Shown: piece by piece, positions 1 to 64,000 of the stretch
How the letters are laid out: every line of letters starts with the position of its first letter
Numbering within the stretch: position 1 is the first letter of the stretch
Assembly: GCF_004193775.1 (NCBI RefSeq)
Contig: NC_041002.1
Location: 36,491,112 to 36,555,111, forward strand
Direction of reading: 5' to 3'
DNA length: 64,000 nt
Source: Glycine soja
Taxonomy: Eukaryota; Streptophyta; Magnoliopsida; Fabales; Fabaceae
Translations under genes and position numbers: made by a program
The notes under the pieces: generated by a model
What the model saw: only the letters and a program-made list of their open reading frames with translations
The model's database searches: none
Told to the model about the DNA's origin: nothing

Positions 1-125
1 ATATAAATTTGAATGAGGAATGTAGAGGGTCGTGTGAAGCAACGGTCGAATTTTCCTTGGTTCAGTAGTGAACGTGCTATTAATGTTAAGTGATTCGTTT
101 GGGCACGTTCAGATTGCTGTAGTTG
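1..125 (-). CDS. SIRE1 envelope-like frame, readthrough extension (partial)
   Basis: Reading on in the gag-pol frame past the UAG at 128-126, about 41 further codons stay open to the window edge. In SIRE1 the envelope-like protein is known to be made by suppression of the stop that ends pol, so this is most likely its N-terminus. The visible part is polar, with no membrane segment or recognisable domain. The rest lies outside the window, so function and intactness cannot be judged. Confidence 0.6.
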
Positions 126-128
126 CTA
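120..128 (-). promoter_or_regulatory. UAG-CAA-CUA stop-readthrough context
   Basis: The gag-pol stop reads UAG followed by CAA CUA on the minus strand. This fits the CAR-YYA context (R purine, Y pyrimidine) that promotes readthrough in plants, as in tobamoviruses, and that was reported to drive SIRE1 envelope-like expression. The frame stays open on both sides. Activity of this copy is inferred. Confidence 0.7.
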
Positions 129-3100
129 TAATTCCTCTAGCACACAAATGCCCAGCTTGCCCCTCAGTTTTTCAAACTGATTTGCATCCAAAGCCTTTGT
201 GAAAATATCTGCTATTTGTTCCTCAGTGTCAACATGCTTCAGTGTGATCACTTTATCATCAACAAGATCTCTGATATAGTGATGTCTAATGTCAATGTGC
301 TTGGTTCTGCTGTGTTGAACAGGATTTTTAGAAATATTAATAGCACTCATGTTGTCACAGTACAATGTCATGACATCTTGTTCGACATTGTACTCCTTCA
401 GCATCTGCTTCATCCAAACTAGCTGTGAACAGCTGCTTCCTGCTGCAATATACTCGGCTTCTGCTGTAGATAGGGACACACAGTTCTGCTTCTTGCTGAA
501 CCATGAAATAAGATTGTTTCCCAAATAGAAGCATCCACCAGAAGTGCTTTTTCTGTCATCTGCACTTCCAGCCCAATCAGCATCGCAATACCCAACCAGC
601 ATTGAATCTGAACAATGACAGTACATAATCCCATAGTCACTGGTGCCATTTACATATTTCAGAATTCTCTTTACTTGATTCAAGTGACTTATCTTGGGAT
701 TGGCTTGATATCTTGCACAAACACCTACTGCATAGGTGATGTCGGGTCTGCTAGCTGTTAAATATAGTAAGCTCCCTATCATGCTTCTGTACAGACTTTG
801 ATCAACACTGGTGCCTGCTTCATCCTTTGACAGCTTCAAGTGAGTAGGTGCAGGTGTCCTTTTATGGCTGGCATTCTCCATCCCAAACTTCTTGACAATG
901 TTCTTTGCATACTTGCTTTGAGATAGGAATATGGAGTCTTCCATCTGCTTCACTTGGAGTCCCAGAAAATAAGTCAGCTCTCCAACAAGACTCATCTCAA
1001 ATTCAGATTGCATCTGTTGGACAAAATGTCGAAGCATCTCATTCGACATCCCTCCAAACACAATGTCATCAACATATATCTGTGCAATCATCAAGTTTTC
1101 AGCATCTTGTTTGACAAAGAGAGTCTTGTCAATTCCTCCTTGCTGAGTAAGGAACTCTGTTAGCCTTTCATACCAAGCTCTTGGAGCTTGCTTCAATCCA
1201 TAGAGAGCCTTCTTGAGCCTGTATACATGATCTGGATGAGTTGGATCTGCAAATCCCTTTGGCTGCTCCTCATAGACTTCTTCATGCATAGCATTGATCC
1301 AGAACTCATCAGTCAGTGCCTCTTTCACATTCTTGGGCTCAATTCTGGAGACAAAGCATGAGTTGGAGACAATTTCAATCTCCCTTGATCTTGTAGTGAC
1401 TCCTCTGTTTGGATCCCCTATAATCAGCTCCTTGGGGTGCATCTTCTGGATTCTAATGGAGGGTCTCTTGTCAGGTTGGTTGATGTTTGATTCATCTGTA
1501 GCAAAATCAGAGTTTTCTGCATTTTCTCCACTTTTAGCTGCATCTGCTACATTGTCTCCCGATGTTCTGACATCTTCTTCGACATCCTTCTTTCTTGCTG
1601 GAGACAGATCATCAACAACCACATTGATGGATTCCATCACTGTTCTGGTTCTGGAATTGAATACTCTATATGCTCTGCTGTTTGTAGAGTATCCCAGGAA
1701 TATTCCTGCATCACTCTTGGGATCCATCTTTCTCCTTTGCTCTCTATCTGCCAAAATGTAACATGGACTTCCAAAGATGTGGAAGTGCTTGACAGTTGGC
1801 TTCCTCCCTTTCCAGATTTCATACAGAGTGGTTGGAGTCCCTCTTCTAAGTGTGACTCTGTTGTGGATGACATAGGCATACCTCTTTCCTCCAAGGCTTT
1901 CAACTTGCATAGGCCCCATCAAGTCCATGTGAAGTAGTTCCAGCACCCTGGAGGTGGTCTGATGTTGAAGCTTCTGGTGGGACATCTTGACTTGCTTTCC
2001 AATCTGACATTCATCACAAATTCTGCCTTCTTCTATTTTCAGATTGGGAATGCCTCTAACAGCACTTTTGTCAAGGATTTTCTTCATGCCTCTTAAGTGC
2101 AGATGTCCAAACCTTTGATGCCATATTCTGACTTCATCTTCTTTGGAGGATAGACATGTGGAGGAGTAGCTGGTTTCTTGGGGTGTCCATAGGTAACAAT
2201 TGTCCTTTGATCTGCTGCCCTTCATTAGAACTTCACTCTTCTCATTTGTCACCAAGCATTCTGACTTTGTGAAGTTTACATTGAATCCTTCATCACACAG
2301 CTGACTGATGCTGATCAAGTTTGCAGTCAGTCCCTTCACCAGCAGTACTTTGTTCAGACTAGGAAGTCCATCATGAACTAGCTTTCCCATTCCAATGATC
2401 TTTCCTTTAGAGCCATCTCCAAATGTCACATAACTAGTGGAGCAGGGCTCAATGTTCAGCAGGAATTCTTTGACTCCTGTCATGTGTCGGGAACAGCCGC
2501 TATCTAGGTACCAATCTTCCTTAGCTGATGCTCTAAGTGAAGTATGAACAACAAGACTGACAGCCTTGTGTTTTGGAACCCACATCATCTTCTTTCTGCT
2601 GTTGCTGCTTTGAGTTCCATGATGTGGATGGCCATGTAGATGATAGCAAAAGGGCTTTATGTGACCATACTTGCCACAGTAGTGACACCTCCACTTCTTT
2701 CTTTTGCTCTTTTTCTGCTGCGTTCCATGATGTCGAGACCGATGTTGTGACATCGTGGCTCCAGTCCTGTTTTTGGCAGGAACAAATTCTGTCATGGTTG
2801 TTCTGCCAGCAGACTTAGGATTAAATCCAAGTCCTCTCTGGTTTCCAGCATTCTTTCCAAGCAGCAGCACCTCATCAAGTGTATCTGAGCCTTTGTTCAG
2901 CATCTTTATTGATTTTGTCATGTTTTCCAGCTTAGAGTTCAGAAAACCGACTTCACCTTTAAGCTCAGAGATCTCCTCTTTATGTGCCTCCTTCTCAGCT
3001 TCCAGATCTGCAATGACCTTCTTCAGTTGTGCTTCTTGCTGAAGGATCTTCTCACTTTTGATGCATAGTTTTCTATAGGATGTAGCAAGCTCATCAAAAG

Positions 3101-4196
3101 TGATTTCACTGTCTGTATCACTTGACTCTTCAGCAGTTTCAAATATCCCAGTGAGTGCATTCACATCTCTGTCAGAATCACTTTCTTGTTCACTCTCTGT
3201 ATCAGATTGACATACAGAGAGTCCTTTCCTGTGCTTCTTGAGATGAGTGGGACATTCAGCTATGATGTGTCCATAGCCTTCACACCCATGGCATTGAATT
3301 CCTTTGCTGTGACTGGGCTTTACATCTGATTTTTTCTGGTATTTACTGCCTTTCCTGATGTCGAAAGGGATGTTCTGGACATGTGGTTTCTGCCTCTTGT
3401 CCATTCTGTTTAGCACTTTGTTGAACTGCTTTCCAAGGAGCACAACTGCATTTGTCAGACCTTCATCAGTATCCAGGTCATACTCATCTTCTTCTCCTTC
3501 ATCATTGGACACGAAAGCCAGATTCTTGCTCTTCTTTTCAGCCCTATCCGAGAGTCCTAGCTCAAAGGTTTGAAGAGAACCAATGAGTTCATCTACTCTC
3601 ATGTTGCAAATGTCTTGGGCCTCCTCTATTGCAGTGACTTTCATGTCAAATCTCTTAGGCAAGGATCTGAGGATCTTTCTCACCAGCTTTTCATCTGTTA
3701 TCCTCTCTCCCAAGGCAGTGCAAGCATTGGCAATTTCAAGAATGTTCATGTGGAAGTCATGAATACATTCTTCCTCCTTCATCTTCAGATTTTCGAATTT
3801 TGTAGCCAAGAGTTGCAATCTGGAAATCTTCACTTTGGAGGTTCCTTCATGAGTGATTTTCAGGATCTCCCATGCATCTTTGGCCACTGTGCAAGTGTTG
3901 ATCAGTCTGAAGATGTTCTTGTCAACTCCATTGAATAGTGCATTCAAAGCTTTGGAGTTTCCAAGTGCCAATTCGTCCTCTTCTTTAGTCCAGTCTTCTT
4001 CTGGCTTCAATTCATCAGTGGGCTTTCCTTCTGTGTCCAGCATCTTGGGATGTTCCCAGCCTTTGATGACAGCTTTCCAGGTTCTGCTATCCAGTGATTT
4101 GAGGAAGGCCACCATTCTTGCTTTCCAGTATTCATAGTTGCTTCCATCAAGAATTGGTGGTCTGTTCACTGGTCCTCCTTCTTTCTCCATGTTCAT
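126..4196 (-). CDS. gag-pol: SIRE1 (Copia, Sirevirus) gag-pol polyprotein with two in-frame internal deletions
   Basis: One 1356-codon frame starts at an ATG 45 bases downstream of the primer-binding site. In order: gag (about residues 1-560) with CCHC zinc knuckles near 300 (CHGCEGYGHIIAEC) and 503 (CHYCGKYGHIKPFC) and a coiled-coil-like stretch near 385-430; aspartic protease with DSG near 563; gag-pre-integrase WHQRFGHL near 692 and CDEC near 730; then RT with YVDD near 1040; and a complete RNase H with CDADW, AEAEY and KHVDTEEQIADIFTKAL. The integrase core is missing between about residues 775 and 780, so the catalytic acidic triad is lost. The N-terminal half of RT is missing at about residue 973, where MHEE runs straight into VYEEQPKG. 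Both deletions keep the frame, so translation continues without a stop. The protein cannot integrate or reverse transcribe, but gag and protease look intact. The family is clear from sequence and layout. Confidence 0.93.
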   Translation of the reverse strand: MNMEKEGGPVNRPPILDGSNYEYWKARMVAFLKSLDSRTWKAVIKGWEHPKMLDTEGKPTDELKPEEDWTKEEDELALGNSKALNALFNGVDKNIFRLINTCTVAKDAWEILKITHEGTSKVKISRLQLLATKFENLKMKEEECIHDFHMNILEIANACTALGERITDEKLVRKILRSLPKRFDMKVTAIEEAQDICNMRVDELIGSLQTFELGLSDRAEKKSKNLAFVSNDEGEEDEYDLDTDEGLTNAVVLLGKQFNKVLNRMDKRQKPHVQNIPFDIRKGSKYQKKSDVKPSHSKGIQCHGCEGYGHIIAECPTHLKKHRKGLSVCQSDTESEQESDSDRDVNALTGIFETAEESSDTDSEITFDELATSYRKLCIKSEKILQQEAQLKKVIADLEAEKEAHKEEISELKGEVGFLNSKLENMTKSIKMLNKGSDTLDEVLLLGKNAGNQRGLGFNPKSAGRTTMTEFVPAKNRTGATMSQHRSRHHGTQQKKSKRKKWRCHYCGKYGHIKPFCYHLHGHPHHGTQSSNSRKKMMWVPKHKAVSLVVHTSLRASAKEDWYLDSGCSRHMTGVKEFLLNIEPCSTSYVTFGDGSKGKIIGMGKLVHDGLPSLNKVLLVKGLTANLISISQLCDEGFNVNFTKSECLVTNEKSEVLMKGSRSKDNCYLWTPQETSYSSTCLSSKEDEVRIWHQRFGHLHLRGMKKILDKSAVRGIPNLKIEEGRICDECQIGKQVKMSHQKLQHQTTSRVLELLHMDLMGPMQVESLGGKRYAYVIHNRVTLRRGTPTTLYEIWKGRKPTVKHFHIFGSPCYILADREQRRKMDPKSDAGIFLGYSTNSRAYRVFNSRTRTVMESINVVVDDLSPARKKDVEEDVRTSGDNVADAAKSGENAENSDFATDESNINQPDKRPSIRIQKMHPKELIIGDPNRGVTTRSREIEIVSNSCFVSRIEPKNVKEALTDEFWINAMHEEVYEEQPKGFADPTHPDHVYRLKKALYGLKQAPRAWYERLTEFLTQQGGIDKTLFVKQDAENLMIAQIYVDDIVFGGMSNEMLRHFVQQMQSEFEMSLVGELTYFLGLQVKQMEDSIFLSQSKYAKNIVKKFGMENASHKRTPAPTHLKLSKDEAGTSVDQSLYRSMIGSLLYLTASRPDITYAVGVCARYQANPKISHLNQVKRILKYVNGTSDYGIMYCHCSDSMLVGYCDADWAGSADDRKSTSGGCFYLGNNLISWFSKKQNCVSLSTAEAEYIAAGSSCSQLVWMKQMLKEYNVEQDVMTLYCDNMSAINISKNPVQHSRTKHIDIRHHYIRDLVDDKVITLKHVDTEEQIADIFTKALDANQFEKLRGKLGICVLEEL

Positions 4197-4240
4197 CAGA
4201 ATTTATCTCCCCAGATCTCACTCTGTGATTTCGAATGTTG

Positions 4241-4252
4241 GCTCTGATACCA
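4241..4252 (-). other. E1 primer-binding site (initiator tRNA-Met type)
   Basis: The minus strand reads TGGTATCAGAGC, the canonical plant retrotransposon site complementary to the 3' end of initiator tRNA-Met. It starts two bases from the LTR end at 4255, which fixes the 5' LTR boundary. Confidence 0.9.
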
Positions 4253-4254
4253 AT

Positions 4255-5400
4255 TGAAATTCTGATACCAGGGGACAGATGTCGTACAGGATGTCACGAC
4301 ATCACGCTTCAGAACATGCAGATTGTATGTGTCCGTATGAACAGATTAAACAAGTAAATAACACAAGAGAATTGTTAACCCAGTTCGGTGCACCTCACCT
4401 ACATCTGGGGGCTACCAAGCCAGGGAGGAAATCCACTCTCAATAGTGTTAGTTCAAGGTCTAACAACCCCTGTTTACAACCTTCTCACCTAACCACTACC
4501 CGTGCGATCTCTACCTAAGACCCAATCTTAGATATGAGAACCTCTGCTCACTCCCTCTCACTCACACTCCCGTGTTTACAATTAATTCAAAGACACTCCA
4601 GAGATCAACTCTGTACAAAAGAGATCAACTCTACACACTAGAGATCAACTCTAGACACAAGAGATCAACTCTACACACATAGGTCCAACACTTGATGTTA
4701 AGGTACCATCAAGGTGGCTCACAAAAGACTCAAGTCCCAAAACTCACAAAATAACTCTTCAATCCCGGACTTGGTACAGAACTCGTGCAGCCTCCATGAT
4801 TATATAGCCGTGTACGATTCTGGGCTGCAAGTTCTTGATGCTGGAGGAGATCTATCTTCTTCCTGAAAATCTGCAGTTAAAGAACTAAAAGATAACTTTT
4901 GATCTTTTAGTTTGAATCTTTAATCTTTAATCTTTAATCCCTGAACGAACTCTTCTACTTTGAAATTCGAACTATAATGATCTTTTAATTCGTTCCTAAA
5001 GATAGATCTTCTTATCTCTTGCTAACTGCACAATAATCTGTTAAAGATATAACAGATTTATATGTCCAGTATTTTCGGGCCAGATGTCAGGACATCGTAT
5101 CCGACATCTTGGATCCTGCAGCTTCAATGCTTCACTTGACTTTTATCTTGCATTGTACAGCACTTCCAGTATTCTCGAGCAGGATGTCAGGACATTGTAT
5201 CCGACATCGTGGATCCTGCAACTTCAATTCTTCATTTACCATTTTATCTTGCCTTGTACATTGTGCAGCCCGATCTTATTCCTTGACATAACGTTGGACA
5301 TCATGTGCAGCAACTCCAGCTTTCCTTCATTGTCTAAGTGCTTATGTTTTAACAAAATCTTAGCCAACCTTTTTAAACTCAGTAGTGCTAAGCACTAACA
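4255..5400 (-). repeat. SIRE1 E1 5' LTR
   Basis: This 1146-base LTR runs on the minus strand from TGTTAGTGCTTAGC (at 5400) to TTTCA (at 4255), with standard TG...CA ends. A TATA-like TATATAAT lies at about 4799-4806. Two internal repeats stand out: four copies of a roughly 20-base unit containing GAGATCAACTCTA at about 4598-4678, and a duplicated block of about 100 bases with GATGTC...GACATC motifs at about 5065-5235. The base after 5400 is SIRE1 gag of another copy, so the LTR marks an insertion point. The 3' LTR lies outside the window. Confidence 0.92.
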
Positions 5401-5786
5401 AGTTGCAATCTGGACATCTTCACTTTGGAGGTTCCTTCATGAGTGGTTTTCAGGATCTCCCATGCATCCTTGGCCACTGTGCATGTGTTGATCAGTCTGA
5501 AGATATTCTTGTCAACTCCATTGAATAGGGCATTCAAGGCTTTGGAGTTTCCAAGTGCCAATTCGTCTTCTTCTTTTGTCCAGTCTTCTTCTGGCTTCAA
5601 TCCATCAGTGGGCTTTCCTTCTGTGTCCAGCATCTTGGGATGTTCCCAGCCTTTGATGACAGCTTTCCAGGTTCTGCTATCCAGTGATTTGAGGAAGGCC
5701 ACCATCCTTGCTTTCCAGTATTCATAGTTGGTTCCATCCAGAATTGGTGGTCTGTTCACTGGTCCTCCTTCTTTCTCCATGTTCAT
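5401..5786 (-). pseudogene. gag: SIRE1 E2 gag N-terminus, interrupted by E1
   Basis: The 128 codons from the ATG at 5786 match the N-terminus of the E1 gag almost exactly: the same MNMEKEGG start, the same YEYWKARM and the same HEGTSKVKMSRLQL. The frame stops being gag at 5401, where the E1 LTR begins. The E1 insertion therefore cut this gag after about residue 128. The 5 bases AGTTG (5401-5405) should recur as a target duplication at the far end of E1, outside the window. Confidence 0.92.
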
Positions 5787-5830
5787 CAGAATTTATCTCC
5801 CTAGATCTCACTCAGTGATTTCGAGTGCCT

Positions 5831-5842
5831 GCTCTGATACCA
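5831..5842 (-). other. E2 primer-binding site
   Basis: TGGTATCAGAGC on the minus strand, again two bases from the LTR end at 5845. It is identical to the E1 site. Confidence 0.88.
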
Positions 5843-5844
5843 AT

Positions 5845-6922
5845 TGAAATTCTGATACCAATGCCAGATGTCGTACAGGATGTCACGACATCATGCTTCA
5901 GAACATGCAGATTATATTTGAGAGTATGAACAGATTAAACAAGTAAATCACACAAGAGAATTGTTAACCCAGTTCGGTGCAACGTCACCTACATCTGGGG
6001 GCTACCAAGCCAGGGAGGAAATCCACTAAAATAGTGTTAGTTCGAAGATCTAACAGCCACTGTTTACGACCTTCTCACCTAACCACTACCCGTGCAACCT
6101 CTACCTAAGAGCCACTCTTAGATATGAGAACCCCTCTCACTCCCTCTCAATCACTCTCCCGTGTTTACAAATGAATCAAAGACACACCAGAGATTGCTCT
6201 CTGAACAAAAGAGATCAACTCTACACACTTAGGTCCGACACTTGATGTTAGAGTAACATCAAGGTGGCTCACAAAACACTCAAGTCCCAAAAACTCACAA
6301 AATAACTTTTCAATCTCGGACTTGGTACAGAACTCGTGCAGCCTCCATGTTTTTATAGCAGTGTGTGTATCTGGGCTGCAACAACTTGTGCTGGATGAGA
6401 TCTATCATTCTTCTGAAAAAATCTGCACTTAAAGATCTAAAAGATACAGTTTGATCTTTTAGTTTTTATCTTTAATCTTTATTCCCTGAACGAACTCTTC
6501 TAGTTTGTAATTCGAACTTTAATTATCTTTTAATTCGTTCCTAAAGATAGATCATCTTATCTGCTGCTAACTGCACAATAATCTGTTAAAGATATAACAG
6601 ATTTATGTGTCCAGTATTTTCGGGCAGGATGTCCTGGACATTGTATCCGACATCGTGGATCCTGCATTGTGCATTGTGCAGCAACTCCAGTATTTTCGGG
6701 CAGGATGTCCTGGACATTGTATCCGACATCGTGAATCCTGCAGCTTCAATTCATCATTTGACATTTCATCTTGCCTTGTGCATTGTGCAGCCCGATCTGA
6801 TTCCTTGACATAACGTTGGACATCATGTGCAGCAACTCCAGCTTTCCTTCATTGTCTAAGTGCTTATGTTTTAACAAAATCTTAGCCAATCTTTTAAAAC
6901 TCAGTAGAGCTAAGCACTAACA
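5845..6922 (-). repeat. SIRE1 E2 5' LTR
   Basis: This is a 1078-base LTR with the same termini and internal order as the E1 LTR, and with TATAAAAA (minus) at about 6350-6357. It is shorter mainly because it has fewer copies of the GAGATCAACTCTA unit. Its right end at 6922 abuts a Ty3 pol frame that begins GAGAC at 6923, so E2 inserted into that element. Confidence 0.9.
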
Positions 6923-7441
6923 GAGACCATTTGAAGTGTATTGCGATGCGAGCGGGCAAGGCTTAGGGTGCATATTGATGCAGGAGGGAAGGGTAGTGGC
7001 TTATGCTTCACACCAATTGCGTCCTCATGAAGTTAACTATCCGACCCATGACTTGGAACTAGCAGCTGTGGTCTTTGCCTTAAAGATTCGGAGGCACTAT
7101 TTATATGGTACTTGTTTTGAAGTTTTCAGCGATCACAAGAGCCTCAAATACTTGTTCGATCAGAAGGAACTCAATATGAGGCAACGAAGATGGATGGAGT
7201 TCCTCAAGGATTATGATTTTGGTCTTTCCTACCATCTAGGAAAGGCTAATGTAGTAGCCGATGCGCTGAGCCGGAAGTCCTTATATGTTGCGACCATGAT
7301 GATTCTGGAACAGAGATTGATAGAGGAATTTCGAGATCTAAATATAGCAATCGAGATGCGACCCAAGAGCTTATTTGTAGAAGCATTGCAGATCACCAAT
7401 GAATTCGTAAATCACATACGCGAGGCTCAAGAGGATGACTA
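6923..7441 (+). pseudogene. pol: Ty3/gypsy (Tekay-like chromovirus) RT end and RNase H
   Basis: The frame opens inside pol: [15 protein letters not shown] marks the start of Ty3 RNase H. It continues with [20 protein letters not shown] and VVADALSRK, all standard for this family. The 5' part of pol lies beyond the SIRE1 insertions and the window edge. The frame ends at a TAG (7439-7441) where the family has an open frame, and the integrase continues in the same frame, so this is a point nonsense and not a domain boundary. Confidence 0.9.
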
Positions 7442-8609
7442 GTTTCTGCAAGGCAAAGTGTTAGATGAAATGGGAGATAAGGATGTGGAGTTTGAAAAGG
7501 ATACAACCGGGTTAATTAGATTCAAGGGGAGGATATGTGTACCGCCATTAGATGATTTGAAAGTTAAGATCTTGGAAGAAGCACATAAAAGTCGTCTTAG
7601 TTTCCATCCAGGGATGACTAAGATGTACCAAGATTTGAAGAGAAGTTTTTGGTGGCATGGCATGAAGAAAGATGTAGCTGAATATGTAGCAAAATGTTTG
7701 ACATGTCAAAAGGCCAAAGCTGAACACCAGCGACCATCAGGAGAATTAAAGCCGCTAGAAATTCCGGAATGGAAATGGGAGAGCATATCTATGGATTTTG
7801 TATCTAGTTTACCCAAGACAAGTCGTGGACATGATGCTGTGTGGCTTATAGTAGATCGACTCACCAAATCTGCTCATTTTATTCCGGTAAATATGAAATA
7901 TAAAATGGAGAAGTTAGTAGAGTTGTATATCAAAGAAGTAGTAAGGATACATGGAATTCCTTCCAGTATCGTATCAGATAGGGACCCGAGGTTTACCTCG
8001 CGATTTTGGACAAGTCTACATGAAGCATTGGGGACAAAGCTGAAGCTCAGTTCAGATTATCATCCCCAAACAGATGGTCAGACTGAGCGAACCATTCAGA
8101 CTCTAGAAGATCTACTCCGGGCGTGTATTATAGAGCAACAAGGCAGTTGGATGGAATGTTTGCCATTGATTGAATTTACTTACAACAACAGCTACCAAGC
8201 CAGCATTGGTATGGCTCCTTTTGAAGCTCTATATGGGCGGAAGTGCAAAACTCCTCTTTGTTGGTACGATGATGGGGAAGCAGTACTCCTTGGGCCTTAA
8301 ATGCTACAACAAATTACCGAACAAGTGAAATTGATTCAAGAGAAAATAAAAGCATCCCAAGATAGGCAGAAGAGCTATTATGACAGAAGGAGAAAGCCAT
8401 TAGATTTTCAAGAAGGAGAACATGTGTTTTTGAAGGTTTCTCCTGTAACTAGAGTCGGGAGAGCTCTCAAATCTAGGAAGCTGACGCCCAAGTATCTGGG
8501 TCCATATCAAATTTTAAAGAAGGTTGGGCCTGTAGCTTATCAAATCGCTTTACCTCCGAGCTTATCGAATTTGCACCCTGTGTTTCATGTCTCTCAACTG
8601 AGACGATAG
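7442..8609 (+). pseudogene. pol: Ty3/gypsy (Tekay-like) integrase
   Basis: The protein carries the HHCC zinc-binding region (HKSRLSFHPGMTK and CLTCQKAK, about 7580-7710), then the catalytic core: D in SMDFVSSLP near 7790, D in SDRDPRF near 7978, E in DGQTERTIQ near 8087. The C-terminal region LTPKYLGPYQILKKVG, ending NLHPVFHVSQLRR, is typical of chromovirus integrases. TAA at 8298-8300 and TAG at 8607-8609 interrupt one continuous frame. No frameshift is seen from 6936 to about 8829. All three catalytic residues survive, so decay is by nonsense changes only. Confidence 0.92.
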
Positions 8610-8829
8610 AACCCGGATCCATCACATGTACTGGCATTGGACAAAGTACAAGTGAAGGATAACCTCACCTATAAAGCACGACCTCAAAAGATTACTGATC
8701 GAAGAATGAAGTCGCTGAGAGGAAAAGAGATTGCATTGGTGAAAGTGCAGTGGTGACCCGACGAGGGTGATTCAACCTGGGAGTTAGAGGATAGGGTGAG
8801 AGAATTGTACCCAAGTTTGTTCTTAGAGT
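8610..8829 (+). pseudogene. pol: Chromodomain-like tail of the Ty3 integrase
   Basis: In the same frame after the TAG at 8609, the text NPDPSHVLALDKVQV, then ITDRRMKSLRGKEIALVKVQW and DSTWELEDRVRELYPSLF match the integrase-linked chromodomain of Tekay/Del chromoviruses. A TGA at 8754-8756 follows W. This domain is thought to guide insertion to heterochromatin. The frame ends at a TAG about 40 bases before the LTR. Confidence 0.8.
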
Positions 8830-8852
8830 AGTTAATTTCGGGGACGAAATTC

Positions 8853-8870
8853 CTTAAAGGGTGGGAGTAT
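8853..8870 (+). other. Ty3 polypurine tract
   Basis: The purine-rich run AAAGGGTGGGAG lies directly before the TGTGACATCC that starts the 3' LTR. The preceding GGGGACGAAAT is also typical of plant chromoviruses at this place. Confidence 0.8.
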
Positions 8871-11230
8871 TGTGACATCCTAGAATTTTTACCCAGAATT
8901 TTGTAAGTATTACATTTAAATAATTAGATAAATATATATATATATATATATTCTTGGTAGAAGTATGTACATTGGGGGAGAAATACGCGGGTTAGACTAA
9001 TTAACGAAGAGTAATCCATAACTGGACAATTATAGATTAATTCTCAATTAATTAGTCTAAAAATTATCGTTTTGCGTGCAACTTATAATTAAACAAAACT
9101 AACCTCTGAACCACGCTCGGGGTCTCATTCTGAGCGTTTTGATATATATATTGCCTACTTTCGAAAACGGGCCCCGACGGGTGCAGAGAAACGCGAGGAA
9201 CTGGAACCAGAGAGGTAGCATGCAAACCGAGACAGGATTTCAGCATCCAAAAAGGTCCAATTTTTTTCTCCTTTATGGCTGAGTATGAGGTCAAATCAAA
9301 GGAAAGGGTGGGCCCTTTTGCTCCAATTAAAATAGGACATGTGGCAATTGCTTTAAAAAAAAGAAAATGAAAAAGAAAAGAAAAATCATTTTTTTATAAA
9401 AAGCCCAAATCTTCTCTCTTTTTCTTCAGAAAATTTCAGCAGCTCTCTTTCCTCCCTCGACGTTGCTTTTCTTCCCTCTTCTTCTCCACCATTGTTGCCT
9501 CCATCGAAGCTCCAAATTCCTCTTCATTTCTACCCCAAATTGCAAGGAAAAGCTATTTTCGGAGTCTTGGAGCCTACCTCTACTTCGTGGGGCTTTAAAT
9601 TTCAGGTAAGGGTGGACTCCTTCTCACTTGAAATTTGTGAGTGTTGGGTTTTTGGGAGCTATAATGGGTAGTTCTACTAGGTTATTGCCTTAGGGTAGTT
9701 GTTTGTGAAAGAATTTGTTGAAATTATGCTAAACTTGACATGTTTGATGTAAGCAAAACTACCCATGTTGATTTAGGGTTTAATAATGATGCTTTGTGAT
9801 ATATGTATGCTTAAAATGTTGATAGAAAACTGGTAGAGAGGATGGGGAGAGTTAACTTACAGTTAAATGTGAGAATGGTAGTGTTGTAGGTGGAAAAGTG
9901 TGAGATTTTGAGGGTTAGAAAAACCAAATTTGGGGTTAGTGGAAATTGGAGTCTAAAGTGAGTTGATTCTAGTTTAGAATGTCAATTAGGACTTGTAGGA
10001 AAACTTGGGCAGAGCAAATGAGAAAAATGAGTGACAAATGTGAAAGAAAAGAGCCATTTCTAGGGTAAATTGGGTGTTGAGAGGTCAAATTTTGAATAGG
10101 TGGAGATTTCACCTTAAAACCAGTTTGAGCAAGTCTAAATCAATGTTATAGACTTGATGAAGATGAGAGTTTACCCCAAAATTACCCAATTTTCATTTTC
10201 ACCTTTTAAACCTTGAGAATGCACTAAATTGGTGGGTTTTGGATACCTATATTTTGCTTTACCTTGGTTTGAAGTTTGTTTTTGGTTGAAACATGATTTA
10301 TACATGGTTTAGGACTTATAGGATCCAATTTGAGTGAAATTGGATACAAGCAAGCTAGAATTCGAAATCTGCCAAATTATGCAGAAAAAGCTGTCAAATT
10401 GTGCAGCAAATTTTGCCAATTATGTAGAAAAATGGTTGTGCAGTGCTAGTCATGGGAAAGGTAGTACATCTCGTGTTCTAGGCATTCTATAGCAGATCCC
10501 AACGGTCAAAATTTGGATTTATGTATTAGGAACCTCCAGTAAAATTTCAAGGTGATCCAATGGTTAACGAATCGGAACGAAGATGATTTTGCTGAGGTAT
10601 GAGGGTAGGAAAAACTCTGTGGAATTTGAATGAATCTTGTGCAAAGATTCTGCCTCCACTCAGTTTTTCATTGTGTAAGGTAGTTTCATGACAAATGGGA
10701 TTGAATTGTTTGGATTTTGTGAAAGCTTAGAGGGGTTGATGGGGACTCGGTGCTGAGAGGAACGAGGAGAAGGCTACGTACGTGCACGTGAGCTAAAATT
10801 TAAAGGTGGGTACCTGGGGATGGTATGCTTATTCCTGGCTTGTGGAAATGGGATAGTTGATTTGTGCCATCACCCGATCGCCACCTAGTACCACATATGA
10901 CAGGTGCCCCATAATCCAATAAGCTTGATGTGAGAAAGCGTGGAAGAGTCAGTCTTCCTACTTTTATTTGTTGACCACAGAGTGGTACCTGGAGATATGT
11001 CGCGGGGGTCAGGAGACCTTGGGGACGTCAGGTGGGGTGCTATTGCCCAAAACCAAGCTTGGCCAATCCCGACCCAACCCGAGCATAGTCAATCAATGAG
11101 AACCTGTGACATACCTAAGCAGGCGAGCTCTTGGCAGTCAACCAATAAAAGAACAAAGTCCACGAAGCAAGGAGGCCTATGTGGCGGCTAGCCAGCTATT
11201 TATCTTGGGTGTTATCTGAAAATTACCCTC

Positions 11231-11535
11231 TGGTAATCAATTACCATTCGTGGGTAATCGATTACAGGGTTTAAAAATAGAGACATGATGTTAAGTAGCT
11301 TCTGGTAATCGATTACCAATTGTGTGTAATCGATTACACAGTATGATAGGGCACTGGTAATCGATTACCAGTTGTGTGTAATCGATTACATAGTGTTACC
11401 TGCTACTGGTAATCGATTACCATTTATGTGTAATCGATTACTCAGTGTAACTTTTAGATTCCACTGTGCAAAGGCTGTGTAATTCATTTTTGGGCACTGG
11501 TAATCGATTACATACTTTGGTAATCGATTACCAGA
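11231..11535. repeat. Array of paired AATCGATT palindromes
   Basis: About ten palindromes of two forms alternate: GGTAATCGATTACC and TGTAATCGATTACA. Members of a pair are mostly 4 to 9 bases apart, and pairs repeat at roughly 70-80 base intervals. A few copies carry one change, such as AATCAATT. The same two forms occur in pairs in several Copia LTRs in this window. Confidence 0.85.
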
Positions 11536-11667
11536 GAGGAAATCCCTTGAAAAAAAAAAACATTTTGACTATGCGTAGCCGTTATGGGACGCATTGTATT
11601 GTTACCTGTGTAGTTAGATTTCTTGTGAAAGAGTCTACCCTCTTTCTTTCATCTCTATTAGATCGCG

Positions 11668-12099
11668 ATGGCAGCGCAGTTGATCCATGATCGCGTTGTG
11701 ATGGAGTGCCTAGAGGGTGTTTGAGAGACCCTCAAAGGCAATGAGAGGTGCCGATTCCGTGGCACAATTCGACTCACTGCTACTTCGCTAGTACATCCGG
11801 AGCAACCCGCACGCACACTTCAGCAGCCTGTGGAGTGGATACTACCTACACCTACTCCATATCGACTAGTGGAGCTAGTTCAAGTGACAGAGGTGTCATC
11901 CTCTAAAGAGGATCTTGAAGAGGACCCAGAGGAGTTACCTCCTGAACCTGCTATGGACGCCCTTGACTTACCTGAGGATGATGAAGACCCACTCCCTAAT
12001 GTTGATTCTCCAGAGGATATTATGTCAGCATCTGAGGCAGACTCTACAGAGGAGAGTGGCCCTGGAGGGACAACGAATAGTGACGACTCTTCATCGTAG
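11668..12099 (+). pseudogene. Acidic reading frame inside the Tekay-like LTR
   Basis: An ATG at 11668 (MAAQLIHDRVV) opens a frame of 143 codons to the TAG at 12097-12099, broken once by a TGA at 11722-11724. The first third is basic to neutral (NERCRFRGTIRLTATS), the middle is proline-rich, and the last 70 residues are strongly acidic (EEDPEELPPEP, LPEDDEDPLP, then a serine-rich tail SDDSSS). It has no zinc knuckle or protease motif and I do not recognise it. The solo LTR carries a related acidic stretch at about 18160-18262 (KEDPLEAVEEPLDL), which argues that it is an inherited part of this LTR family. It could also be a relic of a captured gene. Confidence 0.5.
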
Positions 12100-12666
12100 C
12101 AGATGACTTCTTAGACTAGGTCACATACTTTTTGTGGGTGGGTGTATCTAGTTAAGACTGTTAGGTTTACTCTTTTGATTTTTGGGTGGGTAGACCTCTT
12201 GTATAGAAATTTTGATGATTGTATATATTGTGGCTGAAGCCACCACAGTTGTTACCTTTGCTCTGGATGTCACTGTGCTATTTTGAAAACTCCCATATTT
12301 TGGAAAGTTTTAGATGATGAAAACAATTATGTTTTATCTTGTTATTTGAAAAAGATTAACGAACTTTATTTGAAAAAAGTTTACCGTTCGCACCTTATTA
12401 TTTCTCACGTGACGACCTAAAATGATGGCTGGTATATTTTTGAAAGAGAAAAATAGTTTGCAGGTTATGAGTGATCAGAAAGAAATGAATCCGAATAAAG
12501 TTGTGAACTGGCCATTCAGGACTCTATAGTGATAATTTTCCTTCTGAATTTAATTAGCGTGAAATGAATAACAGTGCGAAAAAAAAGAGATAGAAAAAAA
12601 AATTTCCCATGGTTTCTGCTATTTAATTTATTACTATTAAACCAGTCATTATTTAGGGACGCCACA

Positions 12667-13965
12667 TATGCACTCAAGTTGTTACACCAGATGCAAATCA
12701 TTGTATATTCCAATGAATAATCCAACATATGTTGCTTGATCTAGATGATCTAAGAACAACAAGTAGTTATTGTAACATACTTAGCTTTTAAGGTTGATAA
12801 GGCAATTGTGCTCCTTTTCTTTGATGACCAAGAAATCAGTTATTTTCCAAGGAATTGGCAGGCACTACTTATGCTCTTCCTTTCTACCTTATCACCAACA
12901 AAATCAGCAATATAATAGCCTACAAGATCAAACTCTGACCTTTTCTTAAACCATAGGCCATGATTAGTAGTTCTAACAAGATATCTTAGAATTCTTTTCA
13001 TTATAGTAACATGAGACACTTTTGGACAAGATTGAAATCTTGCGCAAAGGCACACAACAAAAACAATATTTGGTATACTAGTAGTTAAATATAATATGGA
13101 ACCAATCATACCTCTATAATCATTTTCTTGAGTATCATTGTGTTTCTCACCTTTGTCACTGACAATAGTTGGATGCATAGGGGCAGCCATAGGTTTGGTT
13201 TCATCCATCTTGAACCTTTAAGTAGATCCTTTGTGTATTTCTCTTGATGGATGAATATTCCATCATCTTTATGAATAACTTGAAGCCCTAGGAAGAACTT
13301 CAGCTCACCCATCATACTCATTTCAAATTCACCTTTCGTTAGCTCAAAAAACTTCTTGCACGTCCTTTCTAAGGTTGAACCAAAGATTATGTCATCTACA
13401 TAGATTTGTACAATAAGTAGATTTTCCTTCTGAGCCTTTCTAAATAATGTGGTGTCCATTATTCCTCTGGAGAAGCCATTCTGAACTAAGAATGAGCATA
13501 GTCTTTCATACCAAGCTCCTGGAGCTTGTTTCAATCCATACAAGGCTTTGACAAGCTTGTATACACTTCTTCATTTACGAATCTATTCAGAAAGGAACTC
13601 TTGGCATCGATTTGATACAACTTGATGTCTTTATGTGCTGCATAGGATAAGAGTATTATTATGGCTTCAAGCTTGCTACTAGTGTAAAGGTTTCTTCATA
13701 GTCAATCCCTTCTTGTTGATTGCACCTTCAGCAACTAGTCTAGCCTGTTTGACTACTTCTCCTTCTTCATTGAGCTTATTTTTGAACACCCATTTGGTTT
13801 CAATGACTGACTGATTCTTTGGAGGGGAACAAGATTCCAAACCTTGTTCTTAGTGAATTGACTACATTTCTCTTCCATAACAAACACCTAAGAATCTTGA
13901 CTCAATGCTTCATCAATATTCTTAGGCTCAATGGTTGAGAAAAGAGTCATTATTCCTTTTTCTCT
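12667..13965 (-). pseudogene. pol: Copia element X: RT and RNase H remnant
   Basis: On the minus strand the order is the linker before RT (IEPKNIDEALS, near 13930), RT with MYGLKQAPGAWYERL (13543), [13 protein letters not shown] and MGELKFFLGLQV, then MIGSILYL, ARFQSCPKVSH and RNase H (LVGYYIADF, ACQFLGK), continuing past 12840 to NNLSAY near 12670. Several frameshifts and stops break it. RNase H is cut at 12667 by the Tekay-like LTR. No gag, protease or integrase is found between this block and the LTR-like sequence to its right, so the element lost its 5' coding half. Confidence 0.85.
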
Positions 13966-14981
13966 TATTAGACAAAAGGAGGGGGGGGGGGGTTTAATTG
14001 GGTTTTTAAAATTTTTTTATCCATCCTTTGAAAACAAAAGGTTTCTAATGTTAGTTCATATTGAAAAATAGTTCTAAGCTCAAAATATAAATATAAGTTG
14101 CTAAGAGTGAAAATGCAAATAATTATGGGGAAAAAAATCTTTTATAGTTCAAGGATTTTTGTTTAAAAGATAGTTATTTACTTGAAACCATTATGATAAA
14201 CAACAAGTTTAGTTTAGTTGTTGGTTAGAAAAGGTTGTTAGGTTCTGTGTTTGAATGAAAATAGAACTAGATCTGTGCAAGGGAAAATAAAAATAGAGTG
14301 AAGAAGAGTGCACAATTTTTTTTATACTAGTTCACCCCAACCTTGGGCTACGTCCAATTCTCACCCTTCAAGATGAGATTTCACTAACACAACTAGTCAT
14401 AACTGGACCAGTAACCATTGGATTTTAACACCTGTCCAGTTTCTCAACTAGATTTAAATCCTAGCCTCAACTAGATCAACAAGACCATTGGATTTTAGCT
14501 TTGCTAGCCACTTGTGGACATACTACATAAAAGAGGATCTGTATTTTACTACACTACAAATCTTCACCTTGAAAGAGGGATTTCCCTTAGGAATTAAATA
14601 TATCACTTCTATCTAAAGAATATTACATATTTGTAAGCACAATATAGAAGTGGGTTACTCTTATAGTGGATTAAAGCAGAAAATGAAGATTTCTCACTTA
14701 GAGATCTTTCTCTAGATGTTGTTTTGGAATGCTTCAACATGTTCATCACGCCCTTCGAAAATGCCTCATAAAGCTCCTAAGAAGACCGTTGAGGTGGGCT
14801 TCACTCAACTAACAAGCTTTTGGAGCAAGCAGGTACACTTTACATTTGTCATGAAGTGACAACATGTAGAGCCATTCTGAGAAAACTTTTTGATGGACAT
14901 TTTGAAGAACCATTGGAATAGTCACTCTGATGTATGCTGAGAACGAATCCTTACTTGATGAATTTAGTTGATGAAGTTCAG
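13966..14981 (-). repeat. Sirevirus-type LTR, part 1 (probably of element X)
   Basis: A run of about 12 G at 13981-13992 followed by TTTAATTGG resembles the LTR edge of E3 (37485 on). The block near 14322 (ATACTAGTTCACCCCAACCTTGGGC) is shared with the E3 LTRs at 23867 and 37681. No primer-binding site is seen between it and the RT remnant, consistent with a deletion. The solo LTR interrupts it at 14981. Its exact ends are uncertain. Confidence 0.6.
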
Positions 14982-17900
14982 TGAAACACCCTAAAAATTA
15001 CAACTTAGTGTATGTGTATAGTTAATCTTGTTTGGGATTTTTTTTCCTATGATTGAATTGGTTATGGACTGTGATTTAATAAAAAATAGTAGTGTTAATT
15101 GATACTCATAATGACTAATTGTTGGTGATTGTTTACTCCCAATTTTTTTGGCTGGAATATTTTGGTGTTGATTTAATTCCTTGTAAGAGAAGGAACATAT
15201 ATTTTGATCATATGAATTTGTTAAATTACACAAAAAAATATCTCAAGTATTAAGTTTTATAAAAAAATTAACTGGTTAGATTTAATTCCTAAAGTTAGTA
15301 GAAGATTATTTTTTGTCACGAGAAAAATATTTTCACAGTGCGAGGTTACACTATGTAAACTAAGTACACAGTGTAAACCCTCATTTAGTCATCATTCCAA
15401 AAACCCACCCACCAATGAGTGAAGGGGTTGAGCAAAACCATTCCCTAATCCCTCATTACCCAAATCAACACTCAACCTCACTCACTCTCTCACTTCCTAA
15501 ATCCACAACCAACACACACATCCTCACTCTCTCATTTTCAATTCTTCTCTCTTTGTGAGTTGCAGGAAAATCCATTTGCTCCCTTCTCTCTCTACACTCA
15601 GTTGGACACTTCAACTTCACCCAAAACAAACCCCATTCTCTTCTTCTCCTTGTGCTTGCCTAAGATCACTCTCAGAGGAAGACCTCAAAAACAAATTATG
15701 AATTTGGTCCTTGTGTTATGTTTTGTAAAGCTTAGGAGTGTGCTTTCCTCTCCTCTCCTATTTCTGTGGGAGCTGAGATTGTTGGTAAGTTGAGAATTAT
15801 TTTTTATGAACTCAGCTCCCATGGTTTCCTTTGGGATCCCATGGTGTAATGATCCTCCATTACATTGCATGCGCAAAAATTGGGGTTTTAAAGGGTTTTC
15901 TCAAACTATTTTGCAAAGCTAAGAACTTTTCACTTGCATGCATGGCTTCTCTTCTTCTTTTTGTTGATTTTTGTGATTTGAAAGAGCTCCTATTAAAAAG
16001 GAGAATCTGTCCATTTTTTCTTTTAGGATATATAAAGCAAGATTGGATTTTAGAAAATAGGCAATGAGAAGGGAGAGGCTAGTTGGAAGGCTTTGTCCTC
16101 TGGACTTGAGCCTCAAATGAAATCTACCGATTTTATTTTCATGATTTTTTTGTTTTACTGCAGACATAATTTGCAAAAATTTCATGTTGAAGCCCTTGAG
16201 AGATGAGGTCATTTTGAGGCCCATCTGGAACATGCAAGGTGATTATCTTCTTGTGCAATGAATGGCTGGCAGTGCTGAATTTTTTGGCTTTTGTGGTTAT
16301 CATATTAATAAAAGGTTTACTTTTTATGAAACTAGAGAATAAAAAATATTTTTAGCCATGTAAATTATAAAATCATGGATTGCATCTTCATTTTCTAATG
16401 GCCAAAGCAAAACAAAGATGTTGTAAGAAAGTCAATTTTGAGGTCTGGGAAAAGTGTTAGAAAGAAAATTTCACTTAGAGCAACATAGGATGAATTTTTG
16501 TTTAGTTTTTTGCTTGCTCAAAAAAGGATTTTTTTAGCTTTATATTGTAAAATGTAGAAGTCTTTTCGGTCTTGGGAAGAGGTAGAAATTCATAATTCTT
16601 TGAACTATGTCCAAACTGAAGTGCTCTCTGCCTTGCTGCCTTGTAGAATTTTTATGTTTTTCTTGTAGATTTTTCTAATGAAGTATTTTACCTTGTTGGA
16701 AAGAAAATAAAATTTCCTTTAAGGATGAATGAAAAATTTTCAATAACAAAATTGTTTGTGAAATTTTGAAAAGGCTTGAATCTGCCTATTTTTTAAAAGC
16801 TAGGGATTTTAATGCATGTTACTTGATGTATTGTTTAAATTTTGACTAGGTATTGATGTGTTGCTTTGTTAATTTTTGTCTATGTGTTGTGTGATGAGTT
16901 TGAAATTTTTATGATTTGTATGTGTATGATTGAAATACCTGGAGAATGTGAACCATGAACTATTATAACTGTGGAATACAATGTTTTATTAGAGACCAAG
17001 AGGTGTGACCTTGGGCACTGTTGCATGTGATGTTTTATGTGTGACCCAATTTGCTTACAACTGGGGATGGTATGGATTTGTGTGTTAATACTTGTGTGTG
17101 GTAGATTTAAGGACTCATGCATAAGTCCCGGTGTTCACTAGGACCCATTCTAGTAGGCACAATGCATCTCTAAAGATATGTGGCTTTGTGTGATTGATGC
17201 AAGGACTCAGGCCCGAGTCTTGATGTGGACTAGAACCTTATTTTGGTGGATATTGTGTGTCTCAAATGAGGTGCAATGTTTGTATTAGTTCACAGGGACT
17301 CAGGCATGAGTACCTATGTGATTAGGATGTTTTCTCTTAGAGAGTAATATGCTTGAGAGACATGCAAGCAGACTTGAACTCGCTGTGGAATGTATAGAAC
17401 TTCTTCAAGAGAGTTGCATGGGGGGACGTGCTAGAAGTTGTGAGAGCTCACTAGATTATAGTCGATAAGCGGTTTTGCACCATGAAGTGTGGATGAGATC
17501 GTTGTTTTGTTTATGATGTTAAGTTTAAATGATTCTTGGACTTGGTTCACCTTTTGATGACATTTTGTACCTTTGCAATCGGGCCCCATGGTGACACTAA
17601 AGTGAACCCTCAGTAAGAAGTGGTTAAGGAGTAAGTCTTTGGAGTTAGGATGGCCTTACAGAGTGGTACCTGGGGTATGCTCGCTTACTTTTTGTTTATT
17701 ATGGATATGGCACTGATTTTGTGGTTGTGTTTTCCATAGTGTCAACTTGGCGATCCCAACAAATGCGAGGCATAACTAGTCGGTGAGAGCCTTATCATTG
17801 TACCATGGCATAGGGTGTCCTCCTCATAGTCATCCGAACTACAATGTTGTATGACCATTGAGTTCTAGGAGTTCTAGTGGTAGCTAGCCAATATGATATA

Positions 17901-18844
17901 TATGTTGAGTTAGTGGAAAGGTGATGCATTAGGATTCGTGTGAGATCCAGTAGATAACCATAACATAATGGTTGCTAGTCTTTCCTTGAGCTTAAGAGTA
18001 TTTCATATGATGGGTACAACCTATACCTCCCTATAGAGATCTCCTATTCATTGTCTTCATCATATTCTTTTGAACACCCCGGACAACGTGCCAAGGCCAC
18101 CTTATACTGATAAGGATTCTGAGCATACAGTGACAACCTTGCTTGCCCCACACCCATTAAGTAGGATGATGAGATCAAGGAGGACCCGTTGGAGGCAGTA
18201 GAAGAGCCACTTGATCTTATCATGGAGGATGGCACAATGATAATTAGTAGGGAGCATCCTTAGAAGAAGCAAGGTAGCCTATGAAGGAAAGTAATGAGGA
18301 TATTTGGGATGCTTCCTCTTGGGAACCCTGTTGTTAGGAACCTCTTAACTATTGACTCTTGACTCACCCTTTTAGCGTACAATTTCCCCCTTAGGATTGG
18401 GTTAGTGATGACTGCTTTGGGACTACGTGTCTTCCTTTCTTTTGCATATGTATGGGTAGACTTAGGTTCCATATATTTTTCATGTGCGTACAATCATCAA
18501 CTTTTTATTATTTGTATTTTGGGACACATGCACACTGCGATGTATCCTCAGTTTCAAATTTAGTACTTATTGTAATGAATCACTCTTTATTTATATATTT
18601 TAGCAGCTTAATTTCATAACACTTCTCTTTCTCTTTATTCAAAAAGTGTATGATTTATATTCAAAATGCATTTGTTTTTACCAAATGACTTATATTTTCG
18701 TCACGACTTGTATGTATAAAGGAATAAAAAGAAAGAAAATTACTCACATTTCTTAAAGTAAAACATTTCCACAATTGGATTAATGAACACAATTATTTTG
18801 AAATCAGTTTACAAATTATTCATAATAACTTTTAGGGTGTCACA
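14982..18844 (+). repeat. Solo LTR of a Tekay-like Ty3 element
   Basis: It begins TGAAACACCCTAAAA and ends CTTTTAGGGTGTCACA, an inverted terminal pair. The flanks TTCAG (14977-14981) and TTTAG (18845-18849) form a 5-base target duplication with one mismatch. There is no internal region, so it arose by LTR-LTR recombination. The blocks near 17660-17800 (GTGGTACCTGG and CGATCCCAACAAATGCGAGGC) parallel those in the LTR at 8871. It holds no convincing gene. Short frames at 15560 and 16880 have no family features. Confidence 0.85.
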
Positions 18845-18849
18845 TTTAG

Positions 18850-19620
18850 ACTGATATCCCATTCTGAAGTAGCACTGCTTCATCACTCTTAACACTTCTT
18901 CACAACTTCAAGCATTCTAAAGTTGATTACTTTAGAAAGACTAAGTAGAAATTTAGTTGATGGTGTGTTAGTGTTCTATCCAAGGTCAAAATGAGTGGCA
19001 TTCTTTAGTTTTTCATTCTGATGTTTCTCATCAATGCTCCTCATGGACAACTTAACTTTATGTTCCTTATGCAGTTAGCTTTGACTTTCTGATGTGCCCT
19101 TAGTGTATATGGCAACATATGGAAAGTGAAGTGCTTCATCAACTTTAGTCTTCTGATGTGCCCTCTGTATGTGTGGCATCATATGGAAGAACTAATGTTG
19201 TCCCTGTGATGCTTTCTAAGTCATTCTATTGTTTACTATTCAGAGTCAAGGTCTTCAATATTCTAATGTTGGCTCTGCTAGAGCTTCATTTTGACTTTGG
19301 ATGCTCATCATGTAGCCCTTGATAAGTCTTCTATGTAAGACCTTTGTTGTTCAGTATCTTGTCAAGACCCAAGTACTCTGAGGGGAAGGAAACTTTATCA
19401 TTTTGATGGGCTTCATGAAATCTTATAAGTTCTTAACTTTGACAGTTATTCTGAGTCTTTCTAAGCATCATTATGAGTGCTTTAGAATGAATGAACATGC
19501 ATGCTTCGTAAAGTTATAAACATTGAAACACTTAAGCAGAATGTTAGTCATCACTGAAGCACATCATCCTTTCAATTTGCATTGCTAATGGTTTTTCGTA
19601 ATTAAAACTAGGGAAGTGGA
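18850..19620 (-). repeat. Sirevirus-type LTR, part 2
   Basis: This is the continuation of the LTR-like DNA split by the solo LTR. It contains a diffuse repeat (TTCTGATGTGCCCT at about 19086 and 19153). The end near 19600-19620 (TTTTTCGTAATTAAAACTAGG) is AT-rich and not sharply defined. No coding features are seen. Confidence 0.45.
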
Positions 19621-20429
19621 TTCAACAGGGAGGAGGGGGAGGAATAATAAGGTATAAAAAATTCTAATCCAATTTATATACAGTAGGAACAAGGACTTCC
19701 TAGTTTAAGGCTTTAAGCATCTAGCATATTTTTGTTCTCTCCATGAAAGGATTACATGCAATAACATCAATGCACTACAGGAGATCCCTTCCCAATTTCT
19801 AAATTTCCTTATGAATACTTGAAATTAAGAGTCTATAGAAATTATTGGCACTTGAATGGCATGGCAGAAAAAATCAAGAATCAATGCAGTGTTGCACATG
19901 CTAGTTTTATTTCTTATGCTCAATAATCTCAATTTTCTATGCAACAGGGTACTTTATTATGGTTCCAAGTTATACATAACCAGTCACCACAAAAATCGAA
20001 CTATCTTTGCCAATAATATTTTTGTGCAATTGAGTAAATTGTTGGATGGGTTGTCATTGTCGATGGTTCTATGGACTGTGGGTGCCGCTGGTTCAATTTG
20101 AAGTTGGTGAAAGGAAAAGATGGGTTAAGTTAGTGTTGAGGAGAAGGATAACACTATAAGGAAATTTTTTGGGGCAAGATAGGAAAAACATATAAGTCTA
20201 GTAGGATATTTTAAATTACATGGCATGTTTTTATTGGTCGGACATGAATTGAGACACTCATGGAGACAAGTAATTTAAATCCTTGATTAGTAGTCAAAAC
20301 AATTCGAGTAATCAATCAAATTAAACAACCTTAATTTGGAAATATTAATTTTGATAATTATCGTTTCTAAAGGTGATGTAATTTAGTCTATCAACTTTTA
20401 ATATCATTTTTGAGTGTTCCTATAATGAA
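19621..20429. other. Unassigned AT-rich spacer
   Basis: I recognise nothing here. The 81-codon frame at 19856-20101 has no domain. The stretch may be the decayed 5' part of element Z. Confidence 0.4.
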
Positions 20430-23400
20430 ATGTTGTGAAGGATTCACATGGTACGAAAGATAAATTAAATGAGAATTCCACCACTTTATGACAAAGGCAC
20501 TTAGGCAACATCTCTATGTAGAGAATTCAAAAGCTTGTGTCGAAGGAAATTCTTGAACCCTTAGATTTGCTAGATTTTTAAGTTTGTATTGAGGGTATTA
20601 AAGGGAAACAAACAAACAAAAGGAATTTAGATGCCGAAAGAGCTTAGGATGTCTTAGAAATAATTCATACAAATATTTGTGGTCCATTCCTTATGGATTC
20701 ATGGAATGCACAAATGTATTTTATTATTTTTGTAGACAACTACTCTTTCTTTAATTGATGAGAAGTCTTGATCTCTAGATGTTTTCAAGTCTTTCAAAGT
20801 TGAAGTTGAACTTCAATTAGAAAAGAAAATTAAGGCTGCAAATATGACTATAACGGTGACTACTTTGGTAGATATGATAGATAAGGTGAGAAATGTCTAG
20901 ACCTCTTCACGTTTTTTTTCTTCTTTAATAAGTGTGAAATTATTTTGTAATATACAATTTTGGGCAAACCTAACACGGATAGAGTTGTAGATTGACGAAG
21001 CTGGAATCTTAAGGATATGGTAAGAATTATGATTCTTCTCTACTAGAATCACTTTAGGTAAAGACATCAAAGATTGCAGTTTATATCCTCAACAAGGTAC
21101 CAATTAAAGTAGTTGCTAAACCCCCCATGAGCTATGGACTAGGAATAAGCTCATCTTTAGGCACATGCACATTTGGGAATATCTAGCCGAAGCAAGGTCT
21201 TATAGACTGCATTAAGGTAAACTAGACTTAAAGGTATGGTTATTTCTTTGTTGGTTTAATTGAACGATATCGTTTGTGTAAGTTTTATAATCACAATATA
21301 AGATCATTCTTTGAGACGAAAATGAAAAATTCCTTAAGGAAGTTGAGTTTGGAGGGGAAGGAAACATAAGGATTATTGTCCTTAAAGAATAACCTATTAT
21401 TGACAATGGATAAGTCTTTGTACTTACCATTGTTCAAGAAATAGATCTGGTAATTAATAATGATGTTATTCCTAACATCATTCAAGGAGAAGACAACACT
21501 GAGATTCCTCCTCAAGCACCACCTATAGTTCAAACTCAACAACCTTAAGAAGTGCCATTTAGAAGATCCACTAGAAAAAGGAGAAATGCAACTTTGGATT
21601 ATTATGGTGCATTTCATTAAGAACAAGAATAGGACATTAGGTTGATTGACGAAGATCTAATCAACTTTAGTCAAGTCATATGATGTTCTAACCCTTAAAA
21701 AGTGGATTAATGTTATTAATTATGTGATAAAACCAATGGTTGACAATGACTTTTGGATTATCGTCAAATTACCTAAAGGTGACCACCCCATAATTTGTAT
21801 ACAGATTTCTATAATTTAAAGGGATTCAAAGGGTAATGTTGAGATATATAAAACTCATCTTGTTGCCAAAGACTTTACTTAAAAGGTAGGCATTGATTAT
21901 AAATAGATTTTTCTCCAGTTTCATAGAAAGACTCTTTTAAGACTATAATGGCACTGATAACTCATTTTGATGAGTTTCATTAGATGGATGTAAAAACTAT
22001 GTTTTTAAATGACATCATTGATGAAACAATATGATGCAACTAGAACACTTTGTTAAGGTGATTCAAAGTTTATGGTGTGTAAACTAAAAGAATCCATCTA
22101 TGACTTTAAATAGACTTCCCGTCAATGGTATTACAAATCTCATCAAGTTATTACCTCTTATGGTTAGGAGGAAATTTTGGTTGATGATTGCATATACTAA
22201 AAGTTCAGTGGGAGTAAAATTGTCCTTTTGGTATTATATGTTGATGACATCTTTCTAGTCATAATATAGTTTTGGATATATTCAACATGAAATATAGTAA
22301 ACCAAAAGATACAAATGTTGCTAAAGGAGACAAGCTAGTCTCAAATAGTGTCCCATTAGTAATCTTAAAAAAATGCAAATGATTCCTTATGCTTTAGTTG
22401 TGGGGAGTCTTATGTATGCTTAAGTTTGTTTTCGTCCTAATATAACTTTTTAGTGGGAGTCCTGGGGAGATATATGAGTAATCATGGTACGCGACACTAG
22501 AAAGAAGTAAAGCACATGATGCACTATTTGAAGATAGGAAAAAACTACATGCTTATATATCATAAGTCTAGAAGTTTAGAGATCATAAGGTATTTTAACT
22601 TCGATTTTGTGGGATGTCTCAGTAAAAGAGACTTCAAATTAGGATACATCTTTAACTATGATGGTGGAGTTAATATCTTGTTTTGAGGCATCAAACCATA
22701 TGATATGACTGCTAAATTTTCTCATGGGTTTGCCTGTTGTTAGAAACGTTATCATTAAGTATTTATTGTGACAATAACTTAGTAGTGTTATACCCCAACA
22801 ACAACATGAGTTCAACTAGGTTAGAGGTTATTGACAAAAAGTATATGGTTGTTAAATAAAGAATTAAGAAAAATAAAGATATTTGTAGAGCATATAGGAA
22901 AAGACAATATGCTAGCTGACCCACTAATTAATGGTTGACACTTAAAAACGTGAGCGTACATGTTGCTCGTATGGTGTTGTTTCAATTGTTGCCTTGGTTT
23001 TGTGGGAGTCTTTATGTTCTATGTTTGGATTCAGATTTCATGTATTTGATTTTCTGCATAAATAAAGATTATAGTTTATAAGTTTATTACGAAACTTATT
23101 TATTTAATGCAATATTTAAATTGTACTTAAGGACTTAAGATTGATCTCACTAAAGACTCAAGTTAGACCAATTGGAAATATGCATGATTGAGATTACATT
23201 GCATGTAATTTCCATGTTAATTATCCATATTGATATATTTCGTTGAGTGTATTGATGTGGTTGTCATTGGGGTCTAGCCACATTTGTTGTAGTGATGAAA
23301 GCCACAGTGATTCCATTATTGATACATGTGATGAATCAGATTGTTAAGGTGGAAGTCTAAAGATAAATAGTGTACAAATACGCGCCTAAGGAATTGTGAT

Positions 23401-23444
23401 ATAATTGTTACAATATGTAACCTAAGTGGGAGATTGTTGGAATT
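20430..23444 (+). pseudogene. pol: Degraded Copia element Z (gag-pre-integrase to RNase H)
   Basis: Translation needs many frame changes, but Copia landmarks appear in order. They are the pre-integrase/integrase start (ENSTTL, LEPLDLLDF, CIEGIKGKQT, near 20480-20610), the integrase core (EIIHTNICGPF, then FIIFVDNYSFF, near 20660-20750), the linker with RRSTRKRRNATLDYY (21555), RT remnants (KTHLVAKDF near 21855) and the C-terminus VEHIGKDNMLADPL near 22890. The integrase style differs from the Sireviruses, so this is another, older Copia lineage. A polypurine-like AAGTGGGAGAT at 23432-23442 leads into the LTR. Confidence 0.8.
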
Positions 23445-23690
23445 TTCTATTCCAATAATTAACGTGGGTTAATATTATAAGACAATTATATTAGCTATTT
23501 ATCATTAGTGGGCTTATTTTATGTGATCAAATTAAGTGAGCCCGTTAGACAATTATATAAAATGATATGGACTTAAATGAACAAATGTCAGTGTTGGCCC
23601 ATTAAGGGATAATGGGAACCTTGTTAAGTTAACACGCTATAAGAAGACTATGGTCCCCAATATACCAAGTCACCACACATAGTTTGTCAA
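23445..23690 (+). repeat. 3' LTR start of Copia element Z (truncated)
   Basis: TGTTGGAATTTTCTATTCC follows the polypurine tract directly. About 246 bases later the sequence changes to the E3 LTR. No matching remainder of the Z LTR is identified. Confidence 0.65.
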
Positions 23691-24917
23691 AATAATTTCT
23701 TAAATAGATATCAATGGACAAAGGGTTTCTTCTAAGGGGCACAAAATTATGTTGTACTTAAAAGTAGTCTTCAAAACTTGGATATAGTAGTGTAGAAGTG
23801 ATTTATAGAAAATAATCAATTATATAGAAGTAGTAAATAAAATACACAGGTATTATACTGGTTTACCTCAACTCTTGGGCTACACCCAGTTCTCCTTCTA
23901 ACCTTAAAGGGTTCCAGTAATTAATTCTTTGATTACAACCAAGTATTCTCTATATCACTTTTGGCTACACTGAGTACTCTCAAGGCCACTCCTGGCATTA
24001 CACTTAATCTACCCCTAAGATTAAGACCCAAGTATTTTTTTGTCACTAAGCCACTCCTGGCTTTCACAAAAAATATATGTTTGATAGAAAATGTATTCTA
24101 ATCACTCAAAGTGTGTTTACATAGTAAGATTGAATATAATGGAACTCACTAACTTAGGAAAGCTAATACTCACTCAATTCGCTCAAGTTTCTTTCATCGA
24201 ATGGACTGACAATGTTACAACACTTGTTTGTTTTGTCTTAGAATGTTCTCTTGTAATTCGACCACCTTAACACAAACATCTTCAAGCTTTATAAAGACTT
24301 TAGAGCTTCAATCCTTTGAGAGATCTCAGCTAGCCATTATCTAATAGCTTTGGTGCTTGACACGAGACCACTACTATGCAGAGTGAGAGATTGGGGACCA
24401 CAAACACTTTTTGTAGCATATCTTAAAAGAAGTACAGTTTGTTAGTATCTCTTAGTGCTCAGAATTGACTTTCATCATATGAATTGAAGGAAATGTTAAC
24501 ACCATAAGACAAAAGGAATTAAGAATGTTAAGACAAGATAATTTAAATCTTTCTTTTTGTGTGCTATGGTGCGAGCTTCTTATTGAGCCTATGGACGTTA
24601 CTTTCTTGTGAATGTTTTTAGTACTTGAGGATTGAGTAACTGCTCCATTGATTTTGTACTATAAGCCAAGTGCTAAAGCACTTGTCTTTTTAGGGTTGGA
24701 TGCTGAAGCAATATCATCCAATGATTGATACTTTATTTTTCATCCAAAGCCTTTCAGTCCATGCTTTTTTGCTTGTATCTCATAGAGATATATATAAGCC
24801 TATAGCCTAATCATGAAAGGTTAGTACATAAAATTTATACTTTGTTAACATGAAAACATTAGGTATTTATTTATTTTTTATAGTCCAATGTGACTTGGAC
24901 ACAACCAGACTTTAATA
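23691..24917 (-). repeat. Sirevirus E3, 3' LTR (end-truncated)
   Basis: From AATTTCTTAAATAGATATCAATGG on, it aligns with the E3 5' LTR (37537 on, then 44553-45393), including TTCAAAACTTGGATATAGTAGTG and the end ACTTTAATA. The first 75 or so bases of the other copy (37461-37536) are missing, so the outer terminus and its target duplication are lost. A polypurine tract (minus AAAAAAGAGGGAGAT, 24918-24932) borders it. Confidence 0.8.
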
Positions 24918-24932
24918 ATCTCCCTCTTTTTT

Positions 24933-25830
24933 ATGATAACAAATAGTATAAATTTTGATACCAAAAGAATAAGATAAGGAGATTAGGATCGGACTATTAG
25001 AGCAATTTAGGATGTATTGTCACACACTGCTTACTCTTGTTTGTGTCTCTAAAGAAAATATCTCTGACATTCAACAAACTTGTTAATTACTAGAGTATTA
25101 AGTTATATTTCACAAACATAATCAGAGCAGATATTTCATAATTAGAAAAATTATGCGAGGTTAAATGAAACTCTTCTTGAGTTCATTACCTATGCAAATA
25201 TTACATAATATGTATTAATCAGAGCATACATAGTACAAAGCATCGAATATGATATCACCCACATATATTTGGATGATTAGGGATTGATTTCCATAATCTT
25301 TGTGAAACATAGTAGTATCTACCTTTCCTCTTATAAAGCCATTTTTAGTTAAAAAAAGAACTTAACTTTTCATACCAAGCTTAAGGAGCTTGTTTTAAGC
25401 CATACATGAATTTATTAAGTTTGAAAACATGATGAGGGTAGATAGAACTCTCAAACCCTAGGGATTGTTACAACATAGACTTCTTCCCTAATAATACGAT
25501 AGAGGAATGGAATTTTTATGTCCATTTGGTACAACATCATACCATAATGGGCAATAAAGGATAGTAAAATATGTATTTCCTTTTGAACAAGAAATAGGAG
25601 CAAAGGTTTCAGTATAATCTTTACCTTCTTGTTGTGAATAGCCTTTGGCGACAAGCCTTGCCTTGTTCCTCACAACCTTACCTATTTTGTCCAACTTGTT
25701 TTTGAATGCCCATTTTCCTCCAATAGTATATTTGTCTTTGGAGAGTTCTACAAGCTTCAAGACATCTTTCTTCTAAAATTGATCTAGCTCTTCTTGCATT
25801 GATTTAACCTAGTACTCATTAAACATAACA
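24933..25830 (-). pseudogene. pol: Sirevirus E3 RT remnant
   Basis: On the minus strand [43 protein letters not shown] (split here as 25760 to about 25630) is the RT N-terminus. NGFIRGKVDTTMF and IIQIYVGDIIF follow near 25360-25250, with the YVDD motif changed to YVGD. Beyond about 25230 no RT C-terminus or RNase H is recognisable, so the element lost them. The remaining 300 bases to the polypurine tract hold nothing I can name. Confidence 0.75.
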
Positions 25831-27300
25831 TCATCTATGTGTTTTGGCTTGATTTATGAGAGTAATGTTGTATGCTTGAGAGAGTTCCTTCTCTAGAATT
25901 TGTCCTTAGGATCACTAATGATCTAGGAATTTGGATAATGTTTCCTTAGCAAATGCATAGTTGGTTCTCTGATTTCTTCAGATTGATCATCCATTGGTGA
26001 GTTGGATGCATGTTTGTCTTAACTGGACATAGCAACAAATTTCACAATATTTTCTATTTTCATCTCTGCAAAAGACTCATCTAGCTTTGACATTGTAGTG
26101 TCAAGCTTGTTGTCATTAAATCTTGCATCAATAGCCTCTTCAATAGTCAAGGTTTTGGAATTGAACGCTCTATATGCCTTGGACGATTCAAAGTATCCAA
26201 GTAAGATTCTAGAATCACATTTCGAGTCAAACTTTCCAAGGTTATCCTTGGTGTTTAAGATGAAACACTAACATCCAAATGGGTGGAAGTAAGAGATGTT
26301 GGGCTTATGTCCTTTCCACAGTTCATAGGGAGTCTTCTTTAAGATATGCTTTATGTATATTTTGTTCTGTAAATAATAGGCAATGTTTACTACTTCAACC
26401 CAAAGGTGTTTGGAAGTTGAGTGATCGTTAAGCATTGTTCTTGCCATTTCTTGAAGAGTTATATTTTTCCTTTCAACAACTCCATTCTGTTGTGGTGTTC
26501 TTGAAGTGGAAAATTTACGGTGAATACCATTCTCTTCACAAAATTTCTCATAAAGATCATTTTCAAACTTTCCCTTGTGATCAGTTCTGATTAAAGAGAT
26601 ACAAATGTCTTTTTCATTTTAAATATTTTTACAAAATTTATAAAAGGCATCAAAAGACTCATCCTTGTGGGTTAGGAACCTGACCAATGTTTATCTGGTG
26701 TAATCGCCCACTATGACCAGTCCATATCTGCACCCAGAGAGGGATGTAGTCTTGGTTGTACCAAACAGGTCAAGTTGTAGGAGCTTTAAGGGCCTAGAAG
26801 TGGAAACAATATTTTTGGCTTTAAAAGAACTTTTTACTTGTTTCCTTTTATAGAAAGCTTCACAAAGAGAATCATCTTGATATGACAGCTTTGGAAGTCC
26901 TCTTACCAGGCTATGCTTTTGAAGCTTTTAGATTAACCTCAAGCTAGCATGACTAAGCTTCTTATGCCATATCAAGTGATGCTCTTTGACTAAGAGTAGG
27001 CATGGCACAGTTTGACTTGACATGTCACCACTTAATCTCATACAGATTTCCTTGTTTATTAGCTTAGAAGAGTGAAAAGACGTTCTTGTTCTGGATGATA
27101 CACATATCCTTGTTAAAGGTGATGTTGAATCCACTTTCACATAATTGACTTATGCTTAGCAGATTATGCTTCAAACCTTTAACAAGCAAAATATTATCTA
27201 TATTCTATATGAGGGTAGGGAGGAATACATACTTTACCTACACCAGTTATCAGACCATTCTGGTTCCCTCTGAAAGTGACCACCCCACTAGACTTAGGGC
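25831..27300 (-). pseudogene. pol: Sirevirus E3 integrase remnant
   Basis: Minus-strand landmarks include LIWHKKLSHASLRLI (pre-integrase, 26928-26975), the core with [19 protein letters not shown] (about 26430-26500), the region of HLFGCKCF-like sequence near 26260 and FNSKTLTIEEAIDARF near 26130-26165. Many stops and small indels break the frame. The layout matches E4 and E6, so this is an older relative. Confidence 0.7.
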
Positions 27301-28580
27301 TTAAGGATTGGAACATAGAATTTTTTCCTATCATGTGTTGTGAGCAGCCAATGTCTAGGTACCATGACTAGTGTTTCTTTCCTGCTATCAAGGAGGTCTA
27401 CAATAGGAATTATTTTGCTCTTAGGTACCCAAGTCTTTTTGGGTCCATTTTTCTTGTTAGCATATGGGTGCTAGTAAGCACTAGATAGACCTTTTGATGG
27501 GTTTCCCTTTATAGGAGGTCCTTGCACTTATAAGTCTCATGACCCATTTTTCCATAGAAAGAGAAAATAGTGACTTCTTCACCATGTACAATCTTTTTGC
27601 CTTTGAAACCATGGCCAGATTTTTCTTTGAGGTTTCTTTGTACCTTAATAATTTTATTAAAGGCTTCATGACCTCCAACAAATTTTCCTAGTTTATCTCT
27701 CAAGGTTTCTATCTCCTCATAGAGTTTTACAATCTCAGGAGGTAGTTCCTTTAAGACCTCACATCCCTTAAGCTTACGGTTCAAATCAAAAGACATCTTT
27801 TTGTAATGCTAACATTCCTTCTAGACATCCAAGTTCTTCTTTTTCAACTTATCAAGTTCATCATTAGCAAGGGTACATTCTTTTTGAAGTAATTAAGCAT
27901 TTCCTTGCACCATTCTTTTGAATCTTTAAGAGTTATGGTTAAGGATTTTACTCTTTCCTCCAAGTCTTGAAAATCCTTAAGAAGATTTTTGTATCCATTG
28001 GATACCTTTTCATCCAGTAATGCCTTGACTTCCTCACAAGCAGAGGCATCTTGTACACTACCAGGCGAAGTGGTTACCAAGACAAAATCAACTAAATGAA
28101 CTTGATGAGCTTTCTTGATATCCTCATGATCTTTTTCAAGATATTAAAATCATTTATTTAATTTTCTATAAGCTTTATAGATGTGAACATATATAGATAG
28201 AAGTTGATTGTATCCTTTAATTAAGTCTTATCTGCATTCAAATATTACCTTTTCACCATTAGAGTTGACAAAGTCATCAGGCTGAGAGTCCTCATCATAT
28301 GAACTTGCATCCAGTGTTGGTTCTGCTTTACTAGTGGTCGCATCAAGCATCATACATAGGTTGGCTTCTTCTTCACCTTCTTCGTTATACGAGGAATCAT
28401 CCAGGTCATCCCAAGTTTTCAGGAGGCTCTTCTTTTTTGGACTTGAAGAATTTCTTCTTCTTATCGTTAGGTTTTTCAAGGTCAGGACATTCTAACTTGA
28501 AGTTCCCTGGCTTCTTGCGCTCATCGCAGATGATTGGACTTTTCTATTTCTCATTGAATGATCTTGTGGACGATCCTTTT
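27301..28580 (-). pseudogene. gag: Sirevirus E3 gag C-terminal half and protease remnant
   Basis: A protease-like W-Y-L-D-I-G-C-S-Q-H-M block near 27320-27365 has the DSG changed. Upstream are a CCHC-like FYGKMGHETYKCKDL (27509-27560), a coiled-coil region (27509-27796 and 27844-28080) and an acidic stretch ending CMMLDATTSK (28228-28479). Near 28500 a second, damaged zinc knuckle reads CDERKKPGNFKLEC and has lost one C and the H. E4 interrupts gag at 28580. Confidence 0.75.
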
Positions 28581-29987
28581 TGTAGAAGCAAGGTTTCAAG
28601 AAGATGTTTTGATGATGCCAAAGGAATGCGCTTCTCAAGTTTTATTCAATCCAAGAAATCCAAGACATATGATCAAGAAAACCTCTAGAATCTTTAAAGT
28701 TGAAAATGAAAGTTGGAAGTTGGAAGTGGAAGTTATTGGAAGTTGAAAGTTGAAAATGGAAGTTGGAAGTTGAAAGTGGAAGTTACTGGAAGTTGGAAGT
28801 GGAAGTTATTGGAAGTTGAAAGTTGAAAATGGAAGTTGGAAGTGGAAGTTACTGGAAGTTGAAGTTGGAAGTGGAAGTTATTGGAAGTTGAAAGTTGAAA
28901 ATGGAAGTTGGAAGTGGAAGTTATTGGAAGTTGAAGTTGGAAGTGGAAGTTGTGTAATCGATTACAGTGAGTTGGTAATCGATTACCAGTATTTAAAAAT
29001 TCAAATTTCAAATGTGAAGAGACATAACTCTTCAGAAGTAACTGTGTAATCGATTACACCATTATGGTAATCAATTACGAATGAGTAGTTTTGAAAAATA
29101 TTCCCAACAGTCATAGATTTTTATTTGAATTTTGAAAGGCTACCAAAGGCCTATAAATTAGTGACTTGGGGACGAAATTGGTTGAGAGTTTTGCTTGTCC
29201 AAAATGTTTTATCCTCTCAAGATTATGAGAGTTTTGCTTGTCCAAAATGTTTTATTCTCTCCAAAGATTAATGTTTTATCCTTTCAAAAGATTATGAGAG
29301 TTTTGCTTGTTCAAAATGTCTTATCCTCTCAAAAGATGATAAGAGTTTTTCATTGCCCAAAATGTCTTATCCTCTCAAAAGATTAAGAGAGTTTTTGATT
29401 GTCCAAAAACTCTTATCCTCTCAAATGATTAAGAGATTTTTTCACTGAGTTCAAAGTTCTTATCCTCTCAAATACAAATCATCTTATCTTCAAAAATTCC
29501 TTGGGCAAACACTTGTGAGATTCAGTAAGGAATTGCGTGCTTCATTGTAAACATCTATCTCTTTCAAGAGAGATTATCTTCTTCTTCCTCTCTTTCTAAT
29601 CAAAGGGCTAAGAGACTGAGAGTCTCTTGTTGTAAAGCATCTGAACACAAAGGAAGGGTTGTCCTTGTGTGTTTCAGAAAGTGTAAAGGATTTGTGAGAT
29701 AGTGGAACTCCCAAGTGTGTTTCTTAGGAACTGGACATAGGCAACGGACTTTGCCGAACCTGTATAAAAATTGTGTTTGCACTTTCTCTTCCCTTAAACT
29801 CTTTTATTTATTAATTCTTAACATTTATATTCAGATTGTTTAATTTAAATTATCATTTAGAAACTCATCTTTAAGGGAACTTGGAACTTGCATTAAAATC
29901 AAAGTATAATTTTTAATTGGGGAAATAGTTTGTAATATCTTAATTCAACCCCCCCTTCTTAAGATATCTGAGGCCACTTGTCTAACA
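28581..29987 (+). repeat. E4 5' LTR
   Basis: This 1407-base LTR runs from TGTAGAAGCAAGG to GTCTAACA. In order: a minisatellite (28690-28955), two palindrome pairs of AATCGATT type, the TATA box TATAAATT at 29152, a repeat of about 60 bases containing TTATCCTCTCAAAAGAT (29200-29480), a hairpin with arms AAGAGACT/AGTCTCTT (29610-29628), a longer hairpin around AGGGTTG (29645-29670), and the block GGACTTTGCCGAACC before a C-run at the end. Confidence 0.9.
28690..28955 (+). repeat. GGAAGTTGGAAGT minisatellite in E4 5' LTR
   Basis: Nearly pure purine DNA is built from short units such as GGAAGTTGAAAGTTGAAAAT and GGAAGTTGGAAGTGGAAGTTA. Larger units of about 70-85 bases repeat about four times. Open frames on both strands here are by-products of the repeat and not genes. 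Confidence 0.9.
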
Positions 29988-30003
29988 AGGGGTATCAAAG
30001 CTT
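29988..30003 (+). other. E4 primer-binding site
   Basis: GGGGTATCAAAGC directly follows the LTR end. It is one base away from TGGTATCAAAGC, a tRNA-Met-type site, so it is slightly decayed. Confidence 0.75.
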
Positions 30004-30037
30004 CATTCTTGTATAAAGTTTAGAAGCTTCAAGAATA

Positions 30038-31382
30038 ATGGCCTCAACAAACTTTTTCCCAGAAGGAAATTCAATAAATAGGCCTCCTATTTTTAATGGA
30101 GAGGGTTACCACTACTGGAAAACTCGAATGAAAATCTTCATTGAGGCAATAGACTTAAACATTTGGGAAGCCATAGAAATAGGACCTTATGTACCCACCA
30201 TGGTGGTTGGAAATACAACAAGAGAAAAGCCTAGGGAAAATTGGAGTGAGGAAGACAGAAGACGAGTACAATATAACTTAAAAGCCAAAAACATAATTAC
30301 ATCTGCCCTGGGAATGGATGAATATTTTAGGGTTTCAAATTGTAAGAGTGCTAAGGATATGTGGGACACTCTACAAGTTACACATGAGGGCACTACTGAT
30401 GTTAAAAGATCTAGGATAAATACTTTAACTCATGCATATGAATTGTTTAGGATGAAGACAAATGAAAGTATACAAGATATGCAGAAAAGATTGACACATA
30501 TAGTTAATCATCTTGCATCATTAGGAAGAATATTTCCAAACGAGGATCTCATAAATAAAGTATTGAGATGTTTAAGCAGGGATGAGAAGGGAATGGCAAC
30601 CTAAGGTAACAACCATTACTGAATCATGAGATTTAACTAACATGTCTCTTGCTACATTATTTGGAAAGTTACAAGAACACGAAATGGAACCGTTGAGATT
30701 AAATCAACATGAAGAAAATGATAAGAAGAAGGAAATTGATCTTAAAGCCTCATCTTCAATCCAAGAAGAAAGTGATAATGAAGATTCAATTGACTTGGAT
30801 GAAGATGAAGATCTTATTCTCCTTGTGAAAAGATTCAACAAATTCCTTAGGATGAGAGGAACTCAAAGAAAACAAAACTTCAAACCTAAAATAAGGATTG
30901 AAGAATCATCCCAAACTCCAAGATGCTATGAGTGCAAGCAACCCGGACATCTGAGAGTTGATTGTCCAATCTTTAAGAAAAGAATGGAAAAGTTTGAAAA
31001 CAAAAACATTGGAGAAAAGAATGCAAAGAAGGCCTACATCACATGGGATGATAACGACTTAGAAACGTCTGATGATTCTGAAAAAGAAGTGATTAATCTA
31101 TGTCCAATGGGCAAAAACTATGAAAGCGACGAAGAGGTAACATCTTCTAACAAATCTATTTCTTTTGATGAGTTACAAGATGCATTTGCTGAATTACATA
31201 TCAAATCTATTAAACTTGCAAAACTTGTTTCTTCATCTAAGAAAACTATTTCAGATTTAGAGAAAGAGATTTCAAAGTTAAATAAAGAGTTAGATCATCT
31301 TAAGACTGAAGTGTCAATCTCTAAATCAAGTGATAAAGTTCATGCTTCTACTATGACTATTGAAAAAGAAAATTCATGTTAA
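30038..31382 (+). pseudogene. gag: E4 gag
   Basis: The frame starts at ATG 30038 (MASTNFFPEGNSINRPPIF). The gag core HYWKTRM, HEGTTDVKRSRIN and LTHAYELFRM follows. Near 30590 a small insertion shifts the frame. The second part (30642-31382) carries EENDKKKEI, a CCHC knuckle CYECKQPGHLRVDC near 30924 and a coiled-coil stretch, and ends at a premature TAA (31380-31382). The neighbouring E5 gag is the closest relative in the window and shows what is lost here. Confidence 0.9.
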
Positions 31383-32092
31383 TGTTGTAGTAAATATGTA
31401 GAAGAAATTAAAAATCTGAAAAACTCACTTGCCAAATTTTCGAGTGGCCAAAATAACCTAGATATTATATTAGGAAAACAAATATGCATTTTTGATAAAG
31501 CAAGGATTGGATATAAACCAGAAACACAACAAAAGTTTTATAAAAATTTCTTTTCTTCTACACAAAAATATAATTCTCCTTTCATTACATGCTTTTATTG
31601 TGGAAGAAAAGGACATGGCATATCTACATGCTATTTTAGGAAAAATTGCAACAATATTAAAATGATTTGGGTCCCAAAAGGATCCGTTGTTCACACTAAC
31701 ACTCAAGGACCCAATAAAGATTGGGTACCTAAGTCACAATGTTGATCTTGTAGGAACCTTTGAGAAAAAAGTGGTACATAGATAGCGGGTGCTCAAAACA
31801 TATGACGGGAGATGCATCAAAGTTCACACATATCTCTCCCAAGAAAAGTGGGCATGTAACTTATGGTGACAACAACAAAGGTAGAATTCTTGGAGTTGGA
31901 AAAATAGGTATGAATTCTTCAACCTCCATTGAAAATGTTCTACTTGTTGAAGGCCTTAAGCACAACCTGCTTAGTGTTAGTGAATTATGTGATAAAGGAT
32001 ATCTGGTATCATTTGATTCTCAAAAATGTGTCATTGAACATGGACATGATACAAATATAAATCATATAGGGTTTAGAGTCAATAATGTTTAG
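31383..32092 (+). pseudogene. pol: E4 second zinc knuckle and protease
   Basis: In the gag frame past the stop, a second CCHC (CFYCGRKGHGISTC) lies near 31590-31630, followed by WVPKGS and WVPKSQ. A frame change near 31750 leads to the aspartic protease, with [12 protein letters not shown] (31770) carrying the DSG catalytic motif and [20 protein letters not shown] behind it. A TAG at 32090-32092 ends the frame in NNV-stop-MINL. Confidence 0.85.
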
Positions 32093-33367
32093 ATGATCAA
32101 CTTAAGTCAAAAACTAGGTGATATTCAATGCTTTCTTAGCAAAGATAATGATCCATGGCTATGGCATAAAAGGATTGCTCACATTAACATGGAACACTTA
32201 AACAAATTAATTTCAAAATATTTAGTTGTTGGATTGCCAAAACTAAAATTTGAAAAAGATAGACTATGTGATGCATGCCAAAAGGGAAAACAAACTAGAG
32301 TTTCGTTCAAATCCAAAAATATTGTTTCAACTACTCAACCTTTACAATTACTAGACATGGATTTGTTTGGCCCTTCTAGAATCATGAGTTTTGGAGGAAG
32401 TTACTATGTTCTTGTTATAGTTGATGATTATTCTAGATACACTTGGACACTATTTATCACTCATAAGAATGATGCATTTCAAGCATTTAGGAAAATTGTA
32501 AAAATGATTCAAAACAAGAAAAATCTCAAAATTATATCTATTAGGAGTGATCAAGGGGGTAAATTTGAAAATAAAGAATTTGAATTATTTTGTGATAAGC
32601 ATGGCATTGAACATAACTTTTCTGCACCTAAAACTCCTCAACAAAATGGAGTTGTTGAAAGGAGAAATAGATCTTTGGAAGAAATTGCTAGAACCTTATT
32701 AAATGACACTCCTCTTCCAAAATATTTTTGGGCTGAAGTCGTTAATACTGCATGCTATATCATGAATAGGGCTTTAATAAGACCCATTTTAAAGAAAACT
32801 CCATATGAATTGTTTAATGGTAGAAAACACAACATTTCACACCTTCATGTTTTTGGTTGCAAATGCTTTGTATTAAACAATGGAAAAGAAAACTTAGGAA
32901 AGTTTGATGCTAAGTCAGATGAAGGAATTTTCCTTGGTTATTCCTTGCATAGTAAAGCTTATAGAATATATAATATGAGAACTATGACTATTGAAGAATC
33001 TATTCTTGTTTCCTTTGATGAGTCTAATGCTATTCCTCCAAGAAAGGATATTTTAGATGATATTGTAGAATCTTTAGAACAAATGCATATTCATGGACAA
33101 GATTCTAAAGGAAAAGGAGAAGGAAGCAATGAAGATCCTCCAATAGAAGCCAAAACAAATGATGAACTTCTGAGAGAATGGAAAGCTTCAAGAGATCATC
33201 CCCTTGACAACATTATTGGTGATATCTCAAAAGGGGTAACAACTAGACATTCTCTTAAAGATTTATGCAATAATATGGTTTTTGTGTCTATGATTGAACC
33301 TAAAATTTTAAATGAAGCCATAATAGATGATCATTGGATAGTTGCTAAGCAAGAAGAACTAAATTAG
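32093..33367 (+). pseudogene. pol: E4 integrase
   Basis: The zinc-binding region is HKRIAHIN near residue 25 with CDACQKGK near 60. The catalytic core has D in [10 protein letters not shown] (near 88), D in SDQGGKF (near 153) and E in NGVVERRNR (near 188), all present. The Copia C-terminal motif [19 protein letters not shown] and FLGYS follow. The frame continues into the RT linker (MIEPKILNEAI) and ends at TAG 33365-33367, where relatives in this window read glutamine. Confidence 0.9.
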
Positions 33368-34834
33368 TTTGAGAGAAACAATGTGTGGGAACTAGTAGAG
33401 AAACCTGAAAACTACCCCATCATAGGAACAAAATGGGTATTTAGGAATAAGTTAGATGAACATGGCATAATCATTAGGAATAAGGCTAGGTTAGTTGCAA
33501 AAGGGTATAATCAAGAAGAAGGAATAGATTATGATGAAACATATGCTCCTGTTGCAAGATTAGAAGCCATTAGAATGCTTTTAGCTTATGCATCCATAAT
33601 GAATTTTAAGCTTTCTCAAATGGATGTTAAAAGTGCTTTTCTAAATGGCTTAATTCAAGAAGAAGTTTATGTAGAACAGCCCCCAAGATTTGAAAACTCA
33701 GACAAGCCTAATCATGTTTATAAATTGAAAAAGGCTTTATATGGATTGAAACAAGCCCCAAGGGCTTGCTATGAGCGTCTGAGTAAGTTTCTGTTAGATA
33801 AAAAATTTTCTGGAGGTAAAGTGGATACCACTCTTTTTATAAAGAGAAAATTAAATGATATTCTACTAGTTCAAATATATGTTGATGATATTATTTTTGG
33901 ATCCACTAATGATTCACTGTGCAAGGAATTCTCTCATAACATGCAAAGTGAGTTTGAAATGTCTATGATGGGAGAACTCAACTTCTTTCTTGGATTACAA
34001 ATAAAGCAAACCAAAGAAGGAATCTTTGTTAATCAATTGAAATACTGCAAGGAATTAATTCAAAGATTTGGAATGCAAAGTGCTAAGCACATGGCTACAT
34101 CCATGAGTACTGCTTGCTATTTAGATAAAGATGAAACCGGTCAACCTATAGACATCAAGCAATATGGAGGTATGATCGGATCACTTCTTTATTTGTCTGC
34201 TAGCAGACCTAATATCATGTTTAGTGTATGCATGTGTGCTAGATTTCAGTCCAATCCTAAACAATCACATCTAAGTGCAGTTAAAAGGATTATAAGATAT
34301 TTGTTAGGTACAATAAATATAGGTCTATGGTATCCTAGAAATTCCACATGCACTTTAGTAGGATACTTAGATTCTGATTTTGCCAGTTCTAAAATAGATA
34401 GAAAGAGCACAAGTGGGACATGTCAATTTATTGGATCTTCTCTTGTATCATGGCATAGTAAAAAACAAAATAGTGTTGCTTTATCTACTGTTGAAGCTGA
34501 ATATATTTCTACTGGCAGTTGTTGTGCCTAAATTTTATGGATGAAGCAACAACTATCTGACTATGGAATCCTTCTTGATCATATACCCATTAGGTGTGAT
34601 AATACAAGTGCAATCAATCTATCCAAAAATCCAGTACAACACTCTAGAACCAAGCATATAGAAATTAGGCACCATTGCTTAAGAGATCATGTTCTAAAGG
34701 GAGATTGTGTTCTAGAATTTGTTGATACAAAGAATCAGCTTGCTAATATCTTTACAAAACCTCTCCCTAAGGAAACATTCTTTGCTATTAGGAGAGAATT
34801 AGGCCTCTTAGATGTTAGTGATCTAGATAAATAA
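33368..34834 (+). pseudogene. pol: E4 RT and RNase H
   Basis: RT runs from [13 protein letters not shown] (33380) through [51 protein letters not shown] and [10 protein letters not shown] (33880) to [15 protein letters not shown]. RNase H has LVGYLDSDFASSKIDRKSTSG and EAEYIS. A TAA at 34529-34531 replaces a glutamine codon (relatives read CCAQILWMKQ). The rest (34541-34834) ends FVDTKNQLANIFTKPL, with GLLDVSDLDK at the terminus. No frameshift is seen from 31760 to 34834. Confidence 0.9.
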
Positions 34835-35169
34835 GGATTGATTGGTTGATTGAAACAGTTGTGTTTAATGATTGATTGATAGAGTTTGATGATGTTTTTC
34901 AAACACAGACATAGGTACTTTTTAGGAGAAAATCCTTGATTGATGTTTAAATTTCCATGCACTTTGGATTTTTGATGTTGCCAAAGGGGGAGAGAAACAG
35001 GCTTAGAAATCAAGAGATAAATTTACGCTTAGAAATCAAGAGATAAATTTCAGATGAATTAGGCATAATCTCTAAAAGAAAGGGGGAGTATGGGATCAGT
35101 GAACGATCAATCAAAACTTGTACATACTATCTTGATTTCAGGATTTGTCATCATCAAAAAGGGGGAGAT
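34835..35169 (+). other. E4 3' non-coding region and polypurine tract
   Basis: No frame of note occurs, and no envelope-like protein follows RNase H. The polypurine tract AAAAAGGGGGAGAT (35156-35169) borders the 3' LTR and is preceded by TTTGTCATCATC, which E6 shares at 56180. A small direct repeat (AAATCAAGAGATAAATT) is at 35007-35050. Confidence 0.75.
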
Positions 35170-36551
35170 TGTTGAAGCAAGGCTTCAAGAAGATGTTTTG
35201 ATGATGCCAAAGGAACACGCTTCTCAAGTTTTATTCAATCCAAGAAATCCAAGATATATGATCAAGAAAACCTCTAGAATCTTCAAAGTTGAAAATGAAA
35301 GTTGGAAGTTGGAAGTGGAAGTTATTGGAAGTTGAAAGTTGAAAATGGAAGTTGGAAGTGGAAGTTACTGGAAGTTGGAAGTTGGAAGTGGAAGTTATTG
35401 GAAGTAGAAAGTTGAAAATGGAAGTTGGAAGTGGAAGATATTGGAAGTTGAAAGTTGAAAATGGAAGTTAGAAGTGGAAGTTACTGGAAGTTGGAATTGG
35501 AAGTTGAAAGTTGAAAATGGAAGTTGGAAGTGGAAGTTACTGGAAGTTGAAGTAGGAAGTGGAAGTTATTGGAAGTTGAAAGTTGAAAATGGAAGTTGGA
35601 AGCTGGAAGTGGAAGTGGAAGTTGTGTAATCGATTACAGTGAGTGGGTAATCGATTACCAGTATTTAAAAATTCAAATTTCAAATGTGAAGAGACATAAC
35701 TCTTCAAAAGTAATTGTGTAATCGATTAAACCATTATGGTAATCAATTACTAGTGAGTAGTTTCGAAAAATATTCCCAACAATCACAACTTTTCATTAGA
35801 ATTTTGAAAGGCTACCAAAGGCCTATAAATTAGTGACTTGGGAACGAAATTGGTTGAGAGTTTTGCTTGTCCAAAATGTTTTATCCTCTCAAAAGATGAT
35901 AAGAGTTTTTCATTGCCCAAAATGTCTTATCCTCTCAAAAGATTAAGAGAGTTTTTGATTGTCCAAAAACTCTTATCCTCTCAAATGATTAAGAGATTTT
36001 TTCACTGAGTTCAAAGTTCTTATCCTCTCAAATACAAATCATCTTATCTTCAAAAATTCCTTGGGCAAACACTTGTGAGATTCAATAAGGAATTGATTGC
36101 TTCATTGTAAACATCTATCTCTTTCAAGAGAGATTATCTTCTTCTTCCTCTCTTTCTAATCAAAGGGCTAAGAGACTGAGAGTCTCTTGTTGTAAAGCAT
36201 CTAAACACAAAGGAAGGGTTGTCCTTGTGTGTTTCAGAAAGTGTAAAGGATTTGTGAGATAGTGGAACTTCTAAGCGGGTTTCTTGGGGACTAGACATAG
36301 GCAACGGACTTTGCCGAACCAGTTTAAAAACTGTGTTTGCACTTTCTCTTCCCTCAAACTCTTTTATTTATTGTTGCTTAACATTTACATTCAGATTGTT
36401 TAATTTAAATTATCATTTAGAAACTCATCTTTAAGGGAACTTGGAACTTGCATTAAAATCAAAGTAGAATTTTTAATTGGGGAAATAGTTTGTAATATCT
36501 TAATTCAGCCCCCCCCCCCTTCTTAAGATATCTGAGGCCACTTGTCTAACA
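35170..36551 (+). repeat. E4 3' LTR
   Basis: This 1382-base LTR runs from TGTTGAAGCAAGG to GTCTAACA and has the same order of parts as the 5' copy. Its minisatellite (35285-35625) is longer than the 5' one, while its TTATCCTCTCAAAAGAT repeat block is shorter (35860-36050), so the two LTRs differ mostly in repeat number. TATAAAT is at 35824. Confidence 0.9.
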
Positions 36552-37460
36552 CATTTAATTTGGAGGAGTTTTTTACTCTCTAGATTTTTCTGATCTTTCT
36601 TGTGATCACACTCATCTCATCATCTTCTTTATCAGATTCATCATCATTAGGTTCTTCTGTTGAGGCGTCATTAATGGCAAAGGCCTTGGACGATGACTCT
36701 TTGGATGCAATGCTGCATTTTTGTCTTTGAGCTACAAGGGCTAGCAACTTTCCTTTCTTTGTTCCTTCATCTCGAGCAAGCTCTTGCTCATGGACTTTTA
36801 GAATCCCAATGAGCTCTTCAAGAGTCACAGAGTCAAGATTCTTGATGGTTTTTAACACTGTAACTTGTGGTCTCTACTTTCTAGATAAATTTTGTAAGAC
36901 TTTATCAATGTGATCATACATATCATAATGTCTACCTAGAGAGCGAAGCTTATTCATAATGGTTTGGAAGCATCCAAACATGGTTTGGATATCTTCTCCC
37001 TCTTCCATACTGAAGAGTTCATACTTATGTGTCAGAAGGCTTAACTTGTTACGTTTTACCTTTGAGAACCCTTCATAGGTAATGACTAAGGTGTCCCGCA
37101 TTTGTTTAGCGTTTCTAAAGCTATGAACTTTTGAATACTCTTCATGAGATAGAGCACACAACAAAGCATTTCTTGCTTGAGAGTTGAGAAGAAATCTGGA
37201 CTTATGTTCATCCGTCCATCTATCCCTGGGGATCTCGTTTCTCTGAGGGTTTAAAGGATTATGATTGCCTTTTTCTACAACATTCGATATATCAATGTGA
37301 TTGGATTCAAAGAAGGCAATCATTCTTTCCTTCCAGTAGTCATAGTTTACTCCCTTAAACATGGGAGGCTTTTTCACTGCATATCCTACTTTCATCATTT
37401 CAGGAGTTTTCTTTCCTCTAATATGTCAAGAGTACCTAGAGGCCAAGCTCTGGTACTAAT
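36552..37460 (-). pseudogene. gag: Sirevirus E3 gag N-terminal half and primer-binding site
   Basis: The minus-strand frame from 37398 (MMKVGYAVKKPPMF, then YDYWKERMIAFFES) is the gag N-terminus. It continues HKYELFSMEEGEDI to a stop at about 36873, then in the same gene LKTIKNLDSVTLEELIGIL and an acidic stretch (36858-36580). The E4 insertion cuts it at 36552. The decayed primer-binding site (minus TTAGTACCAGAGC) lies at 37447-37459, next to the E3 LTR. Confidence 0.85.
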
Positions 37461-37859
37461 TGGAGTTCCTGAAAGACACTAGAAGGAGGGGGGGTTGAAT
37501 AGTGTGATGGATAAAAACTTAGTCTATTAAAAAAAAATTCTTAAATAGATATCAATGGACGAAGGGTTTCATCCAACGGGTTCGAAGTCATATTGTACTT
37601 AAAACTAGACTGCAAAACTTGGATATAGTAGTGCAGAAGTGATTTATAGAAAAGAATCGGTAAAGAAAACACACAGGTTTTATACTAGTTCACCCCAACT
37701 CTTGAGCTATGTCCATTTCTCTTTCAAACCTTGAAGGGTTCTACTTATCAATTCTTTGATTACAATCAAATATTCTCTATTCCACTTCTGACTACACCAA
37801 GTACTCTCCAGGACACTCCTGGCACTACACTTAACCTCACCCTGAGATTAAGAACTAAG
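37461..37859 (-). repeat. E3 5' LTR, part 1
   Basis: It begins TGGAGTTCCTGAAAGACACTAG beside the primer-binding site and shares GATATAGTAGTGCAGAAGTG and the CACCCCAACTC block with the 3' LTR. E5 interrupts it at 37859. Confidence 0.85.
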
Positions 37860-38635
37860 TGTTAGACAAGTTGCCTCAGTTATCTTAAGAAAGAGGGGGT
37901 TGAATTAAGATACAAAAACTATTCCCCAATTAAAAATTTCACTCTCTCTTTTTGGATTAACAATGAACCCTTAATATGAATTACTCAAAAGACAATTCAA
38001 AATAAACTTCTTTAAAGCAGAAGATAAATAACAATAAATAAAAGAAGTTTAAGGGAAAAGAGAATGCAAACTCAGTTTTTATACTGGTTCGGCCACGCCC
38101 TGTGCCTACGTCCAGTCCCCAAGCAACCCGCTTGAGATTTCCACTATCTTGTAAAATGCCTTTTACAAAGTCTGAACCACACAGGGACAACCCTTCCCTT
38201 GTATTCAGAAATCCTTACATCTTAAGAGACCCTCGGTCTCTTAACCAAATCTCTTTGAATAAGAATAAGAAGAAGAATTCTCTCTTTAAGAGAAAGATAT
38301 TACAATTGAAGATCAATCAAGATTCCTTATTGAATATGCAAGTGTTTGGCTAAGGAATATTTTTGAGAGGATAAGACATTTTGGTTTTGAGAGGATAAGA
38401 CAATTTAGTTCAGAAAAAATCTCTTAGGAATTTTGTGTCCCAAGTCACATATTTATAGGCCTTTGATGGCCATTAAAAAATCTCTTGAATAGATGCGACT
38501 CTTGGGAGTTATTTTCTGAAGAGTTGTGACTCTTAGGAGTTATTTTCTAAAGAGTTGTGACTCTTGACTTGGATCAAACTTGAGAAGCGCTTATCTTTGG
38601 CATCACCAAATCTTCATATAATATATGCTTCTACA
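37860..38635 (-). repeat. E5 3' LTR
   Basis: On the plus strand it runs TGTTAGACAAG to GCTTCTACA. It contains a perfect 10-base-pair stem, TTAAGAGACC with GGTCTCTTAA around CTC (38222-38244), a second stem TTGTAAAA/TTTTACAA near 38150, and the TATA box (minus TATAAAT) at 38451-38457. The polypurine tract (minus AAAAAGGGGGAGAT) follows at 38636. Confidence 0.92.
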
Positions 38636-39146
38636 ATCTCCCCCTTTTTGACGATGACAATAATCTAAAATCAAGATAACCTATATACAATTTATAAAGC
38701 GTGCTCACAACAGTTGCTCCCCCTTTAAGTTTGGAATTTATGCCTAAAGGTTTATGATTTCTACCCTTATTCTCTCCCCCTTTGGCAACATCAAAAAGCC
38801 ATATCAAATGCTATCCATAGATGAAATCATTCCATAAAATAAACCAAACAAGTCTTAATTAACTAAAACATAGACTAAAATTATCCAAACACAAAGCAAA
38901 ACATAATGACAAATAACCAAGATAACCATAATCAAAGTATGAAAGCAATAAAAGCCAAAAACAAGGCTAAGGAAATTATAGAAACTAGGAAAATAGAAAC
39001 TAAGAGTCGGCCGGGGGATCGAAGCAACGCCTGATGAAGCTCATATCATCTTCGAGACGAGTGATCCGCATATCCATCCCATCAAAGCATGCATCCATTG
39101 CATTAAGGCGAGTATCCATTGCATCAAATCGATTACCTACAAAAGC
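38636..39146 (-). other. E5 3' non-coding region
   Basis: It holds the polypurine tract at 38636-38649 and a second purine block (minus GCCAAAGGGGGAGAG, about 38777-38791). Sireviruses often carry extra polypurine tracts. The 5' side of this stretch is the decayed tail of the envelope-position frame. Confidence 0.7.
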
Positions 39147-40254
39147 TCAAAGACCATGGAGTTTTGTGAGGAATTCGGTCAGAACTGAAGAGGAATCAGC
39201 CCTTTGTGGTGGAGGAGATGGGGTACGTTCACCAAGAATAGACGGAGGCAAGTTTTGTTTATGAACCCACTGACCATCGACATCTTTCCAGTAACCAAAG
39301 GAGGTAACCACACTAGCACCAATAGAGAAAGATCGTTTGACCTTGACAAATGGTTCATCATCCAAAGGAATATTGAAATGATGAAGAAAAAGAGTGACAA
39401 GGTGAGGATAAGGGAGAGGTGCATTGGCCCATAATGCCTTATGCATCTGGTACTGAACTAAATGGGTAGTCGATCTGACGACCAGTTTGAAAGGCCCACA
39501 TTAGAATCAAATCCTCCTTAGAGGCTTGAGCAAGGTTTGAAGATCGAGGAAGCAAAATACAAACAATGATATATTGCATGATGCGACAATCAAAAGTTAA
39601 TGACCCAACAAGTAATCTGCCGGTCATGTCAGCCTGGTCATTGCAGACCATGCGGCAAGCATCAAGACTAGAATAATCAAATTTCCAGTCATCAACAAGC
39701 GTGCCCTCAAAAGGAACACCTTGAATGGGCAATTTAGTCAAGGAAAAGAATAAGGACTGATCAATAACAATGGGAATATTTTGCACCTCAGAGTAATGAA
39801 TACCATCCTGAATTTTCAAGTTATTATATAACACCTTAACTAATTCAGGAAAGTATGGCAGTTTCAAAGACATAAAATCAATCAAACCAGAATTTTGAAA
39901 CACTTGGTAACAATCAAATGTTTCTTCATCAAAGAATTCAAGGTCAAGGTACTTAGGGTCTAAAATGACTCTATTACAAAATTGAAAATCGTACCTTTGA
40001 CGTTGATCATCCAAGGAAAACAATGTGGATGATCTAAGAGAAGGAGGAACTGGTGCGGATGGGTCTCCAGAGGTTCCATGGCGGCGGTGGCTAGCAGCAG
40101 CGGTGGTGGAGGAAGACCCTTTTTGCTTCTTCGATGATTCTACCATTTGAAGTTGTTGCAGTTGATTTTGATTGGTGGGTTTGAAAAAGAATGAAAAATG
40201 ATGAAGATTAGGCTTTGTTTGAAGTGATTTGGTGAAGAAATGAGAGAGATACAT
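39147..40254 (-). pseudogene. Envelope-position protein of E5 (frameshifted)
   Basis: A 271-codon frame (40254-39439) follows RNase H in the same direction. A likelier start is the ATG at about 40146 (MVESSKKQKGSSST), since the first 36 residues look like leader. It has a serine/proline-rich basic start, then a globular part (FCNRVILDPKYLDLEFF, GLIDFMSLKLPYFPELVKV, FEGTLVDDWKFDYSSL, ADMTGRLLVGSLTFDCRIMQYIIV). A one-base shift near 39440 moves to a second frame (39446-39147: LPYPHLVTLFLHHF, FSIGASVVTSFGYWK). It resembles the legume 'envelope-like' or 'putative plant transposon protein' group. I see no signal peptide or convincing membrane segment, so an envelope role is doubtful. Confidence 0.6.
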
Positions 40255-40728
40255 GGATTTAAAGATTGGGGAAGGTTTTGCACCGTCACACGAAAGGGGA
40301 GAATAAAGGTTCTGCGAAAATAAAAATATTTATAAACAGGGACTCCTTGTAATTGATTACAAGAGTAACCTGTAACTAATAGTGTCTACTGGTAATCGAT
40401 TACCAGACCCTTTAAACAAGGCTTTTTCACTTAAAGCTAACTATTTCAAGTCAAATACGCACCTAATCATCAATCACAAACACAATCAAACATATTCAAT
40501 CACAAGCACAATCAAACAAACACAATCAAATACATTTAATCAACAATCATCAATCACAAAAAAAAATCAAACATATTCAATCACAAACACAATAAAAAAA
40601 CATTCAATCACAAGCACAATCAAACACATTCAATCAACAATCATCAATCACAAACAAAATCAAATAACACAAGCAACTAGACTCATAGACAATCTATTGA
40701 TCATAAGAAGGATAAGACTCAATTTGAG
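40255..40728 (-). repeat. E5 spacer with CAATCAAACA-type tandem repeat
   Basis: Between RNase H and the envelope-position frame lies a degenerate repeat of units such as TCAATCACAAACACAATCAAACA (about 40455-40680, unit 20-60 bases). One AATCGATT palindrome, GGTAATCGATTACC, is at 40391, with a decayed partner near 40351. There is no coding signal. Confidence 0.75.
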
Positions 40729-41145
40729 TTACCTATTGCCTAGATCATTGACATCTAGAATACCTAATTCTCTCCTAATAGCAAAGAATACTTCTTTAGG
40801 GAGAGGTTTTGTAAAGATATCGGCTAATTGATTCTTTGTATCAACAAACTCTAGAACACAATCTCCCTTTTGAACATGATCTCTTATTTCTATATGTTTG
40901 GTTCTTGAGTGCTGAATAGGATTCTTAGATAGAGTTATAGCACTCGTGTTATCACATCTTATAGGAATATGATTAAGAAATATTCCATAATCAGAAAGTT
41001 GTTGCTTCATCCAAAGAATTTGGGCACAACAACTACCAGCAGAAATGTATTCCACTTCAGTAGTGGATAAAACAACACTATTCTGTTTCTTACTATGACA
41101 AGAAACTAGATCAAATCCAACGAAATGACAAGTTCCACTGGTGCT
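40729..41145 (-). pseudogene. pol: E5 RNase H C-terminal part
   Basis: After the stop at the end of the RT frame (RSTSG position, about 41146) the same protein continues: EYISAGSCCAQILWMKQQLSDYG, RCDNTSAITLSKNPIQHSRTKH, then FVDTKNQLADIFTKPLPKE to GILDVNDLGNR. A few codons around 41060-41100 are changed. The C-terminus is complete. Confidence 0.85.
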
Positions 41146-42874
41146 CTATCTATCAGTTTTAGAACTGGCAAATTCAGAATCAAAATATCCTATTAAATTG
41201 CATGTGGAATTTTTAGGATACCATAATCCTATATTCATAGTGCCTAACATATATCTTATAATTCTCTTAACGACACTAAGATGTGATTGTTTCGGATTTG
41301 ATTGAAACTTAGCACACATACACACACTAAAGATTACATCTGGTCTGCTAGCAGATAAATAAAGAAGTGATCCAATCATACCTCGATATTGCTTAATGTC
41401 TATTGACTGACCGATTTCATCTTTATCCAAATAGCAAGCAGTACTCATTGGCGTGGCCATATGCTTAGCATTCTCCATCCCAAATCTGTGAATCAATTCC
41501 TTGCAATACTTTGATTGATTGACAAAAATTTCATTCTTGGTTTGCTTGATTTGCAACCCAAGAAAGAAATTTAGTTCTCCCATCATTGACATTTCAAACT
41601 CACTTTGCATGTCTTGAGAGAATTCTTTGCATAAAGAGTCATTAGTGGATCCAAAGATAATATCATCAACATAGATTTGAACTAATAAAATATCATTTAA
41701 TTTCTTCTTAATAAAAAGAGTAGTATCCACTTTACCTCTAGAGAAATCCTTCTCTAAAAGGAACTTACTCGGACGCTTATACCAAGCCCTAGGGGCTTGC
41801 TTTAAGCGATATAAAGCCTTTTTCAATTTGAAGACATGACTGGGCTTATCTGAATTTTCAAATCCAGGGGGTTGATCTACATATACTTCCTCTTGGATAA
41901 AGCCATTCAAAAAGGCACTATTCACATCCATTTGAAAAATTTTAAAATCCATAATGGATGTATAGGCTAATAACATTCTTATGGCTTCTAATCTAGCAAC
42001 AGGAGCATATGTTTCCTCATGGTCTATCCCCTCTTTCTGATTGTATCCTTTGGCTACTAATCTAGCCTTTTTTCTAATAAATATGCCATTTTCATCTAAC
42101 TTATTTCTAAATACCCATTTTGTTCCAATAACTGGGTAATTTTCAGGTTTCTCAACTAACTCCCAAACATTATTTCTTTCAAATTGGTTTAACTCTTCTT
42201 GCATAGCTATTATCCAATGTTTATCATTTATGGCTTCTTTCAAATTTTTAGGTTCAATCATAGAAACAAAAGCCATATTATTGCATATATCTTTGAGAGA
42301 ATGTCTAGTGGTTACCCCTTTTGATATATCACCAATGATGTTGTCAAGAGGATGATATCCAGAAGCTCTCCATTCTCTTGGAAGATCAACATTTGTTTTG
42401 AGTTCATCAATGTGAAAATCTTCGTTATTTCTATCTCCTTTGCCTTTGTGATCTTCTTCATGAATATGCATTTCTTCTAATGATTCTAAAACATCATCTA
42501 TTTTTCCAACTCCAAGAATTCTACCTTTATTGTTGTCACCATAAGTCACATGTCCGCTTTTCTTGGGAGAGATATGAGTAGAGCATCCGCTATATATGTA
42601 CCAACTCTTCTTCAAGGATACCTCTTCATCGCTTTCATAACTCTTGGCCATTAGACTCAGGTTTACAATTTCGTTTTCTGAATCTTCAGATGAGTTCATA
42701 TCATTGTCATCCCATGTAATGTAGGCCTTCTTTGCCTTCTTTTCATTAACAACTTTCTTTTCAGATTTCTCTATTCTTTTCTTGAATATTGGGCAATCAA
42801 CCCTCAGATGTCCAAGTTGATTGCATTGATAGCATTTTGGGGTAGAAGATGAATCTTCTGCCCTTCTTTTTTAT
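41146..42874 (-). pseudogene. pol: E5 gag end, protease stub and RT (integrase deleted)
   Basis: The zinc knuckle [14 protein letters not shown] lies near 42800-42840, in another frame from the gag N-terminus. From 42699 one 517-codon frame holds the end of gag ([10 protein letters not shown]) and a protease fragment in which DSG reads YSG, so the catalytic aspartate is lost. It then jumps from ILGVGKID to [14 protein letters not shown], removing the rest of protease and all of integrase. RT is full length: [42 protein letters not shown] (about 41660), [11 protein letters not shown] and [15 protein letters not shown]. It ends at TAG in KTDR-stop. Confidence 0.9.
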
Positions 42875-43717
42875 TTAAAATTTGATCTTATTTGATTTCC
42901 TTCTGACTCTTAGAGATTTGTTGAATCTTTTTACAAAAAGACTAAGATCGTCATCTTCATCTATTTCAATTGAATCCTCCTTATTACTTTCTTTTTGGAT
43001 TGAAGATGAAGCTTTAAGAGCAATTCCTTTCTTCTTCTTATCATTCTCCTCATGTTGATTCAATCTCTTCAATTCCATTTCATGTTCCTGTAACTTTCCA
43101 AACAAGGTAGCAAGAGACATGTTAGTAAGATTTCTTGATTCAGTAATGGCTGTTACCTTTGGTTGCCATTCCCTGCTTAAGCATCTTAACACTTTATTGA
43201 CAAGATCTTCATTTGGAAATATTTTTCCTAAAGATGAAAGATGATTTACTATGTGGGTAAATCTCTTTTGCATGTCTTGTATAGTTTCATTTGGATTCAT
43301 TCTAAATAACTCATATTCATGAGTTAAAGTATTTATCCTAGATCTTTTTACATCTATTGTCCCTTCATGGGTTACTTGTAAGGTATCCCACATATCTTTT
43401 GCATGTTTGCAATTTGACATCCTAAAGTATTCATCTATTCCTAATGCAGATGTAATGATATCTTTGGCTTTTAAATTGTATTGAACTAATCTTTTTTCTT
43501 CCTCACTCCATTGATCCCTAGGTTTTTCTATGGTTGTATTTCCTGCCGCCATAGTGGGAATGTAGGGTCCAATTTTTATGGCTTCCAAAATATTAAGATC
43601 TATAGCCTCTATAAAAATTTGCATGCGGGTTTTCCAATAATGGTAACCCACGCCATTAAAAATGGGAGGCCTATTTAGAGAATTCCCTTCAGGAAATAAA
43701 TAGTTTGCTGAGGCCAT
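42875..43717 (-). pseudogene. gag: E5 gag N-terminal part
   Basis: ATG at 43717 begins MASANYLFPEGNSLNRPPIF, followed by YHYWKTRMQIFIEAID, HEGTIDVKRSRINTLTHEYELF and LCRLSREWQPKVTAITES-like sequence (order as in E4). It is 280 codons long before a frame change near 42880, just before the zinc knuckle. The capsid-like region itself is intact. Confidence 0.88.
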
Positions 43718-43754
43718 TATTCTTGAAGCTTCCTAAACTTTATATAAGAATCAA

Positions 43755-43766
43755 GCTCTAATACCA
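43755..43766 (-). other. E5 primer-binding site
   Basis: Minus TGGTATTAGAGC, one change from TGGTATCAGAGC, lies two bases from the LTR start at 43769. Confidence 0.85.
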
Positions 43767-43768
43767 CT

Positions 43769-44547
43769 TGTTAGACAAGTGGCCTTAGTTATCTTAAGAA
43801 GGGGGGGGGGGTTGAATTAAGATACAAAAACTATTCCCCAATTAAAAATTTCACTCTCTCTTTTTGGATTAATAATGCACCCTTAATATGAATTACTCAA
43901 AAGACAATTCAAAATAAACTTCTTTAAAGCAAAAGATAAATAGCAATAAATAAAAGAAGTTTAAGGGAAGAGAGAATGCAAACTCAGTTTTTATACTGGT
44001 TCGGCCACACCTTGTGCCTACGTCCAGCCCCCAAGCAACCCGCTTGAGATTTCCACTATCTTGTAAAATGCCTTTTACAAAGTCTGAACCACACAGGGAC
44101 AACCCTTCCCTTTTGTTCAGAAATCCTTACATCTTAAGAGACCCTCGGTCTCTTAACCAAATCTCTTTGAATAAAAAGAAGAAGAAGAATTCTCTCTTTA
44201 AAAAAAAGATATTACAATTGAAGATCAATCAAGATTCCTTATTGAATATGCAAGTGTTTGGCCAAGGAATATTTTTGAGAGGATAAGACATTTTGGTTAT
44301 GAGAGGATAAGACAATTTAGTTAAGAAAAAACTCTCTTAGGAATTTCGTGTCCCAAGTCATCTATTTATAGGCCTTTGATGGCCATTCAAAAATCTCCTG
44401 AACAGATGTGACTCTTGGGAGTTATTTTCTGAAGAGTTGTGACTCTTGGAAGTTATTTTCTAAAGAGTTGTGACTCTTGACTTGGATCAAACTTGAGAAG
44501 CGCTTATCTTTGGCATCATCAAAACTTCAATCATATATGCTTCTACA
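43769..44547 (-). repeat. E5 5' LTR
   Basis: This 779-base copy has the same content as the 3' LTR. A G-run is longer here (about 43799-43811). The perfect stem TTAAGAGACC/GGTCTCTTAA is at 44134-44156 and the TATA box at 44364-44370. Confidence 0.92.
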
Positions 44548-44552
44548 CTAAG

Positions 44553-45393
44553 TATTTTTTTGTCACTAAGTCACTCCCGACTTTTACAAACAATATATGT
44601 TTAATAGAAAATATAGTCTAATCACTCAAAGAATGTTTACACCATAAGCCCAAATAAAATGAAACTTGCTAACTTATCAAAGCTAAGATTCACTTACTTT
44701 GTTCATGTTTCTTTCATCCATATTCTCTTCTAATTCAACCACCTTAACACAAACATCTTCAAGCTTTATATATACTTCAGAGCTTCCATCCATTTAGAGA
44801 TCCTAGCTAACCATTGTCTAATAGCTTTGGCGCTTGACACGAGGCCGCTACTATGTAGAGAAAGAGAGTGGGGACCAGAAACACTTTCTATAGCATATCT
44901 TTAGAGAAGTACAATTTGCTAGTGTTGCCTAGTGCTCAGTGCTGACTTTCATTGTATGAATCGAAAGAAATGTTAACAACATAAGACAAAAGGAATTAAG
45001 AATGTTAAGACAAGACAATTTAAATCTTCCCTTTTGTGCGCTATGGTGCGAGTTTCTTACTGAGCTTATGGACGTCACTTTCTTGTGAATGTTTTTAGTA
45101 CTTGAGGATTGAGTAATTGTTCCAATGCTTTTTTACTGTGAGCCAAGTGCTAAAGCACTTGTCTTCTTAGGGTTGGGCGCTGAAGCAGTATTGTCCAATG
45201 ACTGATACTTTGTTTTTTGTCTAGAGCCTTTCAGTTCACGCTTTTCTGCTTGTATCTCATAAAGATATATATAAACCTATAGCTTAAGCATGAAATGTTA
45301 ATACATAAAATTTATACTTTATTAACATCAAAACCTTAGGATTTATTTGTTCGGTACAATCCAATGTGACTTGGACGCAAGCAAACTTTAACA
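44553..45393 (-). repeat. E3 5' LTR, part 2
   Basis: It continues the E3 LTR after E5, matching 24020-24917 (for example GTTAAGACAAGA and CCAAGTGCTAAAGCACTTGTCTT). The end ACTTTAACA at 45393 is intact, whereas the other copy ends ACTTTAATA. TCTAA (45394-45398) is the expected half of the E3 target duplication. Confidence 0.85.
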
Positions 45394-45833
45394 TCTAATC
45401 TTAAATAATCAAGCATGTTGTAGATCCTAGGGCCTTTGGTGATTTGTTCTAGGATATGTACTTGAAAATTTTTAGCTTCCGCATAAAGAATAAAATTAAG
45501 GATTAAAGATTAAAGATATTCCAACAGCAACATCATCAACCCCAACCCAGTCTAAAGAAAATGATAGGAAAAAAAAATTCAGGTGGATGATGATTGATAA
45601 TTGATAGTAATTGTATTGGCCCCTAGTCCATGTCTTGTATGTGGAGATAGAATGATGGCATAGGTTGGGGTAGTAGCTTATATTTTAAAGGAATGGTGGG
45701 TGCTAACAACAAATATGTAAACCAATAGTATTCATTCTTAGTTTTTACTTTTAACTTTTTAATTGCCAAATTTTATCGCTAATAAATTAATTTGATGTAT
45801 TTTATCCTCATCTTTTAAAAAATTTGTAAATTT
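45394..45833. other. AT-rich spacer, no gene seen
   Basis: Low-complexity AT-rich sequence with a short tandem TAAGGATTAAAGATTAAAGAT at about 45493. Nothing codes here that I can support. Confidence 0.5.
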
Positions 45834-46090
45834 CACTACTACAAAATATACATTCAGCATCGTTAATTTACCATCGGTTACAAGAAAAAATGATGTTAAA
45901 TTATACATGGTGGCATTTCTGTAAATAACTTAACATCGGTTACAAGAAAAATTGATGTTGTTTGTAATTACTTAACATTGGTTTTCAAAAAACCGATGTT
46001 AAGTAATTACTAACAACATCGGTTATTTAAAAACCAATGTTTTAAAGTGACTAGATAAGATTGGTTTTGTTTTAAAAACCGAGGTTAGTT
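45834..46090 (+). mobile_element. CACTA-type transposon left terminus with subterminal repeats
   Basis: CACTACTACAAAATA at 45834 is a typical CACTA (En/Spm) inverted terminus. Behind it the subterminal motif AACATCGGTT and its complement recur about eight times. Among them is a long hairpin, arms AATTACTTAACATTGGTTTT and AAAACCGATGTTAAGTAATT (about 45966-46010), with a single mismatch. No transposase is seen, so this is a non-autonomous element. I could not place the matching right terminus. Confidence 0.75.
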
Positions 46091-46127
46091 TTTTTTTTTA
46101 AAAACACTTCAATAGCCATAGCCCATC

Positions 46128-46385
46128 ATGGAGAAGCCCAAAGTGGTGAGCGTGCAGGAGAAGGAGAATTAAATTACTCGTTGCCTAAGGAGGTGTTAGA
46201 GCACGTGTTCTCCTTCATCGAGTGTGACAAGGACCGAGGCTTCGTTAGAGAGTCTTCATCAGAGATCTCCCTGGTCAGCAATTCCTAGTACGACATCGAG
46301 TGCTGGTGTCATTAGAGAGACTTCAACGGAAACTACTATGCCTTCTTTTTGGCAATCATCCTCAACCGCTTCCCCAAGGTTCTTT
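46128..46385 (+). pseudogene. Captured TIR1/AFB auxin-receptor F-box fragment
   Basis: After an ATG at 46128 (MEKPKVVSVQEKEN) the frame giving LPKEVLEHVFSFIECDKDRG matches the F-box start of the TIR1/AFB auxin receptors. A short insertion follows, then ISLVSNS-stop-YDIECWC, NGNYYAFF and LNRFPKV, the usual order after the F-box. Stops replace W and R positions (46286 and 46312). Only the first exon part is present, with no leucine-rich repeats. It lies inside the CACTA-like element, so it is best explained as transposon capture. Confidence 0.8.
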
Positions 46386-46660
46386 TTGGCCGATGGCACA
46401 TATAGATACAACAACCTCCTTAACAACAGTTATGGCAGGGCCACCGCCACTCTCGGTGAGGCTCTCTTCGAGCGCGACCAAATTTGCAGCACCTGGTTCA
46501 AGCTTCGATGCCACACAGAGGACTCCAACTTCAATAAGTGGTGGTGCATCTCCAGCACGACAGAGCACTCCGAAGTAGCATTTCGTGCTTCCAATTGAAG
46601 CATTCGAGAAAATCGCAATCTGGAAAATTGGCATTGGCAACATGCCCGTAGAGTATCGTG
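46386..46660 (+). pseudogene. Captured expansin-like fragment
   Basis: The frame reads ADGTYRYNNLLNNSYGRATA, then LGEALFERDQICSTWFKLRC and KWWCIS. This follows the expansin N-terminal domain pattern, in which a Y-N-L...YG block precedes ALF, a CGACF-like site and KWC. The two conserved cysteines are partly changed. After a gap, EAFEKIAIWKIGIGNMPVEYR (46597-46659) matches the domain end in expansins. The middle, with the HFD region, is lost. It joins the F-box fragment with no spacer. The family call is good but not certain. Confidence 0.62.
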
Positions 46661-46843
46661 GGTTCTCCTTCATGAACTATATCATTTTCTCCCTTTTCTA
46701 ATTATTGCAATGTTGTTCATGTTATCATATAGTATTAGTACTTATTTTAATAATTAAAAGATGAAAACTAGTTTAATAATGTGACTAAGATTATATACTA
46801 CAAGTTTATATTCTATTTAAATAAACTATTTTGAAAAATCTCA

Positions 46844-46889
46844 ATGATGGCTCGCAAGAACCTCGAGAAGCGAAAGGCTGCAGCTAAGG
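46844..46889 (+). pseudogene. Captured first exon of an At2g23090-like small protein
   Basis: MMARKNLEKRKAAAKG ends at a GT splice donor (46890, GTAATT). This N-terminus is characteristic of the small plant zinc-finger proteins of the At2g23090 (4F5/SERF-like) group. Only this one exon is found. It is short, so the call relies on a distinctive motif plus the correct donor. Confidence 0.6.
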
Positions 46890-47109
46890 GTAATTTCTTT
46901 CTCTGTCTTTTTTTTAATACCTCAAATTTTAGGAGCAAACCAAAATTGTTTGACAAAAAAAGAAATTCTCTTGAAAATAATTGGGGCTTTATGTGTTAGA
47001 ACTTAGATTTGATGGAGTTGTTGACTTTAATTAGTAATCGTTTGGCAAGAATTAAAGAATATATATGAACAAGTGATTCTCACACACACTCAAATCATCT
47101 GAAGGACTT

Positions 47110-47781
47110 TCCAAGTGTTGCCACAATGCAATTGTCAACTTGATTAGTAATCCAGTGAATTCCATAGTTTCTATAGTTGCGGAGGTTTTCTTGAAAGCTT
47201 GTACATATGATCCAAAGCGACTATTGGGTGTTACAACCATGGATGTTGTGAGGGCAAATACTTTTGTGCTGAGCATTGCTTTGTCGTTCTTATACAAACA
47301 GTCTATAACTCATTTAAATTTCCTTCTTGCTATGTTGCAAAAATAAAATATCTAGGAGACTACAAGCTAAAAGTATAATCAAATGTTAATTGTTTGATCA
47401 AATTAGTTTGTTTATATAGTTTTGAAAAGTATTACAGTGGGTTGAATAGAGTAAATACTTCTACATTGTGATATTTTCATAGTATATGATGCAATTGTCT
47501 GAATAGAGGCTAGTCTATTTCCTGCCATGTTTTCTTCTTTTAGGCATAGGTACTTGGAGTTGATCCAAGAGAGGTTGATGTTCCAGTGGTTGGAGGTCAT
47601 GCTGGAGTCACAATTTTTCCTCTTTTGTCACAGGTTTTATAGAAAATACTCCCTCAATTTATTAAGAAGTATTATAGAACATGTCAATGAAACTTCTTCA
47701 AACTTGGTTTTTACAGGTTAAGCCTCCCAGTAGCTTCACGGCAGAAATCACATCCAAAATGGTGGAATTGAAGTTGTTGAG
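47110..47781 (+). pseudogene. Captured NAD-malate dehydrogenase fragment, introns kept
   Basis: Exon A (about 47110-47270) reads [36 protein letters not shown] and DVVRANTFV, the substrate-binding region of mitochondrial/glyoxysomal-type NAD-MDH. Exon B (47544-47633) reads [20 protein letters not shown] and ends PLLSQ at a GT donor. Its second codon is TAG. Exon C (47717-47781), after an AG acceptor, reads VKPPSSFTAE and ends at another GT donor. Splice sites lie where MDH genes have introns, so the copy was made from DNA and not from mRNA. Catalytic residues outside these exons are absent. Confidence 0.85.
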
Positions 47782-48690
47782 GTAATGTCACATAAACCTA
47801 TAGCTTTAACATGTCACTGGAGTAGAAGAAGGATAATTCACAAGATTTTATGCATATAATATATTGATAATTTAGGCTCATATAAATATGTGTGGTGTGA
47901 AGTATGTAGCACCTGCCATAATGCTCCCTTCATGCTTTTGAAACACAACACCCATTCCTATTTTTTTGTCCTTCCTTAATTGAGGCATTAAAGTTTGCCT
48001 TGATGGCATCCATTGGTGATACAGATTTTGATGAATCATACCGAACTAACATATTTTTGGGAACAATAATCCTAACAATTATAAGGACACTTAGACACTT
48101 AGTTTTTATCCCCTTAATGTTAGGATGGGTATAGGGAGATCCAAATATTCTTTCAAAATTAGATATTTGTATTAGAATTTATAATACAAATATATAACTA
48201 TATCCTATATAATATCTTAGCCATAGTCATTTAATTTTGACAGCATATTTGGACCTTTCTAAACCCATCCTAACACTTAACCATATAACCAAGAATATAA
48301 TTAAGAATTCACTTGGTGTGGTATCAATTCATGTGGTTAATCTCAACACAAAATATCATCCAAAATATCAGGATAATCTAAGAATTCTACCTACTTAAAG
48401 ATATTAGATGTCATGTGAAATGCTAGTATGTAAGAAATTTAAAATCTAGCTTAATTTTCTAAATAAAAGGTTTACTTGAATTCCAAATTCAAATGAAAGG
48501 GGAAAATATGGGTCTATAACAATAAATGAATTGATATTATTTCAGGATAGTTTTCAATAATTTATTCTTTAATTAGGTTGCTTTATTGATAGTATGGTTC
48601 TACAATTTCCTGCATAGTAACTCCCAAATGTTACTCTTTTTCGAATAATAAGAAATAACATGTATATTATTTTTGAATAAAGAGAATATT
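47782..48690. other. Non-coding DNA between gene fragments
   Basis: The first part is probably more MDH intron. The rest is AT-rich with no recognised exon. A run at 48130-48290 (ATATTCTTTCAAAATTAG, ATCTTAGCCATAG) has no feature I can name. Confidence 0.4.
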
Positions 48691-48890
48691 GGTTGATGCA
48701 TTATTAAAAAAATGGTTTTACGACGCACCTTCTAAGACAGTTCTCATAAAACCTTCTTATAATGTTAGGTAGTAGTAATTTTGTAAATAACAGGAGATGT
48801 ACGACGACAGTTTTTCGAAAACCGTCTTAGAAGGTTGTCATTCTAAGATGGTTTTGTAAAACTGTCTTAGTATATTTTATGCTATTTTTA
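48691..48890 (+). mobile_element. Second CACTA-like subterminal region
   Basis: From CATTATTAAAAAAATGG the motif AAGAC(A/G)GTTTT and its complement AAAACTGTCTTAG repeat in both orientations. They include the hairpin CTAAGATGGTTTTGTAAAACTGTCTTAG (split as two arms around TTG). The repeat differs from AACATCGGTT at 45900, so this is a different family. The terminal CACTA is decayed, and the right end is not found. Confidence 0.5.
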
Positions 48891-49033
48891 ATATTTGAAT
48901 GTGCCCCTCTAGCTACTGTCTCGCACTCTCTAGTGAGAATACATATTCTCACTCTCCAAAGACCAAACCGTCAAAACCCTAAACAAACTCCATAACCCTC
49001 TTTCTCCCTCCCACCGTCTTTTTCGTTTCTACA

Positions 49034-49505
49034 ATGGCTGAGTTGAAACTTTGAGAGTTGCAATTTGACCCACATAGAGCATGTGGGCACGCATTCCCAC
49101 ATATGTGGCCTTGGCCTGGACTCCTCCCTGGAGTTGAACGTCGTCTCGACGACATGGTCGGGCATACTACTACTCGCATAGCCGCCGGTGTGATCCTCCA
49201 AATGATCAAAGACGACAAAATCACCGGCTGCACAGTCCTTTTGGCCGGCCAGCCCAGCACTGGCAAGACCAAGTCCCTTAGGCTCAAACCCCCCCTCCCC
49301 CCATGATCACCCAGGCTCAAAATCTTTTCCCTCGAGATGTCAAAAACTGAAGCCCTCATCACCCAGGCCTTTTGAAAGACCATCGACGTTCACATCAAGG
49401 AAGAAATCGAAGTTGTCGAGGTTCAAATCAATTGTCTCACGGTGGCTAGGCTGGCACGAAGACCGAAAAGCTGACATTGAAGTCAACCGAGATGGAGACA
49501 TGTCA
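49034..49505 (+). pseudogene. Captured RuvB-like 2 (Reptin/TIP48) fragment
   Basis: ATG 49034 begins MAELKL, then a stop. The sequence then follows the RUVBL2 N-terminus through several frames: ACGHAFPHM, GLLPGVERRLDDMVGHTTTR, AAGVILQMIKDDKI, LLAGQPSTGKT (Walker A with one change), FSLEMSKTEAL, then IKEEIEVVEVQIN and KLTLKSTEMET. A probable 5' leader (48900-49033) precedes it. RuvB-like 2 is a hexameric AAA+ helicase subunit of chromatin remodellers. This copy lacks Walker B and cannot work. Confidence 0.88.
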
Positions 49506-49876
49506 GATGTCTTGCTTTAAAGGAAAGAGAGTACATATTCCAGGGATACAGTGAAAATTTCCCATGTCTATGCAACTAACTACTTTGTAACCAAACTTAC
49601 AGTTTTTTGTTTACCTTTTGAACTACATCGCATTTGATTGTTTGGAACTCTATTTAACATTTCAAACTATTTTTTTCAATATTTTCTTGACGTTCTTTCA
49701 AACTATATTGTAAATATGAACACTAAAACACAAGAAAGGGATCTCCGAGTAAGTAGGAAAGTTGCCACCTTTATGCCATTTTCTTTTCTTGGCTTTTAGA
49801 TCTTTTTAGTTTTATAATCTTATAAGATCTTTATTACCTAAATAGGAAATTGAAGTGACACCAGGAATGAGTAATT
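49506..49876. other. Spacer, no gene seen
   Basis: AT-rich sequence with no identified exon or terminus. It ends at the LTR of E7. Confidence 0.4.
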
Positions 49877-50945
49877 TATTGGATAAGTGGCCTCAATAAC
49901 TTAAGAGAGGGGGTGAATTAAGTCTTACAAATTTCCCACTAACAAGTTTTAACCCCTTTTTAAAAGATATATGATAGGCTCATAATGCAGAAGAAGAAGA
50001 AGCAATAAATATAATAATGTTCTTTTAAACGCGCAAGACAAATTAAACTATAATAAAATAACTGAGATAAGGGAAGAGAGAAATGCAAACTCAATTTATA
50101 CTGGTTCGGCCACTTCTTGTACCTACGCCCAGTCCTCATGCAACCCACTTGAGATTTTCCACTATCTCTGTAAATCCTTTACCGACTTTGAACACACCTT
50201 GGGATCCCTCACCCTTATGTTCAATATTCTCACAATCCAAGAGACAACCAGTCTCTTGATTACAACTGAGTTTATGAGATGAACAGAAAGGTTTTTCACC
50301 TTTAGAGTAGATGATGCAAATTGAAGATCCTAGAAGAATTCTCAATAGATTTGCAAGTGTTTTCCCAATAGTTCTTGAGAAAGCATTTGACAATTAATTT
50401 CTCTTAGAACATCTCTCCCTTGCTTTTCGAAGTCAGACACACATATATATAGGTCCATTGTGCCTTTTCAAAATGGTTTGAAGAGATGTGTCTTTTCAAA
50501 AAGATTTTCTGAAATTTTCTCACTGGTATTCGATTACATAGCTATATTTTGAAGGGTCCTGACTTTTCAAAGTGTTTTATGAAGTATCGTTACTAGTAAT
50601 CAATTACAAACATTTAGTAATTGATTACAAGATTTAAAATTCAAATTTCAAAATCCTTTTGAAAGTTCATTTGAAATCTTGTCTCTGGTAATCGATTACA
50701 CTGCCTGGTAATCGATTACCAGTGCCTTTGAGTTGTTGGAAACAATTTGTTTGAGGCAAAAACTGATCAACCAGTGAGATGCTTTTAACAAATAATCTAA
50801 GGCCTTATCTTTTTCTTGATCTTGTTTTCTTGACCATGAATTAATCTTGAAGCAATCTCTGTTTGCTTAACCTTGAATGTTTCTTGAAGCAATCTTGTTT
50901 GATTATACTTTGGCATCATCAAAACCCTGTATTCGTACATTCACA
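49877..50945 (-). repeat. Sirevirus E7, 3' LTR
   Basis: It begins TATTGGATAAGTGGCCTC (start decayed from TG) and ends CATTCACA. It shares TATACTGGTTCGGCCACTTC and the leader block with E5, a perfect stem CAAGAGAC/GTCTCTTG (50238-50258) and TATATATAGG near 50443. AATCGATT palindromes lie at 50690-50722, with decayed ones at 50526 and 50600. The polypurine tract (minus AAAAAATGGGGAGAA) follows at 50946. Confidence 0.8.
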
Positions 50946-51004
50946 TTCTCCCCATTTTTTATGATGGCAATCATTATCAAGGGAATTCTTTTCGACATCA
51001 TCAA
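50946..51004 (-). other. E7 internal stub
   Basis: Only 59 bases of E7 remain beyond its polypurine tract before E6 begins. The rest of E7 is not identified to the right of E6. Confidence 0.6.
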
Positions 51005-51889
51005 TGTAGAAGCAAGCTTCATGATTATGAATCAAGTTGATTCAAGTAGTTTTGATGATGACAAAAAGCCCAAAGAATCATGTCAAGATTGAGTCAACAA
51101 GTTCAAGATCAAAATTAATTTCAAGTTTCATGAGAAGAAATCAAGAAGATTCAAGAATCAAGTGAAGTTTGATTTCAAGATTCAAGAGAAGAAATCAAGA
51201 AGACTTCACAAAGGAAGTATTGAAAAGATTTTTCAAAAAATAAACATAGCACAATTTTGTTTTTCAAAAGAGTTTTTCTCAAAATTTTCTAAGTTACCAG
51301 AGTTTTTACTCTCTGGTAATCAATTACCAGTTTCCTATAATCGATTACCAGTGGAAAAGTTTGATTTCAAAAGCTTTAAACTGAATTTGAAACGTTCCAA
51401 TTTATTTTTAAATGGTGTAATCAATTACAATATATTGGTAATCGATTATCAGTGTATCTGAATGTTGAAATTCAAATTCAATTGTGAAGAGTCACATCTT
51501 TTCATAAAATGCTTTGTGTAATCGATTACATGGTTTTGGTAATCGATTACCAGTGACAAGTTTTGAATAAAAATCAAGAGATGTAACTCTTCCAATGGTT
51601 TCAGGTTTTTCTCAAGGTTATAACTCTTCCAATGGTTTTCTTGACTAGACATGAAGAGTCTATAAAAGTAAGACCTTGACTTTCATTTTAAGTACTTGAT
51701 ATAACTTTTTATATACACTTTTACAACCTTTGAATCTCTTTGAACATCTTTTTGAACTTCTTCTTCTTCTTCTTCCTTTGCCAAAAGCTTTCTGAGTTTT
51801 CTGATTTCCAAACCTTGTTCTTTCACAGAAAACAAAAGTGTGCTATATCTTTTCATTCTCTTCTCCCTTTGCCAAAAATAATTCGACAA

Positions 51890-52133
51890 GGACTAATTGC
51901 CTGAATTCTTTTTGTGTCTCTCTTCTCCCTTTTCCAAAAGAATGAAGGACTGACCGCCTGAATTCTTTTGTGTCTCCCTTCTCCCTTTTCAATGAATTCA
52001 AAACGACACAGTCTGAGAATTCTTTTGATTCTTCCCTTTCCCTTAAACAAAAGATTTCAAAGGGCTAATCGCCTGAGATATCTTTTGTTTCCCCTTCACA
52101 AAGTTTCAAAGGACTAACCGCCTGAGAACTTTG
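51890..52133 (+). ncRNA. E6 5' LTR stem-loop array I (5 units)
   Basis: Five imperfect repeats, each with a loop core like AAGGACTAACCGCCTGA between complementary arms. The last two are clean: AAACAAAAGAT with ATCTTTTGTTT (52045-52090) and ACAAAGTT with AACTTTGT (52098-52134). The right LTR has seven units. It lies 200-480 bases after the TATA box, so it should be transcribed. The RNA structure is inferred from sequence only. Confidence 0.75.
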
Positions 52134-52167
52134 TCTTAACACATTGGAGGCTACATCCTTCATAGTA

Positions 52168-52328
52168 CAAGTAGAGGGTACATCTACTTGGGTTGTTGTA
52201 ACTGAGAACAAGAGAGGGTACATCTCTTGTGGATCAGTTCAAGTGGAGGGTACATCCACTTGGTTTTTCAAAGAGAACAAGGGAGGGTACATCCCTTGTG
52301 GATCTTTGCTTGTAAATGTTTTTACAAG
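52168..52328 (+). ncRNA. E6 5' LTR stem-loop array II, constant GGGTACA loop
   Basis: Four perfect 8-base-pair stems share the loop GGGTACA. The arms are CAAGTAGA/TCTACTTG (52168-52190), ACAAGAGA/TCTCTTGT (52208-52230), CAAGTGGA/TCCACTTG (52240-52262) and ACAAGGGA/TCCCTTGT (52277-52299). A fifth stem, CTTGTAAA/TTTACAAG with loop TGTT, is at 52309-52328. A decayed member lies at 52143-52160. Confidence 0.85.
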
Positions 52329-52530
52329 GTTGAAAAGAAATCTCAAGGACCGCAGGTCGCTTGGGGACTGGATGTAGGCACGGGTTGTTGCTGAACTAGT
52401 ATAAAACTCTTGTGTTTGTCTTCTTCATCCCTACATTCTTTAATTTCCGTTGTGCACTTTAATTATCGCTTTTACTTTTGGTTAAGTTTCAATTATTGTT
52501 CTTGTAGAAAGTTTAACAACTTCAAGATTC

Positions 52531-54624
52531 ATGGCCTCTTTAAATTCTTTGTTTTTCAAAAGTATTTTCAGGAATAGGTTATTTCAAGATCATGATAAAG
52601 ACCAAGTCAACTTGTGTCTCATGAAAAAATCTCATGACAACAACAAAGAAGAATCTGTAAGGAAGAAGTGGTACATCGACAGTGGATGTTCCAAGCATAT
52701 GACAGGAGATGTATCCAAATTCACAACCATTTCCCCCAAGAAAAGTGGACACGCTACAAATGGCGACAACAACAAAGGCAAAATCATTGGAGTCAGTAAA
52801 ATAGGTAGGAGTTCCTCTACTCCTATTGAAAATGTGTTACTTGTAGAAGGTTTAAAGCATAGCCTATTATTAAGTGTTAGTCAATTATGTGATAGAGGAT
52901 ATAAAGTATCTTTTGATTCTGAAAAATGTGTTATCAAGCATGAGCATGACAAAGATATTGAGCATATATGTTTCAGAGGAAATAATGTTTATATGATTGA
53001 TTTAAAACAAAAATCTGAAAATGATAGATGCTTTCTAAGTAAACATAATGATCCTTGGTTATGGCATAAGAGAATTGCTCACATTAACATGGATCATCTA
53101 AATAGATTAATTTCAAAAGATCTAGTTATTGGTTTACCAAAATTAAAATTTGAAAAAGATAAGTTATGTGATGCATGCCAAAAAGGTAAACAAACAAAAG
53201 TATTTTTTAAATCTAAAAATATTGTTTCTACCACTCAACCATTACAATTATTGCACATGGATTTGTTTGGACCATCTAGGGTCATGAGTTTTGGTGGAAG
53301 TTACTATGCATTAGAAATTGTTGATGACTATTCTAGGTATACTTGGACTTTATTTCTTACTCATAAAAGTGATGCATTTCATGCATTTAGAAGACTTGCC
53401 AAAGTCATCCAAAACAAGAAGAATCTTAAAATTATGTCCATCAGAAGTGATCATGGAGGTGAATTTGAAAACAATGATTTTGAAATGTTTTGTGATGAAC
53501 ATGGCATAGAACACAACTTTTCTACACCTAGGACACCCAAACAAAATGGAGTAGTAGAAAGGAAAAGTAGAGCCTTAGAAGAAATTGCTAGAACTCTTTT
53601 AAATGACACACCACTGCCAAAATATTTTTGGGCAGAAGCAGTCAACACCGCATGTTATATTATGAATAGAGCCTTAATAAGACCCATTCTTAAGAAAACC
53701 GCATATGAACTTTTTAACAATAGAAAACCAAACATTGCTCATTTACATGTTTTTGGATGTAAATGTTTTGTCCTAAACAATGGAAAAGAAAGCCTAGGAA
53801 AATTTGATGCTAAGGCGGATAAGGGTATCTTTCTTGGCTATTCCCTACATAGCAAAGCCTTTAGGATATACAACAAAAGAACCATTACAATTGAGGAATC
53901 AATACATGTTACTTTTGATGAAACTAATATTACCTCTCCGAGAAAGGAATTTCTTGATGATATTGCAGATTCTTTGGAAGATATGCACAATCAAGAAACG
54001 AATCTAAAAAGAAAGAGAAATGAAGAAAATAAGGATGTTCAAGATGACATTGCTCAAGAAAATGATGATCTTCCCAAAGAATGGAAAACCTCAAGAAATC
54101 ATCCTCTTGACAACATCATCGGAGATATCTCAAAAGGGGTAACAACTAGACACTCTCTTAAAGATTTATGCAATAACATGGCATTTGTTTCGTTAATAGA
54201 ACCTAAAAACCTTAAGGAAGCCATTATAGATAATCATTGGATAGTAGCTATGCAAGAGGAATTAAATCAATTTGAAAGAAATGATGTATGGGAATTAGTA
54301 GAGAAACCTTCAAATTATCCAATCATAGGAACTAAGTGGGTATTCAGAAACAAATTGGATGAAAATGGTATAGTAATTAGAAATAAAGTTAGACTGGTAG
54401 CAAAAGGATATAACCAAGAAGAAGGTATAGACTATGAAGAAACCTTTGCACCCGTAGCCAGATTAGAAGCCATTAGAATGCTTTTAGCCTATGCATCTAT
54501 TATGAATTTTAAACTATATCAAATGGATGTTAAGAGTGCTTTCTTAAATGGTCTAATTCAAAAGGAGGTATATGTAGAACAACCTCCAGGGTTTGAAGAC
54601 TCACAAAAGTTAGACCATGTCTAA
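52531..54624 (+). CDS. pol: E6 gag stub-protease-integrase-RT polyprotein
   Basis: A 697-codon frame. About 8 residues of the gag start (MASLNSLF) run on into a late gag segment ([14 protein letters not shown]), so nearly all of gag is gone, yet the frame is kept. Then come the protease [12 protein letters not shown] (DSG near residue 49), the integrase zinc region [13 protein letters not shown] and [10 protein letters not shown], and the catalytic D (HMDLFGPS, near 242), D (SDHGGEF, near 305) and E (NGVVERKS, near 341), all present. RT begins [14 protein letters not shown] near 585 and runs to [11 protein letters not shown], where a TAA (54622-54624) stops it. Integrase looks intact; no gag and no complete RT. 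Confidence 0.9.
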
Positions 54625-55736
54625 AGATTAAAGAAAACACTCTATGGTTTAAAACAAGCACCTAGGGCTTGGTATGAAAGATTAAGTAAATTTATTTTAG
54701 AAAGAATTTCACTCGAGGGAAGGTAGATACCACCTTATTCATAAAAAAGAAAGATAAAGATATCTTACTAGTACAAATTTATGTTGATGATATAATTTTT
54801 GGATCTACTAATGAATCTTTGTGCAAGGAGTTTTCTATTGATATGCAAAGTAAGTTTGAGATGTCCATGATGGGTGAGTTAAATTACTTTCTTGGACTAC
54901 AAATCAAACAAACAAATGATGGGATCTTTGTCAACCAAGCAAAATATTGCAAGGAACTCATTAAGAGATTTGGAATGGAAAACTCAAAACACTTGGCTAC
55001 TCCTATGAGCACCAATTTTTATCTTGACAAAGATGAATCCGGTCAACCCGTTGATGCAAAGCAATACAAAGGTATGATTGGATCTCTACTTTACTTATCT
55101 GCAAGTAGGCCATATATTATGTTTAGTGTATGCATGTGTGCAAGATTTCAATCAAATCCAAAGTTTGCACATCTAATGGCAGTAAAAAGAATCATAAGAT
55201 ATCTATTAGGAACAGTTAACTTAGGATTATGGTACCCTATGAATTCTTTATGCAATTTAGTAGGATATTCAGATTCGGATTTTGCTAGATCAAAAATAGA
55301 TAGGAAAAGCACTAGTGGCACATGTCAATTCACAGGGTCTGCTCTTGTTTCTTGGAATAGCAAGAAGCAAAATAGTGTAGCATTATCCACAGCAGAAGCA
55401 GAATATATTTCTGCTGGTAGTTGTTGTGCACAAATTTTATGGATGAAACAACAACTATCTGATTATGGAATTGTATTAGATCACATTCACATAAAATGTG
55501 ATAACACAAGTGCCATAAACATATCTAAAAATCCAGTCCTTCACTCTAGAACCAAGGATATAGAAATTAGGCATCATTTTATTAGAGATCATGTTCTAAA
55601 AGGTAACGTTGTTTTAGAATTTGTAGATACTAAAAATCAACTTGCAGACATCTTCACAAAACCACTAAACATAGATTCTTTCTACACTATTAGAAGAGAA
55701 TTAGGACTGCTAGATGCTAGTGACTTATCTAAATGA
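54625..55736 (+). pseudogene. pol: E6 RT C-terminal part and RNase H
   Basis: The RT reading continues after the stop ([20 protein letters not shown]). A one-base loss near 54700 shifts the frame, and [10 protein letters not shown] follows at 54780. The final frame (54819-55736) carries [28 protein letters not shown], RNase H (LVGYSDSDFARSKIDRKSTSG, AEAEYISAGSCCAQ) and FVDTKNQLADIFTKPL to LLDASDLSK. Apart from the two breaks it is well kept. Confidence 0.9.
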
Positions 55737-56203
55737 TTTATATTTTTATTATTTTACTTTGATTTCTAGCCGTGTATTTGGCTATATTATTATGACATTT
55801 GAACATTTAATATTTCTTTTAATATTTGCTTAGTATGAGTGAACATTTATGAATTCTGTTATATGACTATGTGGTTTACATTTTAATTTGGTTTCATGCC
55901 TTGCTTCATGATTAGTTTAGAATCCTTTATGATTGATTTACAACGGATGCTATGTGTATGTTGTTTTTAAATCATGTATGTTTTATATTTCTTACACACT
56001 TTGGCTTTTTGTCGATGCCAAAGAGGGAGAGAAAATAGGGATTAAATCAAGAACTCATATAATTAATTAATTTAATTTCAAGTGAAGCTTAAACTCAAAA
56101 ACAAAGGGGGAGAATATGGAGAATTAAGTGAGTGATCGACTAGGAAAAAGAATGTGTATGTGTTTCTTGATTTCAGGTTTGTCATCATCAAAAAGAGGGA
56201 GAT
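55737..56203 (+). other. E6 3' non-coding region and polypurine tract
   Basis: There is no envelope-like frame. Polypurine tracts are GCCAAAGAGGGAGAG near 56016, AAAGGGGGAGAA near 56104 and AAAAAGAGGGAGAT at 56190-56203 beside the LTR. Confidence 0.75.
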
Positions 56204-57051
56204 TGTAGAAGCAAGCTTCATGATGATGAATCATAGTTGATTCAAGTAGTTTTGATGATGACAAAAAGCCCAAAGAATGATTTCAAGATTGGGTCAACAA
56301 GTTCAATCAAGATTCAAGTATCAACAGAAGTTTGATTTCAAGATTCAAGTAAAGATGAATTCAAGATTCAAGAGAAGAAATCAAGAAGACTTTACAAGGG
56401 AAGTATTGAAAAGATTTTTCAAAAAACAAACATAGCACAGTTTTGTTTTTCAAAAGAGTTTTTCTCAAATTTTCTAAGTTACCAGATTTTTTACTCTCTG
56501 GTAATCGATTACCAGTTTCCTGTAATCGATTACCAGTGGCAAAGTTTGATTTCAAAAAGTTTTTAACTAAATTTGCAACGTTCCAATTGATTTCAAAATG
56601 GTGTAATCGATTACAAGATATTGGTAATCGATTACTAGTGTATCTGAACGTTGAAATTCAAAATCAATTGTGAAGAGTCATATCCTTTCATAAAAAGCTT
56701 TGTGTAATTGATTACATGGTTTTGGTAATCGATTACCAGTGACAAGTTTTGAATAAAAATCAAGAGATGTAACTCTTCCAATGGTTTCAGGTTTTTCTCA
56801 AGGTTATAACTCTTCCAATGATTTTTCTTGACCAGACATGAAGAGTCTATAAAAGTAAGACCTTGACTTGCATTTAAATAACTTTTTTAATATATTCTTT
56901 TACAACCTTTAAATCTCTTTCAACATTTTCTTGAACTTGTTCTTCTTCTTCCTTCTCCAAAAGCTTTTTGAGTTTTCTGGTTTCCAAACTTTGTTCTTTC
57001 ACAGAAAACAAAAGTGTGCTATTCATCTTTTTCATTCTCTTCTCCCTTTGC

Positions 57052-57431
57052 CAAAAAGAATTCGCCAAGGACTAACTGCCTGAATTCTTTTTGTGTTTCT
57101 CTTATCCCTTCTCCAAAAGAACAAAGGACTAACCGCCTGAATTCTTTTGTGTCTCTCTTCTCCCTTTGCCAAAAAGATTTCGACAAGGGCTAACCGCTTG
57201 AATTCTTTTTGTGTCTCTCTTCTCCCTTTTCCAAAAGAACAAAGGACTAACCGCCTGAATTCTTTTGTGTCTCCCTTCTCCCTTTTCAAAGAATTCAAAA
57301 CGACACAGTATGAGAATTCTTTTGATTCTTCCCTTTCCCTTAAACAAAAGATTTCAAAGGACTAACCGCCTGAGATATCTTTTGTTTCCCCTTCACAAAG
57401 TTTCAAAGGACAAACCGCCTGAGAACTTTGT
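57052..57431 (+). ncRNA. E6 3' LTR stem-loop array I (7 units)
   Basis: Stems in order: CAAAAAGAATTC/GAATTCTTTTTG (57052-57093, 12 perfect pairs); CAAAAGAA/TTCTTTTG (57114-57149); CAAAAAGATTTC/GAATTCTTTTTG (57170-57211, one mismatch); CAAAAGAA/TTCTTTTG (57232-57267); TCAAAGAATTC/GAATTCTTTTGA (57286-57325, one bulge); AAACAAAAGAT/ATCTTTTGTTT (57342-57387, 11 pairs); ACAAAGTT/AACTTTGT (57395-57431). Loops of 15-24 bases keep the core AAGGACTAACCGCCTGA, except the fifth. Arms differ between units but remain complementary. Confidence 0.85.
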
Positions 57432-57436
57432 CTTAA

Positions 57437-57624
57437 CACATTGGAGGGTACATCCTTTGTGGTACAAGTAGAGGGTACATCTACTTGGGTTGTTGTAACT
57501 GAGAACAAGAGAGGGTACATCTCTTGTGGATCAGTTCAAGTGGAGGGTACATCCACTTGGTTGTTCAAAGAGAACAAGGAAGGTACATCCCTTGTGGATC
57601 TTTGCTTGTAAAGGTTTTTACAAG
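57437..57624 (+). ncRNA. E6 3' LTR stem-loop array II
   Basis: The same five stems as in the 5' LTR appear at 57465-57487, 57505-57527, 57537-57559, 57574-57595 (one base lost in the arm/loop) and 57605-57624 (loop GGTT). A sixth, at 57438-57460, has arms ACATTGGA/TCCTTTGT with six of eight pairs and loop GGGTACA. Confidence 0.85.
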
Positions 57625-57935
57625 GTTGAAAAGAAATCTCAAGGACCGCAGGACGCTTGGGAACTGGATGTAGGCACGAGTTGTTGCCGAACCAGTATAA
57701 AATTCTTGTGTTTGTCTTCTTCTTCCCTACACTCTTTAATTTCCGCTGTGCACTTTAATTATTGCTTTTACTTTTGGTTAAGTTTCTATTTTTGTTCTTT
57801 ACTTTCCTTACATTATAGTAAAAGCCTAATTGAATCTAGTAACATTAAGAAGGATAGATTTTTAATTAGTAAAGGTTCATTAATAATTAATTCAACCCCC
57901 CCTTCTTAATTATTTCGAGGCCACTTGATCAAACA

Positions 57936-58335
57936 CAAGCTAATTATCCTTTTTGAGTGACTCATGTTAGCCCTAAGTTTACTTTAATTGTTGATCTTTA
58001 CAAAACTTGTCTTTTCTGGATACACTTAAGCAAACTCATTAGTAGGCATAAACTTAGAAGTCTTATTATTTGTGTTCAAAAGGTTTTTCATAATTAAAAC
58101 ACAAAGGATTTTGGACTCAACACTAATAACTGGCCCAAGTCGTATATGATTAACTGATAATGTGAAGACCAGGCCTTAATGGACCAACATTCCTTGAAAG
58201 CTAACAACCAAGAAACTTCTTGGTTTACATACATCTTCAAAGCTGAAAGTCAACCTTAATGGTAACTTTTCAGTATTTTCCTTTATATTGTTTACTTAAT
58301 GATTTTTTTTACATATTCAATTATTCATTTTATAG
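57936..58335. other. Spacer before an exon-like segment
   Basis: AT-rich DNA. The first half (TTTTTCATAATTAAAACACAAAGG near 58085) resembles Sirevirus LTR edges. The second half ends in a pyrimidine-rich run and TTTTATAG, a good splice acceptor. Confidence 0.4.
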
Positions 58336-58516
58336 ATATCATTGCCAAAGTTGTGGAGAACTTTTTGCTTCTTGTAATGCTAGGATCCCTAGATTAAATG
58401 ATGACATGGTTGAAGCTATTGTTGCCAATGTGAGCATTCTGCCACCCCTTCCTGGCCCAACTATTGATGCTCTTCCTCCTCTAATTGATTTATGTCGACA
58501 AAAAACCATAAGTAAA
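58336..58516 (+). pseudogene. Exon-like segment of an unrecognised gene
   Basis: After the acceptor, the open frame reads YHCQSCGELFASCNARIPRL, then NDDMVEAIVANVSILPPLPG and ALPPLIDLCRQ. The CxxC start hints at a zinc-binding protein, but I cannot name the family. Codon use looks like a real gene and unlike the surrounding AT-rich DNA. The Athila-like LTR cuts it off at 58516. Confidence 0.45.
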
Positions 58517-59643
58517 TGATCGAGGCCGTACCCGAATCAAATAAACATTAAAATGCAGTAACTAAGAAGTGATCCTAGGTCGTTTCCCAACGAGCAACGA
58601 TACACCAAATCTTCATAACAGATAGTAGGAAATAGTAACAAATTGGGGGGGGGGGGGGTGGGGGGGGGTTGTTTGCTTTTGTAAATTAAACAGCGAGTAA
58701 AATTGAATTAGAAAATATCAGAATTAAAATACGTTTCTTCCCCTTGATTCATAAGCAAGTCTCTTATCCTAGGTTACGAGAGTTTATCCTTATTCAGTTC
58801 AACCACTTAATCCAACCCTAAATTAAATTACTAAGCGAAATTTAACATAAGGCATTCATTATGTGATTAAGCAACACATACACCAATTACTCATAAACGA
58901 TCATTAAGCATGAACATAAATTAAGCGTAGAGACAATTAATCAAGCACTAAGCATGCAAGAATTAATAGCAACAAATTCAGAGTAATTAGTGAAGAGGAA
59001 AAATTGAACAGAATTTAACAATAATAATAGAACCTCAAAGAGAACTATGCTTGATCCTCAAGAGAAAACAACATTGCGGACTTAGCCTTCCATTAATCAA
59101 TAGAGAATGAAATTATAGATTGAAGAACGAAATTTTATTGCTAAAACTAAAAGTCAGTATTGGAATTGCAAAAACGAAAATAAAGGAGAAAGAGAAGAGA
59201 AGCCTAAAACTAAAAACGAAAATAGGAGAGAGAGAAGAGAGAGAGAGCCTAAATTAGAACCTTGGTGTTGTTATATAGTTTTCCAGCCCCAAAGCTTACA
59301 AATCTGTTTTAAATCCAAGCCTATAAATAAAATAAAATCAAATCTAGATAAGATAAGATAAGATCTAGACGAAATAATATCTAGATGAGATCAAATCTAA
59401 ATAATATCTAGATAAGATAAGATCTAATTTTGTAGAATAAAATAGTCTACCCTCTTCAAGTCCAAGTCCAATTCTGGATTCAAGCCCAATGCTTCATTAA
59501 TTCCTGAAATTAGATTGAAAACATCAAATTAGCTGAATGGGCCCAAATAATAAAACTGCCTAATTAATTTGACAATTAAGAATAATCAGTACTTAAAATG
59601 GTGCAAAAAGGGTTAAGAAATAAGAGAAAATAATGGCACATCA
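58517..59643 (-). repeat. Athila-like Ty3 LTR, copy A
   Basis: On the plus strand it runs TGATCGAGGCCGTACCCG to AATAATGGCACATCA (1127 bases). It matches copy B at 60455 over its whole length. A G-run with one T is at about 58645-58668. A polypurine tract (minus TAAGTATGAGGGGTTT) at 59644-59659 shows that A is a 3' LTR on the minus strand. Confidence 0.8.
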
Positions 59644-60454
59644 AAACCCCTCATACTTAGCCTTTTGCACTCCTGGGCAAAATGAAATAAAGAACAAAAT
59701 CCAAGGATATCAAAGATAGACAAACAAAAACATTTACATATTTCTCAATGAACATCAAGGAATGAAAGGAATGGGTAACATCTAACATGAAGAGATCCAA
59801 AGAGTCAAGACATTTGTGAAAATCATCCAAGCAACCCAATCATGGCAAAATAGTTAATCAGCTCAATAATGAAAAGTGATAAAGCCTCACAAGATATACA
59901 CTTTATCTCTCAAGTGTCTAGGCTATTGTTTACTCTCGAAGCACCCATGAAAACAAACACCACATAGACTTGGCAAAATTCTAAAATTGACAAACACATG
60001 CACATGAGGATCAAAAGGTCTTTAAAGGTTGTAATGGGGCCAAGGACAAGGTAGGGAAAAAAGTATGGAATAAGTAGCTAAATCCCAAAGGAATAAGGGA
60101 GCAATGGGGAATAAGTGGAAATTAAGCACAAGTAGTAAACCCAAACCCTCTAATATCAACAAAATCAACCAAGGCTCTCAAATCAAGTCCTCATAACAAG
60201 ACTTCATTTATTCAACTTCACTTCTTTTCTTCTTCTTCTTCTTCTTCTTCTTTTTTTTTTGAATAGTACGAATTTGCAGAATTTGCAGCAACTGAATTTT
60301 TCTTTTTTTTCATTTCATTTTTTTTCCATTTTTTTAAACAGTACGAATTTGAAGATTAAAGCAAGAACTAGTCAATATATATATACATCAAGCATGGCCA
60401 AAATAAAACATTAAGCATGGCCAAAAATCATATCTTCCAATGAAACATACCCCT
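59644..60454 (-). other. Athila-like 3' internal region belonging to copy A
   Basis: 811 bases of non-coding DNA, including CTTCTTCTTCTT and T-rich runs near 60220-60340 and a short duplication (AAGCATGGCCAAAA at 60390 and 60412). No primer-binding site lies beside copy B, so A and B are probably not the two ends of one element. More likely B inserted here, in the 3' region of A. Confidence 0.55.
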
Positions 60455-61519
60455 TGATCGAGGTCGTACCCGAATCAAATAAATATTAAAATGTAGTAAC
60501 TAGGAAGTGATCCTAGGTCGTTTCCCAACGAGCAATGATACACCAAATGTTCATAACAGATAGTAGGAAATAGTAACAAAATGGGGGAGGGGGGGTTGTT
60601 TTCTTTTGTAAATTAAACAGCGAGTAAAATTGAATTAGAAATTATCAGAATTAAAATACGTTGCTTCCCCTTGATTCACAAGCAAGTCTCTTATCCTAGG
60701 TTGCGAGAATTTATCCTTTATCAGTTCAACCACTTAATCCAACCCTAAATTAAATTACTAAGAGAAATTTAACATAAAGCATTCATTATGTGATTAAGCA
60801 TCACACATACCAATTACTCATCAATGATCATTAAGCATGAACGTAAATTAAGCGCAGAGACAATTAATCAAGCACTAAGCATGCATGAATTAATAGCAAC
60901 AAATTCAGAGTAATTAGTGAAGAGGAAAAACTGAACAGAATTTAACAGTAATAATAGAACCTCAAAGAGAACTGTGCTTGATCCTCAAGAGAAAACAACG
61001 CTGCGGACTTAGCCTTCCATTAATCAAATAGAGAATGAAATTTTATTGATAAAACTAAAAGTCTGAACTGTAATTGTAAAAAACGAAAATAAAAGAGAAA
61101 GAGAAGAGAGACTAAAACTAAAAACGAAAAATAGAAGAGAGAGCGGAGAGCCCGCTAAACTAGAACCTTGGTGTTGTTATATAGTTTTTCAGCCCCAAAG
61201 CTTACAAATCTGTTTTAAATCCAAGCCCATAAGTAAAATCAAATCAAATCTAGATAAGATAAGATAAGATAAGATCTAATTTTGTAGAATAAGATAGTCT
61301 GCCCTCTTCAAGTCCAAGCCCAATTCTGGATTCAAGCCTAAGCCCAATTCTAGATTCAAGCCCAATGCTTCATTAATTCCTGAAATTAGATTAAAAACAT
61401 CAAATTAGTTGAATGGGCCCAAATAATAAAACTGCATCATAAATTTGACAATTAAGACTAATCAGTATTTAAAATGGTGCAAAAAGTGTTAAGAAATAGG
61501 AGAAAATAATGGCACATCA
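60455..61519 (-). repeat. Athila-like Ty3 LTR, copy B
   Basis: 1065 bases with the same termini as copy A. It lies downstream of the minus-strand pol at 62275-63991, so it is the 3' LTR of that element. CCCCT (60450-60454) is the expected half of a target duplication. Confidence 0.8.
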
Positions 61520-62274
61520 CCCCCCCCCCCCCCACCACACACACACACACTTATTCCCAAAACAATTCCATAGCACCAAAATTCCTTAAGGGTAAGGTGA
61601 TATCATGGTTTTTCACTTAAGGTTTGTAATTAGCTCAAAAACAAAGAAAGGGGAACATAGGCTCAAAGGGGCTATCAAAGGAATTAATTCAGGGTAGGTC
61701 CATTTGGCTAGAGGCTTATAAGAACAAAATTGCCTAAATCATTTCCAAATATGCATTTGAATTAGGAAGCATCAACAAGAATCAAGCCAAGGCTATTGTG
61801 CAAGCAATCAATGGGGCAAAACACACCAAAAGATTATGATGATGGATGGCTCAAATTCTCACAAAGGTAAACTTATCACTTTAAAATTGAGCTTTCAAAA
61901 CTATCATGACATGTAGATGAAAGCAAGGATTTCAAATCACAAAATGTCAAGAGACTTTTATTTTCAAAACAATTACCCATTTCTTGAACATATCCTATAA
62001 TTCAAAGAAAAATATGCAAAGTTGTACATGCAAACATAATTGATCTAAAATATTAAACTAGAAACCCAACAAAACAAAAAAATTTAACACAAACAAAACT
62101 AACAAAACTAGCAAAACCAAAACCAAAGAACACTCCCCCCCCCCCCCATACTTAAACAACACATTGTCCTCAATGTAGCATAATTAAAAGATTAAAAGCA
62201 ATTAAACCATCAAATAGAATCGGACAAATGTAATAAAAGTAAAGAAGGAGATAGGAAAAGAAAAACTCCCTAAG
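61520..62274 (-). other. Athila-like 3' non-coding region
   Basis: It starts with a C-run and a CA microsatellite (61519-61550) where a polypurine tract is expected. Near 62135-62185 another C-run with CATACTTAAACAACACATTGTCCTCAAT matches (minus strand) the GAGGACAATGTGTTGTTTAAG motif that follows integrase in Athila elements. Integrase and most of RNase H are missing between this motif and pol. Confidence 0.65.
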
Positions 62275-63346
62275 TCATGGTGGAAAAGAAGTAAGCTGAA
62301 GTAAGGAGATCTTTTGAGCAAGGACAACCCCTAATGTGTAATTGGATGCATCGCACATTAGCTCAAATGGGGCTGTCCAATCAGGTGCCTGAATGACAGG
62401 GGTGGTAGTCAGTGCTCTTTTGAGGCAATGAAAGGCCTCTTTGCATTTATCATTAAAGTCAAACTCCACCTCCTTTTGCAACAAGTTGGATAGTGGAAGG
62501 GCCACCTTGCTAAAATCTCTTATAAAGCGCCTGTAGAATCCTGCATGACCAAGAAAAGATCGCACTTCTCGCACGCAAGAGGGGTAAGGCAATTGTGAAA
62601 TAACAAAAAATTTTGCAGGATCTACTTCAATGCCCTTATTGGAAATAATGTGGCCTAAAACTATACCTTGCTCAACCATAAAATGACATTTTTCAAAATT
62701 TAGAACAAGGTTAGTTTCAGTGCATCTATTCAAAACCTTTTCCAGACTATCCAAACAATCATCAAAATAGGATCCATATACAGCGAAATCATCCATAAAC
62801 ACCTCTATGTAATTTTCTAAAAAAATCACTTAAAATACTAATCATGCACCACTGGAAGGTACCAGGGGCATTGCACAGGCCGAAAGGCATCCTCCTATAG
62901 GCAAAAGTGCCGAAGGGGCATGTGAATGTGGTTTTTTCCTGATCCTCAGGAGCAATAGTGATTTGCATATAACCAGAAAAACCATCAAGGAAACAGTAGT
63001 GAGATTTACCTACCAAGAATTCAAACATCTGGTCAATGAATGGCAGTGGAAAATGGTCCTTTTTGGTAACCTGGTTCAGCCTCCTATAGTCGAGGCAGAC
63101 TCTCCAACTATTCTGCACCCGAGTAGGAATCAGCTCTTCCTTCTCATTTTCTATCACGGTGAGGCCGATTTTCTTCGGAACTACCTGGACGGGACTCACC
63201 CATTGGCTATCGGAGATAGGATAAATGATTCCAGCTTGCAAAAGATTGGTTACCTCCTTCTTCACTACATCAAGAATCACCGGGTTGAGTCTTCTCTGTG
63301 GCTGTCTTACTGGTTTAGCCCCATCCTCTAAATTTATTCGATGCAT
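62275..63346 (-). pseudogene. pol: Athila-like Ty3 reverse transcriptase (frameshifted)
   Basis: From 63346: KPVRQPQRRLNPVILDVVKK, GIIYPISDSQWVSPVQVVPKK, WRVCLDYRRLNQVTKKDHFP, CFLDGFSGYMQI and FGTFAYRRMPFGLCNAPGTFQ are Athila-lineage RT. Near 62825 a run of seven A/T shifts the frame. The second part (62829-62275) has VFMDDFAVYG (the xxDD motif), NLVLNFEKCHFMV, GHIISNKGIEVDP, RSFLGHAGFYRRFI and the RNase H start FELMCDASNYTLGVVL, then breaks off at about 62310. Confidence 0.92.
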
Positions 63347-63991
63347 ACATGTGGATGGGCTAATACCAGGAATATCCGCCAGGGTCCAGCCTATAGCCTT
63401 CTTATGCTTCTTGAGAACTGATAACAGCTTCTCCTCTTACTCATCAGCAAAGGAGGCAGATATAATTACTGGAAAACTTTTGCTCTCATCGAAGTAAGCA
63501 TATTTTAAATTTGATGGCAGAGGCTTCAATTCTAGTGTGGGCGGCTGGATAATGGCAGAGGCTTCAATTTTAGAGGTATGTGTACTTCCTAAAACATGGT
63601 TAGTTCTATCTGACTCTAGAAAATCAATCTCAAGAGGTAAAACATCACCAGACATGTAATCAATATAAATTTCAGATTCACTCTTAGCATCAAATTCAGA
63701 CATATGATCAAGTACAAATTCAGATTCAATGCTTGAAGAGTGACAGGCATGTAGATTAGAATAAAGATCAGTCATGTATTCATCAACAATATGGTCAATT
63801 ATTTCAACATGAAATATAGAAAGATCTTCAGATGGGTGTTTCATAGGATCAAGAATATTAAAATGAACAGTTATATCACCAAACTCCATAGATAGTGTGC
63901 CTGCATATACATCTATCTTAGTTCTAGCAGTTTTCATAAAAGGTATGCCTAGAATGATGGGAACTGATCCTTTAGAAAATCCCTCCTCCAT
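63347..63991 (-). pseudogene. pol: Athila-like Ty3 protease end and linker
   Basis: GSVPIILGIPFMKTARTKID with VYAGTLSMEFGDITVHFNI is the C-terminal half of the Ty3 aspartic protease. The D-S/T-G motif must lie past 64000. A long acidic linker follows to the RT. A single TAA (63439-63437) breaks the frame after FADE; the same frame continues to RT (GWTLADIPGISPSTCMHRI). Confidence 0.85.
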
Positions 63992-64000
63992 ATTAAAAAT

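What the first reader, a model, noticed from the sequence alone, without database searches (positions are those of the whole stretch)
57437..57624. Second stem-loop array with an invariant GGGTACA loop
Four perfect 8-bp stems in the 5' LTR (CAAGTAGA, ACAAGAGA, CAAGTGGA and ACAAGGGA with their complements) enclose the same seven-base loop. The arms differ at two to four positions, and each change is matched on the other side. A fifth stem with another loop follows directly. Seven constant loop bases with paired changes in the stem look like repeated protein-binding or RNA-kissing sites, possibly for gag binding, packaging, dimerisation or translation.
Basis: partly seen in the sequence, partly recalled or inferred. 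Interest (0 to 1): 0.9.

Follow-up and report, generated by a model that had tools for sequence, protein, structure and literature searches.

The report
Hairpin array in soybean retrotransposon LTR
A very common soybean retrotransposon carries five small hairpins with nearly the same seven-base loop in each long terminal repeat, probably folded in its RNA and perhaps used to recognise its own genome, although no function has been tested.

Summary
At 57437-57624 (3' LTR) three GGGTACA hairpins are perfect and the fourth has decayed; all four are perfect in the 5' LTR copy, 52168-52299. Each array has five units, H0-H4, then H5 with another loop. The host is soybean-like; the core GAGGGTACATC occurs 29,095 times there against 725 for the reversed control. 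All 38 B-type arrays examined keep five units. Between duplicated units 5 of 22 stem pairs differ, all on both sides, and 0 of 19 loop or internal-loop bases. Across 32 copies two pairs have common compensatory states, but the number of such pairs does not exceed shuffles. A GC loop variant affects H0, H1, H3 together, never H2 or H4 (8 arrays). Related Sirevirus families carry one G-loop hairpin there. The array lies downstream of the likelier TATA box, so probably in transcribed R. Best reading: a structured RNA array, perhaps a multivalent Gag-binding or dimerisation site; that function is inferred. DNA palindromes are not excluded.

The parts
57437..57461 (+). H0, 3' LTR: CACA-UU-GGA-GGGTACA-UCC-UU-UGUG
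   Evidence: sequence; fold; present in the aligned copies
57465..57487 (+). H1, 3' LTR: perfect 8-bp stem CAAGTAGA, loop GGGTACA
57497..57536 (+). H2, 3' LTR: outer stem AACTGA/TCAGTT, internal loop GA/GGA, inner stem ACAAGAGA, loop GGGTACA
57537..57559 (+). H3, 3' LTR: perfect 8-bp stem CAAGTGGA, loop GGGTACA
57566..57604 (+). H4, 3' LTR: outer stem CAAAGA/TCTTTG intact, inner hairpin decayed (one base lost, one changed)
57605..57624 (+). H5, 3' LTR: CTTGTAAA-GGTT-TTTACAAG, another loop
57638..57696 (+). tail: CTCAAG...CTTGGG helix and ACTGG...CCAGT helix around the GTAGGC/GCCGAAC module
   Evidence: homologous helices in relatives
52140..52164 (+). H0, 5' LTR copy, decayed
52168..52190 (+). 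H1, 5' LTR copy, perfect
52200..52239 (+). H2, 5' LTR copy, perfect outer and inner stems
52240..52262 (+). H3, 5' LTR copy, perfect
52269..52308 (+). H4, 5' LTR copy, perfect outer and inner stems (ACAAGGGA)
52309..52328 (+). H5, 5' LTR copy
56847..56855 (+). TATA1 (CTATAAAAG), likelier promoter, about 590 bases upstream of H0
   Evidence: sequence; similar boxes in families A, C, D
57696..57701 (+). TATA2 (TATAAA) downstream of the array: possible second promoter or poly(A) element
   Evidence: sequence
56204..57935 (+). 3' LTR of element B (the finding lies here)
51005..52503 (+). 5' LTR copy of element B, 3' part missing
57052..57430 (+). array 1: upstream hairpins with a constant longer loop around GGACTAACCGCCTGA; unit number varies between copies

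Best explanation
The feature is a five-unit hairpin array in the probably transcribed R part of the LTR of a very abundant soybean Sirevirus-type (Ty1/copia) retrotransposon family. It most likely grew, by duplication of a two-hairpin unit, from a single G-loop hairpin that related families still carry in the same place. Stems stay paired while their sequence changes and the loop is nearly constant. Most likely it works as RNA: repeated loops as a multivalent binding site on the element's own RNA, recognised by the zinc-knuckle Gag for packaging and/or by loop-loop contact in RNA dimerisation. Shown: sequence, copy number, paired changes, place relative to the two TATA boxes, relatives. Inferred: start of transcription at TATA1, folding in cells, direction of growth, and Gag or RNA as the partner. 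The structured-array part alone I hold at about 0.7; with the binding and packaging role the whole is 0.3.
For: Between the duplicated units H1+H2 and H3+H4 of the 5' LTR, 5 of 22 stem pairs differ, 5 of 5 on both sides, and 0 of 19 loop or internal-loop bases (random coincidence of the five positions 1/26334, same call). Two pairs with common compensatory states in 32 copies; 22 double-changed cells against 8.9 in shuffles, 0 of 500. 50 of 50 listed places with H3's arms have the family loop or a near variant, 35 exactly; 2,295 places in all, reversed control 0. Five units in 38 of 38 B-type arrays (for 32, for 6), while array 1 has 2 to 6 units in the 30 array-bearing fetched loci. A GC loop variant in H0 (7 of 8), H1 (8 of 8) and H3 (6 of 8) but H2 and H4 (0 of 16): the same loop change in hairpins with different stems. 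Relatives A, C, D, L092, L093, L106 have one G-loop hairpin at the same place. A TATA-like box 298-617 bases upstream of H0 in 22 of 30 copies. ATG is scarce after TATA1 and not before it. Gag zinc knuckles in relatives A and C. In barley BARE, TATA1 RNA carries R and is packaged (passages of PMC3735527).
Against: Number of pairs with double changes not above shuffles: 3 vs 2.8 (272 of 500) and, in relatives, 4 vs 3.0 (179 of 500); the covariation term of the consensus fold is only -0.09 kcal/mol. Recent changes look neutral: at G-C pairs C>T that keep a wobble 31, G>A that break the pair 30. Rare changes equal in loops and spacers. U3 folds with a stronger z (-6.3) than the leader (-1.9). In full context some copies mispair: mean pair probability H1 0.19 (L080), 0.36 (L067), 0.0 (L085); H4 0.40 (L072), 0.45 (L088). 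Perfect inverted repeats fold on either strand and fit DNA-binding too. No start site was mapped; Benachenhou et al. estimate a very short R for their Sire set (passages of PMC3601003). Element B has no zinc knuckle in its remaining internal part. Ascertainment: 30 of the 38 arrays were chosen by an exact core match on one contig.
Confidence: 0.3

Rival explanations
1. DNA-level cis-regulatory palindromes: the array is a cluster of dyad-symmetric factor-binding sites like the repeated motifs (RM) described upstream of the TATA box of Sirevirus LTRs. TATA2 (57696) would be the promoter and the array part of U3.
For: Published RMs are palindromic, clustered and lie a short way upstream of a TATA box (PMC2829016 sections 9-11); here TATA2 lies about 90 bases after H4. 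Perfect inverted repeats serve DNA dimers as well.
Against: TATA1 lies upstream of the array and the GTAATCGATTAC palindromes, which resemble the RM of Tnd-1 (ACAATCGATTGT), lie only upstream of TATA1. ATG is scarce between TATA1 and the LTR end. The 7-base loop is better kept than the arms between units, whereas DNA dimer sites usually keep the arms (recalled). No CGG-CCG core.
Confidence: 0.25
2. Leader RNA structure acting on translation (scanning, shunting or a delay before gag) rather than on packaging.
For: ATG-poor stretch after TATA1 in most LTRs, as expected if ribosomes scan it; strong hairpins.
Against: A constant loop is not needed for this, nor a fixed number of units. ATG depletion is weak in A 5' (65 of 300 shuffles) and B 5' (20 of 300).
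Confidence: 0.15
3. No function: tandem duplication of a palindromic unit, with arms kept perfect by template-switch (quasi-palindrome) correction, carried along by an abundant family.
For: Other tandem duplications are common in these LTRs (118-bp duplication 57036-57271; array 1 unit number 2 to 6). Recent changes look neutral. Template switching can make matched changes without selection (recalled).
Against: Loop constant while arms change; five units in 38 of 38 arrays; same loop change in three hairpins with different stems; a related hairpin in other families.
Confidence: 0.2
4. Source of hairpin-derived small RNAs that help the host silence the element, as proposed for maize Sirevirus palindromes.
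For: In maize an excess of small RNAs maps to palindrome clusters of Sirevirus LTRs (passages of PMC10760457; PMC5311732).
Against: Stems of 8 to 14 bp are short for Dicer (recalled). No microRNA family reaches its gathering score. It would not explain a constant loop. No small-RNA data here.
Confidence: 0.1

Closest known systems
Palindromic repeated motifs (RM) of Sirevirus LTRs (Bousios et al. 2010, PMC2829016; maize follow-up Bousios et al. 2016, not held)
   Same: Several short dyad-symmetric units clustered in the LTR of a Sirevirus, near a TATA box, able to form hairpins
   Different: Here the units lie downstream of the likelier TATA box, arms differ between units while a 7-base loop stays the same, and there is no CGG-CCG core. 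The GTAATCGATTAC palindromes upstream of TATA1 fit the published kind better
Tandem repeat entry at the soybean Rps1-k locus (PMC2330051, Table 4)
   Same: The printed 65-bp unit (2.3 copies, 135918-136076) contains this array's sequence on the reverse strand; the 61-bp unit at 136235-136365 matches array 1
   Different: Printed as a tandem repeat only; in the passages I saw it is not linked to an LTR, to hairpins or to a function
Retroviral and Ty1 packaging/dimerisation signals (Ty1: PMC8396678; MMTV purine loop: PMC8096270)
   Same: Stem-loops or palindromes near the 5' end of the genomic RNA; purine-rich loops as Gag contacts in MMTV (title and abstract start only)
   Different: No binding, packaging or dimer data here; five units with one loop; the loops of relatives (AGGGTTG, AGGATTG) have no self-complementary core
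BARE of barley, two TATA boxes with separate RNA pools (PMC3735527)
   Same: Two TATA-like boxes in the LTR, the first giving RNA with R
   Different: Transcripts were mapped in BARE; here not

Membership tests
Sirevirus (Ty1/copia) | copia-order pol domains | tested here: met
   gag_pre-integrs, rve, then RVT_2 in the B ORF 52531-54624; Retrotran_gag_2 in A and C
Sirevirus (Ty1/copia) | several polypurine tracts upstream of the 3' LTR | tested here: met
   3 in A, 3 in B, 2 in C within about 180 bases of the 3' LTR, up to 2 edits allowed
Sirevirus (Ty1/copia) | LTR end CA, then A(T/G)TGG, then TATCAGAGC primer site | tested here: inconclusive
   C: AGTGG and TATTAGAGC (1 difference); A: AGGGG and TATCAAAGC (2 differences) (rule). 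In B this stretch is missing
[quoted passage not shown]
   57888-57907 in B, also A 5', C 5' and 3', and a variant in D (rule)
Sirevirus (Ty1/copia) | place in a reverse-transcriptase tree with named Sireviruses | not tested
   no named reference set was used
Bousios repeated motif (RM) | palindromic unit repeated at least eight times per element | tested here: inconclusive
   five units per LTR, palindromic arms; the published 3' LTR counts run from 3 to 14
Bousios repeated motif (RM) | CGG-CCG core (12 of 13 published) | tested here: not met
   core is GA-GGGTACA-TC
Bousios repeated motif (RM) | upstream of the TATA box | tested here: inconclusive
   downstream of TATA1, upstream of TATA2; start site unknown
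Packaging/dimerisation signal | lies in the 5' part of the genomic RNA | tested here: inconclusive
   so if transcription starts at TATA1; not mapped
Packaging/dimerisation signal | bound by Gag or needed for packaging or dimers | not testable with these tools
   needs bench work
Any curated RNA family (Rfam 15) | match at gathering score | tested here: not met
   5 weak matches in 51005-57940, none at its gathering score

The most novel reading that the evidence does not exclude
The LTR has two TATA boxes with the hairpin arrays between them, so only genome-length RNA started at TATA1 would carry the arrays. The five GNGUACA hairpins would be a fixed-number, two-class recognition code (H0/H1/H3 and H2/H4) by which Gag, or loop-loop contact, picks the replicating RNA out of the translated pool: a packaging signal of a plant copia element, visible in thousands of soybean copies.
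Probability: 0.15. Interest if true: 0.78.

Novelty: new variant of a known kind. Interest (0 to 1): 0.5.

Why it matters
How plant LTR retrotransposons choose, pair and package their RNA is poorly known (my judgement). A compact, very abundant five-unit hairpin array with a nearly constant loop gives a candidate site that can be tested in vitro. It also shows that a repeat printed as an anonymous soybean tandem repeat is a patterned part of an LTR. The interest is held down because palindromic arrays in Sirevirus LTRs are already known and no function was shown.

Tried and rejected
IMG/VR pattern scan for the hairpin: 52 stretches, none with a perfect 7-bp stem, 14 of 52 with 6 of 7 pairs, judged chance. 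A pol query there found nothing. Rfam: nothing at gathering score. A wobble-versus-mismatch test for RNA-level selection gave no bias at G-C pairs. L112, fetched in the hope of seeing gag beside a B-type LTR, has no primer site after the LTR and no Pfam match in the 5 ORFs tried of 8 listed, so it tells nothing about gag. Pairing of the relatives' loop with the U5 polyC motif (GGGTTG/CAACCC in A and C, GGGTGA/TCACCC in D, read by eye) fails for the B loop, which keeps only GGGT/ACCC; a weak idea only. Kissing through the self-complementary GUAC of the loop is possible in B but the loops AGGGTTG and AGGATTG of relatives lack it; not claimed. One script on unit counts was wrong (cropping) and was redone, where L072, L081 and L084 were mislocated by the script; their five units are seen. 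L090 is a chance match and was left out of the alignment. Array L109, with fewer and different units, is not among the 38.

Full report
What is there. The window carries at least three copia-type elements (A, B, C) and one further LTR (D). Family B, the subject, has LTRs at 51005-52503 and 56204-57935 with pol ORFs between them on the + strand. The finding lies in the 3' LTR. Its array has units H0-H4 around the core GAGGGTACATC and then H5 with another loop. H1-H5 differ at 4 of 161 aligned columns between the two LTRs. In H2 and H4 an outer six-pair stem and a GA/GGA internal loop extend the hairpin.

Chance. In 1000 dinucleotide shuffles of each LTR none gave two perfect 8-bp stems with the same 7-base loop. 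The array folds more stably than 200 of 200 shuffles in both copies. But the longer leader stretch is only z -1.9 and U3, upstream of TATA1, is z -6.3, so stability alone does not single the array out. In the RNA context the B5 hairpins have pair probabilities of 0.95-0.99, B3 0.86-0.99, while among six other copies tested H1 falls to 0.0-0.36 in three and H4 to 0.40-0.45 in two.

Abundance. The core 11-mer occurs 29,095 times in the 1.01-Gb host assembly, against 725 for the reversed pattern. I fetched the 31 places that the 100 listed matches fall into; 30 hold the whole array and one is a chance match. They were chosen by an exact core match on the first part of one contig, which favours intact loops. 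At about 3.3 exact cores per array this suggests some eight to nine thousand arrays (my extrapolation). The host is soybean or a close relative: assembly size and a printed soybean tandem repeat at Rps1-k that is this array on the other strand (PMC2330051, passages only).

Paired change. Units H1+H2 and H3+H4 of the 5' LTR differ at 5 of 22 stem pairs, 5 of 5 changed on both sides, and at 0 of 19 loop or internal-loop bases. In 32 aligned copies 96.9% of stem cells pair, against 96.1% in column shuffles and 34-51% with slid partners. H3 has a pair that is A-U in 19 copies and U-A in 13, and the tail helix one that is G-C 20, A-U 8, G-U 3; a third pair has one case. Double-changed cells are 22 against 8.9 in shuffles (0 of 500), but the number of such pairs is 3 against 2.8, not significant. 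Recent changes look neutral: at G-C pairs C>T 31 and pair-breaking G>A 30. H5 has matched insertions in some copies (seen).

Loop. 2,295 genomic places have H3's two arms around any seven bases, the reversed control 0. In the 50 places listed the loop is GGGTACA 35 times, GCGTACA 7, GGATACA 3 and five other near variants once each. In the eight arrays with a GC loop variant, H0 has it in 7, H1 in 8, H3 in 6 (one more has GT), and H2 and H4 in 0 of 16; two of the eight, L117 and L118, were fetched because of their loops. So H0/H1/H3 and H2/H4 behave as two classes. Rare changes are as common in loops as in spacers, 1.20 per site, which speaks against loop constraint after insertion; shared states are rarer in loops (2 of 35 sites against 18 of 98).

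Relatives. Families A, C and D of the window, and L092, L093 and L106 from 20 spaced 10-kb stretches, have in the same place before the same tail the hairpins P1, P2 and P3. P2 has a seven-base G-rich loop, AGGGTTG or AGGATTG; D differs and breaks several P2 pairs. RNAalifold on these eight sequences gives P1, P2 and the tail helices, not P3; 5 of 41 pairs have a double change, and the covariation term is only -0.09 kcal/mol. My drawn structure has 4 double-changed pairs against 3.0 in shuffles (179 of 500) and 7 double-changed cells against 3.6 (16 of 500). In the same 20 stretches four hold B-type arrays (L097, L103, L105, L108) and L109 is intermediate, with loops GGGTGCA, GGGTGCA and GGGTACA. 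I read this as growth from one hairpin to five; the direction is inferred.

Position. TATA1 (56847) is followed by an ATG-poor stretch. Observed against shuffled-mean ATG: B 3' 2/8.2, A 3' 4/9.0, C 2/7.0 and 2/7.1, D 4/9.2 (1 to 5 of 300 shuffles as low); B 5' 4/8.2 (20 of 300) and A 5' 9/12.0 (65 of 300) are weaker. None of the seven U3 segments is depleted. GTAATCGATTAC-like palindromes, similar to the published motif of Tnd-1, lie only upstream of TATA1, four to six per LTR in A, B and D and none in C. A TATA-like box lies 298-617 bases upstream of H0 in 22 of 30 copies; the fetched stretches end about 700 bases upstream at most. A second TATAAA lies after the array. In barley BARE two TATA boxes make separate RNA pools and only TATA1 RNA has R and is packaged (PMC3735527, passages). 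If this LTR works alike, only the packaged RNA would carry the array. Against a long R, Benachenhou et al. estimate a very short R for their Sire set (PMC3601003, passages).

Mechanism. Most likely the loops are repeated contact points on the element's RNA for Gag or for RNA pairing. Zinc knuckles exist in A (two) and C (one), none in what is left of B. A purine loop is a Gag packaging determinant in MMTV (PMC8096270, search listing only). This step is inference. Rivals are DNA palindromes, leader control of translation, no function, and a small-RNA source.

Novelty. Seven paper searches gave the Sirevirus repeated-motif paper (abstract and sections 9-13 and 19 read) and the printed tandem repeat, and I saw no description of this array as hairpins; of the 50 papers with the core strings 20 were listed. 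The library lacks most subscription papers, and Bousios et al. 2016 is not held. LTR divergence (K2P) is 0.0455 for A, 0.0774 for B and 0.0440 for C, about 1.7 to 3.0 million years at the recalled rate of 1.3e-8. Only C has matching 5-bp target duplications, so B's two LTRs may not be sisters.

Noticed in passing
57052-57430 and about 51866-52133: Array 1: a second set of hairpins with changing stems around a constant longer loop (GGACTAACCGCCTGA), 2 to 6 units in the fetched copies; a 118-bp tandem duplication (57036-57271) in the 3' LTR.
   Followed up: partly
43764-43782 (- strand): Perfect 8-bp inverted repeat CCACTTGT/ACAAGTGG that straddles the LTR end and the primer-site junction of element C.
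   Followed up: no
11254-11531: Nine exact GTAATCGATTAC palindromes in 278 bases, outside any LTR that I recognised.
   Followed up: no
58517-59650 and 60455-61526: Two direct repeats of about 1.1 kb, about 90-94% alike, start to start about 1.9 kb apart: possibly a small LTR element or a tandem duplication.
   Followed up: no
about 50945-49877 (- strand): LTR D of another Sirevirus-like family, next to the insertion point of element B, with an unusual P2 hairpin.
   Followed up: partly
14321-14354 (- strand): A divergent match to the LTR tail motif, perhaps a further old LTR.
   Followed up: no
L109, - strand, about 4720-4970: Intermediate array with loops GGGTGCA, GGGTGCA and GGGTACA and a different first hairpin, a possible step between one and five hairpins.
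   Followed up: partly
52504-52530: Element B has lost the end of its 5' LTR, the primer site and gag; what remains starts near the protease-like domain of pol.
   Followed up: partly
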